From assembly GCA_035651655.1 (NCBI GenBank), contig DASRFG010000002.1:62001-126000 (forward strand): a stretch of DNA of 64,000 bases, in the 5' to 3' direction. Of the stretch, positions 1-64,000 are shown piece after piece. How positions within the stretch are numbered: position 1 is the first letter of the stretch; every line of letters starts with the position of its first letter. The translations under genes and the position numbers were made by a program. Below the pieces are notes generated by a model, which did no database searches, had not been told where the DNA came from, and worked only from the letters and a program-made list of their open reading frames with translations. This DNA comes from Terriglobales bacterium (lineage in GTDB: Bacteria; Acidobacteriota; Terriglobia; Terriglobales; Acidobacteriaceae).

Positions 1-32
1 ACAATTCTAAACAGGGTTCGTTGAAACCGTCT

Positions 33-84
33 ACCCGCCAGCCACAATGGCGTAAATGGCGGGTGAAACGTCCTTCCAAGGACG
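33..84. other. Possible structured leader: two adjacent hairpins
   Basis: Two inverted repeats lie side by side. ACCCGCCA at 33-40 pairs with TGGCGGGT at 57-64 and encloses a smaller GCCA/TGGC pair. CGTCCTT at 69-75 pairs with AAGGACG at 78-84. The strand is unknown. If transcribed rightwards, the RNA would precede the sensor kinase gene. The second hairpin with its flanks (GAAAC before, GGACGCAAG across its 3' side) loosely recalls one arm of the c-di-GMP-I riboswitch, but the conserved downstream half is not recognisable. Confidence 0.35.
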
Positions 85-182
85 CAAGTCTTTCAATTAG
101 AGCATCATAGACATTTTTTGTGTTAAATCCAGAAACCCGAAGCAAGCTTCCAAATATTGTAGGCTCAGTCCCGAAATGGTTT

Positions 183-188
183 TATAAT
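183..188 (+). promoter_or_regulatory. Possible -10 box for the PDZ sensor kinase gene
   Basis: TATAAT stands 40 nt before the first ATG of the kinase gene. No good -35 hexamer lies at 16-18 nt; the nearest TTG-containing hexamer (157-162) is 20 nt away. Only the -10 match supports this site. Confidence 0.3.
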
Positions 189-227
189 CGGGTAACTGTT
201 GTGATTGCACGGTTTAGCTAGTCTCCC

Positions 228-3161
228 ATGGGAATGAAGCTGGCACCCGAGTTGCTTACCACAGATACGCCCGGCCCCAAAAGGCAGCGTCGGGTGGTTT
301 CGGCGCCATCAGTCTGGCACACGAACGTTCGGCCCATGGATAAGCATCTCCAGGTTCGGTTTACGGCAGTTGTCCTTGCCCTCCTCACAGTAGCAGCGGC
401 TACGCTGGCGGCGATCAATTTCCAGAAGGAAAGTGAATTTCAGGTCCCCTATGATGGTGTGTGGTGGGTGGAGCGCGACGGGCACCTAACCGCCCAACGA
501 GTTGACTCCCAAGGTCCGGCACAACGGTCTGGGATCAAAGCGGGCGACGAGCTTCAGTCCATTGATGGCTACGAGGTCCGCACCGCGGCTGCACTAGAGC
601 GGCAGCTTTATCGTCACGGAGTATGGACCCGGGCGCGTTACCAGTTAACGCGGGGGGCGATTTCGCTGGAGCCCGAATTGGTTCTAGCGCCGGCTGACCG
701 CTCACTCAATACGGGGCTGCGCTTGATCGCCCTGTTTTTCCTGGGCATCGGGCTTTATGTGCTCTTGCGCCGTTGGACTGCGCCAAAATCCACGCATTTT
801 TATGTGTTCTGCCTGGTTTCGTTCATCTTCTACTCGTTCCGCTACACCGGAAAGTTGAACGATTTTGACTGGATCATCTACTGGTCGAATGTTGTTGCCT
901 GGCTGCTACAGCCGGCCCTGTTTCTGCATTTCGTGCTGACTTTCCCGGAGAGCAAACAGTTTATCCGGCGCCATCGCTGGGTGCAGGCCAGCATCTATTT
1001 TCCCGGTTCGCTGCTACTGGGGTTGCACATCGTGGCGCTGCGAAAGCTCCAGGCCAGCGAACTGCTGCGCTGGGACCTTGACCGCTTGCAAATGCTTTAC
1101 CTGGCAGTGTTCTTCATCGCAGCAGCGGGCGTGCTGTGGCACAGCTATCGCAATGCCAGCACCATAATTCTGCGCCAGCAGATGAAGTGGGTGACGCGCG
1201 GCACCATCCTGGCCATCACTCCTTTCACATTGTTCTACGTCATTCCGTACCTGCAGGGCGCGCTGCCGACGATGGGGATGAAAGTGTCGGTGCTGTCGCT
1301 GGTGTTCCTGCCGCTGACCTTTGGCTACGCCATCTTCCGTTATCGCTTGATGGACGTAGACCTGATATTCAAGCGCGGTATGGCGTACACCCTGGCTGCG
1401 GCGGCGATTGCAAGTGTGTACTTTGCCATGGTCGCGGTGGTCGCTGAGCTAGTGCATCTGCGACTGCCGAGCACCGGAACGACAGGATTGATCGCCGCCA
1501 TCGTCGTTACCGCGCTGTTGTTTGATCCGCTGAAGAACTGGATCCAAGACCGGATGGATAAAGTCTTCTACCACAAGCAATATGACTACCGCCGCACCCT
1601 GATAGCCTTTGGCCGCGAGCTCAGCTCCGAAGCTGATTTGGGCAAGATGCTGATCGCGGTGGTGGATCGGCTTTCGCGAACCTTGGCGGTGGATCGCATC
1701 GCCATCTTCCTGGCGAATGGAGAACAGCCCAGCCGCTTTGAATTGGCAAAATCGTTTGGTATCGCTCCCACGGGTAACCTGGACCTTAGCTTCCTGAGCA
1801 CTCCGCGGCCGGAGAGCGGCGCTGGACACCTTTTCTTTGAGAACACGCACCAGGTACCGCGTGAAACTCCTGCGGCGCAGCAGACCATCGCTCGGCTCGA
1901 TCTGAATTACTACATACCATGCACATCCCAACAGGGCACGGTGGCAATGCTGGGCTTGGGAAAGACCATGGACGGTGACTTCCTCTCCAGCGAGGACGTG
2001 GAGTTGCTGGAGACGCTGGCCGGGTATATCGGCATCGCGATCCAGAATGCCCACCTGGTAGCGTCACTGGAGCAAAAGGCCTCGCAATACGAACGGCTGA
2101 AGGAATTCAACGAGAACATCGTGGAATCCATCAGCGTGGGGGTGCTGGCGGTTGACCTCGCCGACCGCATTGAGTCCTGGAACTCGCAGATGGAGGTCAT
2201 GTACGCGCTGCCACGCTGGCAGGCTTTGGGCCGGTCCTTGAGCGACGTATTCCCATCCGCCTTTGTGGAGGAGTACTACCGGGTGAGGCAAACTCCAGGA
2301 ATCCACAATTTATACAAGTTCCGGCTGGGAACCCCTTCGGGCGAGAGCCGCGTGACGAATATCGCCATCGCGCCGCTGGTCACGAAAAAGTTCAACGTGA
2401 TCGGACGGTTGATCATTGTTGACGACATCACTGAGCGTATCGAACTGGAGTCGCAACTCTCGCAGGCGGAGAAGATGTCTTCCATTGGGCTGTTGGCCGC
2501 GGGAGTGGCGCATGAGGTGAACACGCCGCTGGCAGTAATTTCTTCTTATGCCCAGATGCTGGGAAAGCAACTGCAGGGTGATGAGCAAAAGACCGCGCTG
2601 ATGGAGAAAATTACCCGGCAAACATTCCGCGCCTCGGAGATCGTTAACAATCTGCTGAATTTCTCGCGCACTCAAGGCGCTGAGTTGGGCCAGGTTGACT
2701 TGAATAAGGTGATCCATGACACCCTGGCGTTGCTGGAACATCAGCTCAAAGTTGCTCGCGTGACAGTGGAACCAGATTTATTGGACGGCCTGCCGCTCAT
2801 CCACGGCAATGGGGGCAAGCTGCAGCAAGTATTTCTCAACCTCTTCCTGAACGCCAAGGACGCTATGCCGGGAGGCGGGAGGCTGCGGGTCGAGACCCGG
2901 AATGGCTCCGGCGTGAGTGTGACTATTTCTGATACTGGCATGGGCATTGCGCAGGAGCACATCCAGCGTATTTACGATCCGTTCTTCACCACCAAAAACT
3001 CCACGCGGGAAGGTCAACCTCGGGGCACCGGGTTAGGTCTTTCGGTGACCTACGGCATCATTCAGGAACATGCAGGAAAGATCCAGGTATTAAGCCGGCC
3101 GGGCGAGGGAACCACGTTCTATCTTGAGTTTCCGCTGATAAGGAAGGCCGTGAATGCGTAA
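228..3161 (+). CDS. Membrane sensor histidine kinase with PDZ, GAF and PAS domains
   Basis: Sensor kinase of a two-component system, 977 residues from the ATG at 228; the ATG at 336 (MDKHLQVRF), just before the first membrane segment, is an equally plausible start and neither has a clear ribosome site. Order seen: one N-terminal membrane segment, a periplasmic PDZ-like domain (about 65-150, SGIKAGDELQSIDG), a bundle of membrane helices (about 160-420), a GAF domain (about 455-615), a PAS domain (about 625-740), then a HisKA domain with phospho-acceptor His762 (GVAHEVNTPLAV) and an ATPase domain with N box, DTGMGI and GTGLGLS. The NtrC-type regulator 38 nt downstream is the obvious partner. 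The PDZ domain suggests it senses an envelope peptide or misfolding signal, which is inference. Confidence 0.9.
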   Translation: MGMKLAPELLTTDTPGPKRQRRVVSAPSVWHTNVRPMDKHLQVRFTAVVLALLTVAAATLAAINFQKESEFQVPYDGVWWVERDGHLTAQRVDSQGPAQRSGIKAGDELQSIDGYEVRTAAALERQLYRHGVWTRARYQLTRGAISLEPELVLAPADRSLNTGLRLIALFFLGIGLYVLLRRWTAPKSTHFYVFCLVSFIFYSFRYTGKLNDFDWIIYWSNVVAWLLQPALFLHFVLTFPESKQFIRRHRWVQASIYFPGSLLLGLHIVALRKLQASELLRWDLDRLQMLYLAVFFIAAAGVLWHSYRNASTIILRQQMKWVTRGTILAITPFTLFYVIPYLQGALPTMGMKVSVLSLVFLPLTFGYAIFRYRLMDVDLIFKRGMAYTLAAAAIASVYFAMVAVVAELVHLRLPSTGTTGLIAAIVVTALLFDPLKNWIQDRMDKVFYHKQYDYRRTLIAFGRELSSEADLGKMLIAVVDRLSRTLAVDRIAIFLANGEQPSRFELAKSFGIAPTGNLDLSFLSTPRPESGAGHLFFENTHQVPRETPAAQQTIARLDLNYYIPCTSQQGTVAMLGLGKTMDGDFLSSEDVELLETLAGYIGIAIQNAHLVASLEQKASQYERLKEFNENIVESISVGVLAVDLADRIESWNSQMEVMYALPRWQALGRSLSDVFPSAFVEEYYRVRQTPGIHNLYKFRLGTPSGESRVTNIAIAPLVTKKFNVIGRLIIVDDITERIELESQLSQAEKMSSIGLLAAGVAHEVNTPLAVISSYAQMLGKQLQGDEQKTALMEKITRQTFRASEIVNNLLNFSRTQGAELGQVDLNKVIHDTLALLEHQLKVARVTVEPDLLDGLPLIHGNGGKLQQVFLNLFLNAKDAMPGGGRLRVETRNGSGVSVTISDTGMGIAQEHIQRIYDPFFTTKNSTREGQPRGTGLGLSVTYGIIQEHAGKIQVLSRPGEGTTFYLEFPLIRKAVNA

Positions 3162-3199
3162 GTTAGACAATTTAGAAGACTCAAAGCGAGAGATATGCC

Positions 3200-4636
3200 A
3201 TGGCTGAAGCTGCTCTTATTGCGCGCCGCCCGCTAGGCGATGCCCGCGAGTTTAGCTCCGGATCCGTCCTGATCGTGGATGATGAGGCGGAAATCAGGGA
3301 GTCCCTACAAACTCTATTGGAGTTGGAAGGCTACGACGTGGACTCGGCCGGCAGTGCTGAAGAAGGACTTCTACGGCTGGGCGAGCGCACCTTCGATCTG
3401 GTTTTGCTGGATCTTGCCCTTCCCGATCGCAATGGTATGGAAGTGTTGCAGCAGATCCGCTCGCGCGACCCCGAGCTTTCGGTGGTGATGATCACTGCTT
3501 ACGGCACCCTCGAGAATGCGGTCAAGGCGATGCAGGCAGGCGCCACCAATTTCATCCAAAAACCGTGGGACAACGAGAAGCTGCTCGCAGATGTGCGCGC
3601 CGCAGTGGCGCGTCGTCGTGCAGAAGAAGAGAACGTTCAGCTCAAGCGGGCCCTCAAGCAGCGTTACAATTTTGAGAACATCGTAGGCAAGAGCGAAGCC
3701 ATGCTGCGCATCTTCGATCTGATTGCGCAAGTGGCGCCTAGCCGATCAACCGTGCTGTTGCAGGGAGAAAGCGGCACTGGGAAGGAGTTGATCGCCAAGG
3801 CCATTCACCTGAACTCTCCACGGAGCGACCGCGCTTTTGTGCCGGTGAATGCCGGTTCCATGCCCACCGACTTACTGGAATCAACCCTGTTTGGTCACGT
3901 CAAAGGCGCATTCACCAGCGCCATTGCGTCCAAGAAAGGATTGTTTGAAGTTGCCGACCGGGGCACGCTTTTCCTGGATGAAATTGGCACCATGGGCGTT
4001 GACACGCAATCCAAGATCTTGCGGGTGCTGCAGGACCGTAAATTCATGCACCTGGGTGGAGTGCAGGAGCTCCAGGTTGATGTGCGCATCATCGCCGCCA
4101 CCAACGTTGAGCTTAAGCAACTGGTGCGCGAAGGCAGGTTTCGCGAGGATTTGTTCTACCGCCTGAACGTCATCAGCATTGAGCTGCCACCTTTAAGGCG
4201 GCGGCGCGAGGACATTCCGCTGCTGGTGGACTTCTTCCTGAAAAAGTACGCCCAGGAAAATGAGCGGCCGGTGCGGCAGATCAGCTCGGAGGCCTTGCGT
4301 CCCTTGCTGAACTACTCGTGGCCGGGAAACGTTCGCGAATTGGAGAATGTGATTGAACGCGCCGTGGTGCTCTCCTCCGGTCCGACCATCGGACTCGATT
4401 TGTTGCCAGACCACATTGTGGGACGGGGCGCTACATTGCCGGTGTTGGAGCACCGTTCTGACGCCTCTCTGTTTGACATCATTGAAGATTGCGAGCGGCG
4501 GGTGATCAGCGAGATGTTGGAAAAGTGCGCGTGGAACCAGACCGAAGCCGCGGAGCGCTTCCGGGTGCCACTTTCCACGCTTAACCAGAAGATCAAGCGG
4601 CTCAATATCGAAATCAAACGGAAAAGCCGAGAATGA
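3200..4636 (+). CDS. Sigma-54-dependent response regulator, NtrC type
   Basis: A 478-residue enhancer-binding regulator of sigma-54 promoters. It has an N-terminal receiver domain with phospho-acceptor Asp71 (LLDLALPD), a central AAA+ ATPase with Walker A GESGTGKE (about 189-196) and Walker B TLFLDEIG, and a C-terminal Fis-type helix-turn-helix (NQTEAAERFRVPLSTLNQKI). The loop that contacts sigma-54, normally GAFTGA, reads GAFTSA here at about 235-240. It follows the PDZ kinase by 38 nt and they probably form one two-component system. Target promoters cannot be read from the sequence; the Mla-like genes downstream are candidates only by position. Confidence 0.93.
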   Translation: MAEAALIARRPLGDAREFSSGSVLIVDDEAEIRESLQTLLELEGYDVDSAGSAEEGLLRLGERTFDLVLLDLALPDRNGMEVLQQIRSRDPELSVVMITAYGTLENAVKAMQAGATNFIQKPWDNEKLLADVRAAVARRRAEEENVQLKRALKQRYNFENIVGKSEAMLRIFDLIAQVAPSRSTVLLQGESGTGKELIAKAIHLNSPRSDRAFVPVNAGSMPTDLLESTLFGHVKGAFTSAIASKKGLFEVADRGTLFLDEIGTMGVDTQSKILRVLQDRKFMHLGGVQELQVDVRIIAATNVELKQLVREGRFREDLFYRLNVISIELPPLRRRREDIPLLVDFFLKKYAQENERPVRQISSEALRPLLNYSWPGNVRELENVIERAVVLSSGPTIGLDLLPDHIVGRGATLPVLEHRSDASLFDIIEDCERRVISEMLEKCAWNQTEAAERFRVPLSTLNQKIKRLNIEIKRKSRE

Positions 4637-4767
4637 GTCACGCAGACTTCTCGGCCTCGAGGACGGCTCAGCTTTCCCGCAATAGCCCAGACTCTAGCCA
4701 TACGATGGTTCCCTACCGGTAGCTCTGTTATATTTCGTTGCGGGACGCAAGTTGCGCCCCAACACGC

Positions 4768-5544
4768 ATGGAGCTTATCTCCCCGTCGGATTACGCCAAG
4801 CAGGCAGTACTCGCAGTCCAAAATTATTCCATCCTTGCGGGTCGCTCCGTCGCCAATATCTTTCGACATCCCCGGTATGTTGCGGACACGGTTCAGCAGA
4901 TGGACCTGGTGGGTGTGGGGTCGCTACCTATTGTGATTCTGACCGGTCTTTTTACCGGCGCGGTATTGGCGGTGAATGCGTCGCGGACGTTGCAGCAGTT
5001 TGGATCGCTGGCACTAACGGGAGAGCTGGTATCTATCTCCATGGTGCGGGAGTTGGGTCCGGTGCTGACCGGGCTCATGGTTGCCGGACGAAACGCCACC
5101 GGGATGGCCAGCGAATTGGGCTCGATGCAGGTAAGCGAGCAGATCGACGCCATGCGCGCCCTGGGCACGGATCCGACCAAGAAGTTGGTCACGCCGCGGG
5201 TCTTTGCCACGGTGGTGATGTCATTCTTTCTGACGGTTATTTCTGACCTGGTAGGGCTGTGCGGCGGGTGGGCGGTGGCTTACGGTTTTTTGCATCTCGA
5301 CTCCCGGCAGTATTGGAACAATGCGTACCAGTCACTGGTTTTCGGGGACGTGTTTCTCGGCTTAGTCAAACCGGTTCTGTTCGGGTTCATAATCGCGACG
5401 ATTGGGTGTTATTACGGCCTTTCCTCTCGAGGAGGCACCCAGGGAGTAGGCCGGGCCACTACCCAGGCGATGGTCGCGGCCTCAGTGCTCATTTTGGTGG
5501 TGAATTACTTCGTAGCGCAGTTGTTATTCCCCTTGCTCTACTAG
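4768..5544 (+). CDS. mlaE: MlaE-like ABC transporter permease (lipid transport)
   Basis: Inner-membrane permease of the MlaE/YrbE family, 258 residues from ATG 4768. An upstream in-frame TTG at 4738 would add ten residues that do not look conserved. In the family this subunit works with an ATPase (MlaF) and a periplasmic MCE protein (MlaD) to move phospholipids or other hydrophobic substrates between membranes. Seen here: a hydrophobic protein with about five membrane segments and the typical MlaE core (GLFTGAVLAVNA, RELGPVLTGLMVAGR, ASELGSMQVSEQIDAM). The ATPase gene starts 3 nt after its stop. No MCE gene is near, so the substrate is open. Confidence 0.9.
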   Translation: MELISPSDYAKQAVLAVQNYSILAGRSVANIFRHPRYVADTVQQMDLVGVGSLPIVILTGLFTGAVLAVNASRTLQQFGSLALTGELVSISMVRELGPVLTGLMVAGRNATGMASELGSMQVSEQIDAMRALGTDPTKKLVTPRVFATVVMSFFLTVISDLVGLCGGWAVAYGFLHLDSRQYWNNAYQSLVFGDVFLGLVKPVLFGFIIATIGCYYGLSSRGGTQGVGRATTQAMVAASVLILVVNYFVAQLLFPLLY

Positions 5545-5547
5545 ACG

Positions 5548-6387
5548 ATGCCGACGCTTGCCCCAACCGAAGTGTTGTCAAAGGTCAGGCAGGTTTCCCA
5601 GGAGCCTGCGATTGTGTTTGAAAGTGTCAGCATCAGCTTTGAAGGCAAGCAGGTCCTGGATGGAATTTCGTTTTTGCTGGAACGCGGCGAGACGAAAGGA
5701 ATTTTGGGAGTCGCCGGCTCCGGCAAGAGCACAATTCTGAAGCTCGCGTTAGGGCTGATAAGGCCGGACAGCGGGCGCATCCGGGTGCTGGGTCAAGACG
5801 TGACCAGCATGAGTGAAGAAGAATTGTTTGAAGTGCGCCGCAATATCGGAATGGTTTTTCAGGAAAGCGCGCTTTTCGACTCACTCACGGTGAGAGAGAA
5901 TGTGGGCTTCCGGCTGATCGAGGAGGGCGTTCCTGAAGAGGAGATCACCCAACGCGTCCAGGAAGCGCTCCGTTTCGTTGAACTCGAACACACGATGGAT
6001 ATGTTTCCCGCGGAGCTGTCCGGTGGTATGCGGCGGCGAGTGGCCATAGCGCGGGCAATCATCACCCGGCCGGAAATCCTGCTCTACGACTCCCCTACTG
6101 GCGGTCTCGACCCGGTGACCTCGACCACGATCATCGAGCTAATTCTCAAACAGCGTGATGTTTACAAAACGAGCTCGCTTCTGGTGAGCCACCGGCTGCA
6201 GGATGCGTTTACCATGGCCACCCATTATTTCGATCGTCGCTGCAATCAGATGCTGCCCATCCCACCCGGTGAGATTGATGTCCGCACTACGTTTCTAATG
6301 CTGCGCGATGGCAAGGTGATCTTCGACGGAACGGCGCAAGAGCTTGCCGCTTCGCGCGATGAGTACATCCGCGAGTACATTTCGTAA
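5548..6387 (+). CDS. mlaF: MlaF-like ABC transporter ATPase with altered Walker B
   Basis: ATPase partner of the permease before it, 279 residues. It has Walker A GVAGSGKST (54-62), a Q loop (MVFQES), the signature LSGGMRRR and an H loop (VSHRL). In Walker B the sequence reads LLYDSPTGGLDP: Asp181 is present but the following residue, Glu in active ABC ATPases and in MlaF, is Ser182 (codon TCC at 6091). The catalytic base may therefore be missing or supplied otherwise. The open frame is intact and all other motifs are good, so it is not a decaying gene. A stem-loop between 6391 and 6429 probably ends the transcript. Confidence 0.88.
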   Translation: MPTLAPTEVLSKVRQVSQEPAIVFESVSISFEGKQVLDGISFLLERGETKGILGVAGSGKSTILKLALGLIRPDSGRIRVLGQDVTSMSEEELFEVRRNIGMVFQESALFDSLTVRENVGFRLIEEGVPEEEITQRVQEALRFVELEHTMDMFPAELSGGMRRRVAIARAIITRPEILLYDSPTGGLDPVTSTTIIELILKQRDVYKTSSLLVSHRLQDAFTMATHYFDRRCNQMLPIPPGEIDVRTTFLMLRDGKVIFDGTAQELAASRDEYIREYIS

Positions 6388-6390
6388 TCT

Positions 6391-6429
6391 CGGCAGGTAA
6401 AGCAAAGCTCCGTCCTGCTTTACTTGCCG
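6391..6429. terminator. Bidirectional terminator-like hairpin
   Basis: CGGCAGGTAAAGCA (6391-6404) pairs with TGCTTTACTTGCCG (6416-6429): a 14-bp stem with one G-T wobble and an 11-nt loop. It lies between two convergent genes, the mlaF-like gene and the small unknown gene on the minus strand, where a shared terminator is expected. It has no long U tract. Confidence 0.6.
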
Positions 6430-6436
6430 GTAATCG

Positions 6437-6910
6437 CTAGTCGGCAGCGCTGGTTTTGCTTCCGGCAGCCGCCTGCATGGCCGACAAGCGCGCAAAACGT
6501 TTTTTCATAGTCTCGACGCGCTCCCGACCCTCGGGCGTGCGCTCGGCGACTTTCTCGATGTTCCCCAGGAACTCCGGCATTTGCATCTTTTCCCGGATTT
6601 CCTTGATGAACGGCTTCAGCTTGGCATAAACAAACCAGAGCTCAGCGGAGTTGTCGAACATCAGACCCTCGTGCAGAGTCCCGCGAAGAACCAGGGATGC
6701 GACCATGTTCCAATATCCGAGAACCTGCCGGAGCCAGGCATTCTCCTGCGTGCCAAAAGCCTGAACGACTTTCAAGACGTCTTCTGTACTTTGAGGCCAA
6801 AAATTGGTGATAAAGGTTCGCGCCTTGCGCATTTCCGCTTCGCGGCGCAAATCGTAAAGTTGCAAGATCAATTCCGCGTCGTGATGACTTGCATTTTGGT
6901 GATCTGACAT
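6437..6910 (-). CDS. Conserved small protein of unknown function
   Basis: A 157-residue soluble, mainly helical protein with no signal peptide and no membrane segment. It has an N-terminal charged helix (ILQLYDLRREAEMRKAR), a tryptophan-containing segment (FITNFWPQSTEDVLKV) and a C-terminal basic helix. It resembles small proteins I associate with acidobacterial genomes, but I do not know its role. It faces the mlaF-like gene and is followed on its own strand, about 140 nt upstream, by the rhomboid gene. The ATG at 6910 follows an AGGAG-like purine run (GTTGTCATG is preceded by AGGAGTT), which supports this start. Confidence 0.7.
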   Translation of the reverse strand: MSDHQNASHHDAELILQLYDLRREAEMRKARTFITNFWPQSTEDVLKVVQAFGTQENAWLRQVLGYWNMVASLVLRGTLHEGLMFDNSAELWFVYAKLKPFIKEIREKMQMPEFLGNIEKVAERTPEGRERVETMKKRFARLSAMQAAAGSKTSAAD

Positions 6911-7051
6911 GACAACTCCTGTTCTGACTGAAATTCAGGTCAATAAATACAAAGAAAAAATTGGGGGCCCCCTATTATCGCCCGCGATGGCGCGGGTTTC
7001 AAGGTGAGGATAAACAATTCGGGGTAAAGGAAAGGTTGGAGGAGCAGAAAA

Positions 7052-8557
7052 CTAAGTTCCGGCAGTTGCTGCTTTGGCTTTCCCGGGCGAGAGCGCGGCG
7101 TTAGCTTCCTGAATGCCCATCTGGATATTGGCTTCCAAATCCAGATGTGGAACGGGTGATGCCGAGGCTGCATGGAAAAGCTTGAGCGCATCCTGTGGGC
7201 GATTGAGCCGCTTCAGATATATTCTGCCGGCCGCAAGCTGCGCCATGAGAGCTTGCCGTTCTTTCGGGTAGGTAGCAGCCAGCTTTTCGTATTCGCCCAC
7301 GGCACGCTCGAAGTTCTGCTGCTCCTCTGCTATCCGACAAAGATCGAACCAAATAGCCGGCGGAATCTGGGAGCCTCCAGAGGCAAGGAACTCTTCGTAG
7401 ACCTCCCATGCCGCTTGTGATTCGCGAGCTTTCAGATACAGAGCACTCAGCTTAATGCTGGCATCTTGAAAGGCCGGGAGGTCATTCTTCTTCTTGTGGA
7501 TCTGTCGCAACAGGCTGCATGCATCCACGGAATCAGGTTTCAAAGCAAGGTGGTTGTTCAGGATTGTGGCGGCCTGGTCAAGCTGGCCCTTCTCTATCAA
7601 ATCGGTAGCCTGAACAATCTCAGGATCAGTTTTCCACTCAACCTTCGCTTCAATGGCCTTGGTAGCTTTCTGCTCGAAACCGGATTCGCGAAGGCCAACC
7701 GCCGCCAACGCACCAAAGGTGAACCCGCCCACGTGGGCCCAGTGCGCAACCCCGCTCAAGCTTCCAAATAGGGAACCGTATAAGATCTCGACTCCCAACC
7801 ACATAGGCAGGAGCCAGTAAGCCGCCGCCTTGAAGCGGTATAGGCGGAACATGAACAGCCATGCCATTTCAATTTTCATCTTGGGGAAGCGGACTAAAAA
7901 CGCTCCCATGAGTGCCGCCACCGCTCCCGACGCTCCCAGGGTCGGAATCACACTGCCGGGGTTCGACCATGCATAAAACTGCAAAGCTGCAACGCCAGCT
8001 ATGAGATAGAACGCCGAATACAGAGCGCGGCCCCAGACGTCCTCCAATACGAACCCCGCCAGCCATAGGAACCACATATTGCCGATCAAATGCATCCAGC
8101 CACCGTGAAGAAAATTTGCCGTCAAATACGAGAGAGCCTTCGGGTGGGCGGGTATGAAGGCGTACTGTTGAGAAATAGATGCTGCGGAAAGTTCGGAGTA
8201 CTTGGCTGTAAGTGAATCCATTTCAGATTGCAGCGCCTGTGGGTCTTCTACAAGGCGCATCTTTGCATCCCAGCCGTCAATTACCTCATGGTTCGGGTTC
8301 TGGAGTCGCTTCCAGGTATCCGGCTTTTGCCGACGAAAACCTTCCACCAGTTGCTGTTCTTCGGGGCGAAGATTAAGTTCAGGGTGGGCCGCCGCGAGTA
8401 TCAGAATGTGAACCTTGACGCGTCCGAGTTGCGGCTCTTTTTCCTCCATCTCCCAGTGGGTTCCCAGAAAGACGAGAACGTTGATCGCAATCAACGCGAT
8501 AGTGATCACCGGCCATCGCCGCGCGGACATATTCTCGTGCCGGATTGGGATGAGCAT
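7052..8557 (-). CDS. Rhomboid-family intramembrane serine protease with TPR tail
   Basis: Predicted membrane protease that cleaves substrates inside the bilayer; 501 residues. Seen: membrane segment 1 (about 15-33), a long loop of about 110 residues, then the rhomboid core with HGGWMHLIGN (151-160), the catalytic serine in GASGA (Ser210) and the catalytic histidine in AHVGG (His275). After the core there is a soluble region from about 305 to 490 built of helical TPR-like repeats. The catalytic dyad is complete, so it should be active. The long first loop and the TPR tail are larger than in minimal rhomboids such as GlpG and may recruit substrates or partners. Neighbours give no hint of a substrate. 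Confidence 0.9.
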   Translation of the reverse strand: MLIPIRHENMSARRWPVITIALIAINVLVFLGTHWEMEEKEPQLGRVKVHILILAAAHPELNLRPEEQQLVEGFRRQKPDTWKRLQNPNHEVIDGWDAKMRLVEDPQALQSEMDSLTAKYSELSAASISQQYAFIPAHPKALSYLTANFLHGGWMHLIGNMWFLWLAGFVLEDVWGRALYSAFYLIAGVAALQFYAWSNPGSVIPTLGASGAVAALMGAFLVRFPKMKIEMAWLFMFRLYRFKAAAYWLLPMWLGVEILYGSLFGSLSGVAHWAHVGGFTFGALAAVGLRESGFEQKATKAIEAKVEWKTDPEIVQATDLIEKGQLDQAATILNNHLALKPDSVDACSLLRQIHKKKNDLPAFQDASIKLSALYLKARESQAAWEVYEEFLASGGSQIPPAIWFDLCRIAEEQQNFERAVGEYEKLAATYPKERQALMAQLAAGRIYLKRLNRPQDALKLFHAASASPVPHLDLEANIQMGIQEANAALSPGKAKAATAGT

Positions 8558-8695
8558 TCTGAGTTCCCTAAGTGCTATTCACAACGCCTTGCTGCAAAAT
8601 TTCGTAAGTTTAGGCTGCATCAGGAACAGTTAGCCAGATAACAGGAGGGAAACAACCACTCTTTGGTAACCCGAATTCGTGTTAGGCGGGAGCTT

Positions 8696-11158
8696 TCAGC
8701 TTGCGGCGGGAGCGACTTCGAGCGGGCGCTCGTATTCGCACTCTTTATTGGGACAGGCAATTACCGGCCCGGCTTTCAATGTTTTCTCTACCAGATATTC
8801 GCCGCCACATTCCGGGCACTTCTCCGCGAGGGGCTTGTTGGCAGAGGTAAACTTGCACTTGGGATAGTTAGAGCAACCGTAGAAGGTGTTGCCCTTGCGG
8901 CGGGCACGCTTCTCCACTACTTCCCCGTCCTTGCACTCCGGACATTTCACGCCGATGAAGTTTTGCTTCACGTACTTGCATTCGGGGTAGCCGCTGCAAG
9001 ATGTGAACTCGCCGTACCGGCCATGGCGCAACACCATGTTGCGACCACATTGGGGGCAGGTTTCGTCCAGCGGAATGTCGGGCACTTTGCGCCCTTGGTC
9101 GAGCCGGCGCGTGGTCTTGCAATCGGGATAGCCAGTACACGCCATGAACTGCCCAAAACGTCCGCGTTTGAGGACCATGGGCCGCCCGCAGTTCTCGCAG
9201 TATTCTTCCTGTGCGGTACCTTGCACATCTGCTGTATCGAGGTCCGGCAGATCAATAGGATTTTCCTTGGTGAAGGTGCAGGTGTTGGGATCCTCTTTGT
9301 CGTAAGAGCTGCACGCAAAGAAAGACCCATGCTTGCCCCACTTGATCACCAGCGGTGAGCCGCAGCGCTCGCACTTCTCTTCCGTAGGCTTCTCCATACG
9401 CTTGATGTTTTCCATGTGCTTCTCGGCGTAATGGAGGTCCTTCTCGAATTTTTTGTAAAACTCATGCAGGGCGTCAGTCCACTTCTCCTGACCTTCCTCG
9501 ATTTCGTCCAGCTCTTCTTCCAGCCGAGCGGTGTATTGAGGATCAAAAATATCTTTGAAATTCTCGACCAGCAAATCCGTCACCACCAGACCGATTTCAG
9601 TAGGCGCGAACTTGCCTCCGGCCTTCTGCACGTACTGGCGCTCCTGAATGGTGCTGAGAATGGTGGCGTAGGTTGATGGACGGCCAATGCCGCGTTCTTC
9701 GAGCTCTTTGACCAGCGAAGCTTCGTTGTAGCGCGGAGGCGGTTCGGTGAAGTGCTGCTCCGGCTTGAGCTCGCGCAAGGTGAGTGACTGGCCCGTTTCC
9801 AGCGGCGGCAGCTTGTGCTTGAGCGCCTCGTCTTCTTCGTCCTTGCCTTCTTTGGATTCCTCGTAAATCTTCAGGAAACCGTCAAACTTCAGTACTGATC
9901 CGGTGACGCGGAACCAGAAAGTATCAGCCGCAGTTTTGGCGTCTATATCCACCGTGGTCTGATCGAAAACCGCCGGGTTCATTTGCGACGCAACGAAGCG
10001 TTGCCAGATGAGCTTGTAAACCTTGAACTCGTCTTCCTGCAGGTATTGCTTGACCTGGTCGGGATGGCGCAAGGCCGAGGTGGGACGAATCGCCTCGTGG
10101 CCTTCCTGCGCGCCTTTCTTACTCTTGTAAGTATTAGGCTGCTCCGGCAAATACTCGGGGCCGTATTGTTGGCCAATCATTTCGCGCAACTCCGCCAATG
10201 CATCCGGCGACACGCGCGTTGAATCCGTGCGCATATAAGTAATGAGGCCGACCAGGCCTTCGTCGCCCAGTTCAATTCCTTCATAGAGGCGCTGCGCGAT
10301 CATCATGGTCCGCTTGACGCTGAAGCGCAGGCGTCGCGAGGAATCCTGCTGCAGCTTGCTGGTGGTGAATGGCGGCGTGGCATTGCGGCGGCGCTCTTTC
10401 TTTTCAGCCGAGCGGACAGTCCATTTCGCCGCTTCCAGCCCGGCGCGGATCTTCTCCGCTTCCTCACCGTTGGGAATTTCGATCTTTTCTTCGCCTCGAC
10501 CCAGGAAGCGAGCGTCGAACGCCGGAGGCTTGTTCGCAGCCAGATGCGCGTCCAGGGTCCAGTATTCCTTCTTTTCGAATGCCTTGATCTCTCGTTCGCG
10601 TTCTACGATCAGGCGCAATGCCACAGTCTGAACGCGTCCGGCTGAGAGTCCGCGGCGGACTTTGTCCCAGAGCAGCGGCGAAACCTGATAGCCGACCAGG
10701 CGATCGAGCACGCGACGGGTCTGCTGCGCGTCCACCAGGTTCCAATCAATCTCTCGCGGATGATCAAAGCCATCGCGCACGCCGCGTTGCGTAATTTCGT
10801 TGAAGGTGACGCGATGAATCGGAATACCACCTTTTTTCTTCTTCTTGCCCCCGCCGTTTGGCCCGAGCTCTTCGGCCAGGTGCGCAGCAATGGCTTCGCC
10901 TTCGCGATCGGGGTCAGGCGCCAGGTAGATGGCAGCAGCGTCCTTGGCCAGCTTTTTCAGCCTGGCGACAACCTTCTCCTTGCCAGGAATGACAACGTAT
11001 TCGGTCTCAAAATCATTGTCGATATCAACCCCAAGCTGGCTCTTCGGCAGGTCTTTGACGTGGCCGAGCGAAGCCTCCACGTCGAACCCTTTGCCTAGAT
11101 ATTTCTTGATGGTTTTCGCCTTGGCAGGCGACTCGACAATTACCAGATTATTAGCCAA
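8696..11158 (-). CDS. topA: DNA topoisomerase I
   Basis: Type IA topoisomerase that relaxes negative supercoils; 820 residues. The Toprim domain starts at the N terminus (VIVESPAKAKTIKKYLG, then DPDREGEAIAAH), and the active-site tyrosine is Tyr308 in GLITYMRTDSTR. The C terminus carries five cysteine-type zinc ribbons, from CERCGSP to CPNKEC, about residues 595-810; E. coli TopA has three plus two zinc-less repeats. The dprA gene lies 278 nt upstream on the same strand, a common pairing in bacteria. A possible extended -10 promoter lies in that gap. Confidence 0.97.
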   Translation of the reverse strand: MANNLVIVESPAKAKTIKKYLGKGFDVEASLGHVKDLPKSQLGVDIDNDFETEYVVIPGKEKVVARLKKLAKDAAAIYLAPDPDREGEAIAAHLAEELGPNGGGKKKKKGGIPIHRVTFNEITQRGVRDGFDHPREIDWNLVDAQQTRRVLDRLVGYQVSPLLWDKVRRGLSAGRVQTVALRLIVEREREIKAFEKKEYWTLDAHLAANKPPAFDARFLGRGEEKIEIPNGEEAEKIRAGLEAAKWTVRSAEKKERRRNATPPFTTSKLQQDSSRRLRFSVKRTMMIAQRLYEGIELGDEGLVGLITYMRTDSTRVSPDALAELREMIGQQYGPEYLPEQPNTYKSKKGAQEGHEAIRPTSALRHPDQVKQYLQEDEFKVYKLIWQRFVASQMNPAVFDQTTVDIDAKTAADTFWFRVTGSVLKFDGFLKIYEESKEGKDEEDEALKHKLPPLETGQSLTLRELKPEQHFTEPPPRYNEASLVKELEERGIGRPSTYATILSTIQERQYVQKAGGKFAPTEIGLVVTDLLVENFKDIFDPQYTARLEEELDEIEEGQEKWTDALHEFYKKFEKDLHYAEKHMENIKRMEKPTEEKCERCGSPLVIKWGKHGSFFACSSYDKEDPNTCTFTKENPIDLPDLDTADVQGTAQEEYCENCGRPMVLKRGRFGQFMACTGYPDCKTTRRLDQGRKVPDIPLDETCPQCGRNMVLRHGRYGEFTSCSGYPECKYVKQNFIGVKCPECKDGEVVEKRARRKGNTFYGCSNYPKCKFTSANKPLAEKCPECGGEYLVEKTLKAGPVIACPNKECEYERPLEVAPAAS

Positions 11159-11284
11159 TATCTCCTCAAAATTAGCGCCGCACCAGTCGGCGGCGTCGTT
11201 CTACCTCTTTTGAAACTAGCACGGAACACCAACTCTCGCCATGCTGCTTGTGGGGGATCAGCGGATTCGATGCTCCACTCGGCC

Positions 11285-11304
11285 TGCCGGATGCAACCGG
11301 CAGC
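11285..11304 (-). other. Hairpin in the topA leader
   Basis: CTGCCGG (11285-11291) pairs with CCGGCAG (11298-11304), a 7-bp stem with a 6-nt loop about 130 nt upstream of the topA start. Its role is unknown; no U tract follows on either strand, so a simple terminator is unlikely. Confidence 0.35.
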
Positions 11305-11378
11305 AAGTCACAGGCACTCCCTCTCCAGCCGGGGAACCGTAACTTCTGCTCGAGGCCACTTCGAGGTGAATTGCGGGT

Positions 11379-11387
11379 ACTATAGCA
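11379..11387 (-). promoter_or_regulatory. Possible extended -10 promoter of topA
   Basis: On the minus strand the sequence reads TGCTATAGT, an extended -10 element (TGn before a TATAAT-like hexamer), about 220 nt before the topA ATG. No good -35 box was found at the usual distance, which extended -10 promoters can lack. It would let topA be transcribed apart from dprA. Confidence 0.35.
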
Positions 11388-11436
11388 CGCCCGCCCTCCC
11401 GACACCCCGTGAGATGTCGTGACGAAGGTAAGTAGC

Positions 11437-12603
11437 TCAAAAGGCTTTCACGAAGTTCTTTCCCGGCAGTTGCCGAACCTTCCCCGCCAACTCAAGCTCG
11501 AACAGCGCTGCGAAGATTTCAGACGATGACAATTCAGGCTCGAGCTTTTCCACAATTACATCGATCTGAGTGGCCTCGTCCTTTTTAAGCAGGCTGAGGA
11601 TACGGCGCTCGTGCGGCGCCATAGCGTGATCTTCAAACAGATTTCCCGTCCCAGGCACATCCGCCGCGGTTTCCGGTGGAGAGAGTTGAACCCGAATCTG
11701 TGTCGGCAAATCTTCCCAAACGTCCTCCCATGTCGCCACTAACTTGGCGCCCTGCTTGATCAAGGTATTGGGCCCCCAGGAGTTGCGGTTTGTGACGTTG
11801 CCGGGGACCGCGAAGATTTCACGGTTTTGCTCCAGCGCGCAGCGGGCAGTGATGCGGGTGCCACTGTACTCTCCAGCTTCGATGACTAAGACGCCCACGG
11901 ACATGCCGCTGATGATGCGATTGCGAATGGGAAAATTCTGGGGCGCGGCAAACGTGGAAATGGGAAATTCAGAGACTTGCGCACCGCCGGTGGCCAGGAT
12001 CTGCTCCGAAAGCCGCTGGTTTTCCCGCGGGTAAATCACATCTATTCCGGTGCCAAACACGGCGATGGTCTTACCTCTTGCGGCGATGGCGCCGCGATGC
12101 GCTGCGCTGTCAATGCCGCGCGCCATGCCACTGGCTATTGCCAGACCGCGCGCCGCAAGATCAGCACAGAGTCGCTCTGCCATGCCAAGGCCGTAAGGGC
12201 TGGGATGACGCGTGCCCACAACGGCAATGGAAGGCTGCGCCAGGACGGCTACGTCGCCGCGGGCATACAGTACCAGCGGCGGATCGTAAATCTCACGCAG
12301 GCGTTGCGGATATTGAGGATCGTCCAGCGTCAGAATCCTGATATTGAGCGCCGAGGCGCGGGCAAGTTCCTCCCCCGCCAGTTCCATGGACTTGCCCGTC
12401 GCCAGTGACTGGGCGGAGACGGCGGGTATGGCTGCGGCCTCCAGCTCCGTCAGGGAAGCCCGGAAGATGTGATCTACGCTTCCAAACCGTTCAAGCATCC
12501 GCCGCGCCCGAGTGGGACCAAGACCGGGTGTCAGGAGGAGCGCGAGCCATTGCTGGACACAGGTCTGCAGGACTTCGCCCGGGATGGGAATGGCGCTGGC
12601 CAT
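11437..12603 (-). CDS. dprA: DNA-processing protein DprA
   Basis: DprA binds incoming single-stranded DNA during natural transformation and loads RecA; 388 residues. Seen: an N-terminal helix-hairpin region (LLTPGLGPTRARRMLERFG), the Rossmann-like DprA core with GTRHPSPYG, ASGMARGIDSAAHRGA and GTGIDVIYPRENQ, and a C-terminal winged-helix domain (about 325-388). Full length for the family. It sits between topA downstream and two conserved unknown genes upstream, all on the same strand. No other competence gene is in the window, so whether the cell is transformable cannot be said. Confidence 0.95.
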   Translation of the reverse strand: MASAIPIPGEVLQTCVQQWLALLLTPGLGPTRARRMLERFGSVDHIFRASLTELEAAAIPAVSAQSLATGKSMELAGEELARASALNIRILTLDDPQYPQRLREIYDPPLVLYARGDVAVLAQPSIAVVGTRHPSPYGLGMAERLCADLAARGLAIASGMARGIDSAAHRGAIAARGKTIAVFGTGIDVIYPRENQRLSEQILATGGAQVSEFPISTFAAPQNFPIRNRIISGMSVGVLVIEAGEYSGTRITARCALEQNREIFAVPGNVTNRNSWGPNTLIKQGAKLVATWEDVWEDLPTQIRVQLSPPETAADVPGTGNLFEDHAMAPHERRILSLLKKDEATQIDVIVEKLEPELSSSEIFAALFELELAGKVRQLPGKNFVKAF

Positions 12604-12714
12604 ACGTTCGGAGAATGGGCGGACTTTATACGGGAGGCAAAAAGAGTGTCAAGGAAGGAGGACACACACGATTGTGACCACGAGACCGGGCCCACCAGCA
12701 AAGCGGGGGCCATC

Positions 12715-13017
12715 TCACGGTTTAAGAGCGCCGGATAAGAGGGCTTCGACCAGCGCCGCCCATTCGGCTTCAAGGGCGGGGCGGTGAAAGCTGCGCCCGG
12801 CACGCTGGTACCAGTACTCAGCATTGGACGCCGACCCCTCCTTGCGGTGCAAGTAGGCGTGGACAGCCATGCCGTCTACGGTTTCCAGTTCGTCAATCAG
12901 GTCGTGAGCGCGAGCCCAATCACCTTTTGCGTCCCACCAGAGCGCCGCTAGCGGGGCTGATAGCCCTGGGCTCGGCGCCTCTCCCGTAACTGAACCTCTG
13001 AATTCATCTGGATTCAT
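12715..13017 (-). CDS. Conserved small protein, AYLHRKEG/YWYQRAGR type
   Basis: A 100-residue soluble protein whose C-terminal half has a striking conserved-looking core: WWDAKGDWARAHDLID, then AYLHRKEGSASNAEYWYQRA. I recognise this pattern as a widespread family of unknown function but cannot name a role. Its ATG overlaps the stop of the gene upstream by 4 nt (ATGA), so the two are very likely translated together. It ends about 110 nt before dprA on the same strand. Confidence 0.75.
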   Translation of the reverse strand: MNPDEFRGSVTGEAPSPGLSAPLAALWWDAKGDWARAHDLIDELETVDGMAVHAYLHRKEGSASNAEYWYQRAGRSFHRPALEAEWAALVEALLSGALKP

Positions 13018-13649
13018 GTGGGCCCACCTTCTCCTCCGGGTTGGCGATTGTCTGCCAGAATTATGGCAGCCGCAAGTGCCGCGTTTTTTTGATCTTTGGT
13101 CCAGGGCGGGCCCATAGAACGCCCCAGGGTTGAGATCCCACGCTGCACCTCGTTTGCCGCATTCCCGAATGCGGTGTTGATGCGCGCATCGAGGTCACGT
13201 TCTTTGATTGCTGTGACTGGAATTTTCAAATGTTCACAAGCTTGCCTTACGGCATTGCGAAAGAATTCGCCTTCCGCGGTATGAATCAGCGGGTGCGACG
13301 CGAGAATCTGTGAAACAGCCTGTAGAGGACGACCCGAGGCTAACAGAACAGCAGAACCTATCACTCGATACTGGTGGGCTTCCAATTCTCGCGCCAACTC
13401 TCCCACGGCCGCTAAGGCCAAGCGCTCTGAGACGGCGGCACAGTCAGCGAGGTATTTTTCTTTTTCTGCCAATCCAAGAAGTTCAGCACTCGCCGCGTAG
13501 TGATAGGGCTGCCTCGCACCGGGAACCTTCGAGTCGGTGATTTCGATTCGCCTCCGATCTATTAGCTCTATCGCGTTGGCATCTCCGGAAATTGCCACGA
13601 GCACTCCCCAACCCGAATGCATTCGAACCCCGAGGGCTGCGCGCTTCAT
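13014..13649 (-). CDS. Conserved protein of unknown function, possible RNase H-like fold
   Basis: A 211-residue protein from the ATG at 13649 (MKRAALGVRMHSGWG). The open frame runs further upstream to 13823, but that part overlaps the divergent mqnA start and looks non-coding. The N-terminal strand (ALGVRMHSGWGVLVAISG) followed by a second strand with RRRIEI resembles the opening of RNase H/actin-like folds such as RuvC, and the C-terminal KDQKNAALAAAIIL helix suits that reading; this is a guess from pattern alone. It overlaps the 100-residue gene downstream by 4 nt and is divergent to mqnA. Confidence 0.72.
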   Translation of the reverse strand: MKRAALGVRMHSGWGVLVAISGDANAIELIDRRRIEITDSKVPGARQPYHYAASAELLGLAEKEKYLADCAAVSERLALAAVGELARELEAHQYRVIGSAVLLASGRPLQAVSQILASHPLIHTAEGEFFRNAVRQACEHLKIPVTAIKERDLDARINTAFGNAANEVQRGISTLGRSMGPPWTKDQKNAALAAAIILADNRQPGGEGGPT

Positions 13650-13734
13650 GTTTAAAAGAATACTAACCCTCCGGATGACGTTCCGCGGTGTTGGCCTCTC
13701 ACATCCGAGATTGTGCCCTGACTGTGCTGCTAGA

Positions 13735-14595
13735 ATGAGCCTTCTGCGCATGCGCCGCTTCCGAATTGCCGCAATCTCATACCTGAACACGGCACCGCTG
13801 ATGTGGGACTTTATCCACGGCAAGGCTGCGCGCGACTTCGATATTTCCTACACCGTGCCGGCGACTTGTGCCGCGGCATTGCGTGAAGGTTCAGCGGACA
13901 TCGGCATAATCCCCGCTATTGCGTACACGAGTATTCCCGATCTGGTGATCATTCCTGAGGTCGCCATCGCTGCCAAAGGCCCGGTACGGTCAATTCTGCT
14001 GGTCAGCAAGGTCCGGCTGGAAGAAATAAGGACGGTGGCGACTGACCAATCTTCGTTGAGCTCGGTCGGATTAGCGAAAGTAATCTTCAACAAATGGCTG
14101 GGAGGCAACCGCGACTTCCGTTCCCTGCCGCCTGATTTGCCATCAATGTTGCAGGCTTGCGATGCCGCTTTAATTATCGGCGATCCGGCCCTGAAGGTGG
14201 ATCGGTCTCGCTATCACGTGTTCGATCTTGCGGAGCAATGGCGGCAGTTTACCGGAAAACCATTTGTTTTCGCATTCTGGGCGGTGCGCCAAGATGCGCT
14301 CGCAGGCACAGAAACTTTGGAACTGGCCTCGATTTTTCAGCAGTCACGCGATCACGGCCTCGAGCCTGTACACCTTGATTCGATCGCCCGCGAGTGGGCG
14401 CCCAGAGTGGGAATCAGCGAAGATGAAGTCAGAGCATACCTGACCAGGAACATCCACTATGTGCTCGATACCGAATGTTTGGCCGGCATGCAGCTGTTCT
14501 TTCGCTATGCTGCCGAGTTAGGCGTCGTACATCGGGTGCCGCCGCTTCGCTTTCTGCAGCCGCTCACAGCGTCTTCCATTTCTCGTCTGGCATAG
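13735..14595 (+). CDS. mqnA: Chorismate dehydratase MqnA (futalosine menaquinone pathway)
   Basis: First enzyme of the futalosine pathway: it removes water from chorismate to give 3-[(1-carboxyvinyl)oxy]benzoate. The protein is 286 residues from ATG 13735; the frame is open upstream but overlaps the divergent gene. The N terminus FRIAAISYLNTAPLMW is typical of MqnA, a periplasmic-binding-protein-like fold, followed by the substrate-binding stretch REGSADIGIIPAIAY. mqnC follows after one intervening gene, and mqnD lies 5 kb further on. MqnA and MqnD are related folds; the SYLNTAPL motif and position relative to mqnC favour MqnA. Confidence 0.93.
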   Translation: MSLLRMRRFRIAAISYLNTAPLMWDFIHGKAARDFDISYTVPATCAAALREGSADIGIIPAIAYTSIPDLVIIPEVAIAAKGPVRSILLVSKVRLEEIRTVATDQSSLSSVGLAKVIFNKWLGGNRDFRSLPPDLPSMLQACDAALIIGDPALKVDRSRYHVFDLAEQWRQFTGKPFVFAFWAVRQDALAGTETLELASIFQQSRDHGLEPVHLDSIAREWAPRVGISEDEVRAYLTRNIHYVLDTECLAGMQLFFRYAAELGVVHRVPPLRFLQPLTASSISRLA

Positions 14596-14690
14596 GCCCG
14601 AATGGCCGTCTGGCAAGGAGAAACGGCTGTTCTGAGTATCTTTCCGCGCGCTGAGCGCTTCTAAGCTGTGTCGGTCGCGTAAAGGCGCAC

Positions 14691-15359
14691 ATGCGAATTC
14701 TGCTCTCAGCGTTGCTGATCAACCCCATCTGGCAATGGGTTCACCGCCTGGGTGGCCCGGGTCTGATCCTGCTCGGATTGGCCGACAACTCCGTGGTTCC
14801 CCTACCGGGCAGTATGGACGTGTTCGTGGTGCTGCTTTCAGCCCGCAATCCTGAATGGTGGCCCTATTACGGAGTAATGGCGACATTGGGTGCGGTCTTT
14901 GGCGGTTACCTGACCTATCGCATCGCAGAAAAAGGCGGCAAGGAGACGCTGGAAAAGAAAGTCGGCGCACGCCGGGCCGCGAAGGTATACAAGAGGTTCG
15001 AGGAGCACGGATTCGTCACCGTCTTCATTGGGTCAATACTGCCTCCGCCATTTCCCATGGTCCCTGTGCTGATGACCGCCGGGGTGTTGCAATATCCTCC
15101 GAGAAAGTTCCTGTCTGCACTCGCCGCAGGCCGCGGCTTGCGTTACTTTGCTCTGGCTTTTCTGGGCCGCAGCTATGGCGGAGCGATTATCGGCTTTCTT
15201 TCGCGGTACTACATGCCTTTGTTGTATACGCTGCTGGCGCTGGCGGTGATCAGTGGAATCGGCGCGCTGCTCTACTTCAGGTGGTATCGCCCGAAGTATC
15301 GCGAGCAGAACCAGGTCGACGATCGCCTGCCGCGCCGCGAAACCAGACGCACGGCATGA
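14691..15359 (+). CDS. VTT/DedA-like membrane protein
   Basis: A 222-residue inner-membrane protein of the SNARE-associated/VTT family (YqaA/DedA-like). Some family members flip or carry lipids, others are of unknown role. Seen: a re-entrant N-terminal segment (GGPGLILLGLADNSVVPLPG), GAVFGGYLTYRIAEKGG, the conserved FIGSILPPPFPMVPVLMTAG segment, and two C-terminal membrane helices ending in a basic tail. It lies between mqnA and mqnC on the same strand with short gaps, probably in one transcript, but has no known part in menaquinone synthesis. Co-transcription with a lipid-quinone pathway is suggestive only. Confidence 0.82.
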   Translation: MRILLSALLINPIWQWVHRLGGPGLILLGLADNSVVPLPGSMDVFVVLLSARNPEWWPYYGVMATLGAVFGGYLTYRIAEKGGKETLEKKVGARRAAKVYKRFEEHGFVTVFIGSILPPPFPMVPVLMTAGVLQYPPRKFLSALAAGRGLRYFALAFLGRSYGGAIIGFLSRYYMPLLYTLLALAVISGIGALLYFRWYRPKYREQNQVDDRLPRRETRRTA

Positions 15360-15404
15360 GTTCCTCTTGGGCTGCCAACGGCCGCCACGATACAATTACA
15401 GGTT

Positions 15405-16451
15405 ATGTCGCTGACCAACGCACAGGCCATAGAGCTGTTCCGTTCCGATGACCTGATCGGCATTGGCATGGAAGCGGACGCGGTGCGGCGAAAGCTGCAC
15501 CCCGAAGGCGTGGTCACCTACATCATTGACCGCAACATCAATTACACCAACTTCTGCACCGAGTACTGCACTTTCTGCGCCTTCTACCGCCCCCTGAAAG
15601 GCCCTCAGGCCAAAGAGGGTTACATTCTGGATTTCGAAACCATCTACGAGAAGATCCGCGAGACGGTAGAACTCGGGGGGACGGGTGTGCTGATGCAGGG
15701 CGGACTGCATCCTGACTTAAAGATTGACTGGCATGAGCAAATGCTGCGCGGCATCAAGCAGCGTTTTCCCAAGGTTCACCTGCACTGTTATTCGGCGTCT
15801 GAGATTATCGCGATCGCGGAGTATAGCGGTCTCACTATCCGAGACACCATCGCACGGCTGCGCGATGCCGGCCTGGATTCGATTCCCGGCGGTGGCGCCG
15901 AAATCCTCGACGACGAAGTGCGCTACAAGATCGCCCGCTTGAAGTGCCTTACAGACGATTGGCTCAACGTGCATCGCACCGCCCACCAACTCGGCATGCG
16001 CACAACGGCCACCATGATGTTCGGGGTTGGTGAAAAGCCTGAGCACCGGGTCAACCACTTCAAGCGCTTATATGATTTGCAAGAAGAGACCGGCGGCTTC
16101 ACGGCGTTCATTCCCTGGAGTTTCCAGCCGGCGAATACGGCATTGGGCGGGCGTCACTGGGATGAAGCAACCTCGGTTGAGTACCTGAAAGTCCTGGCGA
16201 TTTCGCGAATCTTCCTTTCGAACTTCCTGAACGTGCAATCCAGCTGGGTCACTCAGGGTTTGAAGGTCTGCCAGATGGGGCTGCGATTTGGTGGCAATGA
16301 CGTCGGTTCCGTGATGCTGGAAGAAAACGTCGTCCGCGCCGCCGGGGTGAATAACTGCACCACGGAAGAAGAGTTGCGGCGCATTATCCGCGATGCAGGC
16401 TTCCGACCTGCGCAGCGAGACACTCTCTATCGTGCCTATTTCCTGAACTGA
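15405..16451 (+). CDS. mqnC: Cyclic dehypoxanthinyl futalosine synthase MqnC
   Basis: Radical-SAM enzyme of the futalosine pathway that cyclises dehypoxanthinyl futalosine; 348 residues, normal length. The iron-sulfur cluster cysteines are Cys51, Cys55 and Cys58 in NFCTEYCTFCAFYRP. Further family marks are IDRNINYTN, LMQGGLHPDLKIDWHE, DSIPGGGAEIL and TTATMMFGVGE. The related MqnE has a different sequence around these positions, so MqnC is the better call. It lies 45 nt after the VTT gene and is followed by 0.7 kb of repeats, which probably marks the end of the mqnA-VTT-mqnC unit. Confidence 0.95.
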   Translation: MSLTNAQAIELFRSDDLIGIGMEADAVRRKLHPEGVVTYIIDRNINYTNFCTEYCTFCAFYRPLKGPQAKEGYILDFETIYEKIRETVELGGTGVLMQGGLHPDLKIDWHEQMLRGIKQRFPKVHLHCYSASEIIAIAEYSGLTIRDTIARLRDAGLDSIPGGGAEILDDEVRYKIARLKCLTDDWLNVHRTAHQLGMRTTATMMFGVGEKPEHRVNHFKRLYDLQEETGGFTAFIPWSFQPANTALGGRHWDEATSVEYLKVLAISRIFLSNFLNVQSSWVTQGLKVCQMGLRFGGNDVGSVMLEENVVRAAGVNNCTTEEELRRIIRDAGFRPAQRDTLYRAYFLN

Positions 16452-16462
16452 GTTTTGGGCCT

Positions 16463-16762
16463 CAGGGGCTAAAGCCCGCTTCTCTCTTGCGCTTTATCGT
16501 GGGCCTGAAGGCCCACGCTTCCACGGTGTTCCAGGCTTTTCGAATTGTATGCGACAAGGCTAGGCCGCTACTTTGTTGGAAACTCTTCGGAAGTTCGTGT
16601 TCCGCGCCCCTTAGGCACACGTCCGACGTAGTTTCCCGCTCCTCCGAGTTATTCCGGAACCTTTTTGTCCGCGTCCTGCAGGATCGATCGCCCTAACGTG
16701 GAAGAGCACGGCTTTAGCCGTGCGGCTAGCAGCAAGGGATGAGGCCTTTAGCCCCTGTGCAC
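16463..16762. repeat. Palindromic non-coding element, copy A (about 300 bp)
   Basis: The first of two near-identical units. It opens with CAGGGGCTAAAGCCC and closes with a slightly altered reverse complement (GGCCTTTAGCCCCTG), so it has 15-bp terminal inverted repeats. Inside lie GTGGGCCTGAAGGCCCAC at about 16499-16516, followed by CTTCCACG, and near the right end CGTGGAAG followed by GCACGGCTTTAGCCGTGC. The outer and inner parts are thus arranged with two-fold symmetry around a central segment of about 170 nt. There is no transposase and no credible gene inside. It resembles a MITE or a large REP-type element. Confidence 0.85.
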
Positions 16763-16772
16763 TAAAAATCCG

Positions 16773-17080
16773 CAGGGGCTAAAGCCCCGCTTCTTTCGTG
16801 CGCTTTATCGTGGGCCTGAAGGCCCACGCTTCCACGGTGTTCCAGGCTTTTCGAATTGTTTGCGACAAGGCTAGGCCGCTTGCCACTCATTGGAGACTCT
16901 TCGGGAGTTCGTTAACCGGGAGTGCCTTCTTGTAGGTACACGTCCGAAGTCGCTCCCCGTAACTCCGAGTTATTCCGGAACGTTTTGCTTCACGTCCTTA
17001 AGGCTTGCCCTAACGTGGAAGAGCACGGCTTTAGCCGTGCGGCTAGCAGCAAGATCATGAGGGCTTTAGCCCCTGTGCAC
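16773..17080. repeat. Palindromic non-coding element, copy B (about 308 bp)
   Basis: Direct repeat of copy A, 10 nt after it. Its ends are perfect inverted repeats: CAGGGGCTAAAGCCC at 16773 and GGGCTTTAGCCCCTG up to about 17075. The same two internal hairpins are present, and the arms are almost unchanged from copy A. The central segment (about 16880-17000) differs from copy A at many positions and by small indels, so the arms are better conserved than the middle. The stretch 16452-17147 contains nothing else except the promoter noted at 17088. Confidence 0.85.
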
Positions 17081-17087
17081 TCAAACT

Positions 17088-17116
17088 TTGGTCCCCGTAC
17101 AGAACTCAGGTAAAAT
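17088..17116 (+). promoter_or_regulatory. Sigma-70-type promoter of the glycosyltransferase gene
   Basis: TTGGTC at 17088-17093 and TAAAAT at 17111-17116 are separated by exactly 17 nt. The expected start of transcription near 17123 is about 25 nt before the gene's ATG. The promoter begins only 8 nt after repeat copy B ends. Confidence 0.55.
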
Positions 17117-17147
17117 GAATAGTTTGCTCCGCTAGTTGCAAGAGAAC

Positions 17148-18791
17148 ATGTTAGCCAGCCCTTTTTTTCTTGATAAGTCCATTTCGGGAATGGCCCTGCT
17201 GCTACAGCCGCGCGGGCCGATGCAATACATCCGCTCCCATTTGCTTGATAAAACTTTCCTGGGGCTTTACCACGCCAACGCCTTTGACTTGGCTTTGCTT
17301 ATACCTTATTTCATTGTCTTAGTGTGGCTCGCCTCGTACGGAATCCATCGCTACACGCTGGTATATCTCTATTACAAGAACAAGAAGAATCGCGCGAATG
17401 GTCCGGCTGGACGTTTTGCCGATCTACCGTCTATTACGGTGCAACTGCCGATTTTCAATGAGCAGTACGTGGTGGAGCGCTTGCTAGATGCCGTGTGCAA
17501 GCTGAACTATCCGCAGGACAAACTTGAGATCCAGCTGCTCGATGATTCGGTGGACGAAACCAGAGTGGTCGCTCATAACTTGGTGCAGCAATATGCCAAG
17601 CAGGGACACCCGATCACCTACCATCATCGAACCAATCGCGAAGGGTTTAAAGCGGGGGCTTTGCGCGAGGGGATGAAAACGGCGAAGGGCGAGTTCATCG
17701 CCATCTTTGACGCCGACTTTGTTCCGCGTCCGGACTTTCTGCTACAGATGGTCCACTACTTTACCGATCCAAAAATTGGTATGGTGCAAGGCCGCTGGGA
17801 GCACATTAACCGCAATTATTCGTTCCTCACCAACGTCGAGGCCATTCTTCTGGACGGGCATTTTGTCCTTGAACATGGCGCCCGGTCGCGCTCAGGCGTG
17901 TTTTTTAACTTCAATGGCACGGCGGGCATGTGGCGACGCGCCACCATTGAAGAAGCCGGCGGATGGCAGCACGACACGCTCACCGAAGATACCGATCTTT
18001 CTTACCGCGCGCAATTAAAGGGATGGAAGTTCGTTTACCTGGAGGACGTAGGCTGCCCGGCGGAGCTTCCGGTTGAGATGACCGCATTCAAGACCCAGCA
18101 GGCACGCTGGGCGAAGGGGCTGATCCAGACGGCGAAGAAAATCCTGCCGCAAGTGATGAAGAGCGATGCGCCGCTAAGGGTGAAGGTAGAGGCGTGGTAT
18201 CACCTGACGGCCAATATCAGCTATCCACTGATGATTGCGCTTTCCGTGCTGCTGCTGCCGGCCATGATCATCCGCTTCTATCAGGGCTGGTTCCAGATGT
18301 TGATAATTGACCTCCCACTTTTCCTGGCGTCCACTTTTTCAATTTCCAGTTTTTATCTGGTCTCGCAAAAAGTGCTGTACCCGAAAACATGGTGGAAATG
18401 CATTATTTATTTGCCGTTTCTGATGGCGCTGGGGATCGGGCTCACGGTCACCAACTCAAGAGCGGTGTTGGAGGCACTGTTTGGCCACCAGTCGGCCTTC
18501 GCGCGGACTCCCAAGTATCGGGTGGAATCGAAGAAAGACCGAGTGCGGGCCAACAAATATCGGCGACGCCTGGGTTGGGTGCCCTGGGTGGAAATGCTGA
18601 TCGGCGGCTATTTCGCCCTGACCGTCTACTACGCCATACAGAACGAGAATTTCATCACTGTACCTTTTCTGCTGCTGTTCGTCATCGGCTATTGGTATAC
18701 GGGAGCGATGTCGTTGTTCCAGGGAATGCTCTCCGGGTTCTCGTTGAGCGCGGAGCCGCAGAGCAGCAAGCCGTATCCGGTTGGGGTATAG
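17148..18791 (+). CDS. Processive family-2 glycosyltransferase (cellulose-synthase-like)
   Basis: Membrane glycosyltransferase of the CesA/ceramide-glucosyltransferase group, 547 residues from ATG 17148 (a TTG 12 nt upstream is possible). One membrane segment near residues 45-65 precedes a cytosolic GT2 domain, followed by four or so C-terminal membrane helices. Catalytic marks: LLDDSVDETR, IFDADFVPRP (DxD), TEDTDLSYR (TED) and QQARWAKG (Q/RxxRW). All are intact, so it should be active. The acceptor and polymer are unknown; no BcsB, BcsC or PilZ gene lies next to it, so calling it a cellulose synthase would go too far. Confidence 0.88.
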   Translation: MLASPFFLDKSISGMALLLQPRGPMQYIRSHLLDKTFLGLYHANAFDLALLIPYFIVLVWLASYGIHRYTLVYLYYKNKKNRANGPAGRFADLPSITVQLPIFNEQYVVERLLDAVCKLNYPQDKLEIQLLDDSVDETRVVAHNLVQQYAKQGHPITYHHRTNREGFKAGALREGMKTAKGEFIAIFDADFVPRPDFLLQMVHYFTDPKIGMVQGRWEHINRNYSFLTNVEAILLDGHFVLEHGARSRSGVFFNFNGTAGMWRRATIEEAGGWQHDTLTEDTDLSYRAQLKGWKFVYLEDVGCPAELPVEMTAFKTQQARWAKGLIQTAKKILPQVMKSDAPLRVKVEAWYHLTANISYPLMIALSVLLLPAMIIRFYQGWFQMLIIDLPLFLASTFSISSFYLVSQKVLYPKTWWKCIIYLPFLMALGIGLTVTNSRAVLEALFGHQSAFARTPKYRVESKKDRVRANKYRRRLGWVPWVEMLIGGYFALTVYYAIQNENFITVPFLLLFVIGYWYTGAMSLFQGMLSGFSLSAEPQSSKPYPVGV

Positions 18792-18875
18792 CCCAGCGTA
18801 TAGTTTGATATTCTAGTCGGCTGAAAGTCTGGCTCGAAGCTGAACATTTCAAGTTTTCGTCAAGAGACCATACAA

Positions 18876-19457
18876 ATGGTTAAATCTGCTGTTGGACGTA
18901 TCGAGAGAAACTTCCCCGATCAGGTTCTCGCCACCGTACACCAGGGCGCGATCATCGTCGCCGCCAGTTTGTTTGTCGCACTCTGCGCCCGGATAACGCT
19001 ACCGCTGCCCTTCACCCCTGTACCGCTGAGCCTGCAGAACTTTGGTGTGCTGCTGGTGGGATTACTTTTAGGAAGCCGGCGTGGGTTCGCAGCAGTGGCG
19101 CTCTATCTGGTGGAAGGTGCTTGTGGCCTGCCGGTCTTCACTCCGGGGTTGGGTGGCATTGCGCAGCTACTGGGACCAACCGGCGGCTACCTGATCGCCT
19201 ATCCGGTAGTCGCGTTTTGTGCCGGGTGGATCTGGGAACGCGGCAGCAAGACTTTCGGCCGAGCGCTTGCCGCGACGCTCTCAGCGGAAGTCATTCTGTT
19301 CGCAGGTGGAATCTCCTGGCTGATGCTGCTCACTCACACTTCTTTCGTGCAGGCGAGCCGTTTCGCGCTCTACCCGTTCGTCTTTGGTGAAGTCATCAAG
19401 ATTCTGTCGGCCTCCGGCATCGCCAATCGGGTACGTCGTTATCGGACCCAGTCGTGA
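18876..19457 (+). CDS. bioY: Biotin transporter S component BioY
   Basis: Substrate-binding membrane subunit (S component) for biotin uptake, 193 residues with about six membrane segments. Marks of the family: ARITLPLPFTPVPLSLQNF, LLGSRRGFAAVALYLVEGA and GLPVFTPGLGG, LLGPTGGYLIAYP. It may work alone or with a shared ECF energy-coupling module that is not in this window. Its stop overlaps the start of mqnD by 4 nt (GTGA), so the two are probably translated together although biotin uptake and menaquinone synthesis have no direct link. Confidence 0.93.
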   Translation: MVKSAVGRIERNFPDQVLATVHQGAIIVAASLFVALCARITLPLPFTPVPLSLQNFGVLLVGLLLGSRRGFAAVALYLVEGACGLPVFTPGLGGIAQLLGPTGGYLIAYPVVAFCAGWIWERGSKTFGRALAATLSAEVILFAGGISWLMLLTHTSFVQASRFALYPFVFGEVIKILSASGIANRVRRYRTQS

Positions 19458-20338
19458 ACCCACTCCCCCGACCATCCGCAGCTCCAGCGCTCGACGACGC
19501 GGATGCAGTGCGCGAAATCAGCGTCGCGCACAGTCCGGACTCCGATGATGCCTTCATGTTCTACGGGCTGGCGACGAATAAGGTGCGCGTGCCGGGAGTT
19601 CGCTTTGCTCACACCTTGTGTGACATTGAGACGTTGAATCGTAAGGCGCACGACCGAGTTTACGATCTCACTGCGATTTCGTTTCACGCTTATCCCTACA
19701 TTCAAGATGATTACGCTCTGCTCTCCAGCGGCGGCAGCGTGGGCGAGGGCTACGGGCCAATGATCGTGGCCAGCCGTCCGTTTTCGCCCGAGGGTGTCAA
19801 GAACGCGCGTATTGCAGTTCCCGGCACATTGACCACGGCTTATCTGGTATTGCAACTTTTTGCTCCCGGCGTAGAGACGGTGGTCGTGCCTTTTGACCAG
19901 ATCATTCCGCAGGTCGCTGCCGGAAACTATGAAGCCGGACTGATCATTCATGAAGGTCAGCTGACATACGAGAAGGCCCGTTTGCACCGGGTGGTTGACC
20001 TGGGACAATGGTGGCACCAGACGACGGGGCTGCCCCTGCCGCTGGGAGGCAATGCTATCCGGCGTGAACTGGGACCGGAGCTGATCGCAAAGGTTGGCTC
20101 GGCGATGCGCCAGACTATTCAATACGCTCTTGACCACCGCGAAGAAGCGTTGGAATACGCCAAACAGTTTGCACGCGACCTGGATTCGCAAACCGCCGAC
20201 AGGTTTGTGGGTATGTACGTTAACCAGCGCACGCTCGATTACGGTGACGATGGCCGCGAAGCCGTGAGAAGGCTTTTGGAAATGGGTAACCGTGCGGGAG
20301 TCATTCCTCATCCCGCTAAAGTGGAGTTTGTGGGTTGA
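19454..20338 (+). CDS. mqnD: 1,4-dihydroxy-6-naphthoate synthase MqnD
   Basis: Futalosine-pathway enzyme that turns cyclic dehypoxanthinyl futalosine, the MqnC product, into 1,4-dihydroxy-6-naphthoate; 294 residues. The start is GTG at 19454, overlapping the bioY stop. The N terminus ISVAHSPDSDDAFMFYGL and the stretch DIETLNRKA, then GGSVGEGYGPMIVA and VPGTLTTAYLVLQL, fit the MqnD family of periplasmic-binding-like folds. The C-terminal part has the MqnA/MqnD shared helix region (REEALEYAKQFARDLD). MqnB and MqnE are not in the window. Confidence 0.92.
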   Translation: MNPLPRPSAAPALDDADAVREISVAHSPDSDDAFMFYGLATNKVRVPGVRFAHTLCDIETLNRKAHDRVYDLTAISFHAYPYIQDDYALLSSGGSVGEGYGPMIVASRPFSPEGVKNARIAVPGTLTTAYLVLQLFAPGVETVVVPFDQIIPQVAAGNYEAGLIIHEGQLTYEKARLHRVVDLGQWWHQTTGLPLPLGGNAIRRELGPELIAKVGSAMRQTIQYALDHREEALEYAKQFARDLDSQTADRFVGMYVNQRTLDYGDDGREAVRRLLEMGNRAGVIPHPAKVEFVG

Positions 20339-20344
20339 GTGTAG

Positions 20345-20364
20345 GGCGGACTCTTTTGTCCGCC
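20345..20364. terminator. Hairpin with T-rich loop after mqnD
   Basis: GGCGGACTCTTTTGTCCGCC: a perfect 7-bp stem with loop TCTTTT, 7 nt after the mqnD stop and before the 3' end of the convergent metallopeptidase gene. It may end transcription from both sides. The stem also resembles short dispersed palindromes in related genomes, so it could be a repeat rather than a dedicated terminator. Confidence 0.5.
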
Positions 20365-20397
20365 AGATGTTCACGCGCAGGAGCGCCCACGCCACAT

Positions 20398-22113
20398 TTA
20401 CTGGATCTTCTCTTCGAACGAAAACACAGGGTCAATATCCACCGGTACGTCACTCGCCGCTTTCAGCGAAGACCGCAATTCTGCCGGCATCGAGCCGTAC
20501 TTCATGAACCAAGCCTCTGTACGCGCGCGATCTCCAGTGGCTTCCTGCTCCAGTAACTCCTTCGCTAGGTCTTGGATTGCCAGCGGCATCTGCACATAGT
20601 CGATGGAATAGCGCCCGGTGGCTGGATCACGACTGATGGCTTTGCGCTCGTTCAGATAGTTGAACTCCATCATCTCGGCGCGGCCGTGGGCTTCGCCAAT
20701 TCCAAAGCGAACGGTACGAAAAATTCCCGCCACATAGGACGAGTAGTATTCCTGTAGCCGGGTCTTGGGCAGCGCGCCATGGTTCACCAGCCAGTTCAGA
20801 GCAAACATGCCCACGACGTCAGCTTTGGCCTCTTCGAGTCCGCTGAATGCAGGCCCAATGGCTTCGCGAATGCTCCCCTTGCCTTGCGCCATACGGGCAA
20901 ATACTGGACCCAGCCCATGGCAAATCTCGTGCATCATCACGTCAGCAAGATAGCCTTCGCCAGATGCCTTGGCGGCCTGGTCGGCCTGCATCAGGCGTTT
21001 TGCAACCGGAAGAATTACGTACTGCACCCGGGCATCCATGAAGTTCTTGAAGAAAATCTTCTTGCTGCCTTTTGCCTCGTGAATTCGGGGATCGTTTGGC
21101 AGATTGTCGGCGACGGCCTGATAGCCATGCCGCAAGTCGCCGGCGCGAAAAGGCGCGTCCATCACCTCCATTGGACTGGCCAGACCTTGCTTTGAGGGTC
21201 GGCCCTCTGGCGCAAGTGGTAAAGCTTCCTGAATTTCGGGCACGTATTTCTGGAACAACGCCAGCTTCTGACTCTCAGATTCATTGCGGACCAAGACTGC
21301 AGCGCCGTAGGAGCCTTTCACGCCGAGCAGGCCATCCATGTAGGTTTCGTACGGAGCAAAGATGATGTCGAACTTTGGATTCTTCAAATCGAGCCAGGCA
21401 AGGTCGCTTTTGTAGTAGTCATCCGTCAGCAGTGCGTCCGCTCGTAAGCGAAGAAATTCGGCAAACTGCTTATCGTCGCTGAGGTCAGCGGCAGCACGAA
21501 GATCGCGTGCCGCTGCCTCAAGAAATGACCGATAGGCCACATGGTAGGGTACTGCCGTCAAATCACTTCCCTGCCAACGCACAATTGTGGTCGGGCTGTA
21601 GATCTCAGCTTTGGAGTCAGGGTGCTGCTTGACATATTCCTCGATCTGCTCCCGCGTAGCACCCTGCGGATAGAAGCCGCGGCCCGGGGGCATCGGCTGC
21701 GTCCCCACGAAAGGCTTGTTTTCTTCGAGTAAATCGAAACGTGAACCATTGATCAGCAACATGCGGCGAACCCTCGCATCCCGTGGGTCCGTACTTCCCT
21801 TTAGCTGTTGATACAGGGTGAGCGCCTCGGGATCGTTCTGCCGCCAATAGATGGCGTCCAGGTGGCGGCAGGCGTCCACTAGCTTGGCGAGCAACTTCCG
21901 CTCACGCAGGCTGAGTTTCGCGGCGTTGGACGGCATCTTTACGACACGCCATTTCGCCAGCTGCTGCGACAGATCGGAAGACACACCAAGGGTGGCGGAG
22001 ATCGGTTTCTTCTCCCGAGGCGGCAGCTTAGGCCGGCTTTTCTTCTGGGAGAAAGTAAAGGTTGAAGAAAGCACGATTAGTAGAACGAATAACAGGCGAT
22101 TTGAAACTCTCAT
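20398..22113 (-). CDS. Secreted zinc metallopeptidase, M49-related
   Basis: A 571-residue protein with a signal peptide (RLLFVLLIVLSSTFTFS). The zinc site is HEICHGLGP with His395, Glu396 and His399, followed about 35 residues later by GLEEAKADVVG, which supplies the third ligand. This HExxH plus EExxAD layout is shared with dipeptidyl peptidase III-like (M49) enzymes, though true M49 enzymes have one more residue between the histidines (HExxxH). I therefore call it M49-related rather than DPP III. It is likely exported to the periplasm. It stands alone, convergent to mqnD and divergent to the HAD gene. Confidence 0.75.
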   Translation of the reverse strand: MRVSNRLLFVLLIVLSSTFTFSQKKSRPKLPPREKKPISATLGVSSDLSQQLAKWRVVKMPSNAAKLSLRERKLLAKLVDACRHLDAIYWRQNDPEALTLYQQLKGSTDPRDARVRRMLLINGSRFDLLEENKPFVGTQPMPPGRGFYPQGATREQIEEYVKQHPDSKAEIYSPTTIVRWQGSDLTAVPYHVAYRSFLEAAARDLRAAADLSDDKQFAEFLRLRADALLTDDYYKSDLAWLDLKNPKFDIIFAPYETYMDGLLGVKGSYGAAVLVRNESESQKLALFQKYVPEIQEALPLAPEGRPSKQGLASPMEVMDAPFRAGDLRHGYQAVADNLPNDPRIHEAKGSKKIFFKNFMDARVQYVILPVAKRLMQADQAAKASGEGYLADVMMHEICHGLGPVFARMAQGKGSIREAIGPAFSGLEEAKADVVGMFALNWLVNHGALPKTRLQEYYSSYVAGIFRTVRFGIGEAHGRAEMMEFNYLNERKAISRDPATGRYSIDYVQMPLAIQDLAKELLEQEATGDRARTEAWFMKYGSMPAELRSSLKAASDVPVDIDPVFSFEEKIQ

Positions 22114-22196
22114 TTTCTAGATTCTAACAAACGGTACTGCTCAGCCGCGCAGACCACTCTCCCGAAATTGGGGATAACCGCTATCATTGAGAGGCC

Positions 22197-22910
22197 ATGG
22201 TGGAGAGATTCCGATCTAACGGTGCGCAGACCTTACTGGTGGACGCCGATGACACACTCTGGGAGAACAACATTTATTTCGAGCGCGCCATCGCCCAGTT
22301 TATTTCTTTCCTGAATCACCAGGACTTCTCACCACAGCAGGTGCGCGAGGTGTTGAACCAGGTTGAGCGGGAATCCATTCTCAGCCACGGGTACGGGTTG
22401 CATAGTTTCGCGCATTCCCTGGTCACCACTTTTGAGCGGCTTTCCGTCGAGCCGATCACGCCGTTATTACATGAGACCATCCATGGATTTGCCCACACCA
22501 TTGCCGAACGCCCCGTGGAACTCCTGCCAGGAGTTCTGGAAACCTTGGGATATCTTGCCGAAAAACATCACCTGATTCTGCTCACCAAAGGCGCAATGGC
22601 TGAGCAGACAGGGAAGGTCGAGCGTTCAGGGCTGAAGGAGTATTTTGCCGCGGTGGAGATCGTGGCCGAGAAAAACGAGTCAACGTACCGCAGTATAGCT
22701 ATCAAATACGCTCTGACTCCCGAGAGCACGTGGATGGTGGGGAACAGCCCACGCTCGGACATCAATCCTGCACTCTCGGCCGGCTTGAACGCGGTGTTCG
22801 TACCTCACGACAATACGTGGGTGCTGGAACACGAGGACCTCGCCCCGGCGCCGCCGACAGCACGGTTGCTGGTACTGGAGAAGTTCCCCCAGCTAAGGGA
22901 GCATTTCTAG
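22197..22910 (+). CDS. HAD-superfamily hydrolase
   Basis: A 237-residue phosphatase-like protein of the HAD superfamily. Motif I is LLVDADDTLWENN (nucleophile and general acid Asp pair), motif II LLTKGAMAEQTGK (Thr and Lys), and motif IV is MVGNSPRSDINPALSAG. The helical cap between motifs I and II is of the phosphatase/nucleotidase type. The substrate is unknown. It is followed after 54 nt by the HD-GYP gene on the same strand; the two may be co-transcribed. Confidence 0.85.
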   Translation: MVERFRSNGAQTLLVDADDTLWENNIYFERAIAQFISFLNHQDFSPQQVREVLNQVERESILSHGYGLHSFAHSLVTTFERLSVEPITPLLHETIHGFAHTIAERPVELLPGVLETLGYLAEKHHLILLTKGAMAEQTGKVERSGLKEYFAAVEIVAEKNESTYRSIAIKYALTPESTWMVGNSPRSDINPALSAGLNAVFVPHDNTWVLEHEDLAPAPPTARLLVLEKFPQLREHF

Positions 22911-22964
22911 ATTCCCCACGCGCGTTTCAACGCACCAAACTAACCAACAACTCTGCTCTCCTGA

Positions 22965-24272
22965 GTGCAGGAAGCGCATGGTACGCTGTTTTTGCTCTGT
23001 GCTCGTCCGCACGCCCGCGTGGCGGTGACGAAAAACAATTTCCGGCAGCTGCTGCTGACGGTAGAAGCGCTCTCCGACTTGGGTCCGCAAATGACCTCGG
23101 AGCGCGGCTTTCCCCAGATCGCGCGCGATGTTCTGGCGGCGCTGGTGGACGCGGCCGGGGCCCGCGAGGGCGCACTCTTCACCTTCAACGATAAACCAGC
23201 CTTGATGGCCTCCGTGGCCGCTCAAGGTTTCGCGCTGCTGCCCGAACCGGCGCTGATTCCGCTGCTTCCTAAACATGTTCACGCCCTGACTGTCGCTCGC
23301 AAGCCGCGCATTCTCGATGCGCAAACCTCGCAGCAATATCTGAGCTCGAATGGCAACGTCGCGCCCGAACTGTTCAAGTGCATCGCCCCGCTGACCGTAT
23401 CTGGGAGGTTGGTGGGCATGGTGGCGTTAGGCCGTCGCGAAGGCGATGCTCCATACAGCGAAGAGGAACTGGAAGCAGTTGGGCTGCTTGCCAACTACGT
23501 CTCACTGGCAGTACACAACCACGCTCTGCAGCAGACCCTGGCGCAGCGCGTCTCCGAAAACTTGCGGCTCCTGGCCTCCATGCACGGCTTCTACGATCAC
23601 ACTCTCGAAGCCTTTGCCGCTGCCATTGATGTAAAGCACATCAATATTCATGGGCACTCCCTCCGCGTGGGACGCTATTCGTCGGGCATTGGTGAGGCGC
23701 TCGGCATGGATCCGACCGAGGTCGCTGCTTTACGCTCGGCGGGTTATCTGCACGACATCGGCAAGGTCGCGGTGGACAAGCGCCTGTTCGCAAAGCCGGA
23801 GGCGCTCAGCTCGGACGAATTTCAGGAAATGGCCGACCATACCACCGTTGGGCATCAGATCGTCACTGGAGTGCAGTTCCCCTGGCCGCAGATCCCTGAA
23901 ACCGTCCGCTGGCACCACGAGCGCGCCGACGGTTCCGGCTACCCGGATGGGCTGCAGATGAACGATGTCTCTGCCCCGGTACGAATTGTGGGGCTCGCCG
24001 ACACTTTCGACGCAATGACTAGCGAACGGCCGTACCGGAATCCTCTATCAGTGGGGGAGACGCTGAGCGAGATTGTGCGTCTGACGCCCCAGAAATTCGA
24101 CCCTAATGCGGTCCATGGACTCCTTATTCAGTTGCGGCGCGATGCTGTGGGCAGCAATCGTACGGTATTCCTGCAAGAACGCATCACTTGCAACCTCGCC
24201 CCCACTGACATAGATAACCTGGCTGCCACCCTGCAGCATAAAATCACCAGCGGACGTGTCTACCTGACCTAA
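22965..24272 (+). CDS. GAF-HD-GYP protein, probable c-di-GMP phosphodiesterase
   Basis: A 435-residue protein from GTG 22965; GTG at 23019 is also possible, and no ATG fits. Residues about 45-185 form a GAF sensor domain; the C-terminal half is an HD-GYP domain with HDIGK (His263) and HHERADGSGYPDG (His317, His318), the full metal-binding set. HD-GYP domains hydrolyse cyclic di-GMP (or cGAMP in some lineages). It is convergent with a GGDEF gene only 51 nt away, so a maker and a breaker of the same messenger lie tail to tail. Confidence 0.9.
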   Translation: MQEAHGTLFLLCARPHARVAVTKNNFRQLLLTVEALSDLGPQMTSERGFPQIARDVLAALVDAAGAREGALFTFNDKPALMASVAAQGFALLPEPALIPLLPKHVHALTVARKPRILDAQTSQQYLSSNGNVAPELFKCIAPLTVSGRLVGMVALGRREGDAPYSEEELEAVGLLANYVSLAVHNHALQQTLAQRVSENLRLLASMHGFYDHTLEAFAAAIDVKHINIHGHSLRVGRYSSGIGEALGMDPTEVAALRSAGYLHDIGKVAVDKRLFAKPEALSSDEFQEMADHTTVGHQIVTGVQFPWPQIPETVRWHHERADGSGYPDGLQMNDVSAPVRIVGLADTFDAMTSERPYRNPLSVGETLSEIVRLTPQKFDPNAVHGLLIQLRRDAVGSNRTVFLQERITCNLAPTDIDNLAATLQHKITSGRVYLT

Positions 24273-24323
24273 GAGTTGCGACAGAGTCCTCACCCGACCC
24301 GAAACCTGAAACTCAAAAACCGC

Positions 24324-25172
24324 TCACGCTCCCACCACCGCCTGCGCAATGCGGTTTTTTCCATTGCGCTTGGCGGTGTACATCAGATCGTCAGCGCTTT
24401 GGATCATCTGCTCGAGCGATTCCGGTTCGGCGATAAACGTGGCCGCGCCGATACTGAAGGTCACCGGCCAGTTATTCTTCTCCATCAGGTCAAGCAGTAC
24501 GCGCTGCAGTTTGTAGAGCACGAATTGGCCGGCTTCGGCGCCCGTTTCCGGCAGAAGAATGGCGAACTCGTCGCCGCCGACGCGGGCAACAAAGTCGGTG
24601 GCACGCAGATTGCGATTGATCATCTTTGCTACCCATACCAACAGTACGTCTCCAATCTGGTGCCCGAAGCGGTCGTTGATAACCTTGAAATTATCAATGT
24701 CCATGTAAGCCAGGGTGAGCGGATGCTTATAGCGGCGGACCCGGTTCTTCTCGCGATCGGCCACCTCGCGAAAGGCGCGCAAATTAGGAACCCCGGTGAG
24801 GAAATCTACGCGCGAAAGTTCCTGCTCCTGGCGATAGGCTGCCTTCAGCCGAGAGAGAATGACCGCCGTCACCAGAAAAAAGCCAAACAGGATGACGGCG
24901 TTCCAATAGCGGACAATGAGGTGCGGATTTCCGTAGGAAGTTGCGTGCACCAGCATGTCAGTGTGTAACCAGGCTGCCGCCGAAACTGCCGATCCCAGGA
25001 TCCCGGCCCACGGCCCCACATACCAGCTCAACAGCGCCACCGGCAGCAAATACATGATGGAGAAGGAAATCTCAGCGTGGACGGCGCGCGACAAATAAAC
25101 AGGTATGGCGATCAGAATTGCCGCCAGGGCGATGAGTTCAAGCTTGGAGCGGCGATTTAGAAATTCGTCCAT
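24324..25172 (-). CDS. Membrane-bound GGDEF diguanylate cyclase
   Basis: Makes cyclic di-GMP from GTP; 282 residues from the ATG at 25172 (MDEFLNRRSKLELIAL). The open frame continues to 25322 but the added part is low-complexity and has no homology signal. Four or five membrane segments (about 8-115) are followed by a GGDEF domain (about 125-275) with the intact active site VGGDEFAILLPE. The upstream RATD fits the RxxD inhibitory site at five residues before GGDEF, so product inhibition is likely. The Rieske gene lies upstream on the same strand. Confidence 0.92.
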   Translation of the reverse strand: MDEFLNRRSKLELIALAAILIAIPVYLSRAVHAEISFSIMYLLPVALLSWYVGPWAGILGSAVSAAAWLHTDMLVHATSYGNPHLIVRYWNAVILFGFFLVTAVILSRLKAAYRQEQELSRVDFLTGVPNLRAFREVADREKNRVRRYKHPLTLAYMDIDNFKVINDRFGHQIGDVLLVWVAKMINRNLRATDFVARVGGDEFAILLPETGAEAGQFVLYKLQRVLLDLMEKNNWPVTFSIGAATFIAEPESLEQMIQSADDLMYTAKRNGKNRIAQAVVGA

Positions 25173-25318
25173 TGTGAATCTTCGCTCAGGTGCTGGCCCG
25201 AACTGTAGCCGTCCCTGGCCACAGCACCGCCTCGGCCAGGAAATGCCAGCCTTCAATATAGTAGCTCCAGGCAAGAAAAGAGATGGTGACGAAGGGGTGT
25301 CGCAGAAGGGAAAAAGGG

Positions 25319-25627
25319 TCAAATTTCAACTAAGACGTCGTCGCCCTCAACTTTAATCGGATAGACAGATACCCGGGCAGCGGGATTATGCGCTGCCTGT
25401 CCGGTTTTGGGGTCCCATTGCCAGCCGTGCCAGGGGCAGACGATTTTGTCGCCCTCGATCGCGCCCTGGCCTAGCGGCCCACCCCGGTGCAAACAAACGT
25501 TATCCATTGCGGAGATGGTTCCGTTCACATTAGCGATGCAGACCACTTGCTGGCCCACGGGAAATTCCTTGGCCTGGCCCTCGGCGGGAAGATCGGACTT
25601 ACTGGCGATCTTGACGAATTGAGACAT
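25319..25627 (-). CDS. Rieske [2Fe-2S] ferredoxin-like protein
   Basis: A 102-residue single-domain Rieske protein. The cluster ligands are Cys45 and His47 (CLHRGG) and Cys64 and His67 (CPWHGW). It has no signal peptide or membrane anchor, so it is cytosolic, like the small ferredoxins of aromatic dioxygenases or the NirD subunit of nitrite reductase. No oxygenase or nitrite reductase gene lies nearby. It ends 18 nt downstream of nuoB's stop on the same strand and is probably read from the nuoB promoter. Confidence 0.9.
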   Translation of the reverse strand: MSQFVKIASKSDLPAEGQAKEFPVGQQVVCIANVNGTISAMDNVCLHRGGPLGQGAIEGDKIVCPWHGWQWDPKTGQAAHNPAARVSVYPIKVEGDDVLVEI

Positions 25628-25645
25628 TAAATTTTTGGACGAAGG

Positions 25646-26206
25646 CTATTTCGGCTGCAATGTTTGCGCGATCATCACCTGGCGCTTGAAGTTCTCTACC
25701 ATGCTCTCGTCCAGGCGGACCTCGGTGGGCCGCTTGGCAAGCGACATCTGATCAATTTTGTCCTGCAGTTTCAGGAGCGCGTAGAAGAGGTTCTCTGGGC
25801 GCGGGGGGCAGCCGATCACGTACACATCCGTCGGCACAATGCGGTCCACGCCTTGTAGTACGGCGTAGGTATTGAACGGCCCGCCAACGGATGAGCACGC
25901 TCCCATGGAAATGACCCATTTGGGGTCGGGCATCTGGTCGTAAATTCGTTTCACCACCGGCGCCATTTTCAGGGTCACTGTGCCGGCGACGATCATCAGG
26001 TCGCTTTGACGGGGACTGGGACGAAATACCTCAGACCCGAAGCGCGCGATATCGAAGCGCGACGTTGAGGAAGCGATCATCTCAATGGCGCAACAGGCCA
26101 GACCGAAGGTCATAGGCCAGAGCGCCGATTTGCGGGCCCAATTGAAGACGTAATCTACGGTGGTTATAAGGAAGTTCTTCTCAAACTTGTTCTGTAACCA
26201 GCCCAT
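25646..26206 (-). CDS. nuoB: NADH-quinone oxidoreductase subunit B (NuoB), isolated copy
   Basis: Subunit of respiratory complex I that holds iron-sulfur cluster N2 beside the quinone site; 186 residues, normal length. All four ligands are present: the adjacent Cys38-Cys39 (GLACCAIEM), the Cys in MGACSSVGG and the Cys in IGCPPRPE. The usual neighbours nuoA, nuoC and nuoD are absent on both sides; instead a Rieske gene follows 18 nt later. A good sigma-70 promoter stands before it. Either the complex I genes are split in this genome or this is an extra copy. Confidence 0.95.
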
Positions 26207-26250
26207 GTGCCCCCTGGATGAAAAATTGCCAGTTGCTGAATCAGGCTTTC

Positions 26251-26279
26251 AGTCTAGGTCTGGTGAGAGCGAGTGTCAA
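26251..26279 (-). promoter_or_regulatory. Sigma-70 promoter of nuoB
   Basis: On the minus strand a perfect -35 box TTGACA (26274-26279) is followed after exactly 17 nt by TAGACT (26251-26256), four of six matches to TATAAT. The start of transcription would be near 26244, about 38 nt before the nuoB ATG. Confidence 0.6.
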
Positions 26280-26427
26280 TTACGACCAGGCAGCCCGCTC
26301 CCAGCTGCGCCCGACTCACATCCTCCGCAATAACCTGTTGCCGAATCGAGCGTTTGTCCTTTCCTGCTTGCTGAAACGGTTGCCCATCGGCAAGAATGAC
26401 AGCAGAATCTTCGGTTCCACGCGCAAC

Positions 26428-28488
26428 ATGGCTGTGAACATACCCACCTCGGAGTCCGCCGCGCAAACACGCGTGCAGATCGCTCCCCAGCGACAAACCG
26501 GAGCTCATTTCTCTTTCCCATGGGACTCGCTGCCATGGATGGTCGGGATTGCCTTCCTGTTGCGATTAGGGGCGATTGTTCTGCTGCACACGTACCGGTT
26601 CCGCTCGACTGAGGCGCACTTCGAATTCGGCTACGAAATGGGCCGAATCGCGCAGGCGATTGCATCGGGTCACGGTTTCAGCAATCCGTTTCAGGTCCCC
26701 ACGGGTCCCACCGCTTGGGAGCCGCCGCTCTATGCTTATCTGACCGCGGGCATTTTCAAACTATTCGGGATTTATAGTCACGGCTCGGCGTTTGCGCTCT
26801 TGACCATTAACAGTATTTTCTCGGCGCTGACCTGCGTGCCCGTATACCTGATCGCCAAACGCACTTTTGGGGAGAAGGTGGCGCTCTGGTCCGGCTGGTT
26901 GTGGGCGGTGCTGCCGTTCGTGATGTATTGGTCCACGCGATGGGTCTGGGAGACCAGTCTTTCTGCACTGCTGTTGGCATTGATTTTTCTGGCCACCTTG
27001 CGGCTGCAGGACACACGGCGGTGGGGCTGGTGGCCCGCACTTGGCGCGCTTTGGGGTGTGGCAGCACTCAACAATCCGGCGTTGCTCTCTTTCCTGCCGG
27101 TGTCGTTAGCATGGTTATGGGTGCAGAGAAGAAGGGGTGGACTGGCGTCGCTGCTGCCAATGGCCACAACTCTGGCCTGCTTCGCCCTCGTCCTGACGCC
27201 TTGGGCGTTGCGCAACTACCACGTCTTTGGAAAATTTATTCTGGTGCGGGACAACGCAGGCGCGGAACTCCGCATGGGCAACGGTCCCCACGCCGATGGC
27301 ACCTGGATGTGGTATCTGCACCCCACGCTCAATGTTTTAGAGATGTTGAATTTTCAGCGCTTGGGCGAGATCAATTATATCGCCGCCCGACGGAGCGAGG
27401 CGTTCGAGTTTATTGCTGCCCATCCGGGCACGTTTGTGCAGTTGAGCCTCAAGCGCTTCGTGTACTACTGGGCTGGCCTTCCCAGATCGTCGGCAATTCC
27501 GGTCTTGGCGCCGCTGAAGAACTCTCTGTTCCTGGCGTCCTCTGTGCTCGCCTGGTGGGGAGCTTTGCGGGCAATGCGACGCCGCGCGCCAGGCGCCACT
27601 CTATTCGTCTTGCTCCTGGCGGTTTATCCAGTAATCTATTACATAGTTTTCCCGCATCCTCGTTACCGGCATCCGATCGAGCCGGAGATGCTAATTTTGG
27701 GGGTGTATCTGATTACGCAAGCTGAAAGCAGGACGCGCCAAGCCAACTTCCCAGGATTGCAGCAGCGAATGGGCGAGCACGCGCCACCTATAACAACTCT
27801 CTCCATCGTCGTGCCGGTTTACAACGAGAAGGCAACCATCGCGCAGGTGGTGCGCACAGTACTTCAATCCAAACCTGGCTTGGAAAAGGAATTGGTGATT
27901 GTGGATGACTACTCCACCGACGGCACCCGGGAAATCCTCCGCGAACTTGAGCAGGAGGCGCGTGGCCGCATAAAATTGGCGTTTCACGAACAGAATCGTG
28001 GAAAGGGTGCGGCCTTACGCACTGGCTTTGCTGAAGCAACCGGCGACGTGGTGGTCGTACAAGATGCGGATCTGGAGTACGACCCCAGCGACTATCCCAC
28101 CTTGTTGGAACCGATCCTGAGTGGGCGCGCCGATGTGGTATTCGGTAACCGCTTCCACGGGGGCGCGCATCGCGTGCTGTATTTCTGGCATTTTCAGGCC
28201 AATCGCTTTCTGACCTTTGTGTGCAACATGCTAAGCAACCTCAACTTGACCGACATGGAAGTGGGCTACAAGGCCTTTCGGCGCGAGGTGCTGCAGGCCA
28301 TCACCCTACGTGCTGACCGATTCGGCTTTGAGCCCGAGGTCACGATCAAAGTGGCCAAGCTCGGCTGCCGCATTTACGAGGTACCTATTTCATATCACGG
28401 CCGAACTTATGAAGAGGGCAAGAAGATCGGATGGAAAGATGGTGTTGCAGCGCTTTACCACATGTTGAAGTACCGGCTCCTTGATTAA
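26428..28488 (+). CDS. Fusion of a GT39-like membrane glycosyltransferase and a GT2 dolichyl-phosphate-mannose-synthase-like domain
   Basis: A 686-residue protein from ATG 26428 ([13 protein letters not shown]); the frame is open to 26218 but that part is the divergent promoter region of nuoB. Residues about 30-430 are a multi-membrane domain of the ArnT/PMT type, which uses lipid-phosphate sugars. Residues about 450-686 are a GT2 domain of the DPM1 type: [36 protein letters not shown] and [14 protein letters not shown]. The GT2 part could charge a lipid phosphate with sugar and the membrane part could transfer it, so one chain may do both steps. This coupling is inference; the acceptor is unknown. 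Confidence 0.87.
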
Positions 28489-28511
28489 AACGTTCCGCCC
28501 GGAGTGCTCCC

Positions 28512-29045
28512 GTGCCCATTAAAGTCACAGTTTCTCTGATCTGGCTGGTGCTGGCCGTTTCCGGATTTGGACAAGGCCTGCAGCCGACCAACGACACCAG
28601 CCAATCCAAACATGAAGACACCAAGAAACTGATGCAGGCGGTGGGAACTGCGGAGCTACTTCAGGACATGCTCGACCAGTCCATTGAACAGCAGGTCAGT
28701 AGCGTGCGCCGGTTGCGGCCCGACGTGCCTGCACAATTCTGGACGGAGTTCGGGGGCGAGATGAAAAAGGAGATCAATCCCCAGGAACTAATGGACATGA
28801 TCGTGCCCATCTACGACAAGCACTTCAGCCACCAGGAAATCCGGCAGCTCATCGCTTTTTACCAAAGCCCGTTAGGCAAGAAGATCAGCGCTACATTGCC
28901 AGAGATCCAACGGGAATCGCTCGAAGCCGGCCAAGAGTGGGGGCTGCATTTGGGCGACCGGATTACCGACGAGCTGAATCGGCGCTTGGCAGAGAAAGGC
29001 TACAAACTGATGGTCCCGCGATCTGCATTGCCGAGTCGCGATTAG
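28512..29045 (+). CDS. Secreted DUF2059 protein
   Basis: A 177-residue protein with an N-terminal signal peptide (VSLIWLVLAVSGFGQG). The body is helical and matches the DUF2059 pattern, with YDKHFSHQEIRQLIAFYQSPLGKKI as the core. Its function is unknown; family members are secreted or periplasmic. It starts 23 nt after the glycosyltransferase fusion and begins a run of three small exported proteins on the same strand. Confidence 0.85.
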   Translation: MPIKVTVSLIWLVLAVSGFGQGLQPTNDTSQSKHEDTKKLMQAVGTAELLQDMLDQSIEQQVSSVRRLRPDVPAQFWTEFGGEMKKEINPQELMDMIVPIYDKHFSHQEIRQLIAFYQSPLGKKISATLPEIQRESLEAGQEWGLHLGDRITDELNRRLAEKGYKLMVPRSALPSRD

Positions 29046-29251
29046 CCGCCATCCGGCAACTCATCCGCAGGTGCGACCCTCGCTCTTACCAACATAATCA
29101 CCAGCTTTGCGGTTCTTTTCGTGATATCGTTCTGGCGCAATCGGCCAAAGCTAAACGAAATAAGGAGAGGCTAGGTCTATCCTGCGCTGCGCCGGGCGGT
29201 TCAACACTGGTCTTCGCGCAGGCCGGCTCGCGGTCGCTCCGAGGAGGAATT

Positions 29252-29686
29252 ATGTTCAACTCCTGTGGGCCGAATCCCATAGTTGTATTTGTTCGAGCCA
29301 CATGCGTTGCGATCTTGTTCAGTTCTGTCTGCATCGCACAAGCTGAAAAACCTGCGAACTCCTGGCCCAAGTACGACCTGAAATCCGAAACCAAGATCAA
29401 GGGAACAATCGGAGAACTTAAGCCGATTTTGAACCTTGCCAAACCAGCCATGGAAGTAACGCTGAAAAGCGATAGCGGCACCGTCGAGGTTTACCTGTGT
29501 CCCAAAGAATATCTCAAGGACATGGGTATCGAACTGAAATCAGGTGATGAGCTGGAGATCAAAGGATCGAAGGTAAAGCAAGGCGAAACCGATGTCATCC
29601 TGGGACGCGAAGTAATCAAGGGAAACGACACGATCATCCTGCGCGACGATAAGGGTGCCCCCGTTTGGAGCTGGCGAAAGACCTAG
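29252..29686 (+). CDS. Secreted protein of unknown function, possible OB fold
   Basis: A 144-residue protein from ATG 29252, which follows a strong ribosome site GAGGAGG; an open frame reaching back to 28937 is only overlap with the preceding gene. It has a signal peptide (VFVRATCVAILFSSVCIAQA). The mature part is mostly strand: KIKGTIGELKP, MEVTLKSDSGTVEVYL, LKSGDELEIKGSKV, which reads like a small OB-type barrel used in other secreted proteins. I cannot assign a role. Confidence 0.7.
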   Translation: MFNSCGPNPIVVFVRATCVAILFSSVCIAQAEKPANSWPKYDLKSETKIKGTIGELKPILNLAKPAMEVTLKSDSGTVEVYLCPKEYLKDMGIELKSGDELEIKGSKVKQGETDVILGREVIKGNDTIILRDDKGAPVWSWRKT

Positions 29687-29729
29687 CGCATAGCAGTCTC
29701 GCGCGGCATCTAAAGGCTGGGAGCACGCG

Positions 29730-30140
29730 ATGAAAATCTCGCAGCTTGTACTCTTGATGGTGATTACCGCGACCGCTTTGGCCCAGGAAAACCAAGCCGC
29801 GGCACGGCCGCATACAAAAAGCCCACCGAGGTCGCTGGCTTCGTGCGATTGCGAACAAACATGGGACCAGCTGATTCAGGTACAACAGGCTGAACTGACC
29901 GATCTCAACAACGAGATAGGCGGCTTGCGCGCGTTGACGACCATGCTGCGTTCCGATGCCGGTACCGTCCCCGACACAAATGTGAGAGATGCGCTACAAG
30001 TCAATGCCGACATGTGGGAGACGCACATCAGCAATCTGCAAAAGCACGTGGTGCGGCTGCAAGGGCTCATCGAAGAGGAAAAGGCGAAGCAGCAGATACA
30101 ACAACATGGGAAAACGAGCGCACCGCGCGACTATCGCTGA
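29730..30140 (+). CDS. Secreted coiled-coil protein of unknown function
   Basis: A 136-residue protein with a signal peptide (MKISQLVLLMVITATALA). After a short linker with a CDC motif there are two long amphipathic helices (about 45-70 and 85-120) of coiled-coil character (QVQQAELTDLNNEIGGL, ISNLQKHVVRLQGLIEEE). The C terminus is basic and glutamine-rich. Third of three small exported proteins in a row; 43 nt after the previous one. No family recognised. Confidence 0.6.
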   Translation: MKISQLVLLMVITATALAQENQAAARPHTKSPPRSLASCDCEQTWDQLIQVQQAELTDLNNEIGGLRALTTMLRSDAGTVPDTNVRDALQVNADMWETHISNLQKHVVRLQGLIEEEKAKQQIQQHGKTSAPRDYR

Positions 30141-30152
30141 TCCCCGGCGGGC

Positions 30153-31661
30153 TTAGTCCGAGCCGCCGCTTGGGGATTCCTGATGATGCGGCAACGGCGG
30201 CGGCATCTCAGAAACATTCCAAGACCAGCCCGCCAGCAGCGCCGCCCCCTCGTTAATCTCCTCGGGTACGACTTTGTCGAAAGTGTCGGTCTGGCTGTGG
30301 TGGGCTTCCCGATAGTGGGCGGGCTTCTGCAAACAGAAGTATGCCGGCACGCCCTTCTTCATGAACGGAACATGATCGGATGCGCCGAAAACGCGCGTGC
30401 TCAGAGGTTGAAGGTCGAGCACCTCCTGGAGCGGCGCGTAGACTTCGGTCATTAAGGATGCTGTCTCGTATTCATCTTCGAGGGCGATGCTGAACGCTTT
30501 GCCGGTGCCGGTATCGTGAATGAGCAGGCCGTCCATTTTTGGAATTTCGGCGGAATGATTCTTGAGAAAAGTATCGGCACCTATGCCGCCCTGCTCCTCG
30601 CCGGTAAACAGGATGAAGGTTATGGTTCGCTTAGGCGCGAATCCGAGCGCTTTCAGAGTACGGGCGGCCTCCAGCACCGCCATTGCACCGGTACCGTTGT
30701 CGAGTGCGCCTTGCCCCAAGTCCCAGGAATCGAGGTGGCCGCCAATCATGACCCGTTCTTGCGGGAACTGCGTACCTTTGATTTCAGCCACGGTGATTGA
30801 AACTGGTACCGGTCCCGAGCTGAACGTCCCGCCGAGAGTAACCTTGAGCATGACCGGGCTGGTCTGCTGCAAACGATAGATCTGGTCGTAGTCCTCATGA
30901 GTAATAAAGGCGACTGGCAGGTCGGAAGGCTGGTAACGATGGAAGCCACCGCCCATGTTGAACAGGTTATCGGTCTTGCCGCTATCCAGAATCACTGCGA
31001 GGGCGCCTTCTTCCGCCGCCATCTTCAGGAACTGCAAGCGATCGCGCCATGAAAGATGGGGTTTGGGAATTCCATGAGAAGGTGCGATCACGGCATCGTA
31101 TGCATTCTCTGGCGCCTCGGCTTCGGAAGGCAGTTCTCTCGGCTTGCCGTCGAATACTATCGCTCCCTTCAGTTGTCCTTTGTACTTGTCGAACTCCTGC
31201 AATGATTCAACTTGCACAACTTTGACCGGGCCGCTGATCGGGCCATTTGTGGCTACACTCCACCCCGCGGAACGGATCTCTATCTTCCGGGCGACAGGAC
31301 TGGTGATCTCGGCACTGTCGCTGCCACGGGTCCAGGAGTGCGGAATTTGTGCCGTTTCCAAATGCGCGTCAATACCGTAATCGCGGAAACGCTTCAGCGT
31401 CCACTCACTGGCGGCCTGCATCTGGGGTGACCCGGTCAGCCGCGGTCCGATTCGGGTGGTGAGATATTCGAGGTTCTTGATCAACTCGGAATGGGCCTTA
31501 ACTTCAGCAGCAATTTTCTGGTCGGCTTCCTCCATGGCCTTAAGGTATGCGCGCTTCTCTTGTTCGCTGCGAATCGGAGCAGACGCTGGTGTTTGGGAAG
31601 AAGCAGCAATGCTGAAAAAGAGCAGGATCGGTACAAGAAAGTGAACTGAATAAGGTTTCAT
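30153..31661 (-). CDS. M28-family zinc aminopeptidase with PA domain
   Basis: Secreted peptidase of family M28 (glutamate carboxypeptidase II/aminopeptidase type); 502 residues from ATG 31661, which starts a signal peptide (FLVPILLFFSIAASSQ). Thirteen more residues are possible upstream. A protease-associated (PA) insert lies at about 130-265. The two-zinc site is complete: GGHLDSWDLGQGALDNGTG (His, Asp), FTGEEQGGIG (Glu pair), IHDTGTG (Asp) and HHSQTDTFD (His). It probably trims peptides in the periplasm or outside the cell. Convergent with the coiled-coil protein gene 12 nt away. Confidence 0.92.
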   Translation of the reverse strand: MKPYSVHFLVPILLFFSIAASSQTPASAPIRSEQEKRAYLKAMEEADQKIAAEVKAHSELIKNLEYLTTRIGPRLTGSPQMQAASEWTLKRFRDYGIDAHLETAQIPHSWTRGSDSAEITSPVARKIEIRSAGWSVATNGPISGPVKVVQVESLQEFDKYKGQLKGAIVFDGKPRELPSEAEAPENAYDAVIAPSHGIPKPHLSWRDRLQFLKMAAEEGALAVILDSGKTDNLFNMGGGFHRYQPSDLPVAFITHEDYDQIYRLQQTSPVMLKVTLGGTFSSGPVPVSITVAEIKGTQFPQERVMIGGHLDSWDLGQGALDNGTGAMAVLEAARTLKALGFAPKRTITFILFTGEEQGGIGADTFLKNHSAEIPKMDGLLIHDTGTGKAFSIALEDEYETASLMTEVYAPLQEVLDLQPLSTRVFGASDHVPFMKKGVPAYFCLQKPAHYREAHHSQTDTFDKVVPEEINEGAALLAGWSWNVSEMPPPLPHHQESPSGGSD

Positions 31662-31739
31662 GCGCCTCTTGTCTGCGAAAAAGTTCCGAGCAAGCCGCAC
31701 ATTCTAACAGGCCGGGAAGCTGGACTTTGTACGCTTTGC

Positions 31740-32519
31740 TTAATAAATCTGATACGCCGGGCCGGGATTGCGAACGTCCGGCTTATTCGCCATGAGCAAC
31801 AGCGCGCCGATGCGCTTAAAGTCGCGCAGCTCTTCCGCGTTCTTGAACCATTTTCCTGAGTATTCGTCGGGTGTCGGAGTCTCGTCGGGGATCCTTCGTG
31901 CTTCGACATTTTCAAAGGCGTGCGCTTTCAGCAAGCGAACGTACTCTTCCTCGGAACGGGCGTGCACCGGCACTTTCAGCTCATCCACCCAGCGCAGAGA
32001 ATAAGGATTGTCTTTATACAGATTAATAAGGATGAACAGCCGGCCGCGCGGCGCCATCACACGGAACAGTTCGGCCAAGACGCGGTCCTGATTGGGGTAG
32101 TAGTAAAAGGACTCGACTGACAGCACTTTCTCGAAAAAGTTTTCTTCCCACGGAATTTGTTGCGCTGATCCCCAGACGAACATAGTGTTCTCAAAATCTC
32201 TTGAGGATTCTCGGGCGCGGCGGATCATCTCATCGGAAACATCAAGCCCGACCACCTGGCCGAAGCCTTGCGGCCCCTCACCTACCATGCGGGCCAGCAG
32301 TCGAGTTGCCCAACCGGCGCCACAGCCCAGATCCAGCACACGCTCACCAGCCCGCAGGTCCATTAAGCGGATGGTCTTCTCGGTGATGTCGAGATGATGG
32401 CGTTCCATCTCCTCGCCGCGGCCATCTTCGGCCCAGCGGTTGAATTCGTTCTGCAGTCGCTCGTCAGGAGAGAGTGGCTTTTCTGAAGGCATATTTGATC
32501 CCGTCGGCATCGCGCTCAC
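31740..32519 (-). CDS. SAM-dependent methyltransferase, class I
   Basis: A 259-residue protein with a Rossmann methyltransferase core: the SAM-binding GERVLDLGCGAGWATRLLA, then VVGLDVSDEMI, GSAQQIPWEENFFEKVLSVE and FRVMAPRGRLFIL. The domain is of the UbiE/Methyltransf_11 type; the substrate is unknown. Two starts are plausible, 32519 and 32492 (MPSEKPLSPDE). The second leaves more room for the promoter of the divergent zinc-ribbon gene, which begins only 5-25 nt from the first. Confidence 0.85.
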   Translation of the reverse strand: MSAMPTGSNMPSEKPLSPDERLQNEFNRWAEDGRGEEMERHHLDITEKTIRLMDLRAGERVLDLGCGAGWATRLLARMVGEGPQGFGQVVGLDVSDEMIRRARESSRDFENTMFVWGSAQQIPWEENFFEKVLSVESFYYYPNQDRVLAELFRVMAPRGRLFILINLYKDNPYSLRWVDELKVPVHARSEEEYVRLLKAHAFENVEARRIPDETPTPDEYSGKWFKNAEELRDFKRIGALLLMANKPDVRNPGPAYQIY

Positions 32520-32544
32520 TTCTATGCTACATTTGCCGTCCTCT

Positions 32545-32712
32545 ATGGCTCAAATGCCCGAGCCGAGGCGGAAATCAGTCCCGGTGCTGCTCTACTGTCC
32601 CAAGTGCGCCCGCGAGGTCACCGACCCGCTTTCCTGCGGAGACTGCTCAGCGGTAATCTGCCGCCAATGCGGCACTCCGCTGGAATCCCCAGACGAACTG
32701 GGCATGGGATGA
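32545..32712 (+). CDS. Small zinc-ribbon protein
   Basis: A 55-residue protein from ATG 32545 (MAQMPEPRRKS); ATG 32524 would give 62 residues. It carries three paired-cysteine motifs, CPKC, CGDC and CRQC, plus a further Cys-free tail, enough for one or two zinc sites. No enzyme domain is present. It ends 4 nt before the APC permease start, so the two are probably one transcript. Role unknown. Confidence 0.65.
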   Translation: MAQMPEPRRKSVPVLLYCPKCAREVTDPLSCGDCSAVICRQCGTPLESPDELGMG

Positions 32713-32716
32713 AGCG

Positions 32717-34168
32717 ATGAGCCTGCCCTCGGTTAGCCCGCAACTGGACACTCCGGCAGTAACGTCGAAGTCGCAGCCGGGTTTAGTGCGCGGGCTGTCA
32801 CTTCTTGATTCCGTGCTGCTGCTGGTGGGCGGCGTCATCGGTTCGTCCATTTTTCTGACGGCAAAAGACATTGCCGGACCTTTGCCGCATCCAGTTTTGT
32901 TCCTTATGGTTTGGGTGGTTGGCGGCGTGGTTTCTCTTTTCGCATGCTTTGCCTTTGCCGAGTTGGGCGCAATGTTCCCGGACTCCGGTGGTCACTATGT
33001 CTATTTGCGCGAAGCTTACGGCGACCTGCCCGCGTTCCTTTACGGTTGGATGCTCTTCTTTATCAGCAACGGTGGCACCATCGCCGCCCTGGGCGTGGCT
33101 TCAGCCGCGTACCTCGGCGAGGCCATCCCAGCGATTTCAAAAGAACACGTGGTGTGGGCTGCATTCGGCCTTCAACTCACCCGCGCGCATCTAGTAGCCC
33201 TTGCCGGAGTGGCGCTGGTCACCGTGACCAACATGATCGGCTTGCGGCGTGGCGCCATTCTGCAAAACATCGCGACCTGGATGAAATTCGCCGCCATGGT
33301 TGTGTTCGTGCTTTTCGGGCTCACCATTGGCAAAGGCTCGTGGTCGCACTTCAGCGCTGACCCGAATGCGGGCGCCAGAGGCTCTGGCCTGCTGATGGGA
33401 TTGGGCCTGTGGCAAATGCTGCCCGCCTTCGGGGTCGCACTCATTGCCGTTTTCTGGGCGTATGACGGTTGGGTTTACATAACCTGGGTATCGGGCGAGA
33501 TGAAGGACCCGCAAAAAAATCTGCCGCGGGCGATCGTATTCGGCGTACTGATCGTGGGTGCGATTTACGTCGCCATGAACCTGGTTTATTTGTATGCCCT
33601 GCCGATAAAAGAGATCGCGTCTACCGAGACAGTAGCTCGCGCCGCCGCTGCACGTCTGTTTTCGAGCGCGGCGGCAATCTGGCTTTCGATCTTGATTGCA
33701 ATCTCGTGCTTTGGCGCCAACGCCAGCTGCATCCTCACCGGCGCGCGGGTTTACTTCGCGATGGCGCGCGACGGGGTCTTTTTTAAGAGGATGGCGGAGG
33801 TGCACCCCGTCTGGCGAACCCCCGCGTTCAGCCTCGCGGGACAAGGGCTCTGGGGTGCGCTGCTGGTTTTCAGCGGGCGTTACGACCAGCTATACACGTA
33901 TGTAATGTTCATGATGGTGTTGTCGTACCTGGCAGGAGTGGGTGCGATGTTTCTATTGCGCTTTAAACGGCCGCTTGCTCCCCGCCCCTACCGCTGCACC
34001 GGTTATCCCTGGCTGCCGGGGATCTATATGCTGATCGGCGGAGCTTGGGCAGTGAACACGCTGCTGCAGCGGCCTAAAGAATCATTCGGCGGCCTGGCAA
34101 TTTTGCTGGTGGGAGTGCCCTGCTACATCTATTGGAAGAGGGCACACAAAAAAAGTGTAATCGGGTAA
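32717..34168 (+). CDS. APC-family amino acid permease
   Basis: Membrane transporter of the amino acid-polyamine-organocation superfamily; 483 residues with about 12 membrane segments. The first helix has the expected broken-helix substrate motif (VGGVIGSSIFLTAKDIAG), and the sequence AELGAMFPDSGGHYVYLREAYG is typical of the LAT-like branch. The substrate, probably an amino acid, cannot be told. It follows the zinc-ribbon gene directly and is convergent with the CADD-like gene. Confidence 0.9.
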   Translation: MSLPSVSPQLDTPAVTSKSQPGLVRGLSLLDSVLLLVGGVIGSSIFLTAKDIAGPLPHPVLFLMVWVVGGVVSLFACFAFAELGAMFPDSGGHYVYLREAYGDLPAFLYGWMLFFISNGGTIAALGVASAAYLGEAIPAISKEHVVWAAFGLQLTRAHLVALAGVALVTVTNMIGLRRGAILQNIATWMKFAAMVVFVLFGLTIGKGSWSHFSADPNAGARGSGLLMGLGLWQMLPAFGVALIAVFWAYDGWVYITWVSGEMKDPQKNLPRAIVFGVLIVGAIYVAMNLVYLYALPIKEIASTETVARAAAARLFSSAAAIWLSILIAISCFGANASCILTGARVYFAMARDGVFFKRMAEVHPVWRTPAFSLAGQGLWGALLVFSGRYDQLYTYVMFMMVLSYLAGVGAMFLLRFKRPLAPRPYRCTGYPWLPGIYMLIGGAWAVNTLLQRPKESFGGLAILLVGVPCYIYWKRAHKKSVIG

Positions 34169-34224
34169 TTGGCGAGTTCGAACTGAAGATCTCGCTACCG
34201 CTCACATGTCAGCTTTACCGCAGA

Positions 34225-34911
34225 TTACTGAATCGCCGGCGTCTTTCTTCTGGCTTCCATTCCATCCAACGCATTCCACAGCGCTCTGGCGGAATTCTCC
34301 GCAGCGGTGAGGGCTTCTTCAGCACAACTCGGATCGCCCGCCACAACTTGGCCCAGTGCATCCCGCCACACCCGAGAATGATGAACATCGGCAGCTTTGT
34401 GAACTACGAAGTAGCGGCAGGCTTGTTCACTGGCGCTGTATAAGTCGCGAAGAGCGCACTCTTTGAACTCGGCGACCCGTGGTACCTGAGATTCGTAGGC
34501 GTAGAACGCGGACAGGGCTGCCGCTGGTGAAGCAGTGCCTGCGATTGACCGAAAATGTGCGATCAACGCCGCGGTTTCGCCGCTCGGCCGGCTGTTTTTC
34601 ACCGCTGAGCGCTGGTTTCCGAAGGCCCCTGCAAAATCCAGCCACAGTTCGGAATGTGCGGTGCCGTCGATCTCCTCGTCGGCCAGGTTGCGCAGCACTG
34701 CGCGGCGCAATTCCCCATCAGCCAGTCGAGAATGCAATGCGCTCAAATACGTTGGGAATGCAGCGACATGATGATAATAGTCGGCCGAGTAGGCGCGAAG
34801 GTCCTCCGCAGTCAGCTCGCCAGCCGACCAGGCCTGATAAAACGGGTGACTTAGAAGATCATACTTCGCGATGCGGCGCTCCAACTGCTCGAAGAAATTT
34901 TGCACTTGCAT
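34225..34911 (-). CDS. CADD-like di-metal enzyme, candidate para-aminobenzoate synthase
   Basis: A 228-residue helical protein of the TenA/PqqC/heme-oxygenase-like fold, closest to the chlamydial CADD group. Chlamydia CADD makes para-aminobenzoate (for folate) from its own side chains using a di-metal site. The six ligands known there are matched by position: Glu79, His86, Glu140, His171, Asp175 and His178. The sacrificed tyrosine and lysine of CADD also have counterparts, Tyr25 (SHPFYQAW) and Lys150 (ten residues after Glu140). The comparison is from memory of the chlamydial sequence. It lies 36 nt downstream of a folate-dependent GcvT-like gene on the same strand. Confidence 0.82.
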   Translation of the reverse strand: MQVQNFFEQLERRIAKYDLLSHPFYQAWSAGELTAEDLRAYSADYYHHVAAFPTYLSALHSRLADGELRRAVLRNLADEEIDGTAHSELWLDFAGAFGNQRSAVKNSRPSGETAALIAHFRSIAGTASPAAALSAFYAYESQVPRVAEFKECALRDLYSASEQACRYFVVHKAADVHHSRVWRDALGQVVAGDPSCAEEALTAAENSARALWNALDGMEARRKTPAIQ

Positions 34912-34947
34912 TTTTGTCCTCGCTTGATGATTGCCAAGTTTAGCAGT

Positions 34948-36150
34948 TTACTTCACCGGCGTGGCGGTCTTCCGCGGTGGATTGAAGAATGGCATCTTCA
35001 CCACGGTGGCCGTGACGGTGTGGCGTACTGCCTCGACCGTGAGTTCGTACTTTAGCTTCGTCCCGGGCTGCGAAGATTCTGCCTGCACGCTGGCGAGGGC
35101 GATCATTTTTTTGAGTAGCGGCGACCAGGTGGTCGAGGTCGCTTTGCCAATCTGTCGCCTTCCGTTGTACACCGGGACCGCAACCCGCGAAGCCGTGCTG
35201 GGGGTCTGGGGCGCCATGCCGGCGTCGTCGAACAGGCGCTCGACTTCGTTCCAGTCAATTTCTAGCCCCACCAGTTGCCGCGGCGTGCCGTCTTTCTGTT
35301 CTTTTAAGAGGGCAGAGCGTCCGATGAAATTCTCTTTATCGAGGTGCACCAGCTTGCCGAGGCCGATTTCCGATGGCGAATACTTCTGCTCGGGAATCAA
35401 AGCTTTTTTGCTGCTGGTGTAATCCACTTCGATCAGGATTAGCCCGGCTTCGATGCGGGCCACGTCGAGGGCCAGCATGCCGGCGGCATGAATATCGAAG
35501 CGGCGGCCGCCTTCCATCAGCGCGTCCCAGACTTTCACCGCGTCGTTCCACGGTATCCAGATCTCGTAGCCGAGATCGCCGGTGTAGCCCGTGCGCGAAA
35601 TGTCCACCGGCACTCCGCCGATCTTTCCTTTGGTGACCCGGAAGTATTTCAAGTTCTCCAGATTGTCAGCTTCGGCGACGGCCTTCAATAGGCGGCCAGA
35701 GGTTGGGCCTTGAAGCGCAAGTGCCGCGACTTTTTCTGAAATGTCTTCGATCTGCACATCCATGCCGAGCGCATTTTGGCGAAACCAACGCAGGCTGGGA
35801 TCGGCGGCAGTCCAGCGATAAGTGTCCTCGCCCAGGCGGGTAATGGTGCCATCGTCAATGACCTTGCCTTCTTCGTCGCACCAGCAGCAATAGATCACCT
35901 GATTGACGGAAACTTTGTTGATGTCGCGAGCAATTACTCGGTTCACCAGGCGGGTGGCGTCTTTGCCGGTGACCATGTACTTGAACAGCGGAGTGATGTC
36001 GATGAGTGCGGCGGCATTGCGGATGGCGTTGTACTCGTGCTCGTGATGTGTCTCGTAAACGCTGACCGTGTAGTATCCCGACCACTCGCGATAGCTGAGG
36101 CTCTGGCAGAGGGGAAAAGTGCGCTCGTGGAATGCGGTTCCGACCGGCAA
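34948..36150 (-). CDS. gcvT: GcvT-like aminomethyltransferase
   Basis: Tetrahydrofolate-dependent enzyme of the GcvT family; 400 residues, a little longer than the usual 360-370. In the glycine cleavage system GcvT releases ammonia from the aminomethyl-lipoyl H protein and passes the carbon to folate. Seen: EHEYNAIRNAAALIDITP, VSVNQVIYCCWCDEEGKV, GPTSGRLL, RTGYTGDLGYEIW and the C-terminal barrel (GRRQIGKATSTTWSPLLKK). gcvH and gcvP are not next to it, so it could be a relative acting on another methylated amine. The CADD-like gene follows after 36 nt. The start is divergent from the flavoprotein pair. Confidence 0.87.
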   Translation of the reverse strand: MPVGTAFHERTFPLCQSLSYREWSGYYTVSVYETHHEHEYNAIRNAAALIDITPLFKYMVTGKDATRLVNRVIARDINKVSVNQVIYCCWCDEEGKVIDDGTITRLGEDTYRWTAADPSLRWFRQNALGMDVQIEDISEKVAALALQGPTSGRLLKAVAEADNLENLKYFRVTKGKIGGVPVDISRTGYTGDLGYEIWIPWNDAVKVWDALMEGGRRFDIHAAGMLALDVARIEAGLILIEVDYTSSKKALIPEQKYSPSEIGLGKLVHLDKENFIGRSALLKEQKDGTPRQLVGLEIDWNEVERLFDDAGMAPQTPSTASRVAVPVYNGRRQIGKATSTTWSPLLKKMIALASVQAESSQPGTKLKYELTVEAVRHTVTATVVKMPFFNPPRKTATPVK

Positions 36151-36326
36151 GGGAGCTCCTGGATTGTATGAGACTGCGAAGCCGGATTATAGCGCAGCGC
36201 TGTGGGAGGAATCCGTGACCGAGAGATGGATTGCGGATGCGCAGGTCGAGCGTACGTCGGCTACAGACAAAATTTCGGCCTGTCGCTTACAATGTGACTG
36301 CCTTCTTTCACGAACAACTTTTTCTA

Positions 36327-37937
36327 ATGCCTTCCGGCTCAAACTCGAACTACGACGTAATTGTGATTGGCGGCGGCCACAACGGCCTGGTGAACGCCGC
36401 CTACCTGGCGCGCGCCGGAAAGAAAGTTCTGCTGCTGGAGCGCCGCCATGTGCTCGGTGGCGCCGCTGTGACCGAAGAGATCGTGCCCGGGTTTAAGTTT
36501 TCGGTTTGCTCTTACGTGGTCTCACTGTTACGGCCGGAGATCATTCGGGACCTCGATCTGCCCCGTCATGGGCTGGAAATTCTGCCGCTGGATGGAACCT
36601 TCACCCCAATGCCCAACGGCGATCATCTCTGGCGGGTGAACGATCATGCCAAGACGCGGCGCGAAATCGCGCGCCATTCCAAGGTGGACGCGGAAGCTTA
36701 CGAAGAGTTCGGCAAGGCCATGTTGCAGATGTGCCGCTTCGTTAAGCCCATCCTGAACATGACCCCGCCCGACCCATCAACGCTGAATCCGCGCGAGCTG
36801 ATGAAGTTTGTGTTCCTTGGACGCCGCTTCCAGGGCCTCTCCAGCGAGGACAAATACAATCAGGTCCAGTTGATGACCATGAGCGCGGTCGATTTCCTCG
36901 ACCAGTGGTTCGAGACCGATGTGCTCAAAGCGACGATGTCGGCTTCCGGAATCATCGGCACGTTTCTGGGCGTGCGCTCGCCGGGGACTGCGTATGTTCT
37001 GCTGCACCATTACATGGGTGAGATTGACGGTGCGTTTCGGGCGTGGGGATTTGCCCGCGGCGGCACCGGCGCGATCTCCAATGCGATTGCCGATGCGGCG
37101 CGAGAGGCGGGCGTAGAGATCCGCACGAAATCGGCGATAGCGCAAATACTGGTGAAAGATGGCAAAGCCAGCGGGGTTGCGCTGCAGAATGGCGACGAAT
37201 TTCATGCCGACATCGTTTCTTCCAGCGTCGATCCCAATCTGACTTTCCTGAAATTCATCGAATCGCAGCACCTGCCGGGCGAATTCCTGGACGAGGTACG
37301 GCGCTACAAGTTCCGTGGGTCGTCGGGCAAAGTCAATCTCGCGTTGGACGCGCTGCCCGAGTTCAAATGCATGCCGGGAGCCGGAGCGCATCTGCGGGGC
37401 GCGATTTCGATCTCGCCGTCGGTGGACTACATGGAGCGCGCCTATGACGATGCCAAGTACGGCGACTACTCGCGCCGGCCATACATTGACATGGTGATCC
37501 CAAGCCTTACTGATCCTTCAGTGGCGCCGCCGGGCAAGCACGTAATGTCGTGTTTTGTGCAGTACGCTCCCTACAAATTGAAGCCGGGCAGCACCTGGGA
37601 TGCCGCCAAGCGTGAGGCCTTCGGCGATAACGTAATCAACACCATTGCGGAATACGCGCCGAATATTAAAAACATCATCGCGGGCCGACAGGTTTTGAGC
37701 CCGCTGGATATCGAACAAGAATTCGGATTGACCCAGGGCAACATCTTCCAGGGCGAGCTGTCACTCGAACAGTTGTTCTTTCTGCGACCGGTGCCCGGCT
37801 GGGCGCAGTACCGAACGCCGATCAAAAACCTTTATATGTGCGGCTCTGCAACTCATCCCGGAGGCGGCATCATGGGTGCGCCTGGGCGACTCGCGGCGCT
37901 TGAAATCCTCAAAGACTCCGGAAACGGGGCGCACTAG
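36327..37937 (+). CDS. Phytoene-dehydrogenase-like FAD oxidoreductase (PYROXD2 type), copy 1
   Basis: A 536-residue flavoprotein from ATG 36327 (MPSGSNSNYDVIVIGGG); the frame extends to 36231 but the Rossmann fold begins only here. FAD-binding signature VIVIGGGHNGLVNAAYLARAG is followed by ERRHVLGGAAVTEE, and the C-terminal FAD segment is NLYMCGSATHPGGGIMGAPG. It belongs to the CrtI-related group that includes human PYROXD2, whose substrate is poorly known; no carotenoid genes are nearby. A second, related gene starts 3 nt after its stop. The pair looks like an old tandem duplication and is probably co-translated. Confidence 0.88.
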   Translation: MPSGSNSNYDVIVIGGGHNGLVNAAYLARAGKKVLLLERRHVLGGAAVTEEIVPGFKFSVCSYVVSLLRPEIIRDLDLPRHGLEILPLDGTFTPMPNGDHLWRVNDHAKTRREIARHSKVDAEAYEEFGKAMLQMCRFVKPILNMTPPDPSTLNPRELMKFVFLGRRFQGLSSEDKYNQVQLMTMSAVDFLDQWFETDVLKATMSASGIIGTFLGVRSPGTAYVLLHHYMGEIDGAFRAWGFARGGTGAISNAIADAAREAGVEIRTKSAIAQILVKDGKASGVALQNGDEFHADIVSSSVDPNLTFLKFIESQHLPGEFLDEVRRYKFRGSSGKVNLALDALPEFKCMPGAGAHLRGAISISPSVDYMERAYDDAKYGDYSRRPYIDMVIPSLTDPSVAPPGKHVMSCFVQYAPYKLKPGSTWDAAKREAFGDNVINTIAEYAPNIKNIIAGRQVLSPLDIEQEFGLTQGNIFQGELSLEQLFFLRPVPGWAQYRTPIKNLYMCGSATHPGGGIMGAPGRLAALEILKDSGNGAH

Positions 37938-37940
37938 TCC

Positions 37941-39527
37941 ATGGCGCGCGACGTCGTCATTCTGGGAGCGGGTCACAACGGACTGGTCACCGCGTTTTAT
38001 CTTGCCAAAGCTGGTTTCAAGCCTCTGGTTCTAGAGCGTCGCGAGCAACCCGGTGGCGGCGCGGTAACGGAAGAATTCGCTCCCGGATTCCGCTGTTCAA
38101 CCCTGGCTCACGCGGCCGGACCGCTGCGGCCGGAGATCGTGCGCGACATGCGATTGGAGCGGCACGGTCTAAAGATGGTGGAGCCTGAGCTGCGAGTATT
38201 TGCGCCGTCGCCGGACGGCCGCGCGCTATTTCTTTATGGAAATGCTGCGAAGTCGGCGGAATCGATTTCCCGGTTCTCGGCGAAAGATTCGGAACAATAT
38301 CCAGAGTTTCAAAAATCCCTGAGCCGCATTGCGCAAGTATTTCAAAAAGTATTGGCGATGGCGCCGCCCTCCATCGATCACCCGAGCGCGGGCGATCTCT
38401 GGGAAATGCTTAAGGCCGGGAAGGGCATTCGTAATCTCGGCAAGAAAGATATGTACCGGCTGCTGCGTTGGGGGCCGATGGCGGTCGCCGATCTGGCAGC
38501 AGAATTTTTTGAGACCGAGCTGTTGCGCGCTACGGTTGCTGCGCGCGGAATCTTCGGCACGTTCCTCGGACCCTGGTCGGCGGGCAGCAGTACGGTGCTC
38601 CTGATGCGGGCAGCGTCCGATCCCTCGCCCGCTGGTTCAGCTTCCTTTGCGATGGGTGGAATGGGAGCGGTCACTCAGGCCATGGCAGTCGCCGCGCGCA
38701 AGGCCGGAGCCGAGATTCGCACCGGCGCCGAGGTAGCGCAGATCAAGGTGAAAGACGGCGCGGCTACGGGCGTGGTCTTGAAAGGCGGAGAAGAGATCGC
38801 TGCCAGCGCGGTGATCTCGAATGCCGACCCGAAGCGTACGTTACTCAACTTGGTGGATACTGCGCACCTCAGCCCCGATTTTGTCGTGAAGCTGCAGCAC
38901 TATCGCTCCAATGGCACTGTGGCCAAGGTCAACCTGGCGCTTTCGGAGCTGCCGAGATTTACCGCGCTAGAAAAAGCGGGCACGAATGGCGCTGCGCTCT
39001 CTGGCCGCATCCATATTGGACCTGAGATTGATTATCTGGAGCGGGCGTTCGACGACTGCAAGTATGGTGCGTTCTCGCGCGAACCTTACCTGGAAGCGAC
39101 GATTCCTTCTCTGACCGATCCGTCGCTCGCGCCGCGGGGCAAGCACGTGATGTCGGTCTACATGCAGTTTGCGCCGCGGCAGCTTCGGGACAAGGATTGG
39201 AATGGGCAGCGGGATGCGTTGGGGAATGCGGTGGTGAACACGCTGGGGCGCTACGCACCCAACATGAGCTCGATCGTTGAGGGTGGGCAGATCATCACGC
39301 CACAGGACTTGGAAGAAATTTATGGCATGACCGGCGGGCACATCTTTCACGGCGAATTGGCGCTCGACCAGATTTTTACCATGCGGCCGCTGCTGGACTG
39401 GGCGCGATATCGGACACCGATTCGAAATCTCTATCTGTGCGGCTCGGGCACGCATCCAGGAGATGGGCTGACAGGGGCGTCCGGTGCGATCGCGGCGCGA
39501 GAGATTTTGAAAGAGCTGAAGAAATAG
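37941..39527 (+). CDS. Phytoene-dehydrogenase-like FAD oxidoreductase (PYROXD2 type), copy 2
   Basis: A 528-residue paralogue of the preceding gene. The FAD site is VVILGAGHNGLVTAFYLAKAG, with ERREQPGGGAVTEEF and the C-terminal NLYLCGSGTHPGDGLTGASG. Many blocks align with copy 1 (YLERAFDDCKYG against YMERAYDDAKYG; SLTDPSLAPRGKHVMS against SLTDPSVAPPGKHVMS), yet the two differ strongly in the middle, so they diverged long ago. Two subunits of one complex or two steps on one substrate are both possible. Confidence 0.88.
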   Translation: MARDVVILGAGHNGLVTAFYLAKAGFKPLVLERREQPGGGAVTEEFAPGFRCSTLAHAAGPLRPEIVRDMRLERHGLKMVEPELRVFAPSPDGRALFLYGNAAKSAESISRFSAKDSEQYPEFQKSLSRIAQVFQKVLAMAPPSIDHPSAGDLWEMLKAGKGIRNLGKKDMYRLLRWGPMAVADLAAEFFETELLRATVAARGIFGTFLGPWSAGSSTVLLMRAASDPSPAGSASFAMGGMGAVTQAMAVAARKAGAEIRTGAEVAQIKVKDGAATGVVLKGGEEIAASAVISNADPKRTLLNLVDTAHLSPDFVVKLQHYRSNGTVAKVNLALSELPRFTALEKAGTNGAALSGRIHIGPEIDYLERAFDDCKYGAFSREPYLEATIPSLTDPSLAPRGKHVMSVYMQFAPRQLRDKDWNGQRDALGNAVVNTLGRYAPNMSSIVEGGQIITPQDLEEIYGMTGGHIFHGELALDQIFTMRPLLDWARYRTPIRNLYLCGSGTHPGDGLTGASGAIAAREILKELKK

Positions 39528-39642
39528 ACCTTTTCGACGCCGAGGACGCGGAGAATTGAATCTTCCATAAGTTCCCCTTATCTGAGTTATGCTTACGTTT
39601 CTTTTCCGGGCCATGATCGTGTGGTGGGTTTGAGGAGGAATT

Positions 39643-40068
39643 TTGAGAATTCTCGATCGTTTTCAATTCCTGGGGTTGCTCGCCATGCGCATCGTCCTTG
39701 GAACGATCATGATTGCACATGGTTTCCCCAAGGTTTTTGGCGGTGGGATGCACGGCACGATTCAGTTCATCAGCAGCCTGGGGCTGCCGTGGTGGTCGGC
39801 ATACCTGTCTGCCTACGCTGAGTTCTTTGGTGGAGTGTTGGTCTTAGTGGGATTGTTTACGCGGGTAGCGGCATTGGCGCTGTTGATAGACATGATTGTC
39901 GCCATTCTCCTGGTGCATTTGCCGCACGGTCTCACCGGCGAAGGGGGATACCAATTTCCGTTGAGCCTGGCGGCCCTGAGTTTTGCGCTGCTTTTTCTGG
40001 GACCGGGGCCGATTGCGCTGGATCGGTTCGTGAGATTTGGTGGTGGTAGAGCGAAGAGCGCCAAGTAG
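39643..40068 (+). CDS. DoxX-family membrane protein
   Basis: A 141-residue protein with four membrane segments and the DoxX pattern (LGLLAMRIVLGTIMIAHGFPKVFGG, AEFFGGVLVLVGLFTRVAAL). The start is TTG at 39643, chosen because a strong ribosome site, GAGGAGGAA, ends 2-3 nt before it; ATG 39685 lies too deep in the first helix. DoxX relatives take part in thiosulfate or quinone-linked redox steps, but most are uncharacterised. The gene follows the flavoprotein pair by 115 nt. Confidence 0.85.
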   Translation: MRILDRFQFLGLLAMRIVLGTIMIAHGFPKVFGGGMHGTIQFISSLGLPWWSAYLSAYAEFFGGVLVLVGLFTRVAALALLIDMIVAILLVHLPHGLTGEGGYQFPLSLAALSFALLFLGPGPIALDRFVRFGGGRAKSAK

Positions 40069-40166
40069 CGCAGAGTTTGGTTGGGCAAGCGTCACAAGAT
40101 TACCGATGCAACAGTCTCGGCCACAATACCTGCGGTTACTCAGGGGCTAAAGCCCACATTATTTTT

Positions 40167-40506
40167 GAAACCTATTCGCGGGCCTGAAGGCCCGCGCTTC
40201 CACGGTGGAACGCGATTTTGAAACCTATTCGCGGGCCTGAAGGCTTGCGCTTCCACGCTGAACGCGATTTTTGAAACTTATTCGCCGGCCTGAAGGCCCG
40301 CGCTTCCACGCTGGAACGCGATTTTGAAACTTATTCGCGGGCCTGAAGGGCCGCGCTTCCACGCTGGAACGCGATTTTGAAACTTATTCGCGGGCCTGAA
40401 GGCCCGCGCTTCCACGGTAGAACGCGATTCTTGAAACTTATTCGCGGGCCTGAAGGCCCACGCCTCCACGCTGGAACGCGATTTTGAAACTTATTCGCGG
40501 GCCTGG
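40167..40506. repeat. 53-bp tandem repeat array, six full units and one partial
   Basis: Unit starts (GAAAC) fall at 40167, 40220, 40273, 40326, 40379, 40433 and 40486, giving spacings of 53, 53, 53, 53, 54 and 53. Each unit carries the palindrome GCGGGCCTGAAGGCCCGC followed by GCTTCCACGCTGGAACGCG, which is itself partly symmetric (TTCCACGCTGGAA). Stem changes in single units are not compensated (GCCGGCC in unit 3, GGCTTGC in unit 2). A lone CAGGGGCTAAAGCCC at 40141-40155 precedes the array; the same sequence forms the ends of the elements at 16463. Because 53 is not a multiple of three, the array cannot encode a repeat protein. The gap 40069-40556 holds nothing else but the hairpin at 40511. 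Confidence 0.92.
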
Positions 40507-40510
40507 GTGG

Positions 40511-40528
40511 AGACGTAGCTTGCTACGT
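40511..40528. terminator. Perfect hairpin after the fused E1 gene
   Basis: GACGTAGCTTGCTACGTC: an 8-bp perfect stem with a 2-nt loop, 29 nt past the stop of the minus-strand E1 gene. It may stop transcription coming from that gene, or be another short dispersed palindrome, since it directly joins the 53-bp array. Confidence 0.4.
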
Positions 40529-40556
40529 CGGCGGGCGCGGGCAAAAGAAAATGCGT

Positions 40557-42791
40557 TTAGAACGCGGCCAGATCGGCCATGGCTTTGTAGAGGTCTTCTA
40601 CCTGCGGCAGGATCACGTCTTCCATCAAAGGCTGATAGGCGACGAAAGAATCCATGGCAGCTACGCGCCGCACTGGAGCATCAAGATTTTCGAACAGTTC
40701 GTCGGCAATGCGGGCCGCGATCTCGGCCCCGTATCCCCAGCTCAAAGTGTCCTCATAGGCCACCACAACCCGATTGGTCTTGCGAACTGAGTTGGCGATC
40801 GCTTCCCAGTCGTAGGGATTGAGGGTGCGCAGGTCAATCAATTCAACGCTGACGCCTTTTTCGCGCTGCAACTTTTGGGCAGCCTGTAGCGCTCGCGGTA
40901 CCACCGCGCCATAGGTAATGACGGTGACATCGGTCCCGGCCTGCACCACTTTCGCCTTTCCGAATGGAACCATGTAATCCGGGCCGGGATACGGCGCGCG
41001 GCCAAAGGTCTCACGATACAGGCGTTTGTGTTCCAGAAACAAAACTGGATCGTCGCTGCGAATTGCGGTGCGCAGCAGCCCGTTGGCGTCAAGCGCATTC
41101 GAGGGAAACACTACCCGCAACCCGGGAATATGGGTGAAGACGCTCTCGCCGCACTGCGAGTGATAAATCGCGCCGCCGGTCAGATAGCCGCCGATCGCCA
41201 CGCGCAAAACCAAGGGGCAGGAGAAGCCGTTATTGGAGCGCCAGCGGATCAGTGGCATCTCGTTGCGCAACTGCATCATCGCCGGCCAGATGTAATCGAA
41301 GAACTGGATTTCGGCCACCGGCTTCAGCCCGCGTATGGCCATTCCAATCGCCCGGCCGACAATGTTCGCCTCCGCCAGCGGTGAATTGAAGACGCGATCA
41401 GAGCCGTACTGTCCCTGCAATCCGGCGGTCAGCTTGAAAACGCCGCCTTTGCCCTTGATGAGCTTCTGTTGCAAGTACTGCTCGCGGCTGCAATCAGCCA
41501 CATCTTCGCCAAAAATCACAATGCGCTCGTCGCGCTTCATCTCATCGCGCAAGGCGGCATTGATCAAGTCCGCCATCGTCTTCTGCGCCGAGGCCGCAGC
41601 GATAGTTGGCTGTGCGGCCGCTTTTAGATTGGCAAAGGCGGGCTGGGTTTCAAAAGCCTGTGATTTTGGATCGAGGTCAGGCGAATAGATAAACCGCGTC
41701 ACCGAATCCGGCGAGGCCGGCGCCGCGGCGAGGGCGCGATCAGTGGCCTCCTGCAACTCTTCATTGACGCTTTTCTCGATACGATTGATACCTTCTTCGT
41801 CCAGTATTCCTTCGCGCAGCAGGAACAACTGGAACCGCGAGATCGGATCGAGTCGTGTCTCTTGCTGGCGCTCAGCCTCTGGCCGGTAAAGACGTTCGTC
41901 ATCCGAGAGCGAATGCGAATACGGCCGCACCACGTGGGCGTGCACAAAAGCGGGGCCCTTGCCGGAGCGGATGTACTCCACAGCCTCGCGCATGGCGGCA
42001 TAGGCGACGATCGGGTCGGTTCCGTCTACTTCGGCGAAGTGAAAGTTGGGAAAGTTGGCTACCAGGCGGGAAATATTGCCGCCCGGAGTCTGGGCTTCCA
42101 CGGGGACGGAGATGGCATACTCGTTATCTTCCACCACCATCAACACCGGAAGCTTGCGGTTGGAAATCGTGTTGATGGATTCCCAGAACTCGCCTTCGCT
42201 GGTGGCGCCTTCGCCTAAGGAAACATAGACCAATTCGTCGTTATGGAATACAACATCTTTGAACTGCCGATAGTCGCCGGCACCCTTCTTTGCCGCTTCG
42301 GGGTGACAGTTGAAGTACTTTCCCGCCTCCGCAGCGCCCACCGCGTGCAGCACCTGCATTCCCGTGGGCGAGGACTGGGTAACAATGTGCAGTTCCTTAT
42401 TGCTCCAGTGCGAAGGCATCTGACGGCCGCCCGATTGCGGATCGTCTGCGGCGCCCACCGCCTGCAGCAGCATGTCGAGCGGAGCCATCCCCAAAGCGAG
42501 GCAAAGCGCCCGATCACGGTAATAGGGAAAGAACCAATCGTAGGCAGGCTTCAGGGCCAGGCCGGCCGCAACACCCACGGCCTCGTGTCCGGCGCCTGAA
42601 ATTTGGAAATAGATCTTCTGCTGGCGCTTAAGCAGGATTTCCCGGTCGTCGAGTCGGCGGGAGAGAAACATCAGCCGATAGATCTCGATCAGTTGCTTGC
42701 GGGTGAGTCCCTGGTAGGTCTTGTCCGCCTTCTTGCCCTGGTCCTCGAGGGCGGCCTTGGTCGGTTTAGGCTCTGCCTTAATGGTGGCCAT
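40557..42791 (-). CDS. Fused E1 alpha/beta subunit of a 2-oxoacid dehydrogenase (branched-chain type)
   Basis: Thiamine-diphosphate enzyme that decarboxylates a 2-oxoacid and passes the acyl group to an E2 lipoyl protein; 744 residues. The alpha domain (about 20-345) has [15 protein letters not shown] and the TPP motif [15 protein letters not shown] ending in EDNEYAIS. The beta domain (about 400-740) has [36 protein letters not shown] and [15 protein letters not shown]. In most bacteria these are two genes; a single chain is known in some groups. The sequence is nearest to the branched-chain (2-oxoisovalerate) branch, but the substrate is not certain. No E2 or E3 gene is in the window. Confidence 0.92.
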
Positions 42792-42893
42792 CAGACTCCT
42801 TGGATGTTTCTGGCCGCTCTACAAGATGGCATTCTAAAACAGTCCCCTCAATCACGAATATACTGGATTTGACTCGCACAAACCTAGCCACAC

Positions 42894-43601
42894 ATGGACC
42901 ACAAGAGCCGCAAAATCGACCCGGGAAGGATTCGACTGCTCATTTTTGACCTGGATGGCACCCTGATCGACTCACGCCTGGACCTGGTCCATTCGGTAAA
43001 CGCGATGTTGAGGCATTTCCGGCGGCCCGAGCTACCTGCCGATGTAATTGCGACGTACGTGGGGGATGGGGCGCCGGTGCTGGTGCGGCGCGCGCTCGGC
43101 GACCCCGGCGATGAAAGCTTTGTCGCCCAGGCGCTGGAGTATTTCCTGGGCTACTATCGAGTGCACAAGCTCGACCACACCCATGTTTATCCCGGTATTC
43201 CGGAGGCGCTGAAGGGGCTGCGCAACGGGGGGAGCCGGGGCCAGGAACGGCGCATGGCTGTGCTCTCCAATAAGCCGGTTAATCCGTCGCGACAGATTGT
43301 GGAGGCGCTGGGATTGGCGCCGTTCTTCACCCACGTATATGGCGGAAACAGCTTTTCGACCAAGAAGCCTGACCCGCTAGGCGCAAAAACTTTAATGGAT
43401 GAAGCTGGGGTACGCCCTGAAGAGACGATGGTCATTGGGGATTCGTCCGTTGACGTGCTTACTGGGCGGAATGCGGGAGCGTGGACTTGTGGGGTCACGT
43501 ATGGCTTTGCGCCGCATACGCTTGAGGACGCTCCGCCGGATGTGCTCGTGCACTCGCCAGGGGAGTTGGGAAAAGTGCTTTCGATAGGCGAAAACCTTTA
43601 A
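42894..43601 (+). CDS. gph: Phosphoglycolate phosphatase-like HAD hydrolase
   Basis: A 235-residue HAD phosphatase of the Gph type, which removes phosphate from 2-phosphoglycolate arising from DNA repair or oxygenation. Motif I LLIFDLDGTLIDSRLDLVHS, motif II AVLSNKPVNPSRQ, motif III KKPDPLGAKTLM and motif IV VIGDSSVDVLTGRNAGA are complete. The related pyrophosphatase PpaX and other Gph-like enzymes cannot be excluded. Divergent from the E1 gene with a 102-nt gap; followed by a degenerate run of CACAGAG-like direct repeats (43602-43634). Confidence 0.85.
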   Translation: MDHKSRKIDPGRIRLLIFDLDGTLIDSRLDLVHSVNAMLRHFRRPELPADVIATYVGDGAPVLVRRALGDPGDESFVAQALEYFLGYYRVHKLDHTHVYPGIPEALKGLRNGGSRGQERRMAVLSNKPVNPSRQIVEALGLAPFFTHVYGGNSFSTKKPDPLGAKTLMDEAGVRPEETMVIGDSSVDVLTGRNAGAWTCGVTYGFAPHTLEDAPPDVLVHSPGELGKVLSIGENL

Positions 43602-43743
43602 CCACAGAGGGCGCAGAGAGCACAGAGAAACGAGGTAATCACGACTATCCTCCGCGATCTGAGCGTTCGCTGCGGTTTAAAAGCTCTTGATTCTGTCGCA
43701 GCATTGACATCTCTTCCCTCGCACCGCACACTGCACCCAATCT

Positions 43744-44349
43744 ATGGACAAGAGCTTCGGATTTACTCCCGCGGAATTGCGCAAGCTGCGCGCCCTCTCC
43801 ACGCCAGCAAAAATCCAGCGATTCCTCGACGACATACCGTATCACCTGGCGGGAACGGCGTGGTCTCCCCGGCGGGTGCTGCGCGAGCGTACGGCGCATT
43901 GCCTGGAAGGATCGATCTTCGCCGCTGCTGCGTTGCGGGTGAATGGCTATCCGCCGCTGCTCATGGACATGGAAGCCGACAAAGACACCGACCACGTGAT
44001 AGCTATTTACCGGCAGGGTGGAGCCTGGGGAGCGATCGCGAAATCTAATTACTCAGGCTGCCGAGGGCGCCAGCCGGTGTATCGGACGCTGCGCGAACTG
44101 GCCATTAGCTACTTTGAGGATTATTTCAACCTGCGGCGTGAGATGTCCTTGCGGACGTACTCTCGGCCGGTGGACCTGCGGCGCTTCGACCACCTGGACT
44201 GGATGACCAGCGAGAAGGCGGTGTGGTTCATCCCAGAGTATCTGTGCGAAATTCCTCACTACCGCCTGCTGAAGCCGGGAATGAAAGCTCGTCTGGCTCG
44301 CCTGGACCAGCGATCTTTTGATGCTGGACTGGTGGGGCACAAGCATTGA
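43744..44349 (+). CDS. Transglutaminase-like protein
   Basis: A 201-residue cytosolic protein. The stretch RERTAHCLEGSIFAAAALRVNG with its cysteine, then TDHVIAIYRQGGAWGAIAKSNY with a histidine and an Asn/Asp candidate, is the Cys-His-Asp layout of transglutaminase-like thiol enzymes, which in bacteria are often proteases or amidases. The C-terminal half (YFNLRREMSLRTYSRPVDLRRFD) has no family I know. It lies just before uvrB but is 144 nt away from it, so a link is unlikely. Confidence 0.72.
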   Translation: MDKSFGFTPAELRKLRALSTPAKIQRFLDDIPYHLAGTAWSPRRVLRERTAHCLEGSIFAAAALRVNGYPPLLMDMEADKDTDHVIAIYRQGGAWGAIAKSNYSGCRGRQPVYRTLRELAISYFEDYFNLRREMSLRTYSRPVDLRRFDHLDWMTSEKAVWFIPEYLCEIPHYRLLKPGMKARLARLDQRSFDAGLVGHKH

Positions 44350-44410
44350 AACTTCTAGAAGCCTTCAATGCACAGGGCCCAGAGGGCCAAAATGGCCGCG
44401 CCCGGCCGGT

Positions 44411-44416
44411 TATAAT
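44411..44416 (+). promoter_or_regulatory. Possible -10 box upstream of uvrB
   Basis: TATAAT occurs 78 nt before the uvrB ATG. No TTGACA-like hexamer lies at 16-18 nt upstream, and I see no SOS (LexA) box in the gap 44350-44493. Confidence 0.35.
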
Positions 44417-44493
44417 AAAGGATTGCTCACCCGCTGATATTGGATTCTGTGCGGCCGGAGCGATTCCTGTCCGCACGCGGATAACAAGAAGCC

Positions 44494-46482
44494 ATGAATT
44501 TTAAACTCGTCAGCGATTACAAACCTCGCGGTGACCAGGGGAGGGCCATCGAGCAACTACTCCGAGGTGTGTACGATCGCGAGCAGCACCAGGTGCTGCT
44601 GGGCGTCACCGGCTCCGGCAAGACCTACACCATGGCGAAGGTGATCGAGCAGGTGAACCGGCCAACGCTGGTGCTGGCCCACAACAAGACCCTGGCGGCG
44701 CAGCTCTATCACGAATTCAAGAGCTTCTTCCCGCACAACGCCGTGGAATATTTCGTTTCTTACTACGACTACTACCAGCCGGAAGCCTACGTTCCGGCAG
44801 CCGATCTCTACATCGAGAAAGAAGCTACGATTAACGATGAGTTGGACAAGCTGCGGCTGTCGGCGACCAAATCGCTGTTTGAGCGTCGCGATTGCCTGAT
44901 CGTTGCCTCGGTGAGCTGCATTTACGGCTTGGGCTCGCCGGAAGCGTACTACGGCATGCTGCTCTTCCTGGAGAAGGGGCAAAAGATCAAGCGCGAGGAC
45001 ATCACGCGCAAGCTGGTTGAGATTCTCTACGAACGAACCGATGGCGAGTTCCGGCGCGGTACATTCCGGGTGCGTGGCGACGTAATTGAAGTTTTTCCCA
45101 CTTATGACGACATGGCGTACCGGATCGAGCTCTGGGGAGATGAGATCGAATCACTCTCACAGATCGATCCTCTGTTTGGCACGATCAAGCAGAAATATGT
45201 GCGCCTGCCGATTTACCCAAAGACGCACTATGTGATGAGTCAGGAAACACGCGACTCCGCGGTAGAGTCGATCCTGAAGGAACTGGCGTGGTGGGAAGCG
45301 GAACTGGAGAAGCAAGGCCGCGTGGTTGAGGCCCAGCGCGTGCACCAGCGCACTCGTTTTGATCTGGAGATGATCAAAACCGTCGGGTACTGCCATGGTA
45401 TCGAGAACTATTCGCGGCACTTTACGGGACGCCTGCCTGGAGAGCCGCCACCCACGCTGCTGGACTATGTGCCGCGTGATTATTTGATGTTCATTGACGA
45501 ATCCCACCAGACGATTCCGCAGCTTCACGGCATGTATCACGGCGACCGCTCGCGCAAAGAGACGCTGGTGGAGTTTGGTTTCCGCATGCCGTCGGCGCTG
45601 GACAATCGGCCGCTGACGTTTGAGGAATTCGAGCACCGCGTGAACCAACTGATTTATGTCTCAGCAACACCCGGACCGTACGAGCTGACTAAAGCTGCGG
45701 GCGTGGTGGTTGAGCAGATCATCCGCCCAACCGGGCTGATCGATCCCGAGGTCGAGGTCAGGCCGGTGAAAGGTCAGATTGACGACCTGCTGCACGAGAT
45801 TCGGCAGCGAGTGGAGCGCGGGGAACGCGTGCTGGTAACCACGCTGACAAAGCGGATGGCAGAGGACTTGGCGGAGTACTACAGCGAAGTAGGGGTGCGC
45901 TGCCGGTATATGCACTCTGAAATCGAGACGCTGGAGCGGGTAAAAATTCTTCGTGACCTGCGCAAGGGCGAGTTCGATGTGTTGATCGGGATCAACTTGC
46001 TGCGTGAAGGACTGGACCTGCCGGAAGTGTCATTGGTGGCTGTGCTGGACGCCGACAAGGAAGGCTTCCTGCGATCCAGCGGCTCACTCATCCAGACCGT
46101 CGGCCGCTGCGCACGGAACCTGAACGGCAGGGCGATCCTATACGCCGACGTAATGACCGATTCGATGCGCCGCGCAATGGATGAGACCGAGCGGCGGCGG
46201 GCCATCCAGCGCGCGTACAACATCGAACACAACATCACTCCGGAGTCGATTGTGCGGCCACTGGAGATGTCACTGGCCTCGATCGTCGAGGCGGACTACA
46301 CCGATCTCACCAGCGAGGCGGATGGCATTCCCGAATTCAAATCCCAGGATGAACTGGACGCTTACATCGCCAAGCTGGAATCAGACATGCGCGAGGCCGC
46401 AAAGCGTTTTGAATTCGAGAAAGCGGCCAAGCTGCGCGACACCATCCGAGAACTCCGCACAAAGGAATTTTTGTTTGCGTGA
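44494..46482 (+). CDS. uvrB: Excinuclease ABC subunit B
   Basis: Damage-verifying helicase-like subunit of nucleotide excision repair; 662 residues, normal length. It has Walker [13 protein letters not shown] (about 41-52), the beta-hairpin region rich in tyrosines ([20 protein letters not shown]), helicase motifs with [32 protein letters not shown] and QTVGRCARN, and the C-terminal UVR domain that binds UvrC ([19 protein letters not shown]). The ATG at 44494 gives the typical N terminus ([13 protein letters not shown]). Convergent with the orphan cheR 12 nt away. No other uvr gene is present. Confidence 0.98.
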
Positions 46483-46494
46483 CTGAGGCCTGGG

Positions 46495-47337
46495 TCAGCT
46501 GTCCCGTCTGGACGCCGGCTTCTGATAAAAGCGATAGGATCCGTGCTTGCGCTCGTGGAATTCCATGCTGGTATTGGGCAGGGCTTCACCGGGAGCCAAC
46601 AGTATGTACCCTCCCGGTTTGAGCGCATCATCAAAGCGCTTCAATGCAGAAGGACGAGCAGCACGCGCCAGGTAATGCAGCACGTCCACGAAAAAGATGC
46701 AGTCAAACGAACCGGGAGCGGCGGTCCGGCCCAGGTTGCCGGGAACGAAGCTCACCAGGTTGCGAACTTCCGGCTTGACCAGAAAGTGTTCTCCCACTTT
46801 CACAAAATACCGTTGCAGAAGTCGAAGCGGGATGCCATCCAAAGAGCGTCGTGAATACAGGCCCCGTTCCGCCTGGTGGAGGGCATGACGGCTCAGGTCA
46901 GAGGCGATCACCTGGATTTGCCATCCTGGCCCGACGTCGACGCACTCCGAGAGTGCGATCGCCATCGAATAGGCTTCCTCTCCGGTACCGCAGCCGGCAC
47001 TCCACAGCCTCAGAGCGCGGGGCACCTCCCAGAATTTGCGCATGCGTAATTCCGGAATTACTACCTTTTCGAGGGTTTCAAACGCCAGCGCGTGACGGAA
47101 GAACCTGCTTTCAGTGACCAGCACTTGATCTTGCAGGGCATCGCACTCCATGGCAGACGAACGAAGGAGAGCCAGCAATTCAGCCAGTGATCCCAGCCCT
47201 CGTGATGCGGCATAGTCTGAAATACGCTGGGATAGAAACTCAGGATGTTGGTCGAGCAGGATGCCGGCCCGCTGTTCCAGCAACTGACGGATTTCCCCGA
47301 AATGGTTAAGGGCGGGAGCGGCGGCGCTGGAGGTCAA
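46495..47337 (-). CDS. cheR: CheR-type protein-glutamate methyltransferase, orphan copy
   Basis: Methylates glutamates on chemoreceptors using SAM; 280 residues. It has the small N-terminal helical domain (IRQLLEQRAGILLDQHPEFL), TESRFFRHALAFETL, the SAM motif LRLWSAGCGTGEEAYSMAI, VIASDLSRHALHQAERGLY and FFVDVLHYL in place of the more usual FCRNVLIYF. It is separate from the main chemotaxis operon, which has its own cheR 10 kb away. It follows, 26 nt away, a receiver/DHp protein. Orphan CheR proteins often serve non-flagellar signalling, so its target here may be different. Confidence 0.88.
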   Translation of the reverse strand: MTSSAAAPALNHFGEIRQLLEQRAGILLDQHPEFLSQRISDYAASRGLGSLAELLALLRSSAMECDALQDQVLVTESRFFRHALAFETLEKVVIPELRMRKFWEVPRALRLWSAGCGTGEEAYSMAIALSECVDVGPGWQIQVIASDLSRHALHQAERGLYSRRSLDGIPLRLLQRYFVKVGEHFLVKPEVRNLVSFVPGNLGRTAAPGSFDCIFFVDVLHYLARAARPSALKRFDDALKPGGYILLAPGEALPNTSMEFHERKHGSYRFYQKPASRRDS

Positions 47338-47363
47338 TCCCTACACTCCTGATCGAGTAGCCG

Positions 47364-48065
47364 CTAAGGTGCGGCGACTCTAGAGGCTTTTACATTCGGC
47401 CGAGGCTGCTGTTGGCCTTGGGTGGCGCAACGCATTTCGCTTTCCAGGGAAGAAAAGCGTTGGATGATCTCGTGCATGCGCAGCGCCATGTTGCGGATGG
47501 TGTCTACCTGGTCGCGCAATTGTGCGGAGAGCGCGCCCGGTTCCAGGAGCAATAGTTCGGAATTGCCCAACACCGAGGTCAGAGCGTTGTTCAGGCTGTG
47601 GCGCATCTCCAGCATGTAGCGTCCCAAGGTAGCCTCGCGATGGCTCAGCGCAGCGGATTCCTCTGCCTTTTTCGCCCGGTTTATCGCTTCAGCGCGACGC
47701 AGGGCTTCACCGCCCAGAAGCACCAGGGCATCAGGCCAGCCTTCATGTTGCCGTAAGGCGAGCACTTTTGGAAAATTGTCGCGCGCAGCCTGCAGGCCGC
47801 TGGAATCCTGGCAAACGTAAATTACTGGCTTGTCCAGGCTCTCGGCTCTTTGTAGTGTTTCCTGCGGAAACTTTCCCTTAGCGGAGTTCACAATAGCAAC
47901 GTCAAATGCGGTGGAGCTTCCGTGGTTCCAAATCTCACTGCTTACCAGCACAAAAGCCGGAACGCTGCGTTCGGTCTGCCATCGCGCCATTACCGCGCGG
48001 GCAAACTCGGCGTCGTCAGCGACGATTAATACGGTTGGTTGCTGCAACATGATGTCGTCGCCCAT
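47364..48065 (-). CDS. Pseudo-receiver plus histidine phosphotransfer (DHp) protein without ATPase domain
   Basis: A 233-residue protein (or 228 from ATG 48050). The N-terminal 120 residues look like a response-regulator receiver fold (VLIVADDAEFARAV) but the phospho-acceptor position in FDVAIVNSAKG is Asn60. The rest is a coiled segment and a HisKA-like helical pair, LGRYMLEMRHSLNNALTSVL, with His156 where the phosphorylated histidine stands. No ATPase (HATPase_c) domain follows: the gene ends and cheR begins 26 nt later. It may pass phosphate between other proteins (like Spo0B or ChpT) or bind a partner kinase. It is not a frameshift, since no ATPase remnant follows in any frame. Confidence 0.75.
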   Translation of the reverse strand: MGDDIMLQQPTVLIVADDAEFARAVMARWQTERSVPAFVLVSSEIWNHGSSTAFDVAIVNSAKGKFPQETLQRAESLDKPVIYVCQDSSGLQAARDNFPKVLALRQHEGWPDALVLLGGEALRRAEAINRAKKAEESAALSHREATLGRYMLEMRHSLNNALTSVLGNSELLLLEPGALSAQLRDQVDTIRNMALRMHEIIQRFSSLESEMRCATQGQQQPRPNVKASRVAAP

Positions 48066-48146
48066 TTTGGGCTTTCTATCCTGTTCTCCACATCCCGCGC
48101 AAGCAAAGAACTGCTGACCTCTAGTATTGTTCGAGGCTCATGCCCG

Positions 48147-48521
48147 TCATTGCTTGATAATCCAGTTGGGCAAATCGTGGGCGAAGCGCGCCGCGACTGC
48201 CACATTGCCACTCTGGCATTGCACCGCCACAACCCAGGCCTCGGTATCAAGTGAGCGATCCGAATTCTGCAAATGGATCTTGTCTGCAAACTCCAGCGGA
48301 AGGCTGGACACAAACAGCACCTCTCGGGGGGTACCGAATTCGATGACCGTATCCTGCTGCCCACCGCCTTTTCTAGTGACCTGGACAGGAATGCGCACCG
48401 GTGTCGCATCCGGAAAAAACCTCGCCAGCCGACTAGCAAAAGACCCGTCCCGACACTCCGCCTGCTTGTGCGCCACTTTGGCCTTTCTCCGCTCAGAGTT
48501 TCCTTGTAGTGCCAACGACAC
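48147..48521 (-). CDS. PilZ-like small protein
   Basis: A 124-residue protein. A basic N-terminal region with RLARFFPDATPVRIPVQVTRK is followed by strands ending in VEFADKIHL-type and AWVVAVQCQSGNVAVAARF segments, the layout of degenerate PilZ domains in this phylum. PilZ domains bind cyclic di-GMP through RxxxR and DxSxxG; neither motif is clearly complete here, so binding is doubtful. It sits between the NtrC regulator upstream and the receiver/DHp gene downstream, all on the minus strand. A longer frame on the same strand to 48577 is a different reading frame and looks spurious. Confidence 0.5.
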   Translation of the reverse strand: MSLALQGNSERRKAKVAHKQAECRDGSFASRLARFFPDATPVRIPVQVTRKGGGQQDTVIEFGTPREVLFVSSLPLEFADKIHLQNSDRSLDTEAWVVAVQCQSGNVAVAARFAHDLPNWIIKQ

Positions 48522-48677
48522 AAGGACGCCGTCAGTAGCAATGCACGAGCCCGGCCAAACTGGAGGACAGCCCTCATGCTTCCAAGCTGTTGAATCTTAA
48601 TAAGCTAAAGGTAAGGCGGCGAGAGCGCAGAGCGTCTCCGGTATCAAGGTGAGACGCTGTCTCAGGCGCCTGGCGAA

Positions 48678-50108
48678 TCAATGCTCAGAAATGGACTGCG
48701 CGGCCCCGCTACTGTCCCCGTTGCCTACCGCTGCGGCTGCCGTTTTCATGCCGATGCCGTAGCGCTTCAGCTTACGGTAGAGCGTGGCCCGGCTAATACC
48801 CAACAATTGGCCGGCCATCGTCTTGTCGCCGTTGACCTGCTCAAACACACGTTGGATGGTGATGCGCTCAATATCTTCGAGATCGGTAGAAGAGACGACT
48901 GCCGGCGGGACTTCCGGAAAGCCGTCTTCCGGCACCGACAGGGAGCGGATAGCAGGGGGAAGATCGTGAAAATCAATACTCTGTTGGTCACCGAGCGCCA
49001 CAGCTCTCTCTACGCAGTTCTCCAGCTCGCGGACGTTGCCCGGCCAGTCGTATTGCAGCAGAGCTTTCATGGCCGCAGGAGTCACTTTTATGGGCTGGGT
49101 GGGCGCATAGCGGCTTAGGAACCACTGGACAAGCTCAGGAATATCGGCACGCCGGTCGCGCAAACACGGCAAGTGCACGGTAACCACATTCAGCCGGAAA
49201 TAGAGGTCCTTTCGGAAGGTACCGGCCCGGTAAGAGGCCTCAAGATCCCGATTGGTGGCGGCAATTATACGTACATCCACCTTGATCTTCTGATTGCTGC
49301 CGACGGGACGCACCTCTTTCTCCTGCAGCACACGTAACAACTTGGCCTGCATTTCTTGTGGAAGTTCGCCGATCTCGTCGAGAAAAATCGTGCCTCCATC
49401 GGCTGATTGAAATAGGCCCGCCTTGGAGCGCAACGCCCCGGTAAAGGCGCCTTTCTCGTAGCCGAAGAGTTCGCTCTCGATTAACGTTGGCACCAGTGAG
49501 CCGCAGTCAACCGCCACAAAGGGCTGCTTGGCCAGAGAACCTCGAAAGTGAATCGCGCGTGCAACCAGTTCTTTTCCGGTGCCGCTTTCGCCAGTAATTA
49601 ATACCGGGGTGCGGGTGTCTTTAAGTCTGTCGATCAGCACCAGCACGTCCTGGATTACTTTGGAGGCGCCGACGATTCCTCCCATGGCCGTGCTTACACG
49701 CTCGCGCAACGAGCGGTTCTCCAGAACCAGCCGCACTTTTTGCGCCATGCGCTGTAGGATGAGCTTCATCTCTTCCAGCCGAAAGGGCTTGGTGATGTAG
49801 TCGTAGGCGCCAAGCTTCATTGCCTGCACGGCGTTGTCAATGGACCCATAGCCAGTGATGATCGCGACCTCAGTGCGCGGAGACTGCTTCTTCACGGTCT
49901 CCAGGAATTCGAGACCCGACATTTGTGCCATGCGCAGGTCCACCAGGATCAGATCAGGAAAATCCGTCTCCAGGCGGGACAGGGCTGTCTCGGCATTTTC
50001 GGCTTCGAAGCAAGCGAATCCCAGCGATTCCCCGATCTTCACGCAGAGCTTGCGAATGCTTTGCTCGTCATCAACGATCAGCAGGCGAATCCGAACGTCT
50101 TCAGTCAT
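48678..50108 (-). CDS. Sigma-54-dependent response regulator, NtrC type (second)
   Basis: A 476-residue enhancer-binding protein from ATG 50108; eleven more residues upstream are possible. Receiver domain with Asp57 (LILVDLRMAQ), AAA+ domain with Walker A GESGTGKE, the sigma-54 loop GAFTGA intact and Walker B TIFLDEIGE, and a C-terminal Fis-type helix-turn-helix (TMAGQLLGISRATLYRKLKR). Its ATG overlaps the stop of the receiver gene upstream (ATGACTGA, 8 nt), so they are translated together. The large GAF/PAS kinase upstream in the same operon is the probable source of phosphate. Confidence 0.93.
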   Translation of the reverse strand: MTEDVRIRLLIVDDEQSIRKLCVKIGESLGFACFEAENAETALSRLETDFPDLILVDLRMAQMSGLEFLETVKKQSPRTEVAIITGYGSIDNAVQAMKLGAYDYITKPFRLEEMKLILQRMAQKVRLVLENRSLRERVSTAMGGIVGASKVIQDVLVLIDRLKDTRTPVLITGESGTGKELVARAIHFRGSLAKQPFVAVDCGSLVPTLIESELFGYEKGAFTGALRSKAGLFQSADGGTIFLDEIGELPQEMQAKLLRVLQEKEVRPVGSNQKIKVDVRIIAATNRDLEASYRAGTFRKDLYFRLNVVTVHLPCLRDRRADIPELVQWFLSRYAPTQPIKVTPAAMKALLQYDWPGNVRELENCVERAVALGDQQSIDFHDLPPAIRSLSVPEDGFPEVPPAVVSSTDLEDIERITIQRVFEQVNGDKTMAGQLLGISRATLYRKLKRYGIGMKTAAAAVGNGDSSGAAQSISEH

Positions 50109-50505
50109 GGGCTTTTCCAATCGTTTTTTCGACAACTGCAATCAGCTGTTGAACTCGGAATGGCTTTTCGATACAAGGGGCTCCGGTCTTTTTCAGCGTG
50201 GCTGCGGTCTCTTCATTGGCTATGTCGCCGGTGATAAATACAACGCGTGCAGCAAGTTCAGGGCGGTGGCCGGAAATCCAGGCGTGCACATCGGCGCCGT
50301 CCACACCGCCCGGAGTCCGCATATCTGAAACCACTCCCAGAAAAGGTGTGCTTGCTAACAGGCGTATGGCCTCGACCCCGGAGCCGCTGGTGACCACTGG
50401 ATATCCGCTGCGCTCCAGCGCCGCTTGCACGTAGGCCATGACCGAGGGCTCGTCCTCAATGACGAGTACCGGTAGCTTCCTAGGTTTTGCTGAAACATTG
50501 CTCAT
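50101..50505 (-). CDS. Single-domain response regulator (receiver only)
   Basis: A 134-residue receiver domain with no output domain. Acid pocket VIEDEP near the N terminus, phospho-acceptor Asp61 (GVVSDMRTPGG), switch Thr in FITGD and Lys in IEKPFR. Its start overlaps the end of the sensor kinase gene by 4 nt (ATGA) and its end overlaps the NtrC gene by 8 nt. It could be an intermediate or a phosphate sink between the kinase and the NtrC regulator. Confidence 0.9.
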   Translation of the reverse strand: MSNVSAKPRKLPVLVIEDEPSVMAYVQAALERSGYPVVTSGSGVEAIRLLASTPFLGVVSDMRTPGGVDGADVHAWISGHRPELAARVVFITGDIANEETAATLKKTGAPCIEKPFRVQQLIAVVEKTIGKAHD

Positions 50506-53500
50506 GTTGTAATCACTCCAGGCGCCGCTGCAATCTCTGTCCCGGGGGTTATTGGCAGCCGCACAGTGAAGGTCGCTCCTTCCCGCCCACTGTTGTTGTG
50601 GGACAATATTTCGCCCCCGTGTTCACGCACGATCCCGTAGCAGATACTCAGCCCAAGTCCAGTGCCCTTGCCTACTTCCTTGGTGGTGAAAAATGGATCG
50701 AAGATGCGCTCGGGATAAATAATTCCGTTTCCGTTATCGCGAAAGGTAATCTGGACGTGCTTGTTCTCCAATGAAGTTTCTACTTCGATGCGCGCCGGAC
50801 GCCCCGTTTCACGCACTGCATCATAGGCATTATTCAAAATATTCAGAAATACCTGCTGCAACTGGTGCGAATCGCCAATTACTTCCGGCAGAGACCCGTG
50901 GAGACGCTCGATCACCTCTACGCCATGACTGGAAAAATCGTAGGAGCGGAGCTGTAACGTACGTCGCAGAATTGAATTGATTTGAAGCGACTTGCGCTGA
51001 GGCGGCATTTGCCGTGCAAAACTCAATAGGTTTTGGACAATCTGCTTGGTGCGTTGCGCCTCTTGCAGGATGACGCGCAAATCCTTCTTCACCCCGTCCG
51101 GCACCTCAGGATTTTCCATTAACAGGTCGGCGAAGCCTAGAATGGCGGTGAGCGGATTGTTGACCTCGTGCGCAACTCCGGACACCAATTGCCCAACTGC
51201 TGCCATCTTTTCGGTATGCATCAACTTGGCCTGAAGCATGGCGGCATCCGTAATGTCGGTCATCACGACCACGACGCTGGTGACCTGACCTTGTTCGTCG
51301 CGCATGGGACTCAGGTTGATGGAGAATTGCCCCACCCGGCCGTCGTAGAGCATGATGGGCAACTCCAGGTTATCTACCTGCTGTCCTGCCAAGGTGGCTT
51401 CCAGAGCGGTGGTCAGGGCACCGCGACGGGATGGCGCTACCAGTTCGGTGAGAGGTTCGCCCAGGACTTGTTGCGGGTTGTAAGTACCGCCTTCATACCA
51501 GCGGCGGTTGGCATATGTGATTTGGCCGGCGGTATCGGTAACCAGGATGATGCTTTGGGTGTTGTTGATGATCTTGGCGTTGAAATCGCGCTCGCGCTGC
51601 AGGTCGGCTTGCGAGTTCTTCAATTCGGTAATGTCTAAGATCAGGCCACGAAACTGCACGACCTTGCCCTGGCTGTCCCGCACGGCGAATGCATTTTGCA
51701 AGGTATGGATGGGGGTACCGTCCTTGCGCCGCAGAGTTTCTTCGAAATTGCGCAATTCACCGGTTTGCTCCAATCGGAAGCGAAAGGGATCGCGTTCCTG
51801 GGCCTTGAAATACAGTTCCGTAGGAATATCAATTTGCAACAGCTCATCACGGCTGTTGTAGCCAAGCATGCGAACCAGAGCGTCATTCACTTCGATAAAC
51901 CGGCCGCTAGGAATGGAGAAGTACAGGCCTTCCTGAATATTGTCGAAGAGTTCGCGATACCGGCGCTCCGCCTCCCGCCGGTCCGTTATATCTTTTAGGA
52001 CATGGATCGTCTGCAGGGCTTCGTTGTTGGCGCCGTGAATTCGAGAGGTTGAGACCAGGTAGGTACGGTCCAACACAGGATGGATGTATTCGTCCGTGGC
52101 CTCCATTCCCATGCGACAGAAGGGGCATGCCAGCGCTGACGATTCCGTGGTCATCGCCAGCAGGGCTCGCATATTGATACCGATCAGCTCTGAAGGCGGG
52201 GCTCCTATGAACTCCGCCAGCGAGCTGTTGACCCGCAGCACTTTGAATTGCTCGTCATGCACCACGATGTAATCTGTGATGGCGTCGAATATCTCCATCC
52301 AGTGGCGATTCGCCTGATCCATCCGCGTGAATAGGCGTGCGTTTTCCAGCGCCACGGAAGCATGTCCGGTCAGGGCTTGAAGCAGGTGTTGGTCGGCTTG
52401 GGAGAGCGGTTTTAGGCGGTCCGCGAGGCACAGCACACCAATGAGTTCGCCGTCACTTCCGTGCAGGCGCGCCACCGTAAGGTCACTCCAGCCCAGAGTG
52501 GTGGCCATTCCGTGACCAAGCAGCTCGGCAGCCTGTCCGGAGAAGATGGCCTGAGGCCGGCCAACAATTAGGTCAGTGAGCGCCAGACCGAGGCGCCTAA
52601 CCACGCCTTTTTCCGGGGTGGCGCCGGCTCCGTGGGTGGCCATCACTTCCAATTGCCCACGCTGCGACAATGCCAAGGCTGCCGAAGGCGCTCCCAGCAT
52701 GGCAGCGGCCCGGGCGGTGAAGTTCCGCACGAACTCAGGCAGCCGGAGTAAGGAGTTGAGCTCCAGCGCCATGCTCATGAGGTCTTCTGCCCGGTGGCGA
52801 TGCTGCTCGGAAAGGTGGAGATTACGTGCCGCCTCCAGGGCCACGGCTACCTGAGCAGCCAGGGATCGGGCCCGGCGTATGTCCTCCGGCGAGATGCCCT
52901 GCTTATCAATCCGGTCGAGCACTCCGAACATGCCCAGCGCTTGTCCATCTGAGCCGAGCAAGGGCACGCTTAGAATTTGACGCACATTGAATTGGGCGGC
53001 GCTCTGCTGATCGGCTTCAGGAACCTTGCCGATGTCATCGGTCCAAAACACTTCTTTATTGGCCAGTACACTGCTGGCTACCGAGATAGGAAACGTGGCC
53101 TGCATGGGGCGGGCTACGCCATTCTCGGCCGCCCAGCGCACGGCGCAGACGTCACCTTCTACCAGGGCAATATAGGAACGTCCAAAGCCTAGAAACTCGG
53201 CCGCGCGCACGACGAACTTCTGTAGAAATTGATCAAGATTGTTGATGCTGCCAAGCTCGGACGAAATCTCCAGCAACTGATGTAATTCCTGGGCGTGAGC
53301 CGTGGAGGTGGCAAACAATTCGGCATTGGCGATGGTCAGGTTTCCGAATCCGGCAACGGCACTCAGCAGCGCGCTTTCTTCATCATTAAAGCTCTCGCCG
53401 GAGGGGCAGACCAACACAGCGCCGCTGGTCTGGGAAGTGCGTAGGGGGGCCGCGACCCATTGCCCAGCAGAAATCAAACCCATGAACCCCGCCGCTTTAG

Positions 53501-54338
53501 GGTCCAGCTTTATTGATACCGGTTGGTCCTCGTCCAAAGCGCGGGAGGCCAGCTGGGAGGCAAAGGCGAAGTCGTCACGCGCGTCATGAGCGCGAAGTTT
53601 CTCCACCCAGTCGAGATTTTCGGCCGCCGCCGCTCGCAGCCGGAAGCGACCCCCTTCCCGCAATAACACACATACCAGGCGGGCATGCAGCAAAGCGCGC
53701 AACCGCTCGGCCAAGGTTTGAATGACGGCAGAAACATCGGGAACGGCCTGCAGCACTTGTGCACACTGCATCAGGATTTCCGCACGGCGATGCTGCTCCC
53801 GCGAGAACTTCGTCAGGCGGCTCGCTTCCAGAAGACTGCCCAGATGACCAGCCAGAATCGTCGCTTTTGCGGCAAAATCTTCATCGAAGAAGTCGGCCCG
53901 GGAGGTATGGATGAAGACAGTAGTGCCGATCGCCTCGCCGGCGACCAGTAGCGGCGCAGCCATAATGGATTGGGCTTGGTACTGGCCCGCCAGCGGGTAG
54001 CGCGACGGATCGGGCTGGTTCACGTACAAGGTGCGTCGGCGGCGCACCGATTCAGCTGCCACCGCACTCTCGTCGGCTTTCAGAGCGGTCCCGGGAAAAC
54101 CCTCGGCCATATGCCCTTCGGCCGCAACGCCCACTAACTCATCCTTCGCAAGAACCCTCCAGAAATAACTCCCGTCGACTCCAAAGAATTCCCTGGTAGA
54201 GCGAAGGAACATTTGAATGAGCGATTTAGAGTCAATTCCTTGAGTTGCGGCGGCGGCGAATTCGAGCAGAAGTTTTTGAAAAGAGTTGTTCAACCGAGGG
54301 GGAGAACCTTGAGGCGCAGTGGTATGCCCAGCTTGCAT
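50502..54338 (-). CDS. Large soluble sensor histidine kinase with several GAF and PAS domains
   Basis: A 1278-residue kinase with no membrane segment. Order, roughly: four GAF domains (30-190, 200-340, 355-495, 515-670), three PAS domains (675-795, 800-915, 925-1035), HisKA with phospho-acceptor His1057 (VSGVAHEVNNPLTAIL) and an ATPase domain with NILNNAYDA, DNGNGI and GTGLGLSI. The first PAS domain contains an unusual CPFC pair (ALACPFCRMGMEATDE), a possible redox or metal site. It heads an operon with the receiver and NtrC genes, each overlapping the next. The signals are unknown; many GAF domains suggest cytosolic small-molecule sensing. Confidence 0.92.
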   Translation of the reverse strand: MQAGHTTAPQGSPPRLNNSFQKLLLEFAAAATQGIDSKSLIQMFLRSTREFFGVDGSYFWRVLAKDELVGVAAEGHMAEGFPGTALKADESAVAAESVRRRRTLYVNQPDPSRYPLAGQYQAQSIMAAPLLVAGEAIGTTVFIHTSRADFFDEDFAAKATILAGHLGSLLEASRLTKFSREQHRRAEILMQCAQVLQAVPDVSAVIQTLAERLRALLHARLVCVLLREGGRFRLRAAAAENLDWVEKLRAHDARDDFAFASQLASRALDEDQPVSIKLDPKAAGFMGLISAGQWVAAPLRTSQTSGAVLVCPSGESFNDEESALLSAVAGFGNLTIANAELFATSTAHAQELHQLLEISSELGSINNLDQFLQKFVVRAAEFLGFGRSYIALVEGDVCAVRWAAENGVARPMQATFPISVASSVLANKEVFWTDDIGKVPEADQQSAAQFNVRQILSVPLLGSDGQALGMFGVLDRIDKQGISPEDIRRARSLAAQVAVALEAARNLHLSEQHRHRAEDLMSMALELNSLLRLPEFVRNFTARAAAMLGAPSAALALSQRGQLEVMATHGAGATPEKGVVRRLGLALTDLIVGRPQAIFSGQAAELLGHGMATTLGWSDLTVARLHGSDGELIGVLCLADRLKPLSQADQHLLQALTGHASVALENARLFTRMDQANRHWMEIFDAITDYIVVHDEQFKVLRVNSSLAEFIGAPPSELIGINMRALLAMTTESSALACPFCRMGMEATDEYIHPVLDRTYLVSTSRIHGANNEALQTIHVLKDITDRREAERRYRELFDNIQEGLYFSIPSGRFIEVNDALVRMLGYNSRDELLQIDIPTELYFKAQERDPFRFRLEQTGELRNFEETLRRKDGTPIHTLQNAFAVRDSQGKVVQFRGLILDITELKNSQADLQRERDFNAKIINNTQSIILVTDTAGQITYANRRWYEGGTYNPQQVLGEPLTELVAPSRRGALTTALEATLAGQQVDNLELPIMLYDGRVGQFSINLSPMRDEQGQVTSVVVVMTDITDAAMLQAKLMHTEKMAAVGQLVSGVAHEVNNPLTAILGFADLLMENPEVPDGVKKDLRVILQEAQRTKQIVQNLLSFARQMPPQRKSLQINSILRRTLQLRSYDFSSHGVEVIERLHGSLPEVIGDSHQLQQVFLNILNNAYDAVRETGRPARIEVETSLENKHVQITFRDNGNGIIYPERIFDPFFTTKEVGKGTGLGLSICYGIVREHGGEILSHNNSGREGATFTVRLPITPGTEIAAAPGVITT

Positions 54339-54674
54339 GCTCGGTCGTCAGCACCTGCAGAAACAGTCAAGCCCTGTAATTACTTATAGTTAACTCTGAA
54401 ACTACTCTGGAATCTCAATTTGAGTCAAGGAAATTGCCATTCGGGGTGTCGAACTGAGTAAGGCCAGTCCGGCAATCTCACAGTGAAACAGCGCCGGACC
54501 GGTGTTAGCGCCGGGTGAGACGGGATGGTCCTCTCTGAGCGCCATTGCCCGAGGCTTGGTACCGGTTAAGCACAGCCTTTTCAATGTGATAGCGGATGTT
54601 ACTGTGGTACTTCTGCTTCTTCTCTGATGGCAAAAGCCGTGCACCTGTGGGTACGAATTCCCTTAGGAGGAGTT
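54339..54674. other. Intergenic region between divergent genes
   Basis: A 336-nt gap between the sensor kinase (minus) and the TonB-like gene (plus). It should hold both promoters, but I found no convincing sigma-70 or sigma-54 site. An 80-codon frame on the minus strand (54402-54644) has no ribosome site and no recognisable protein character. Confidence 0.6.
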
Positions 54675-55046
54675 GTGTCTGAAATCAAGGCACGGCGATG
54701 GCTGGGAATCTGTGCGCTCGCAGCCGCTGTAGTGACCACGTTCTGGCCAATGCAGGCCCTATCTCAGGGCGAGGCGCCCGCGCGGAAGGTTAAGACCCGG
54801 GTGGCCCCTGAGTACCCACAATTGGCCAAGAAGCTGAGTATCGGCGGAACCGTGAAAGTTCAGGTGATCGTCGGTCCTGAAGGCCGGGTGAGAAGCACGA
54901 AACTCGTGGGAGGACATCCGTTGCTAGTTCAATCAGCGATGGATGCGGTTCGGAAGTGGAAATTTGAGCCTGGAAGTAGCGAGATCTCAGGAGTGGTGGA
55001 AGTGAAATTCCAGCCGCAGAGCGATACCGAGAAGGGTGGCAAGTAG
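54675..55046 (+). CDS. TonB-C-terminal-like secreted or anchored protein
   Basis: A 123-residue protein starting at GTG 54675, preceded by AGGAGG at 54665-54670; an ATG at 54627 is in frame but has no ribosome site. A signal or anchor helix (GICALAAAVVTTFWPMQALS) leads to a domain like the TonB C terminus: KVKTRVAPEYPQLAKKLSI, GGTVKVQVIVGPEGRV and MDAVRKWKFEPG. It lacks the long proline-rich spacer of true TonB. It lies 60 nt before the chemoreceptor gene and may share its transcript. Its partner in the envelope is unknown. Confidence 0.82.
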   Translation: MSEIKARRWLGICALAAAVVTTFWPMQALSQGEAPARKVKTRVAPEYPQLAKKLSIGGTVKVQVIVGPEGRVRSTKLVGGHPLLVQSAMDAVRKWKFEPGSSEISGVVEVKFQPQSDTEKGGK

Positions 55047-55106
55047 CAGCGCGGACAAAGGCCGACAGATCATCGTGAGGGCCAGCCGTAAGCAGGAGGA
55101 AACAAA

Positions 55107-57077
55107 ATGACCATTGGCAGGAAACTCTACCTAAATTTCGGAGCCGTGCTTGCGATGGTGGTGGTCCTGTTCCTGGTGAACATGGTCGCTGTCCAGCGGG
55201 AGCACACCGCCAAGTCGGCAGCCGCCCAATCACTGGCGATGGCGGAAGCCACCGATGCAGTGCGCTTCCAGATGATGCAGAACCGGCTCTTTCTGGGAAA
55301 CTACCTGCTTAGCGGGGATACACATGAGTTTGAAAGGATGAATGAAGGCGTGGTTCGTCTGCAGGATTTGATCCGTGATGCCAAGCTGAAGGCAAACTCG
55401 GAGCAGCAACGCGCCGCTCTCGAGCGCCTGCAGCAGCTCGAGCAAGCCTGGTTGGCTGAGTTCGCCACGCCGCTGGTGGGCAAACGGAAGGAAGTGGACG
55501 CCGGCAACATTACGGTGGCCGAGTTACAGATTTTCTACCTGCAGAAGGACGCCGCTTCCTGGATTCGCGCATCAACCGAAGCCCTGGATATAGCCGATCG
55601 CGAAAATCGAAAGGTGGTTGATGAGCGGCGGCGTTCGGATGAGACGGCCGCATACGCAACCTCGGCGGTGGCAAGCATTGGAACCATCATGGCCCTCCTT
55701 TTGGGCCTGGCAATCGCATATACCACGTCGAAGTCTATTACCGATCCGCTCACCAATCTGATCTCCGTAGCAAGACAGATCGCAAACGCGGGAGAGCTTG
55801 ACCACAAGATTGAGATCCAGCGCGAAGATGAAATCGGCGCCCTGGCACAGGCCTTCAACAACATGGTCACCTATCTACGGGAAATGGCCGGAGTGTCTGA
55901 AGCCATTGCTGGTGGCGACCTCACGGTGCAGGTGAAACCCCGCTCCCCTCACGATACGTTGGGGAATGCCTTCTCGCGGATGGTGGAAGGCCTGAGAACG
56001 CTGGTGCGCTCGGTACGCGATGGCGCTTCGCAAGTGGCCAGCGGCTCGAATCAGGTCGCCGGCGCATCGGATGAATCGGCAAAGATCAGCCTGCAGGCTT
56101 CTTCCGCCATTGATGAAGTGACCAGCACCATGCACGAGATGAGCATTAACGTGCAGAACATGGTGAAGAACACGCAGGTACAGGCTTCCAGTGTGAGCGA
56201 AACTTCGGCTTCCATTGATGAAATGGTGGCCTCGATCCAGCGGGTTGCGGACACCGCCCGCGTGTTGCTCGACATTTCCAATCGCTCGCGGGAGGAAGTG
56301 CATAACGGCATCGGGACCATGGAGAAGGCCACCGACGGGCTGAACCGCATCAACCTGGCGATTCGCTCTTCAGGCGACATCATTGACGTACTCGGCCAGC
56401 GCGCCGACGACATCGGGAAAATCATTGAGGTGATTGACGACCTGGCGGAACAGACCAATCTCCTCGCGCTCAACGCTGCCATCGAAGCAGCGCGCGCTGG
56501 AGAACACGGACTGGGCTTTGCCGTGGTCGCCGACGAAGTCCGCAAGCTGGCAGAAAAGTCCGCCCAATCCACCAAAGAAATTTCCGAATTGATTCAGAGC
56601 ATTCAGCGCGAGGCCAGAAAAGCTGTGGACAATATGGACCGCAGCACCACCATCGTGAATGAGGGACTGACCTTGGGCAACGAACTGAACACGGCGTTGA
56701 AGAAGATTTCCAACGTTGTCACTGAGGTTTACAAATTTTCCCAGGAGATTGGCGCCGCAACCAACGAGCAATCGCACGGATCTTCGCAGATTGCCAAGGC
56801 GACAACCCGCCTCAACGAAATCACCCACGAGATCAGCTCCTCCGTGGAAGAGCAGGCGTCGGGCGCACAGGCGGTTGTCAAAGCGATGGAGCGCATGCGC
56901 GAACTGGTGCAGCAGACGACTTCAGGCTCGACCGAACTCGCCGCATCGGCTGAGCAGATGTCGAAGATGGCGCGAGCGCTCATGGATGCCATGGACCGGT
57001 TCGTGCTCGAGAGCGCACAACAGCGTAGCCGCCAGCCTGATACACGGGCGCGCGCGGCCGTAGCGGCGAAATCCTGA
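55107..57077 (+). CDS. mcp: Methyl-accepting chemotaxis protein
   Basis: Transmembrane chemoreceptor of 656 residues. It has an N-terminal membrane helix ([20 protein letters not shown]), a helical periplasmic ligand domain of about 160 residues, a second membrane helix near 190-210, a HAMP domain (about 212-265), and a long cytoplasmic coiled coil with the conserved hairpin [20 protein letters not shown] that contacts CheA and CheW. No CheR-binding pentapeptide is at the C terminus (it ends RAAVAAKS). The ribosome site AGGAGGAAAC is strong. First gene of the che operon proper. Confidence 0.95.
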
Positions 57078-57088
57078 CCTGGTGACCC

Positions 57089-57604
57089 ATGGAAAAGGAG
57101 CTGCACATTATCGGGTTCCAGGTCGGGCGTGAGACCTATGGTGTGCCTATCACCTCGGTCCACGAAATTGTGCGTGTTCCCGAGATCACGGCAGTGCCGG
57201 ACTCCCCCGACTACATCGAAGGAGTAATAAATCTGCGCGGCAAGATCGTCTCGGTGGTTGACCTGCGCAAGCGTTTTGGAGAGCCGAGCGCCCAGCCCGG
57301 CCGCAAACATCGCATTCTAGTTACGGAAGCCAAAGGCAAGTTGGTGGGCTTGATCGTGGATTCCGCTTCCGAGGTAATCAAATTACCGGCCTCGGAAGTA
57401 GATGCAGCGCCGGCGCTGCTGCAGGAAGGCGGGCTCAACTGTGTCACCGGCGTTGGCAAGGTGAAAGGCAGGCTCATCATCCTGCTGGCGCTCGATAAAC
57501 TACTGCAACTTGCGCCAAGACCGACGGCGTCGAATGACGCCACTTCCGTGACTAAGAGCGAAAAGAGCCCAGCGGCAAAGGCTCAGGCCGGGAGCGGGAA
57601 ATGA
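57089..57604 (+). CDS. cheW: Chemotaxis coupling protein CheW
   Basis: Adaptor that links chemoreceptors to the kinase CheA; 171 residues, one CheW domain (about 3-140) with VPEITAVPDSPDYIEGVINLRGKI as the hallmark, followed by an extra basic, low-complexity tail of about 25 residues. Its stop overlaps the cheR start by 4 nt (ATGA), so translation is coupled. Confidence 0.95.
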   Translation: MEKELHIIGFQVGRETYGVPITSVHEIVRVPEITAVPDSPDYIEGVINLRGKIVSVVDLRKRFGEPSAQPGRKHRILVTEAKGKLVGLIVDSASEVIKLPASEVDAAPALLQEGGLNCVTGVGKVKGRLIILLALDKLLQLAPRPTASNDATSVTKSEKSPAAKAQAGSGK

Positions 57605-58530
57605 CCCAGCAGGTCACCGACCCTTTAAACCCAGTAGTCAATGCAGTACCACCCACAGAAGCCGAGCTGAAAATTCTGCAGATGCTGGTCTATCAGGAAT
57701 GCGGCATGCACTTCGACGACCGGCGCAGCCACTTTTTGCAAGACCGTGTCCAGCGCCGTATGCGCGCCTGCCAAACGCCATCCTTTTACAGTTATTACAG
57801 GTTGCTCACCAGCAGCGACGGCAAGCGTGAATTGGCGGCATTGCTCGAGAACCTCACCATTAATGAGACCAGCTTTTTTCGCAACAAAGCGCAGTTTGAA
57901 CTCTTTCACAAGGTGGTAATGGAGGAGCTACTGCAGCGTAAACAGCTGCAGCATGATTACAGCGTGCGCGTCTGGAGTGCGGGTTGTTCTACCGGACAAG
58001 AGGCGTACACCATCGCTATGCTGATGTGCGACGCGATTGGTTATTACGCTCTTCGGAATCCGCTGATACCCAGCACTGGTTCAGCTAAAAGTCTAGTGCC
58101 GCCGCCATGGAAGTTTGAAGTGTTGGCTTCAGACATCAGCTATTCCGCGCTGCGAGCAGGCCAGGAGGGAATCTACAACGAAAACCAGATGGAAGCGGTG
58201 GATTTTGCTTACCGTTTGCGTTACTTCGACAAGGTCGGTGATCGCTACGCCGTAAAAAAAGCAGTGAAGGAATTGGTTCGTTTCGACTTCCACAATCTCA
58301 AGACCGAGTTCTTGCCCCAGCATAACGATGTCATCTTCTGCCGTAATGTGATGATTTATTTCGACCAGGCGGAGCAGCAGCGGGCAGTAGAAAAATTCTA
58401 TCGCTGTCTGGATCCCGGCGGTTATCTGTTCATCGGGCACGCGGAGACACTGTTTGGGATCACGGAGAAGTTCCGCATGATCCATCAGGCCAATGGCACC
58501 GCGCACCAGCGCATTGAGGTGGCCCGGTGA
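57601..58530 (+). CDS. cheR: Chemotaxis protein methyltransferase CheR
   Basis: Methylates receptor glutamates with SAM; 309 residues. N-terminal helical domain (FDDRRSHFLQDRVQRRMRAC), INETSFFRNKAQFELF, SAM site VRVWSAGCSTGQEAYTIAM, the product-binding VLASDISYSALRAGQEGIY and FCRNVMIYFDQAEQQ. It overlaps cheA by 4 nt (GTGA). This is the main CheR of the pathway, while the copy at 46495 lies outside. Confidence 0.95.
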   Translation: MTQQVTDPLNPVVNAVPPTEAELKILQMLVYQECGMHFDDRRSHFLQDRVQRRMRACQTPSFYSYYRLLTSSDGKRELAALLENLTINETSFFRNKAQFELFHKVVMEELLQRKQLQHDYSVRVWSAGCSTGQEAYTIAMLMCDAIGYYALRNPLIPSTGSAKSLVPPPWKFEVLASDISYSALRAGQEGIYNENQMEAVDFAYRLRYFDKVGDRYAVKKAVKELVRFDFHNLKTEFLPQHNDVIFCRNVMIYFDQAEQQRAVEKFYRCLDPGGYLFIGHAETLFGITEKFRMIHQANGTAHQRIEVAR

Positions 58531-60608
58531 GCTTCTTCTCCGAGGACCGCGCCGCCGAATTGCGACAGTTGTTCTTTGAGAGTGCCCAGGAACTGCTCCA
58601 GACCCTCAACGAAGACGCGCTTAAGCTGGAGAAGAACTCTCAAGACCCTGAGTTGGCACGAGCCATCCGCCGTACCATCCATACCATCAAAGGTGACTCG
58701 GCGGCCTGTGGATTCCGCGAACTCAGTGAATTGGCGCATGAGTTGGAAGATGCGCTGGCGCCGGAGGTGACCAGCGCCGTACCCAGTCAGGTTGCGGAGC
58801 TTGTGCTGAGCGCTGCCGACGTGTTCGAGGCCATGCTCGCGGCTTACAAAGGCAAGCTGCAGCTGCCGGCGGCTGAACCGCTGCAACAGATGATTCGTGG
58901 TCTCCGGCCGTCAAAGTCACAAGCCCCTAGAGCTGCAAGCATTCCTCCTCCCGTAACTTCCTGGACGGAAGGTGAACGGCAGGCTATCGCACACTTTCTA
59001 CGTGCCGGAAAGAACGTCTTTCGGGTGAGCGCCTTCATTGACCCACAATGCCCAATGCGAAGTGCCGCGCGTCAGCTTCTGCAAAATGTGCTGCAGCAGT
59101 GCGGAGAACTTCTGGCGCTCCATCCCGATGCGCTGGTTACAGATGCCACCTTGGTGGAAGCCGCGCTGGTCAGTGATAACTCTGCCGAGTGGATTGCTGC
59201 ACGCTGCCGCATTCCCGCGGTGACGAGCGAAATTAAGGTTGAGACGTGGCCTGCGGTGCGTCAAATCATTGCCAAACATCAGGAGACTAATTCCACAGCG
59301 CGCACGACTGCCGCAGAGGCGGCGCCGGCAGCCCCTGGAGGAGTCCATACCCTTGAAAACAGTCTCCGCGTGGACGCGGACCGGATTGATCACGTACTTA
59401 ACTTGATCGGCGAGCTGATCATCGGGAAATCCATGCTGCAGCAGACGGTGAACGATTTCAGCCGACGTTTTCCGGATGACGTTCTTCGCAACAAGTTTGC
59501 CGATGTCATGGCTTACCAGACCAGGGTGCTCAATGACCTGCAGCGTTCCGCGATGCAGGTACGTATGGTGCCGGTGGAGCAGCTCTTCCGGCGCTTCCCA
59601 CGTATCGTGCGCGACCTAGGGAAACAGTGTGGTAAAGAGATCGGGCTAATGCTGAGCGGCCAGGATACGGAGCTAGACAAAAGTATTCTGGACGCAATAG
59701 CGGAACCTCTGGCCCACCTGGTGCGCAATGCCGCTGACCATGGGTTGGAGACCGCGGAAGCACGCCAAAAGGCTGGCAAAGCGGCTAAAGGAACCATTCG
59801 TCTGAATGCCTACCATCAGGGCAATCAGGTGGTGATCGAAGTCAGCGATGACGGGCGTGGCATTGACACCAAGAAAGTCCTGCGCAAAGCCATCGAGCGC
59901 GGCATTTTGACGACTGAGGAGGCAGCGAAGCTCAGCGATCAGGAAGTGGCTATGTTGATCTTCCGGCCAGGATTCAGCACTGCCGAGGAGGTCACCGAGA
60001 TATCCGGACGCGGCATTGGAATGGATATCGTGCAGAACGTGATCCATCGCCTTAAAGGCACCGTCAGCATTGAATCGCAGGCGGGCGCCGGCACGAGATT
60101 TCTGCTCAAGGTCCCCTTAACGCTCGCCATCATCAAAGCTCTCCTCTTTCGTGTAGGTGGACGACTCTATGCGATTCCGCTGAATTCGGTGGTGGAGATC
60201 ACACGCGCTGTAGAAGCAGACATCCATCGCGTGGACAATCACGAGGTTCTTCAGCTCCGCAAGATCGTCCTTACCATGGTCCGTCTGGGTAGGCGCACCA
60301 CTTCGGACACGACCAAAATGTTCGTGATGGTGGTGACGCTGGGAGAACGGAAATACGGCCTGATCGTGGATGAGCTTGTGGGTGAGGAAGAACTCGTAAT
60401 CAAGCCACTTGATCAGCAGGTGGTTTCGACCGAATTGGTGAGCGGAGCCTCGATTCTGGGAGATGGCACCGTGGTGCTCATCCTGAACCTGGCGGCAGTT
60501 GTGGAACGTTACATCCGTATACGTCCCCCAAGTCCCGGCGCTGCGTTGCCGGGTGTTCTAACGGAGCGCGCCCCAGTGCCCACGAGCGCGACGGGGGACC
60601 CGTCATGA
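58527..60608 (+). CDS. cheA: Chemotaxis histidine kinase CheA
   Basis: Kinase of the chemotaxis pathway, 693 residues, start GTG 58527. Order: phosphotransfer domain with His52 (IRRTIHTIKGDSAACGF), a middle domain (about 148-250) that probably binds CheY/CheB, a dimerisation domain (about 275-345), an ATPase domain with HLVRNAADHGLE, DDGRGID and GRGIGMDIV, and a C-terminal CheW-like domain (about 545-670). All kinase motifs are intact. Overlaps both neighbours by 4 nt. Confidence 0.96.
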   Translation: MSFFSEDRAAELRQLFFESAQELLQTLNEDALKLEKNSQDPELARAIRRTIHTIKGDSAACGFRELSELAHELEDALAPEVTSAVPSQVAELVLSAADVFEAMLAAYKGKLQLPAAEPLQQMIRGLRPSKSQAPRAASIPPPVTSWTEGERQAIAHFLRAGKNVFRVSAFIDPQCPMRSAARQLLQNVLQQCGELLALHPDALVTDATLVEAALVSDNSAEWIAARCRIPAVTSEIKVETWPAVRQIIAKHQETNSTARTTAAEAAPAAPGGVHTLENSLRVDADRIDHVLNLIGELIIGKSMLQQTVNDFSRRFPDDVLRNKFADVMAYQTRVLNDLQRSAMQVRMVPVEQLFRRFPRIVRDLGKQCGKEIGLMLSGQDTELDKSILDAIAEPLAHLVRNAADHGLETAEARQKAGKAAKGTIRLNAYHQGNQVVIEVSDDGRGIDTKKVLRKAIERGILTTEEAAKLSDQEVAMLIFRPGFSTAEEVTEISGRGIGMDIVQNVIHRLKGTVSIESQAGAGTRFLLKVPLTLAIIKALLFRVGGRLYAIPLNSVVEITRAVEADIHRVDNHEVLQLRKIVLTMVRLGRRTTSDTTKMFVMVVTLGERKYGLIVDELVGEEELVIKPLDQQVVSTELVSGASILGDGTVVLILNLAAVVERYIRIRPPSPGAALPGVLTERAPVPTSATGDPS

Positions 60609-61693
60609 GCCAACCAGTGAGAGTTCTGGTGGTGGACGATTCTGCCTTGATGCGCAAGCTGATTCCGCAGATTTTGCAGACCGACACCTCCATTCAGGTG
60701 GTCGGAACTGCGATGGATGGCGCTTTCGCCCTGAAAAAGATTGAGGAGCTAAAACCTCACGTCCTTACACTCGACCTGGAAATGCCGGGTATGGGTGGCA
60801 TGCAGGCGCTGGGTGAGATCACCCGCAAGCACAAGTTGCCGGTCATTGTTGTGAGTTCCCATACCACTCAAGGAGCCTCGGCCACATTCAAGGCGCTGGC
60901 GCTGGGGGCTTTCGATTTTGTCGCCAAGCCGAGGGACGCGTCGGCGCATATGCAGGAAGTGGCGCGTGAATTGATCAACAAGATCAAAGTGGCAGCCGCC
61001 AGCGGCGCACCCAAGCTACCGGTCATGCCGCCGGTTGGGCCGCCAAAGGGAGAGAAGCTGCGCTCCCGCAAAAGGGATTCACCGGCAAAGGTGATCGCAG
61101 TTGGAATTTCAACGGGGGGGCCAAACGCTATCCAGTATCTGCTCTCGCAATTGCCAGCGGATTTTCCAGGGGTCATCCTGCTGGTGCAGCACATGCCCGA
61201 AGGCTTTACAGAAATGTTCGCCCGGCGACTGGATGAGTGCTCGGCGCTTGAGGTGAAAGAGGCCCAGTCAGGCGATCTGCTTGGCGCAGGCCGGGTCCTG
61301 GTATGTCCCGGTAACCGCCACATGAGAGCACGGCGGACCCCCTTGGGAGACGTGGTGGTGCTATCGGATGATCCGCGGGTGAACGGGCATCGCCCGTCAG
61401 TGGACGTGCTGTTCCGCTCGGTGGCGGAGGAATTCGGGGCCAAGGCTGTGGCCGTGCTCATGACAGGCATGGGAGACGACGGCGCCGACGCCATGAAAGC
61501 GGTTAAGGACGCCGGGGGAATGACCATTGCCCAGAGTCCCGATTCTTGCACCGTGTATGGCATGCCCCGCGCCGCTATCGAACGCGGACACGCTATCCGA
61601 GTGGTTCCCCTGGACGCTCTGGCCAACACTTTGCAGGCGCAGTGCATGTCAGGAGATGGAAGCAAAGCAGCGCACGCCAGTGCCGACTTTTAG
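60605..61693 (+). CDS. cheB: Chemotaxis methylesterase/glutaminase CheB
   Basis: Removes methyl groups from receptors and, in many bacteria, deamidates glutamines; 362 residues. Receiver domain with Asp57 (LTLDLEMPG), then the esterase domain with the catalytic triad Ser169 (VGISTGGPNA), His196 (QHMPEG) and Asp292 (GMGDDGAD). Starts by 4-nt overlap with cheA. Phosphorylation by CheA should activate it. Confidence 0.96.
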   Translation: MSQPVRVLVVDDSALMRKLIPQILQTDTSIQVVGTAMDGAFALKKIEELKPHVLTLDLEMPGMGGMQALGEITRKHKLPVIVVSSHTTQGASATFKALALGAFDFVAKPRDASAHMQEVARELINKIKVAAASGAPKLPVMPPVGPPKGEKLRSRKRDSPAKVIAVGISTGGPNAIQYLLSQLPADFPGVILLVQHMPEGFTEMFARRLDECSALEVKEAQSGDLLGAGRVLVCPGNRHMRARRTPLGDVVVLSDDPRVNGHRPSVDVLFRSVAEEFGAKAVAVLMTGMGDDGADAMKAVKDAGGMTIAQSPDSCTVYGMPRAAIERGHAIRVVPLDALANTLQAQCMSGDGSKAAHASADF

Positions 61694-61739
61694 TGAGCGG
61701 CATGGCAAGAACTTGTCTGGTAAGTGAGGGAGATTAGTC

Positions 61740-62177
61740 ATGGAGCAATTCGCGGCAGTGCACCGCAAGAACGGCGAAGCGATCCGTTACTTGGTGGTGG
61801 ATGATTCAGTCTTTGCCCGCAAGAACCTGTCTCGCATGATCGAGTCATTCGGTGGCAAGATCGCGGGCGAAGCCGGCGATGGCTGTGCCGCCATCGCTGA
61901 ATACGAGCGGCTCACCCCAGACATCGTGCTTATGGACATCACCATGCCGTTGATGGAGGGCATCGAAGCCGCCGAGCGGATCGTACGGCAGCACCCGGAG
62001 GCGAGAATCGTGATGGTGTCGTCTGTCGGTTACCAGGAAAATATCGTGGCTGCCCTGCAGCGCGGCGCCCGTCACTTTGTGCAAAAGCCGGTCAAGCCCG
62101 AAGTCCTCTACGAGGTAATTAAGTACGTAATGGGAGAAGAATGTGTGGTTGCCAGTGCCGCGACGGGAGGAGCCTAG
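61740..62177 (+). CDS. cheY: CheY-like response regulator
   Basis: Single receiver domain of 145 residues with a 14-residue extension at the front. Acid pocket VVDDSVFARKN, phospho-acceptor Asp66 (IVLMDITMPLMEG), switch residues VSSVGY and Lys in VQKPVKPE. As the only free receiver in the operon it is the likely output protein to the motor or another effector. A purine-rich site (GAGGGAGATT) precedes the ATG; 46 nt after cheB. Confidence 0.92.
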   Translation: MEQFAAVHRKNGEAIRYLVVDDSVFARKNLSRMIESFGGKIAGEAGDGCAAIAEYERLTPDIVLMDITMPLMEGIEAAERIVRQHPEARIVMVSSVGYQENIVAALQRGARHFVQKPVKPEVLYEVIKYVMGEECVVASAATGGA

Positions 62178-62180
62178 GCC

Positions 62181-62681
62181 ATGAGGATGGAGCTCATACA
62201 GCCGTTCATCAACGCCGCCGATGCGGTGCTCGCCTCCACTCTCGAGTGCCGCAGCACTCGCCTGGGCAATTTCAGCATGGACCAGGAGGCCTACCGCAGT
62301 AAGGGGATTGCCGCCATAGTTACCGTCACTGGCGACATTGAAGGACGGATTATTTTCGATGCCGAGGTTGAGACTGCCCGGCGTATGGCTGGTCAGACGA
62401 TGGGCGGAGAGAAACCGGATTCTGACGAGACGGTCCGAGAGGCTATCTGCGAGCTAGCGAACCAAGTGATCGGGAATGCTATTAGCTCTCTCAATGACCA
62501 GGGTTTTCATTTCAAGATTCACCCTCCGGAAGTTCACCAGGGAGAAGGCCTGAAGAGTACTGAAGATACCGAGGCGTTGGTCATGTGTTTCGAGACCAGC
62601 AGCGGCAATGTTTTTATGAACATTGCCATGCGGTATAACCGCCGCCGTCCAAAGGCACGGGCCATAGCGGCGGGCGATTAG
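62181..62681 (+). CDS. cheX: CheX-family CheY-P phosphatase
   Basis: A 166-residue protein of the CheC/CheX/FliY family that removes phosphate from CheY. The conserved active-site helix is seen as EAICELANQVIGNAISSL, with Glu and Asn in the family positions, and the strand pattern KGIAAIVTVTGDIEGRIIFD matches CheX. It begins 3 nt after the cheY stop, so CheY and its likely phosphatase are made together. The operon seems to end here; no strong terminator is seen in the 49 nt before the convergent gene. Confidence 0.9.
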   Translation: MRMELIQPFINAADAVLASTLECRSTRLGNFSMDQEAYRSKGIAAIVTVTGDIEGRIIFDAEVETARRMAGQTMGGEKPDSDETVREAICELANQVIGNAISSLNDQGFHFKIHPPEVHQGEGLKSTEDTEALVMCFETSSGNVFMNIAMRYNRRRPKARAIAAGD

Positions 62682-62730
62682 CAGCGGCCCGCGCATACCC
62701 GCTTGTCACCAAGGGTCAGAACATCTGGCA

Positions 62731-64000
62731 TTACGGTCCGGCCACAATGAAGACCGGATTCTGCGGAGGGGATTGCGCCTTCGGTGCAGGCGGTGGAAAT
62801 GCGCTCCGCGGAGACGGCATAGCGGCGACTTTTAAGTTGCTGGACGTTTTTAGAATCGTAGTTGTACCGGCGTCGCAGCTGGAGACGTAAACTTTGGTAC
62901 TGTCGGCCGCGGCCGCGACGAACGCCCGGAAGCGCACTCCGGTAAGGATGCTGGTATCAGAGCCGCAATTTGTGGCAACCGGCTGCGTGAGGTCAATCGT
63001 CTTGGACACGGTGTTGCTGAAGGCATTGATTACGGTCAGGGCAAGAACCACGTTGTTTCCTGAAATTCCCTGGAAGCTCACGGCATAGGCCCGGCTTCCA
63101 TTTCCAAGTGCGGTGACTGCTGTGAGACCCGCTGTGGGGATGGCGATCGGCGGCAAGTTCGTGGGTATGGTTTTAGAGACGTCGAGCACGCTGATCGTAT
63201 TGTCGCCGGTATTGGAAACGAAGAGCCGGTTCGTCTTCGAGTTCAAGAACATGTAATTGGGCGAAGCGCCAACTGGAACGGTCGCGATCACCGTGTCAGT
63301 CGTCGTATCAACGACGGAAATGTCGTTTGAACCCTGGTTCAATATATAAACCGCCAACCCGTCCGGGCTGAGCTGTCCCCAGACCGGCGACGTACCCACA
63401 GCGAATGTTGTGAGGACCGTGCCACTCGCAACGTCAATGGCAGAGAGATCATTGCTGGCCTGGTTGATGGAATAGATCTTCTTGCCATCTGCTGTCCCTA
63501 CCAAAGCCACGGGCGTGGTTCCCACTGCAATCTCCGAGAGCAGGGTATGCACGCCGGATGAAATCATGCCAATCGAGTTCGTCGCAGCCTCAGCTACAAA
63601 CATCTTGGAGCTATTTGTGCTAGCCACATATACGGGGGCGTGATGTACGCCGGGAGACAGCTTGATCGTGGTTGGCGGAATGCTGCCAACCGAAGGAAAG
63701 TAACTGGTGACCGTGTCGTCGTCGCGATTGGCGACAAAGACCTGCGACTGCCCGGGGGGCGAAAATCCCGCATGAACCGGGCCCACACTGGCACGTATGG
63801 CGCCTACATTGCTGTCTCCGGAGACATCCACCTGGGAAACACTGCCCGCGGCGGCGGGAGCATTGGCGCTCACTACAAACATGGAATGAGTGAGACTAGG
63901 GTCCCCTGAGGGCGCGGTTATGGGAGCGGCTACGGGGCGGAAAGTATCGCCGCAGCTTGTGGCAATCACGGCTGACGCGAGAACTGCCGCCAGCCCAAAC
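62731..64000 (-). CDS. YncE-type beta-propeller protein, 5' end beyond the window
   Basis: At least 422 residues; the frame stays open to the window edge, so the true start lies outside. The residues at the edge (FGLAAVLASAVIATSC) are the end of a signal peptide, perhaps of a lipoprotein, though the lipobox is not standard. The body is a series of six or more repeats of the YVTN/YncE type (VFVANRDDDTVTSY, MFVAEAATNSIGMI, IYSINQASNDLSAIDV, VYILNQGSNDISVVDT, LFVSNTGDNTISVLDV), which fold into a seven-bladed propeller. These secreted proteins often bind other surface molecules; no specific role is known. Confidence 0.85.
   Translation of the reverse strand, partial: FGLAAVLASAVIATSCGDTFRPVAAPITAPSGDPSLTHSMFVVSANAPAAAGSVSQVDVSGDSNVGAIRASVGPVHAGFSPPGQSQVFVANRDDDTVTSYFPSVGSIPPTTIKLSPGVHHAPVYVASTNSSKMFVAEAATNSIGMISSGVHTLLSEIAVGTTPVALVGTADGKKIYSINQASNDLSAIDVASGTVLTTFAVGTSPVWGQLSPDGLAVYILNQGSNDISVVDTTTDTVIATVPVGASPNYMFLNSKTNRLFVSNTGDNTISVLDVSKTIPTNLPPIAIPTAGLTAVTALGNGSRAYAVSFQGISGNNVVLALTVINAFSNTVSKTIDLTQPVATNCGSDTSILTGVRFRAFVAAAADSTKVYVSSCDAGTTTILKTSSNLKVAAMPSPRSAFPPPAPKAQSPPQNPVFIVAGP

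Follow-up and report, generated by a model that had tools for sequence, protein, structure and literature searches.

The locus lies in a window of 64,000 nucleotides, that is to say, the whole stretch of DNA analysed here, which corresponds to C2:62001-126000 of a host genome of 4.07 Mb with 99.78% completeness. The gcvT-like gene is located upstream of the predicted CADD-family gene (Table 1); the earlier note had placed the two open reading frames on one strand 36 nt apart, and this arrangement and its coordinates were confirmed. No folate biosynthesis gene was found among the scanned genes adjoining the CADD gene. The GC and GC3 contents of the CADD gene are 57.8% and 60.7%, compared with 56–60% and 65–73% for seven neighbours, a gap that is too weak to argue for a foreign origin. 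RNA families and tRNAs were absent from the 64-kb window, and the promoter and terminator scans yielded about as many hits as expected by chance.

Table 1. Coordinates of the features discussed in the text, numbered from the first letter of the window.
Feature	Position	Strand	Description
MqnC of the futalosine pathway	15405..16451		
APC-family amino acid permease	32717..34168	+	AA_permease_2, 193.5 bits; convergent with the CADD gene; would form the left edge of the probable CADD insertion
CADD-family 4-aminobenzoate (pABA) synthase, predicted	34225..34911	-	228 aa; TIGR04305, PDB matches, fold and residues
GAGGA ribosome-binding-like motif	34917..34921	-	5 nt ahead of the CADD ATG; read from the sequence
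GcvT/demethylase-superfamily paralogue	34948..36150	-	400 aa, TTG start; Pfam GCV_T 202.5 bits; below GcvT cut-offs
FAD-dependent CrtO/phytoene-desaturase-like oxidoreductase (CRT1)	36333..37937	+	divergent from the gcvT-like gene; profile and Pfam searches
Second FAD-dependent oxidoreductase (CRT2)	37941..39527	+	paralogue, 46% identical to CRT1

According to the NCBIfam profiles, the CADD-like protein scores 219.8 bits with the CADD model TIGR04305 (cut-off 200), far above its scores with the models of BesC (47.2 bits) and PqqC (TIGR02111; 34.9 bits, cut-off 240). By sequence, the solved structures closest to it are Chlamydia trachomatis CADD (1rcw and 8va9) and 9pj4, an entry titled "4-aminobenzoate synthase", with HMMER values of 6e-40, 8e-40 and 2.4e-34, respectively, and of 6.5e-62, 2e-61 and 1.3e-60 in a profile-based repeat. 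We take 9pj4 to be the Nitrosomonas europaea enzyme NePabS because its alignment shows the same nine-residue offset. The AlphaFold2 model, built with 41 relatives besides the window protein, reaches a mean pLDDT of 97.3. The top four Foldseek matches of this model in the PDB are CADD chains (TM 0.87–0.88 by query and 0.93 by target, 1.7–1.8 Å, 39% identity), and the next matches are PqqC structures (18–21% identity, TM by query 0.68–0.88). The protein is predicted with high confidence to adopt a heme-oxygenase-like helical fold that is nearest to CADD.

The second TIGR04305 match in the host genome (45.6 bits) is PqqC itself, which is encoded within a pqqBCE cluster, scores 331.6 bits with TIGR02111 and, in the alignment, has His and Arg at the positions of Tyr25 and Lys150 of the CADD-like protein. 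An identity as PqqC or TenA was rejected for the CADD-like protein on the basis of the profile scores, the PDB matches, the fold and the presence of this separate PqqC; the clustering with TenA/PqqC that the earlier note had considered was not observed, and the protein groups with CADD by profile, PDB match and fold. Judged by sequence, the predicted product of 34225-34911 is a new and convincing member of the known CADD/PabS family of pABA synthases; the NCBI model TIGR04305 would already label such proteins "CADD family".

The translation carries Tyr25, Glu79, His86, Glu140, Lys150, His171, Asp175 and His178. Alignment with the solved structures revealed that (i) the 3 His/3 carboxylate dimetal ligands (Glu79, His86, Glu140, His171, Asp175 and His178) coincide with those of 1rcw and 9pj4; (ii) the sacrificed Tyr27 and Lys152 of CADD correspond to Tyr25 and Lys150, both of which lie at these positions against 1rcw, 8va9 and 9pj4; and (iii) Tyr139 and Tyr167 are the equivalents of CADD Tyr141 and Tyr170, the tyrosine pair of the Mn/Fe subtype. 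We extended the comparison to an alignment of 81 rows composed of the window protein and 80 CADD loci, three of them partial, with gaps set aside. The letter of the window protein is kept at Tyr25 in 79/79 rows, at Glu79 and His86 in 81/81, at Glu140, His171 and His178 in 80/80, and at Lys150 and Asp175 in 79/80; the sole changes at the eight catalytic positions are Lys150Arg in locus L053 and Asp175Gly in locus L060. When the three partial loci (L071, L074 and L080) were dropped, the window protein had the conserved letter at all 43 columns with a conservation of at least 95% in the remaining 77 relatives. At the level of sequence, this match to the family exceeds chance by far. The claim of the earlier note that the six metal ligands and both sacrificed residues are retained is therefore borne out by the translation, the PDB alignments and the 81-row alignment, and all eight positions agree with those of Chlamydia CADD and of the Nitrosomonas homologue (9pj4).

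According to passages of PMC11965152, NePabS makes pABA in vitro at the expense of its Tyr25 and Lys159 and is an Fe/Fe enzyme, which the substitutions F148Y/F177Y shift toward Mn/Fe, the metal pair of CADD. Passages of PMC13108848 describe CADD as forming pABA from Tyr27 and Lys152, with the carboxylate oxygens derived from O2, and name Tyr141 and Tyr170 as the CADD residues at the two positions concerned; they also note that the primary ligands do not seem to encode the metal choice. In our alignment, all 80 rows that have a letter at the position of Tyr139 show Tyr, and the position of Tyr167 is occupied by Tyr in 72/80 rows and by Phe in 8/80, all eight of the latter being Pelagibacterales. 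Because both Tyr139 and Tyr167 are present, the window protein is predicted to be an Mn/Fe rather than an Fe/Fe enzyme. By analogy with CADD and NePabS, the Mn/Fe centre, coordinated by three histidines and three carboxylates, would activate O2 in its reduced state, and a radical would travel via residues of the Tyr139/Tyr167 type to Tyr25. The side chain of Tyr25 would then be split from the protein and oxidised to the benzoate carboxylate, and Lys150 would donate the amine of pABA. Such a reaction would be a single turnover yielding at most one pABA per protein molecule. The end branch of the window protein in the maximum-likelihood tree is long (0.67), so its activity may be altered.

The host genome appears to need a source of pABA. 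Profile searches of the whole genome revealed one protein each for TIGR00553 (PabB) and PF00425 (chorismate-binding), and both are the same protein, which is TrpE by TIGR00564 (556.9 bits, cut-off 517.7). This TrpE falls below every PabB cut-off among those listed (25 of 26 families) and has the motif PIAGT, which we take to be of the TrpE type, whereas the PabB of genome G144 has PIKGT; the latter is the only PabB in the motif comparison, since three of four fetched PabB genes gave no motif with the pattern used. A hidden PabB is thus rejected, TrpE alone answering both profiles. The genome encodes two Aminotran_4 proteins, both of which are IlvE over cut-off and far below the aminodeoxychorismate lyase cut-offs listed. 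Neither PabB nor PabC was found by profile searches in this 99.78% complete genome, and FolP (296.1 bits) and FolK (143 bits) are both over cut-off. With FolK and FolP, the genome should have a demand for pABA, and the CADD-like protein is the candidate source; a CADD/PabS-type gene occurs here where FolP is present and the searches showed neither PabB nor PabC. The complete pabABC set that could have spoken against the earlier note did not emerge from the whole-genome search for PabB and PabC, and its suggestion that the organism could make pABA outside the usual route gains support from the CADD-type gene, FolK, FolP and the lack of detectable PabB and PabC.

A survey of 150 related genomes places this observation in context. 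We counted CADD as present at our own threshold of at least 140 bits with TIGR04305, the curated cut-off of 200 being passed in 29/150 only, and counted three genomes with 59–100 bits (G120, G145 and G133) as being without CADD. By this measure CADD occurs in 60 genomes, PabB over cut-off in 23 and both in 2. PabB is present in 2/60 genomes with CADD and in 21/90 others (Fisher p=0.0008, kinship ignored), and within the same family in 1/56 and 10/34, respectively (p=0.0002, kinship ignored). The remaining 69 genomes, a class that takes in incomplete assemblies (e.g., G036 at 53% and G103 at 54%), lack both CADD and a PabB over cut-off. FolP matches are found in 146/150 genomes, including 67 of these 69, so the absence of PabB alone is no proof that CADD fills the gap. 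TIGR00553 has two or more matches in twelve of the 69, perhaps split genes in some cases, and none in 2; in the 13 of the 69 in which a single chorismate enzyme was read, it is always a TrpE of the PIAGT type. We rejected the idea that a divergent heme-oxygenase-like relative generally takes over in this class: PF14518 matches occur in each of the 60 CADD genomes and in 8 others, 6 of which belong to the 69, and a PF14518 protein is a possible pABA source in those six. TIGR03461 was undecisive as a PabC detector, with scores over cut-off in at least 2/150 genomes and otherwise mostly other class-IV aminotransferases. It is conceivable, if rather doubtful, that the pABA step is an interchangeable slot in this class of Acidobacteriota, filled by PabB(-PabC), by CADD or by a third, unrecognised source, and that the window lineage gained CADD as one portable gene on top of, or instead of, the third. 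Among the CADD loci of the survey (80 kept of 82 from the genome scan), an mnmG-like gene within 10 kb marks a common CADD location in the group (45/80). One of these loci, L026, belongs to Paracidobacterium acidisoli, which can be cultivated.

The gcvT-like protein contains GCV_T and GCV_T_C domains in Pfam, and the earlier name gcvT-like holds as a superfamily label only. It does not extend to GcvT proper. With each of the three GcvT models listed, the protein stays under the cut-off (227.7 against 300, 167.4 against 235.85 and 135.9 against 459), and its best NCBIfam profile is TMAO demethylase (C-terminal part; 299.4 against a cut-off of 1100). The host genome has three GCV_T proteins, and GcvT proper lies on contig C30, followed by gcvH; it passes two of the cut-offs (447.6 against 300 and 394.3 against 235.85) and misses the third (300 against 459). 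An identity as glycine-cleavage T-protein was rejected on these grounds, and by its profile scores the neighbour is a putative demethylase-like paralogue. Its solved relatives include GcvT, TMAO demethylase, dimethylglycine oxidase and others. At positions 99-100, the gcvT-like protein has an Asp-Asp pair, presumably catalytic in GcvT, which is also kept in 19 aligned orthologues and in the real GcvT of the genome. Orthologues with 66–87% identity among the matches listed, some of them fragments, occur in at least 42 of the 149 other genomes. We fetched 20 orthologue loci out of at least 43 genomes (that of the window included), of which 19 were aligned. CRT1 lies near the gcvT-like gene in divergent orientation in 18 of the 20 loci and is its usual partner; a separate match to CRT2 (57–82% identity) is present in 15 and a permease with at least 56% identity in 10.

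The earlier note had proposed that the gcvT-like and CADD genes form a folate module, in which a pABA synthase would be produced alongside a C1 enzyme that uses folate. The common strand and the 36-nt spacing allow co-transcription, the N. europaea homologue lies beside a putative glyA (according to a passage of PMC11965152), and the gcvT-like gene, among the matches listed, is more frequent in genomes with CADD (25/60) than in the others (18/90; p=0.006, kinship ignored). This co-occurrence becomes unclear within the same family (25/56 versus 11/34 among the matches listed; p=0.28, kinship ignored), and in at least 18 relatives the gcvT-like gene is present while CADD is missing. A conserved operon was rejected by the neighbourhoods themselves: the gcvT-like gene is found in 0/80 CADD loci, in a scan with flanks of at most 10 kb, some much shorter, in which the positive controls worked, and CADD is found in 0/20 gcvT-like loci, where the divergent CRT1 is the usual neighbour. 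Among the matches listed, 24 other genomes have both genes; compared by eye, these fall on separate contigs in 23 genomes and are 1.46 Mb from each other in G031, and fragmented assemblies could hide adjacency at contig ends. We consider a functional module improbable. The gcvT-like gene is probably a bystander outside the pABA pathway, linked to CADD by possible co-transcription at most.

Two further explanations concern the CADD gene itself. The protein could be an oxygenase of the HDO/PqqC superfamily with another product, the organism obtaining pABA by uptake or by an unknown route; the long end branch, the weak matches to BesC and PqqC and the many relatives that seemingly manage without both PabB and CADD are in line with this. 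We regard it as improbable as well, since the matches to CADD are far better than those to BesC and PqqC in both sequence and fold, Tyr25 and Lys150 are retained, and PqqC is a separate gene with neither residue. Alternatively, the usual route could run via divergent or bifunctional enzymes, with TrpE acting as PabB and IlvE as PabC, and CADD would be redundant. PabB does accompany CADD in the 2 genomes mentioned above, and a D-amino-acid transaminase of M. tuberculosis with aminodeoxychorismate lyase activity is known from a passage of PMC8105722. Against this stand the TrpE assignment of the sole chorismate-binding enzyme, its PIAGT motif in place of the PIKGT read in G144, and the distance of both aminotransferases from the lyase cut-offs listed, and we judge a redundant CADD very unlikely.

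The origin of the arrangement is suggested by one relative, G041 (locus L120; an assembly of about 350 contigs with 6% contamination), which has the window order of methyltransferase(-), permease(+), gcvT-like(-) and CRT1(+), with a gcvT-like protein 84% identical to ours. There, the stop codons of the permease and gcvT-like genes are 48 bp apart with no CADD between them, and the sole TIGR04305 match of the genome (47 bits) is in the range of PqqC-type matches. Because this junction measures 48 bp without CADD, a single CADD gene was probably inserted at the 3'-3' permease/gcvT-like junction in the lineage of the window; a precise loss of CADD in G041 is a possible alternative that would look alike. 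In the maximum-likelihood tree of 78 rows (the window protein and 77 of the 80 loci, the partial ones being dropped), four acidobacterial sequences join the window protein (98/85) within a clade of 11 acidobacterial rows (99/89). The donor or ancestor of the CADD gene was therefore probably acidobacterial.

Taken together, the gene very probably encodes a self-sacrificing CADD/PabS-type pABA synthase that feeds FolP; it probably landed singly at its present site, outside any conserved folate module. It would thereby probably replace the usual three-gene pABA route in the host. No prior mention linking Acidobacteriota with CADD/folate, pABA auxotrophy or a missing pabB was found in the open-licence literature, and an earlier mention is possible; "Acidobacteri-" is absent from the main texts of PMC11965152 and PMC13108848. 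A self-sacrificing enzyme known from work on a nitrifier and on an obligate intracellular bacterium is now extended to many soil-type acidobacteria, in which CADD looks like a regular replacement of PabABC and not like the economy of a parasite. The part worth following is the presence of CADD in the place of PabB in many relatives, together with the many genomes that have neither. The genomes with FolP and no recognised pABA source make an alternative pABA route or cross-feeding testable, and the many natural Tyr/Tyr variants provide material on what sets Mn/Fe versus Fe/Fe.

The earlier note had further set pABA synthesis without chorismate beside futalosine genes that use chorismate for menaquinone. 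MqnC was confirmed within the window, its tie to CADD being one of co-residence; CADD and the futalosine pathway presumably also occur together in Chlamydia. Chorismate would be dispensed with only as a direct substrate of pABA synthesis. Tyrosine itself is made from chorismate, so the dependence would persist indirectly, and no competition between CADD and the futalosine pathway follows.

Comparison with known systems revealed the following. The gcvT-like protein shares GCV_T and GCV_T_C with the C-terminal domain of TMAO demethylase, with GcvT and with DMSP demethylase, but it is below the cut-offs listed, stands alone and has a divergent FAD oxidoreductase beside it. The CADD-like protein has the superfamily fold of PqqC at 18–21% identity only, and the PqqC of the host genome, without equivalents of Tyr25 and Lys150, sits in pqqBCE. 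Compared with CADD (CT610 of C. trachomatis, Mn/Fe), the window protein has the same ligands, the same Tyr/Lys pair for sacrifice and the two redox tyrosines, with TM-scores of 0.87/0.93 for the predicted model and 39% identity. By contrast, its host, judged from the named relatives of the CADD protein, would be a free-living-type acidobacterium, and the role in host-cell apoptosis that belongs to CADD is unexpected for the window protein. NePabS (NE1434 of N. europaea) shares with it the family, the sacrificed residues (Tyr25, and Lys159 in place of Lys150) and an environmental host, but has Phe148 and Phe177 at the positions of Tyr139 and Tyr167.

Profile matches across 150 relatives of the window's genome, with CADD presence taken as a match of at least 140 bits (a threshold that we set), revealed 69 genomes, some of them incomplete, that had neither CADD nor a PabB over the cut-off. 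FolP was matched in 67 of these 69 genomes, and in all 13 sampled from them the single chorismate enzyme carried the TrpE-type motif PIAGT. Because of its pqqBCE cluster, the window's acidobacterium is probably able to make PQQ.

Loci and variants
Feature	Location	Observation	Basis
L053 CADD	L053:10001-10750	Arg replaces sacrificed Lys	alignment
L060 CADD	L060:5861-6562	Gly replaces metal-ligand Asp	alignment
pqqBCE cluster	L139 = G000:C19:107000-114000		
gcvT-like + oxidoreductase region	window 34948-39527		compared with loci L119-L138

The GcvT/demethylase paralogue was strongly conserved (66–87% identity), with a divergently oriented CrtO/phytoene-desaturase-like FAD oxidoreductase at 18 of the 20 loci compared and a match to the second such gene at 15 of the 20. 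The paralogue and the FAD oxidoreductase could constitute a candidate flavin-plus-folate demethylation system.

In the tree, the CADD of a Melainabacteria MAG (L058) was located within the acidobacterial clade as the sister of L061 (99/92), and that of a "Proteobacteria" MAG (L081) grouped with the acidobacterial L069; these placements reflect either gene transfer or misbinned contigs. The replacements in the L053 CADD, which had 5 deviations among the conserved columns, and in the L060 CADD are either natural inactive variants or sequence errors.

CADD was also found on eight Pelagibacterales (SAR11) contigs (L067, L068, L070, L072, L075, L076, L077, and L078), and the alignment showed that these proteins kept all eight catalytic residues. 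Their metal-selectivity positions were occupied by a Tyr/Phe pair, which is intermediate between the Tyr/Tyr of C. trachomatis CADD and the Phe/Phe of NePabS.
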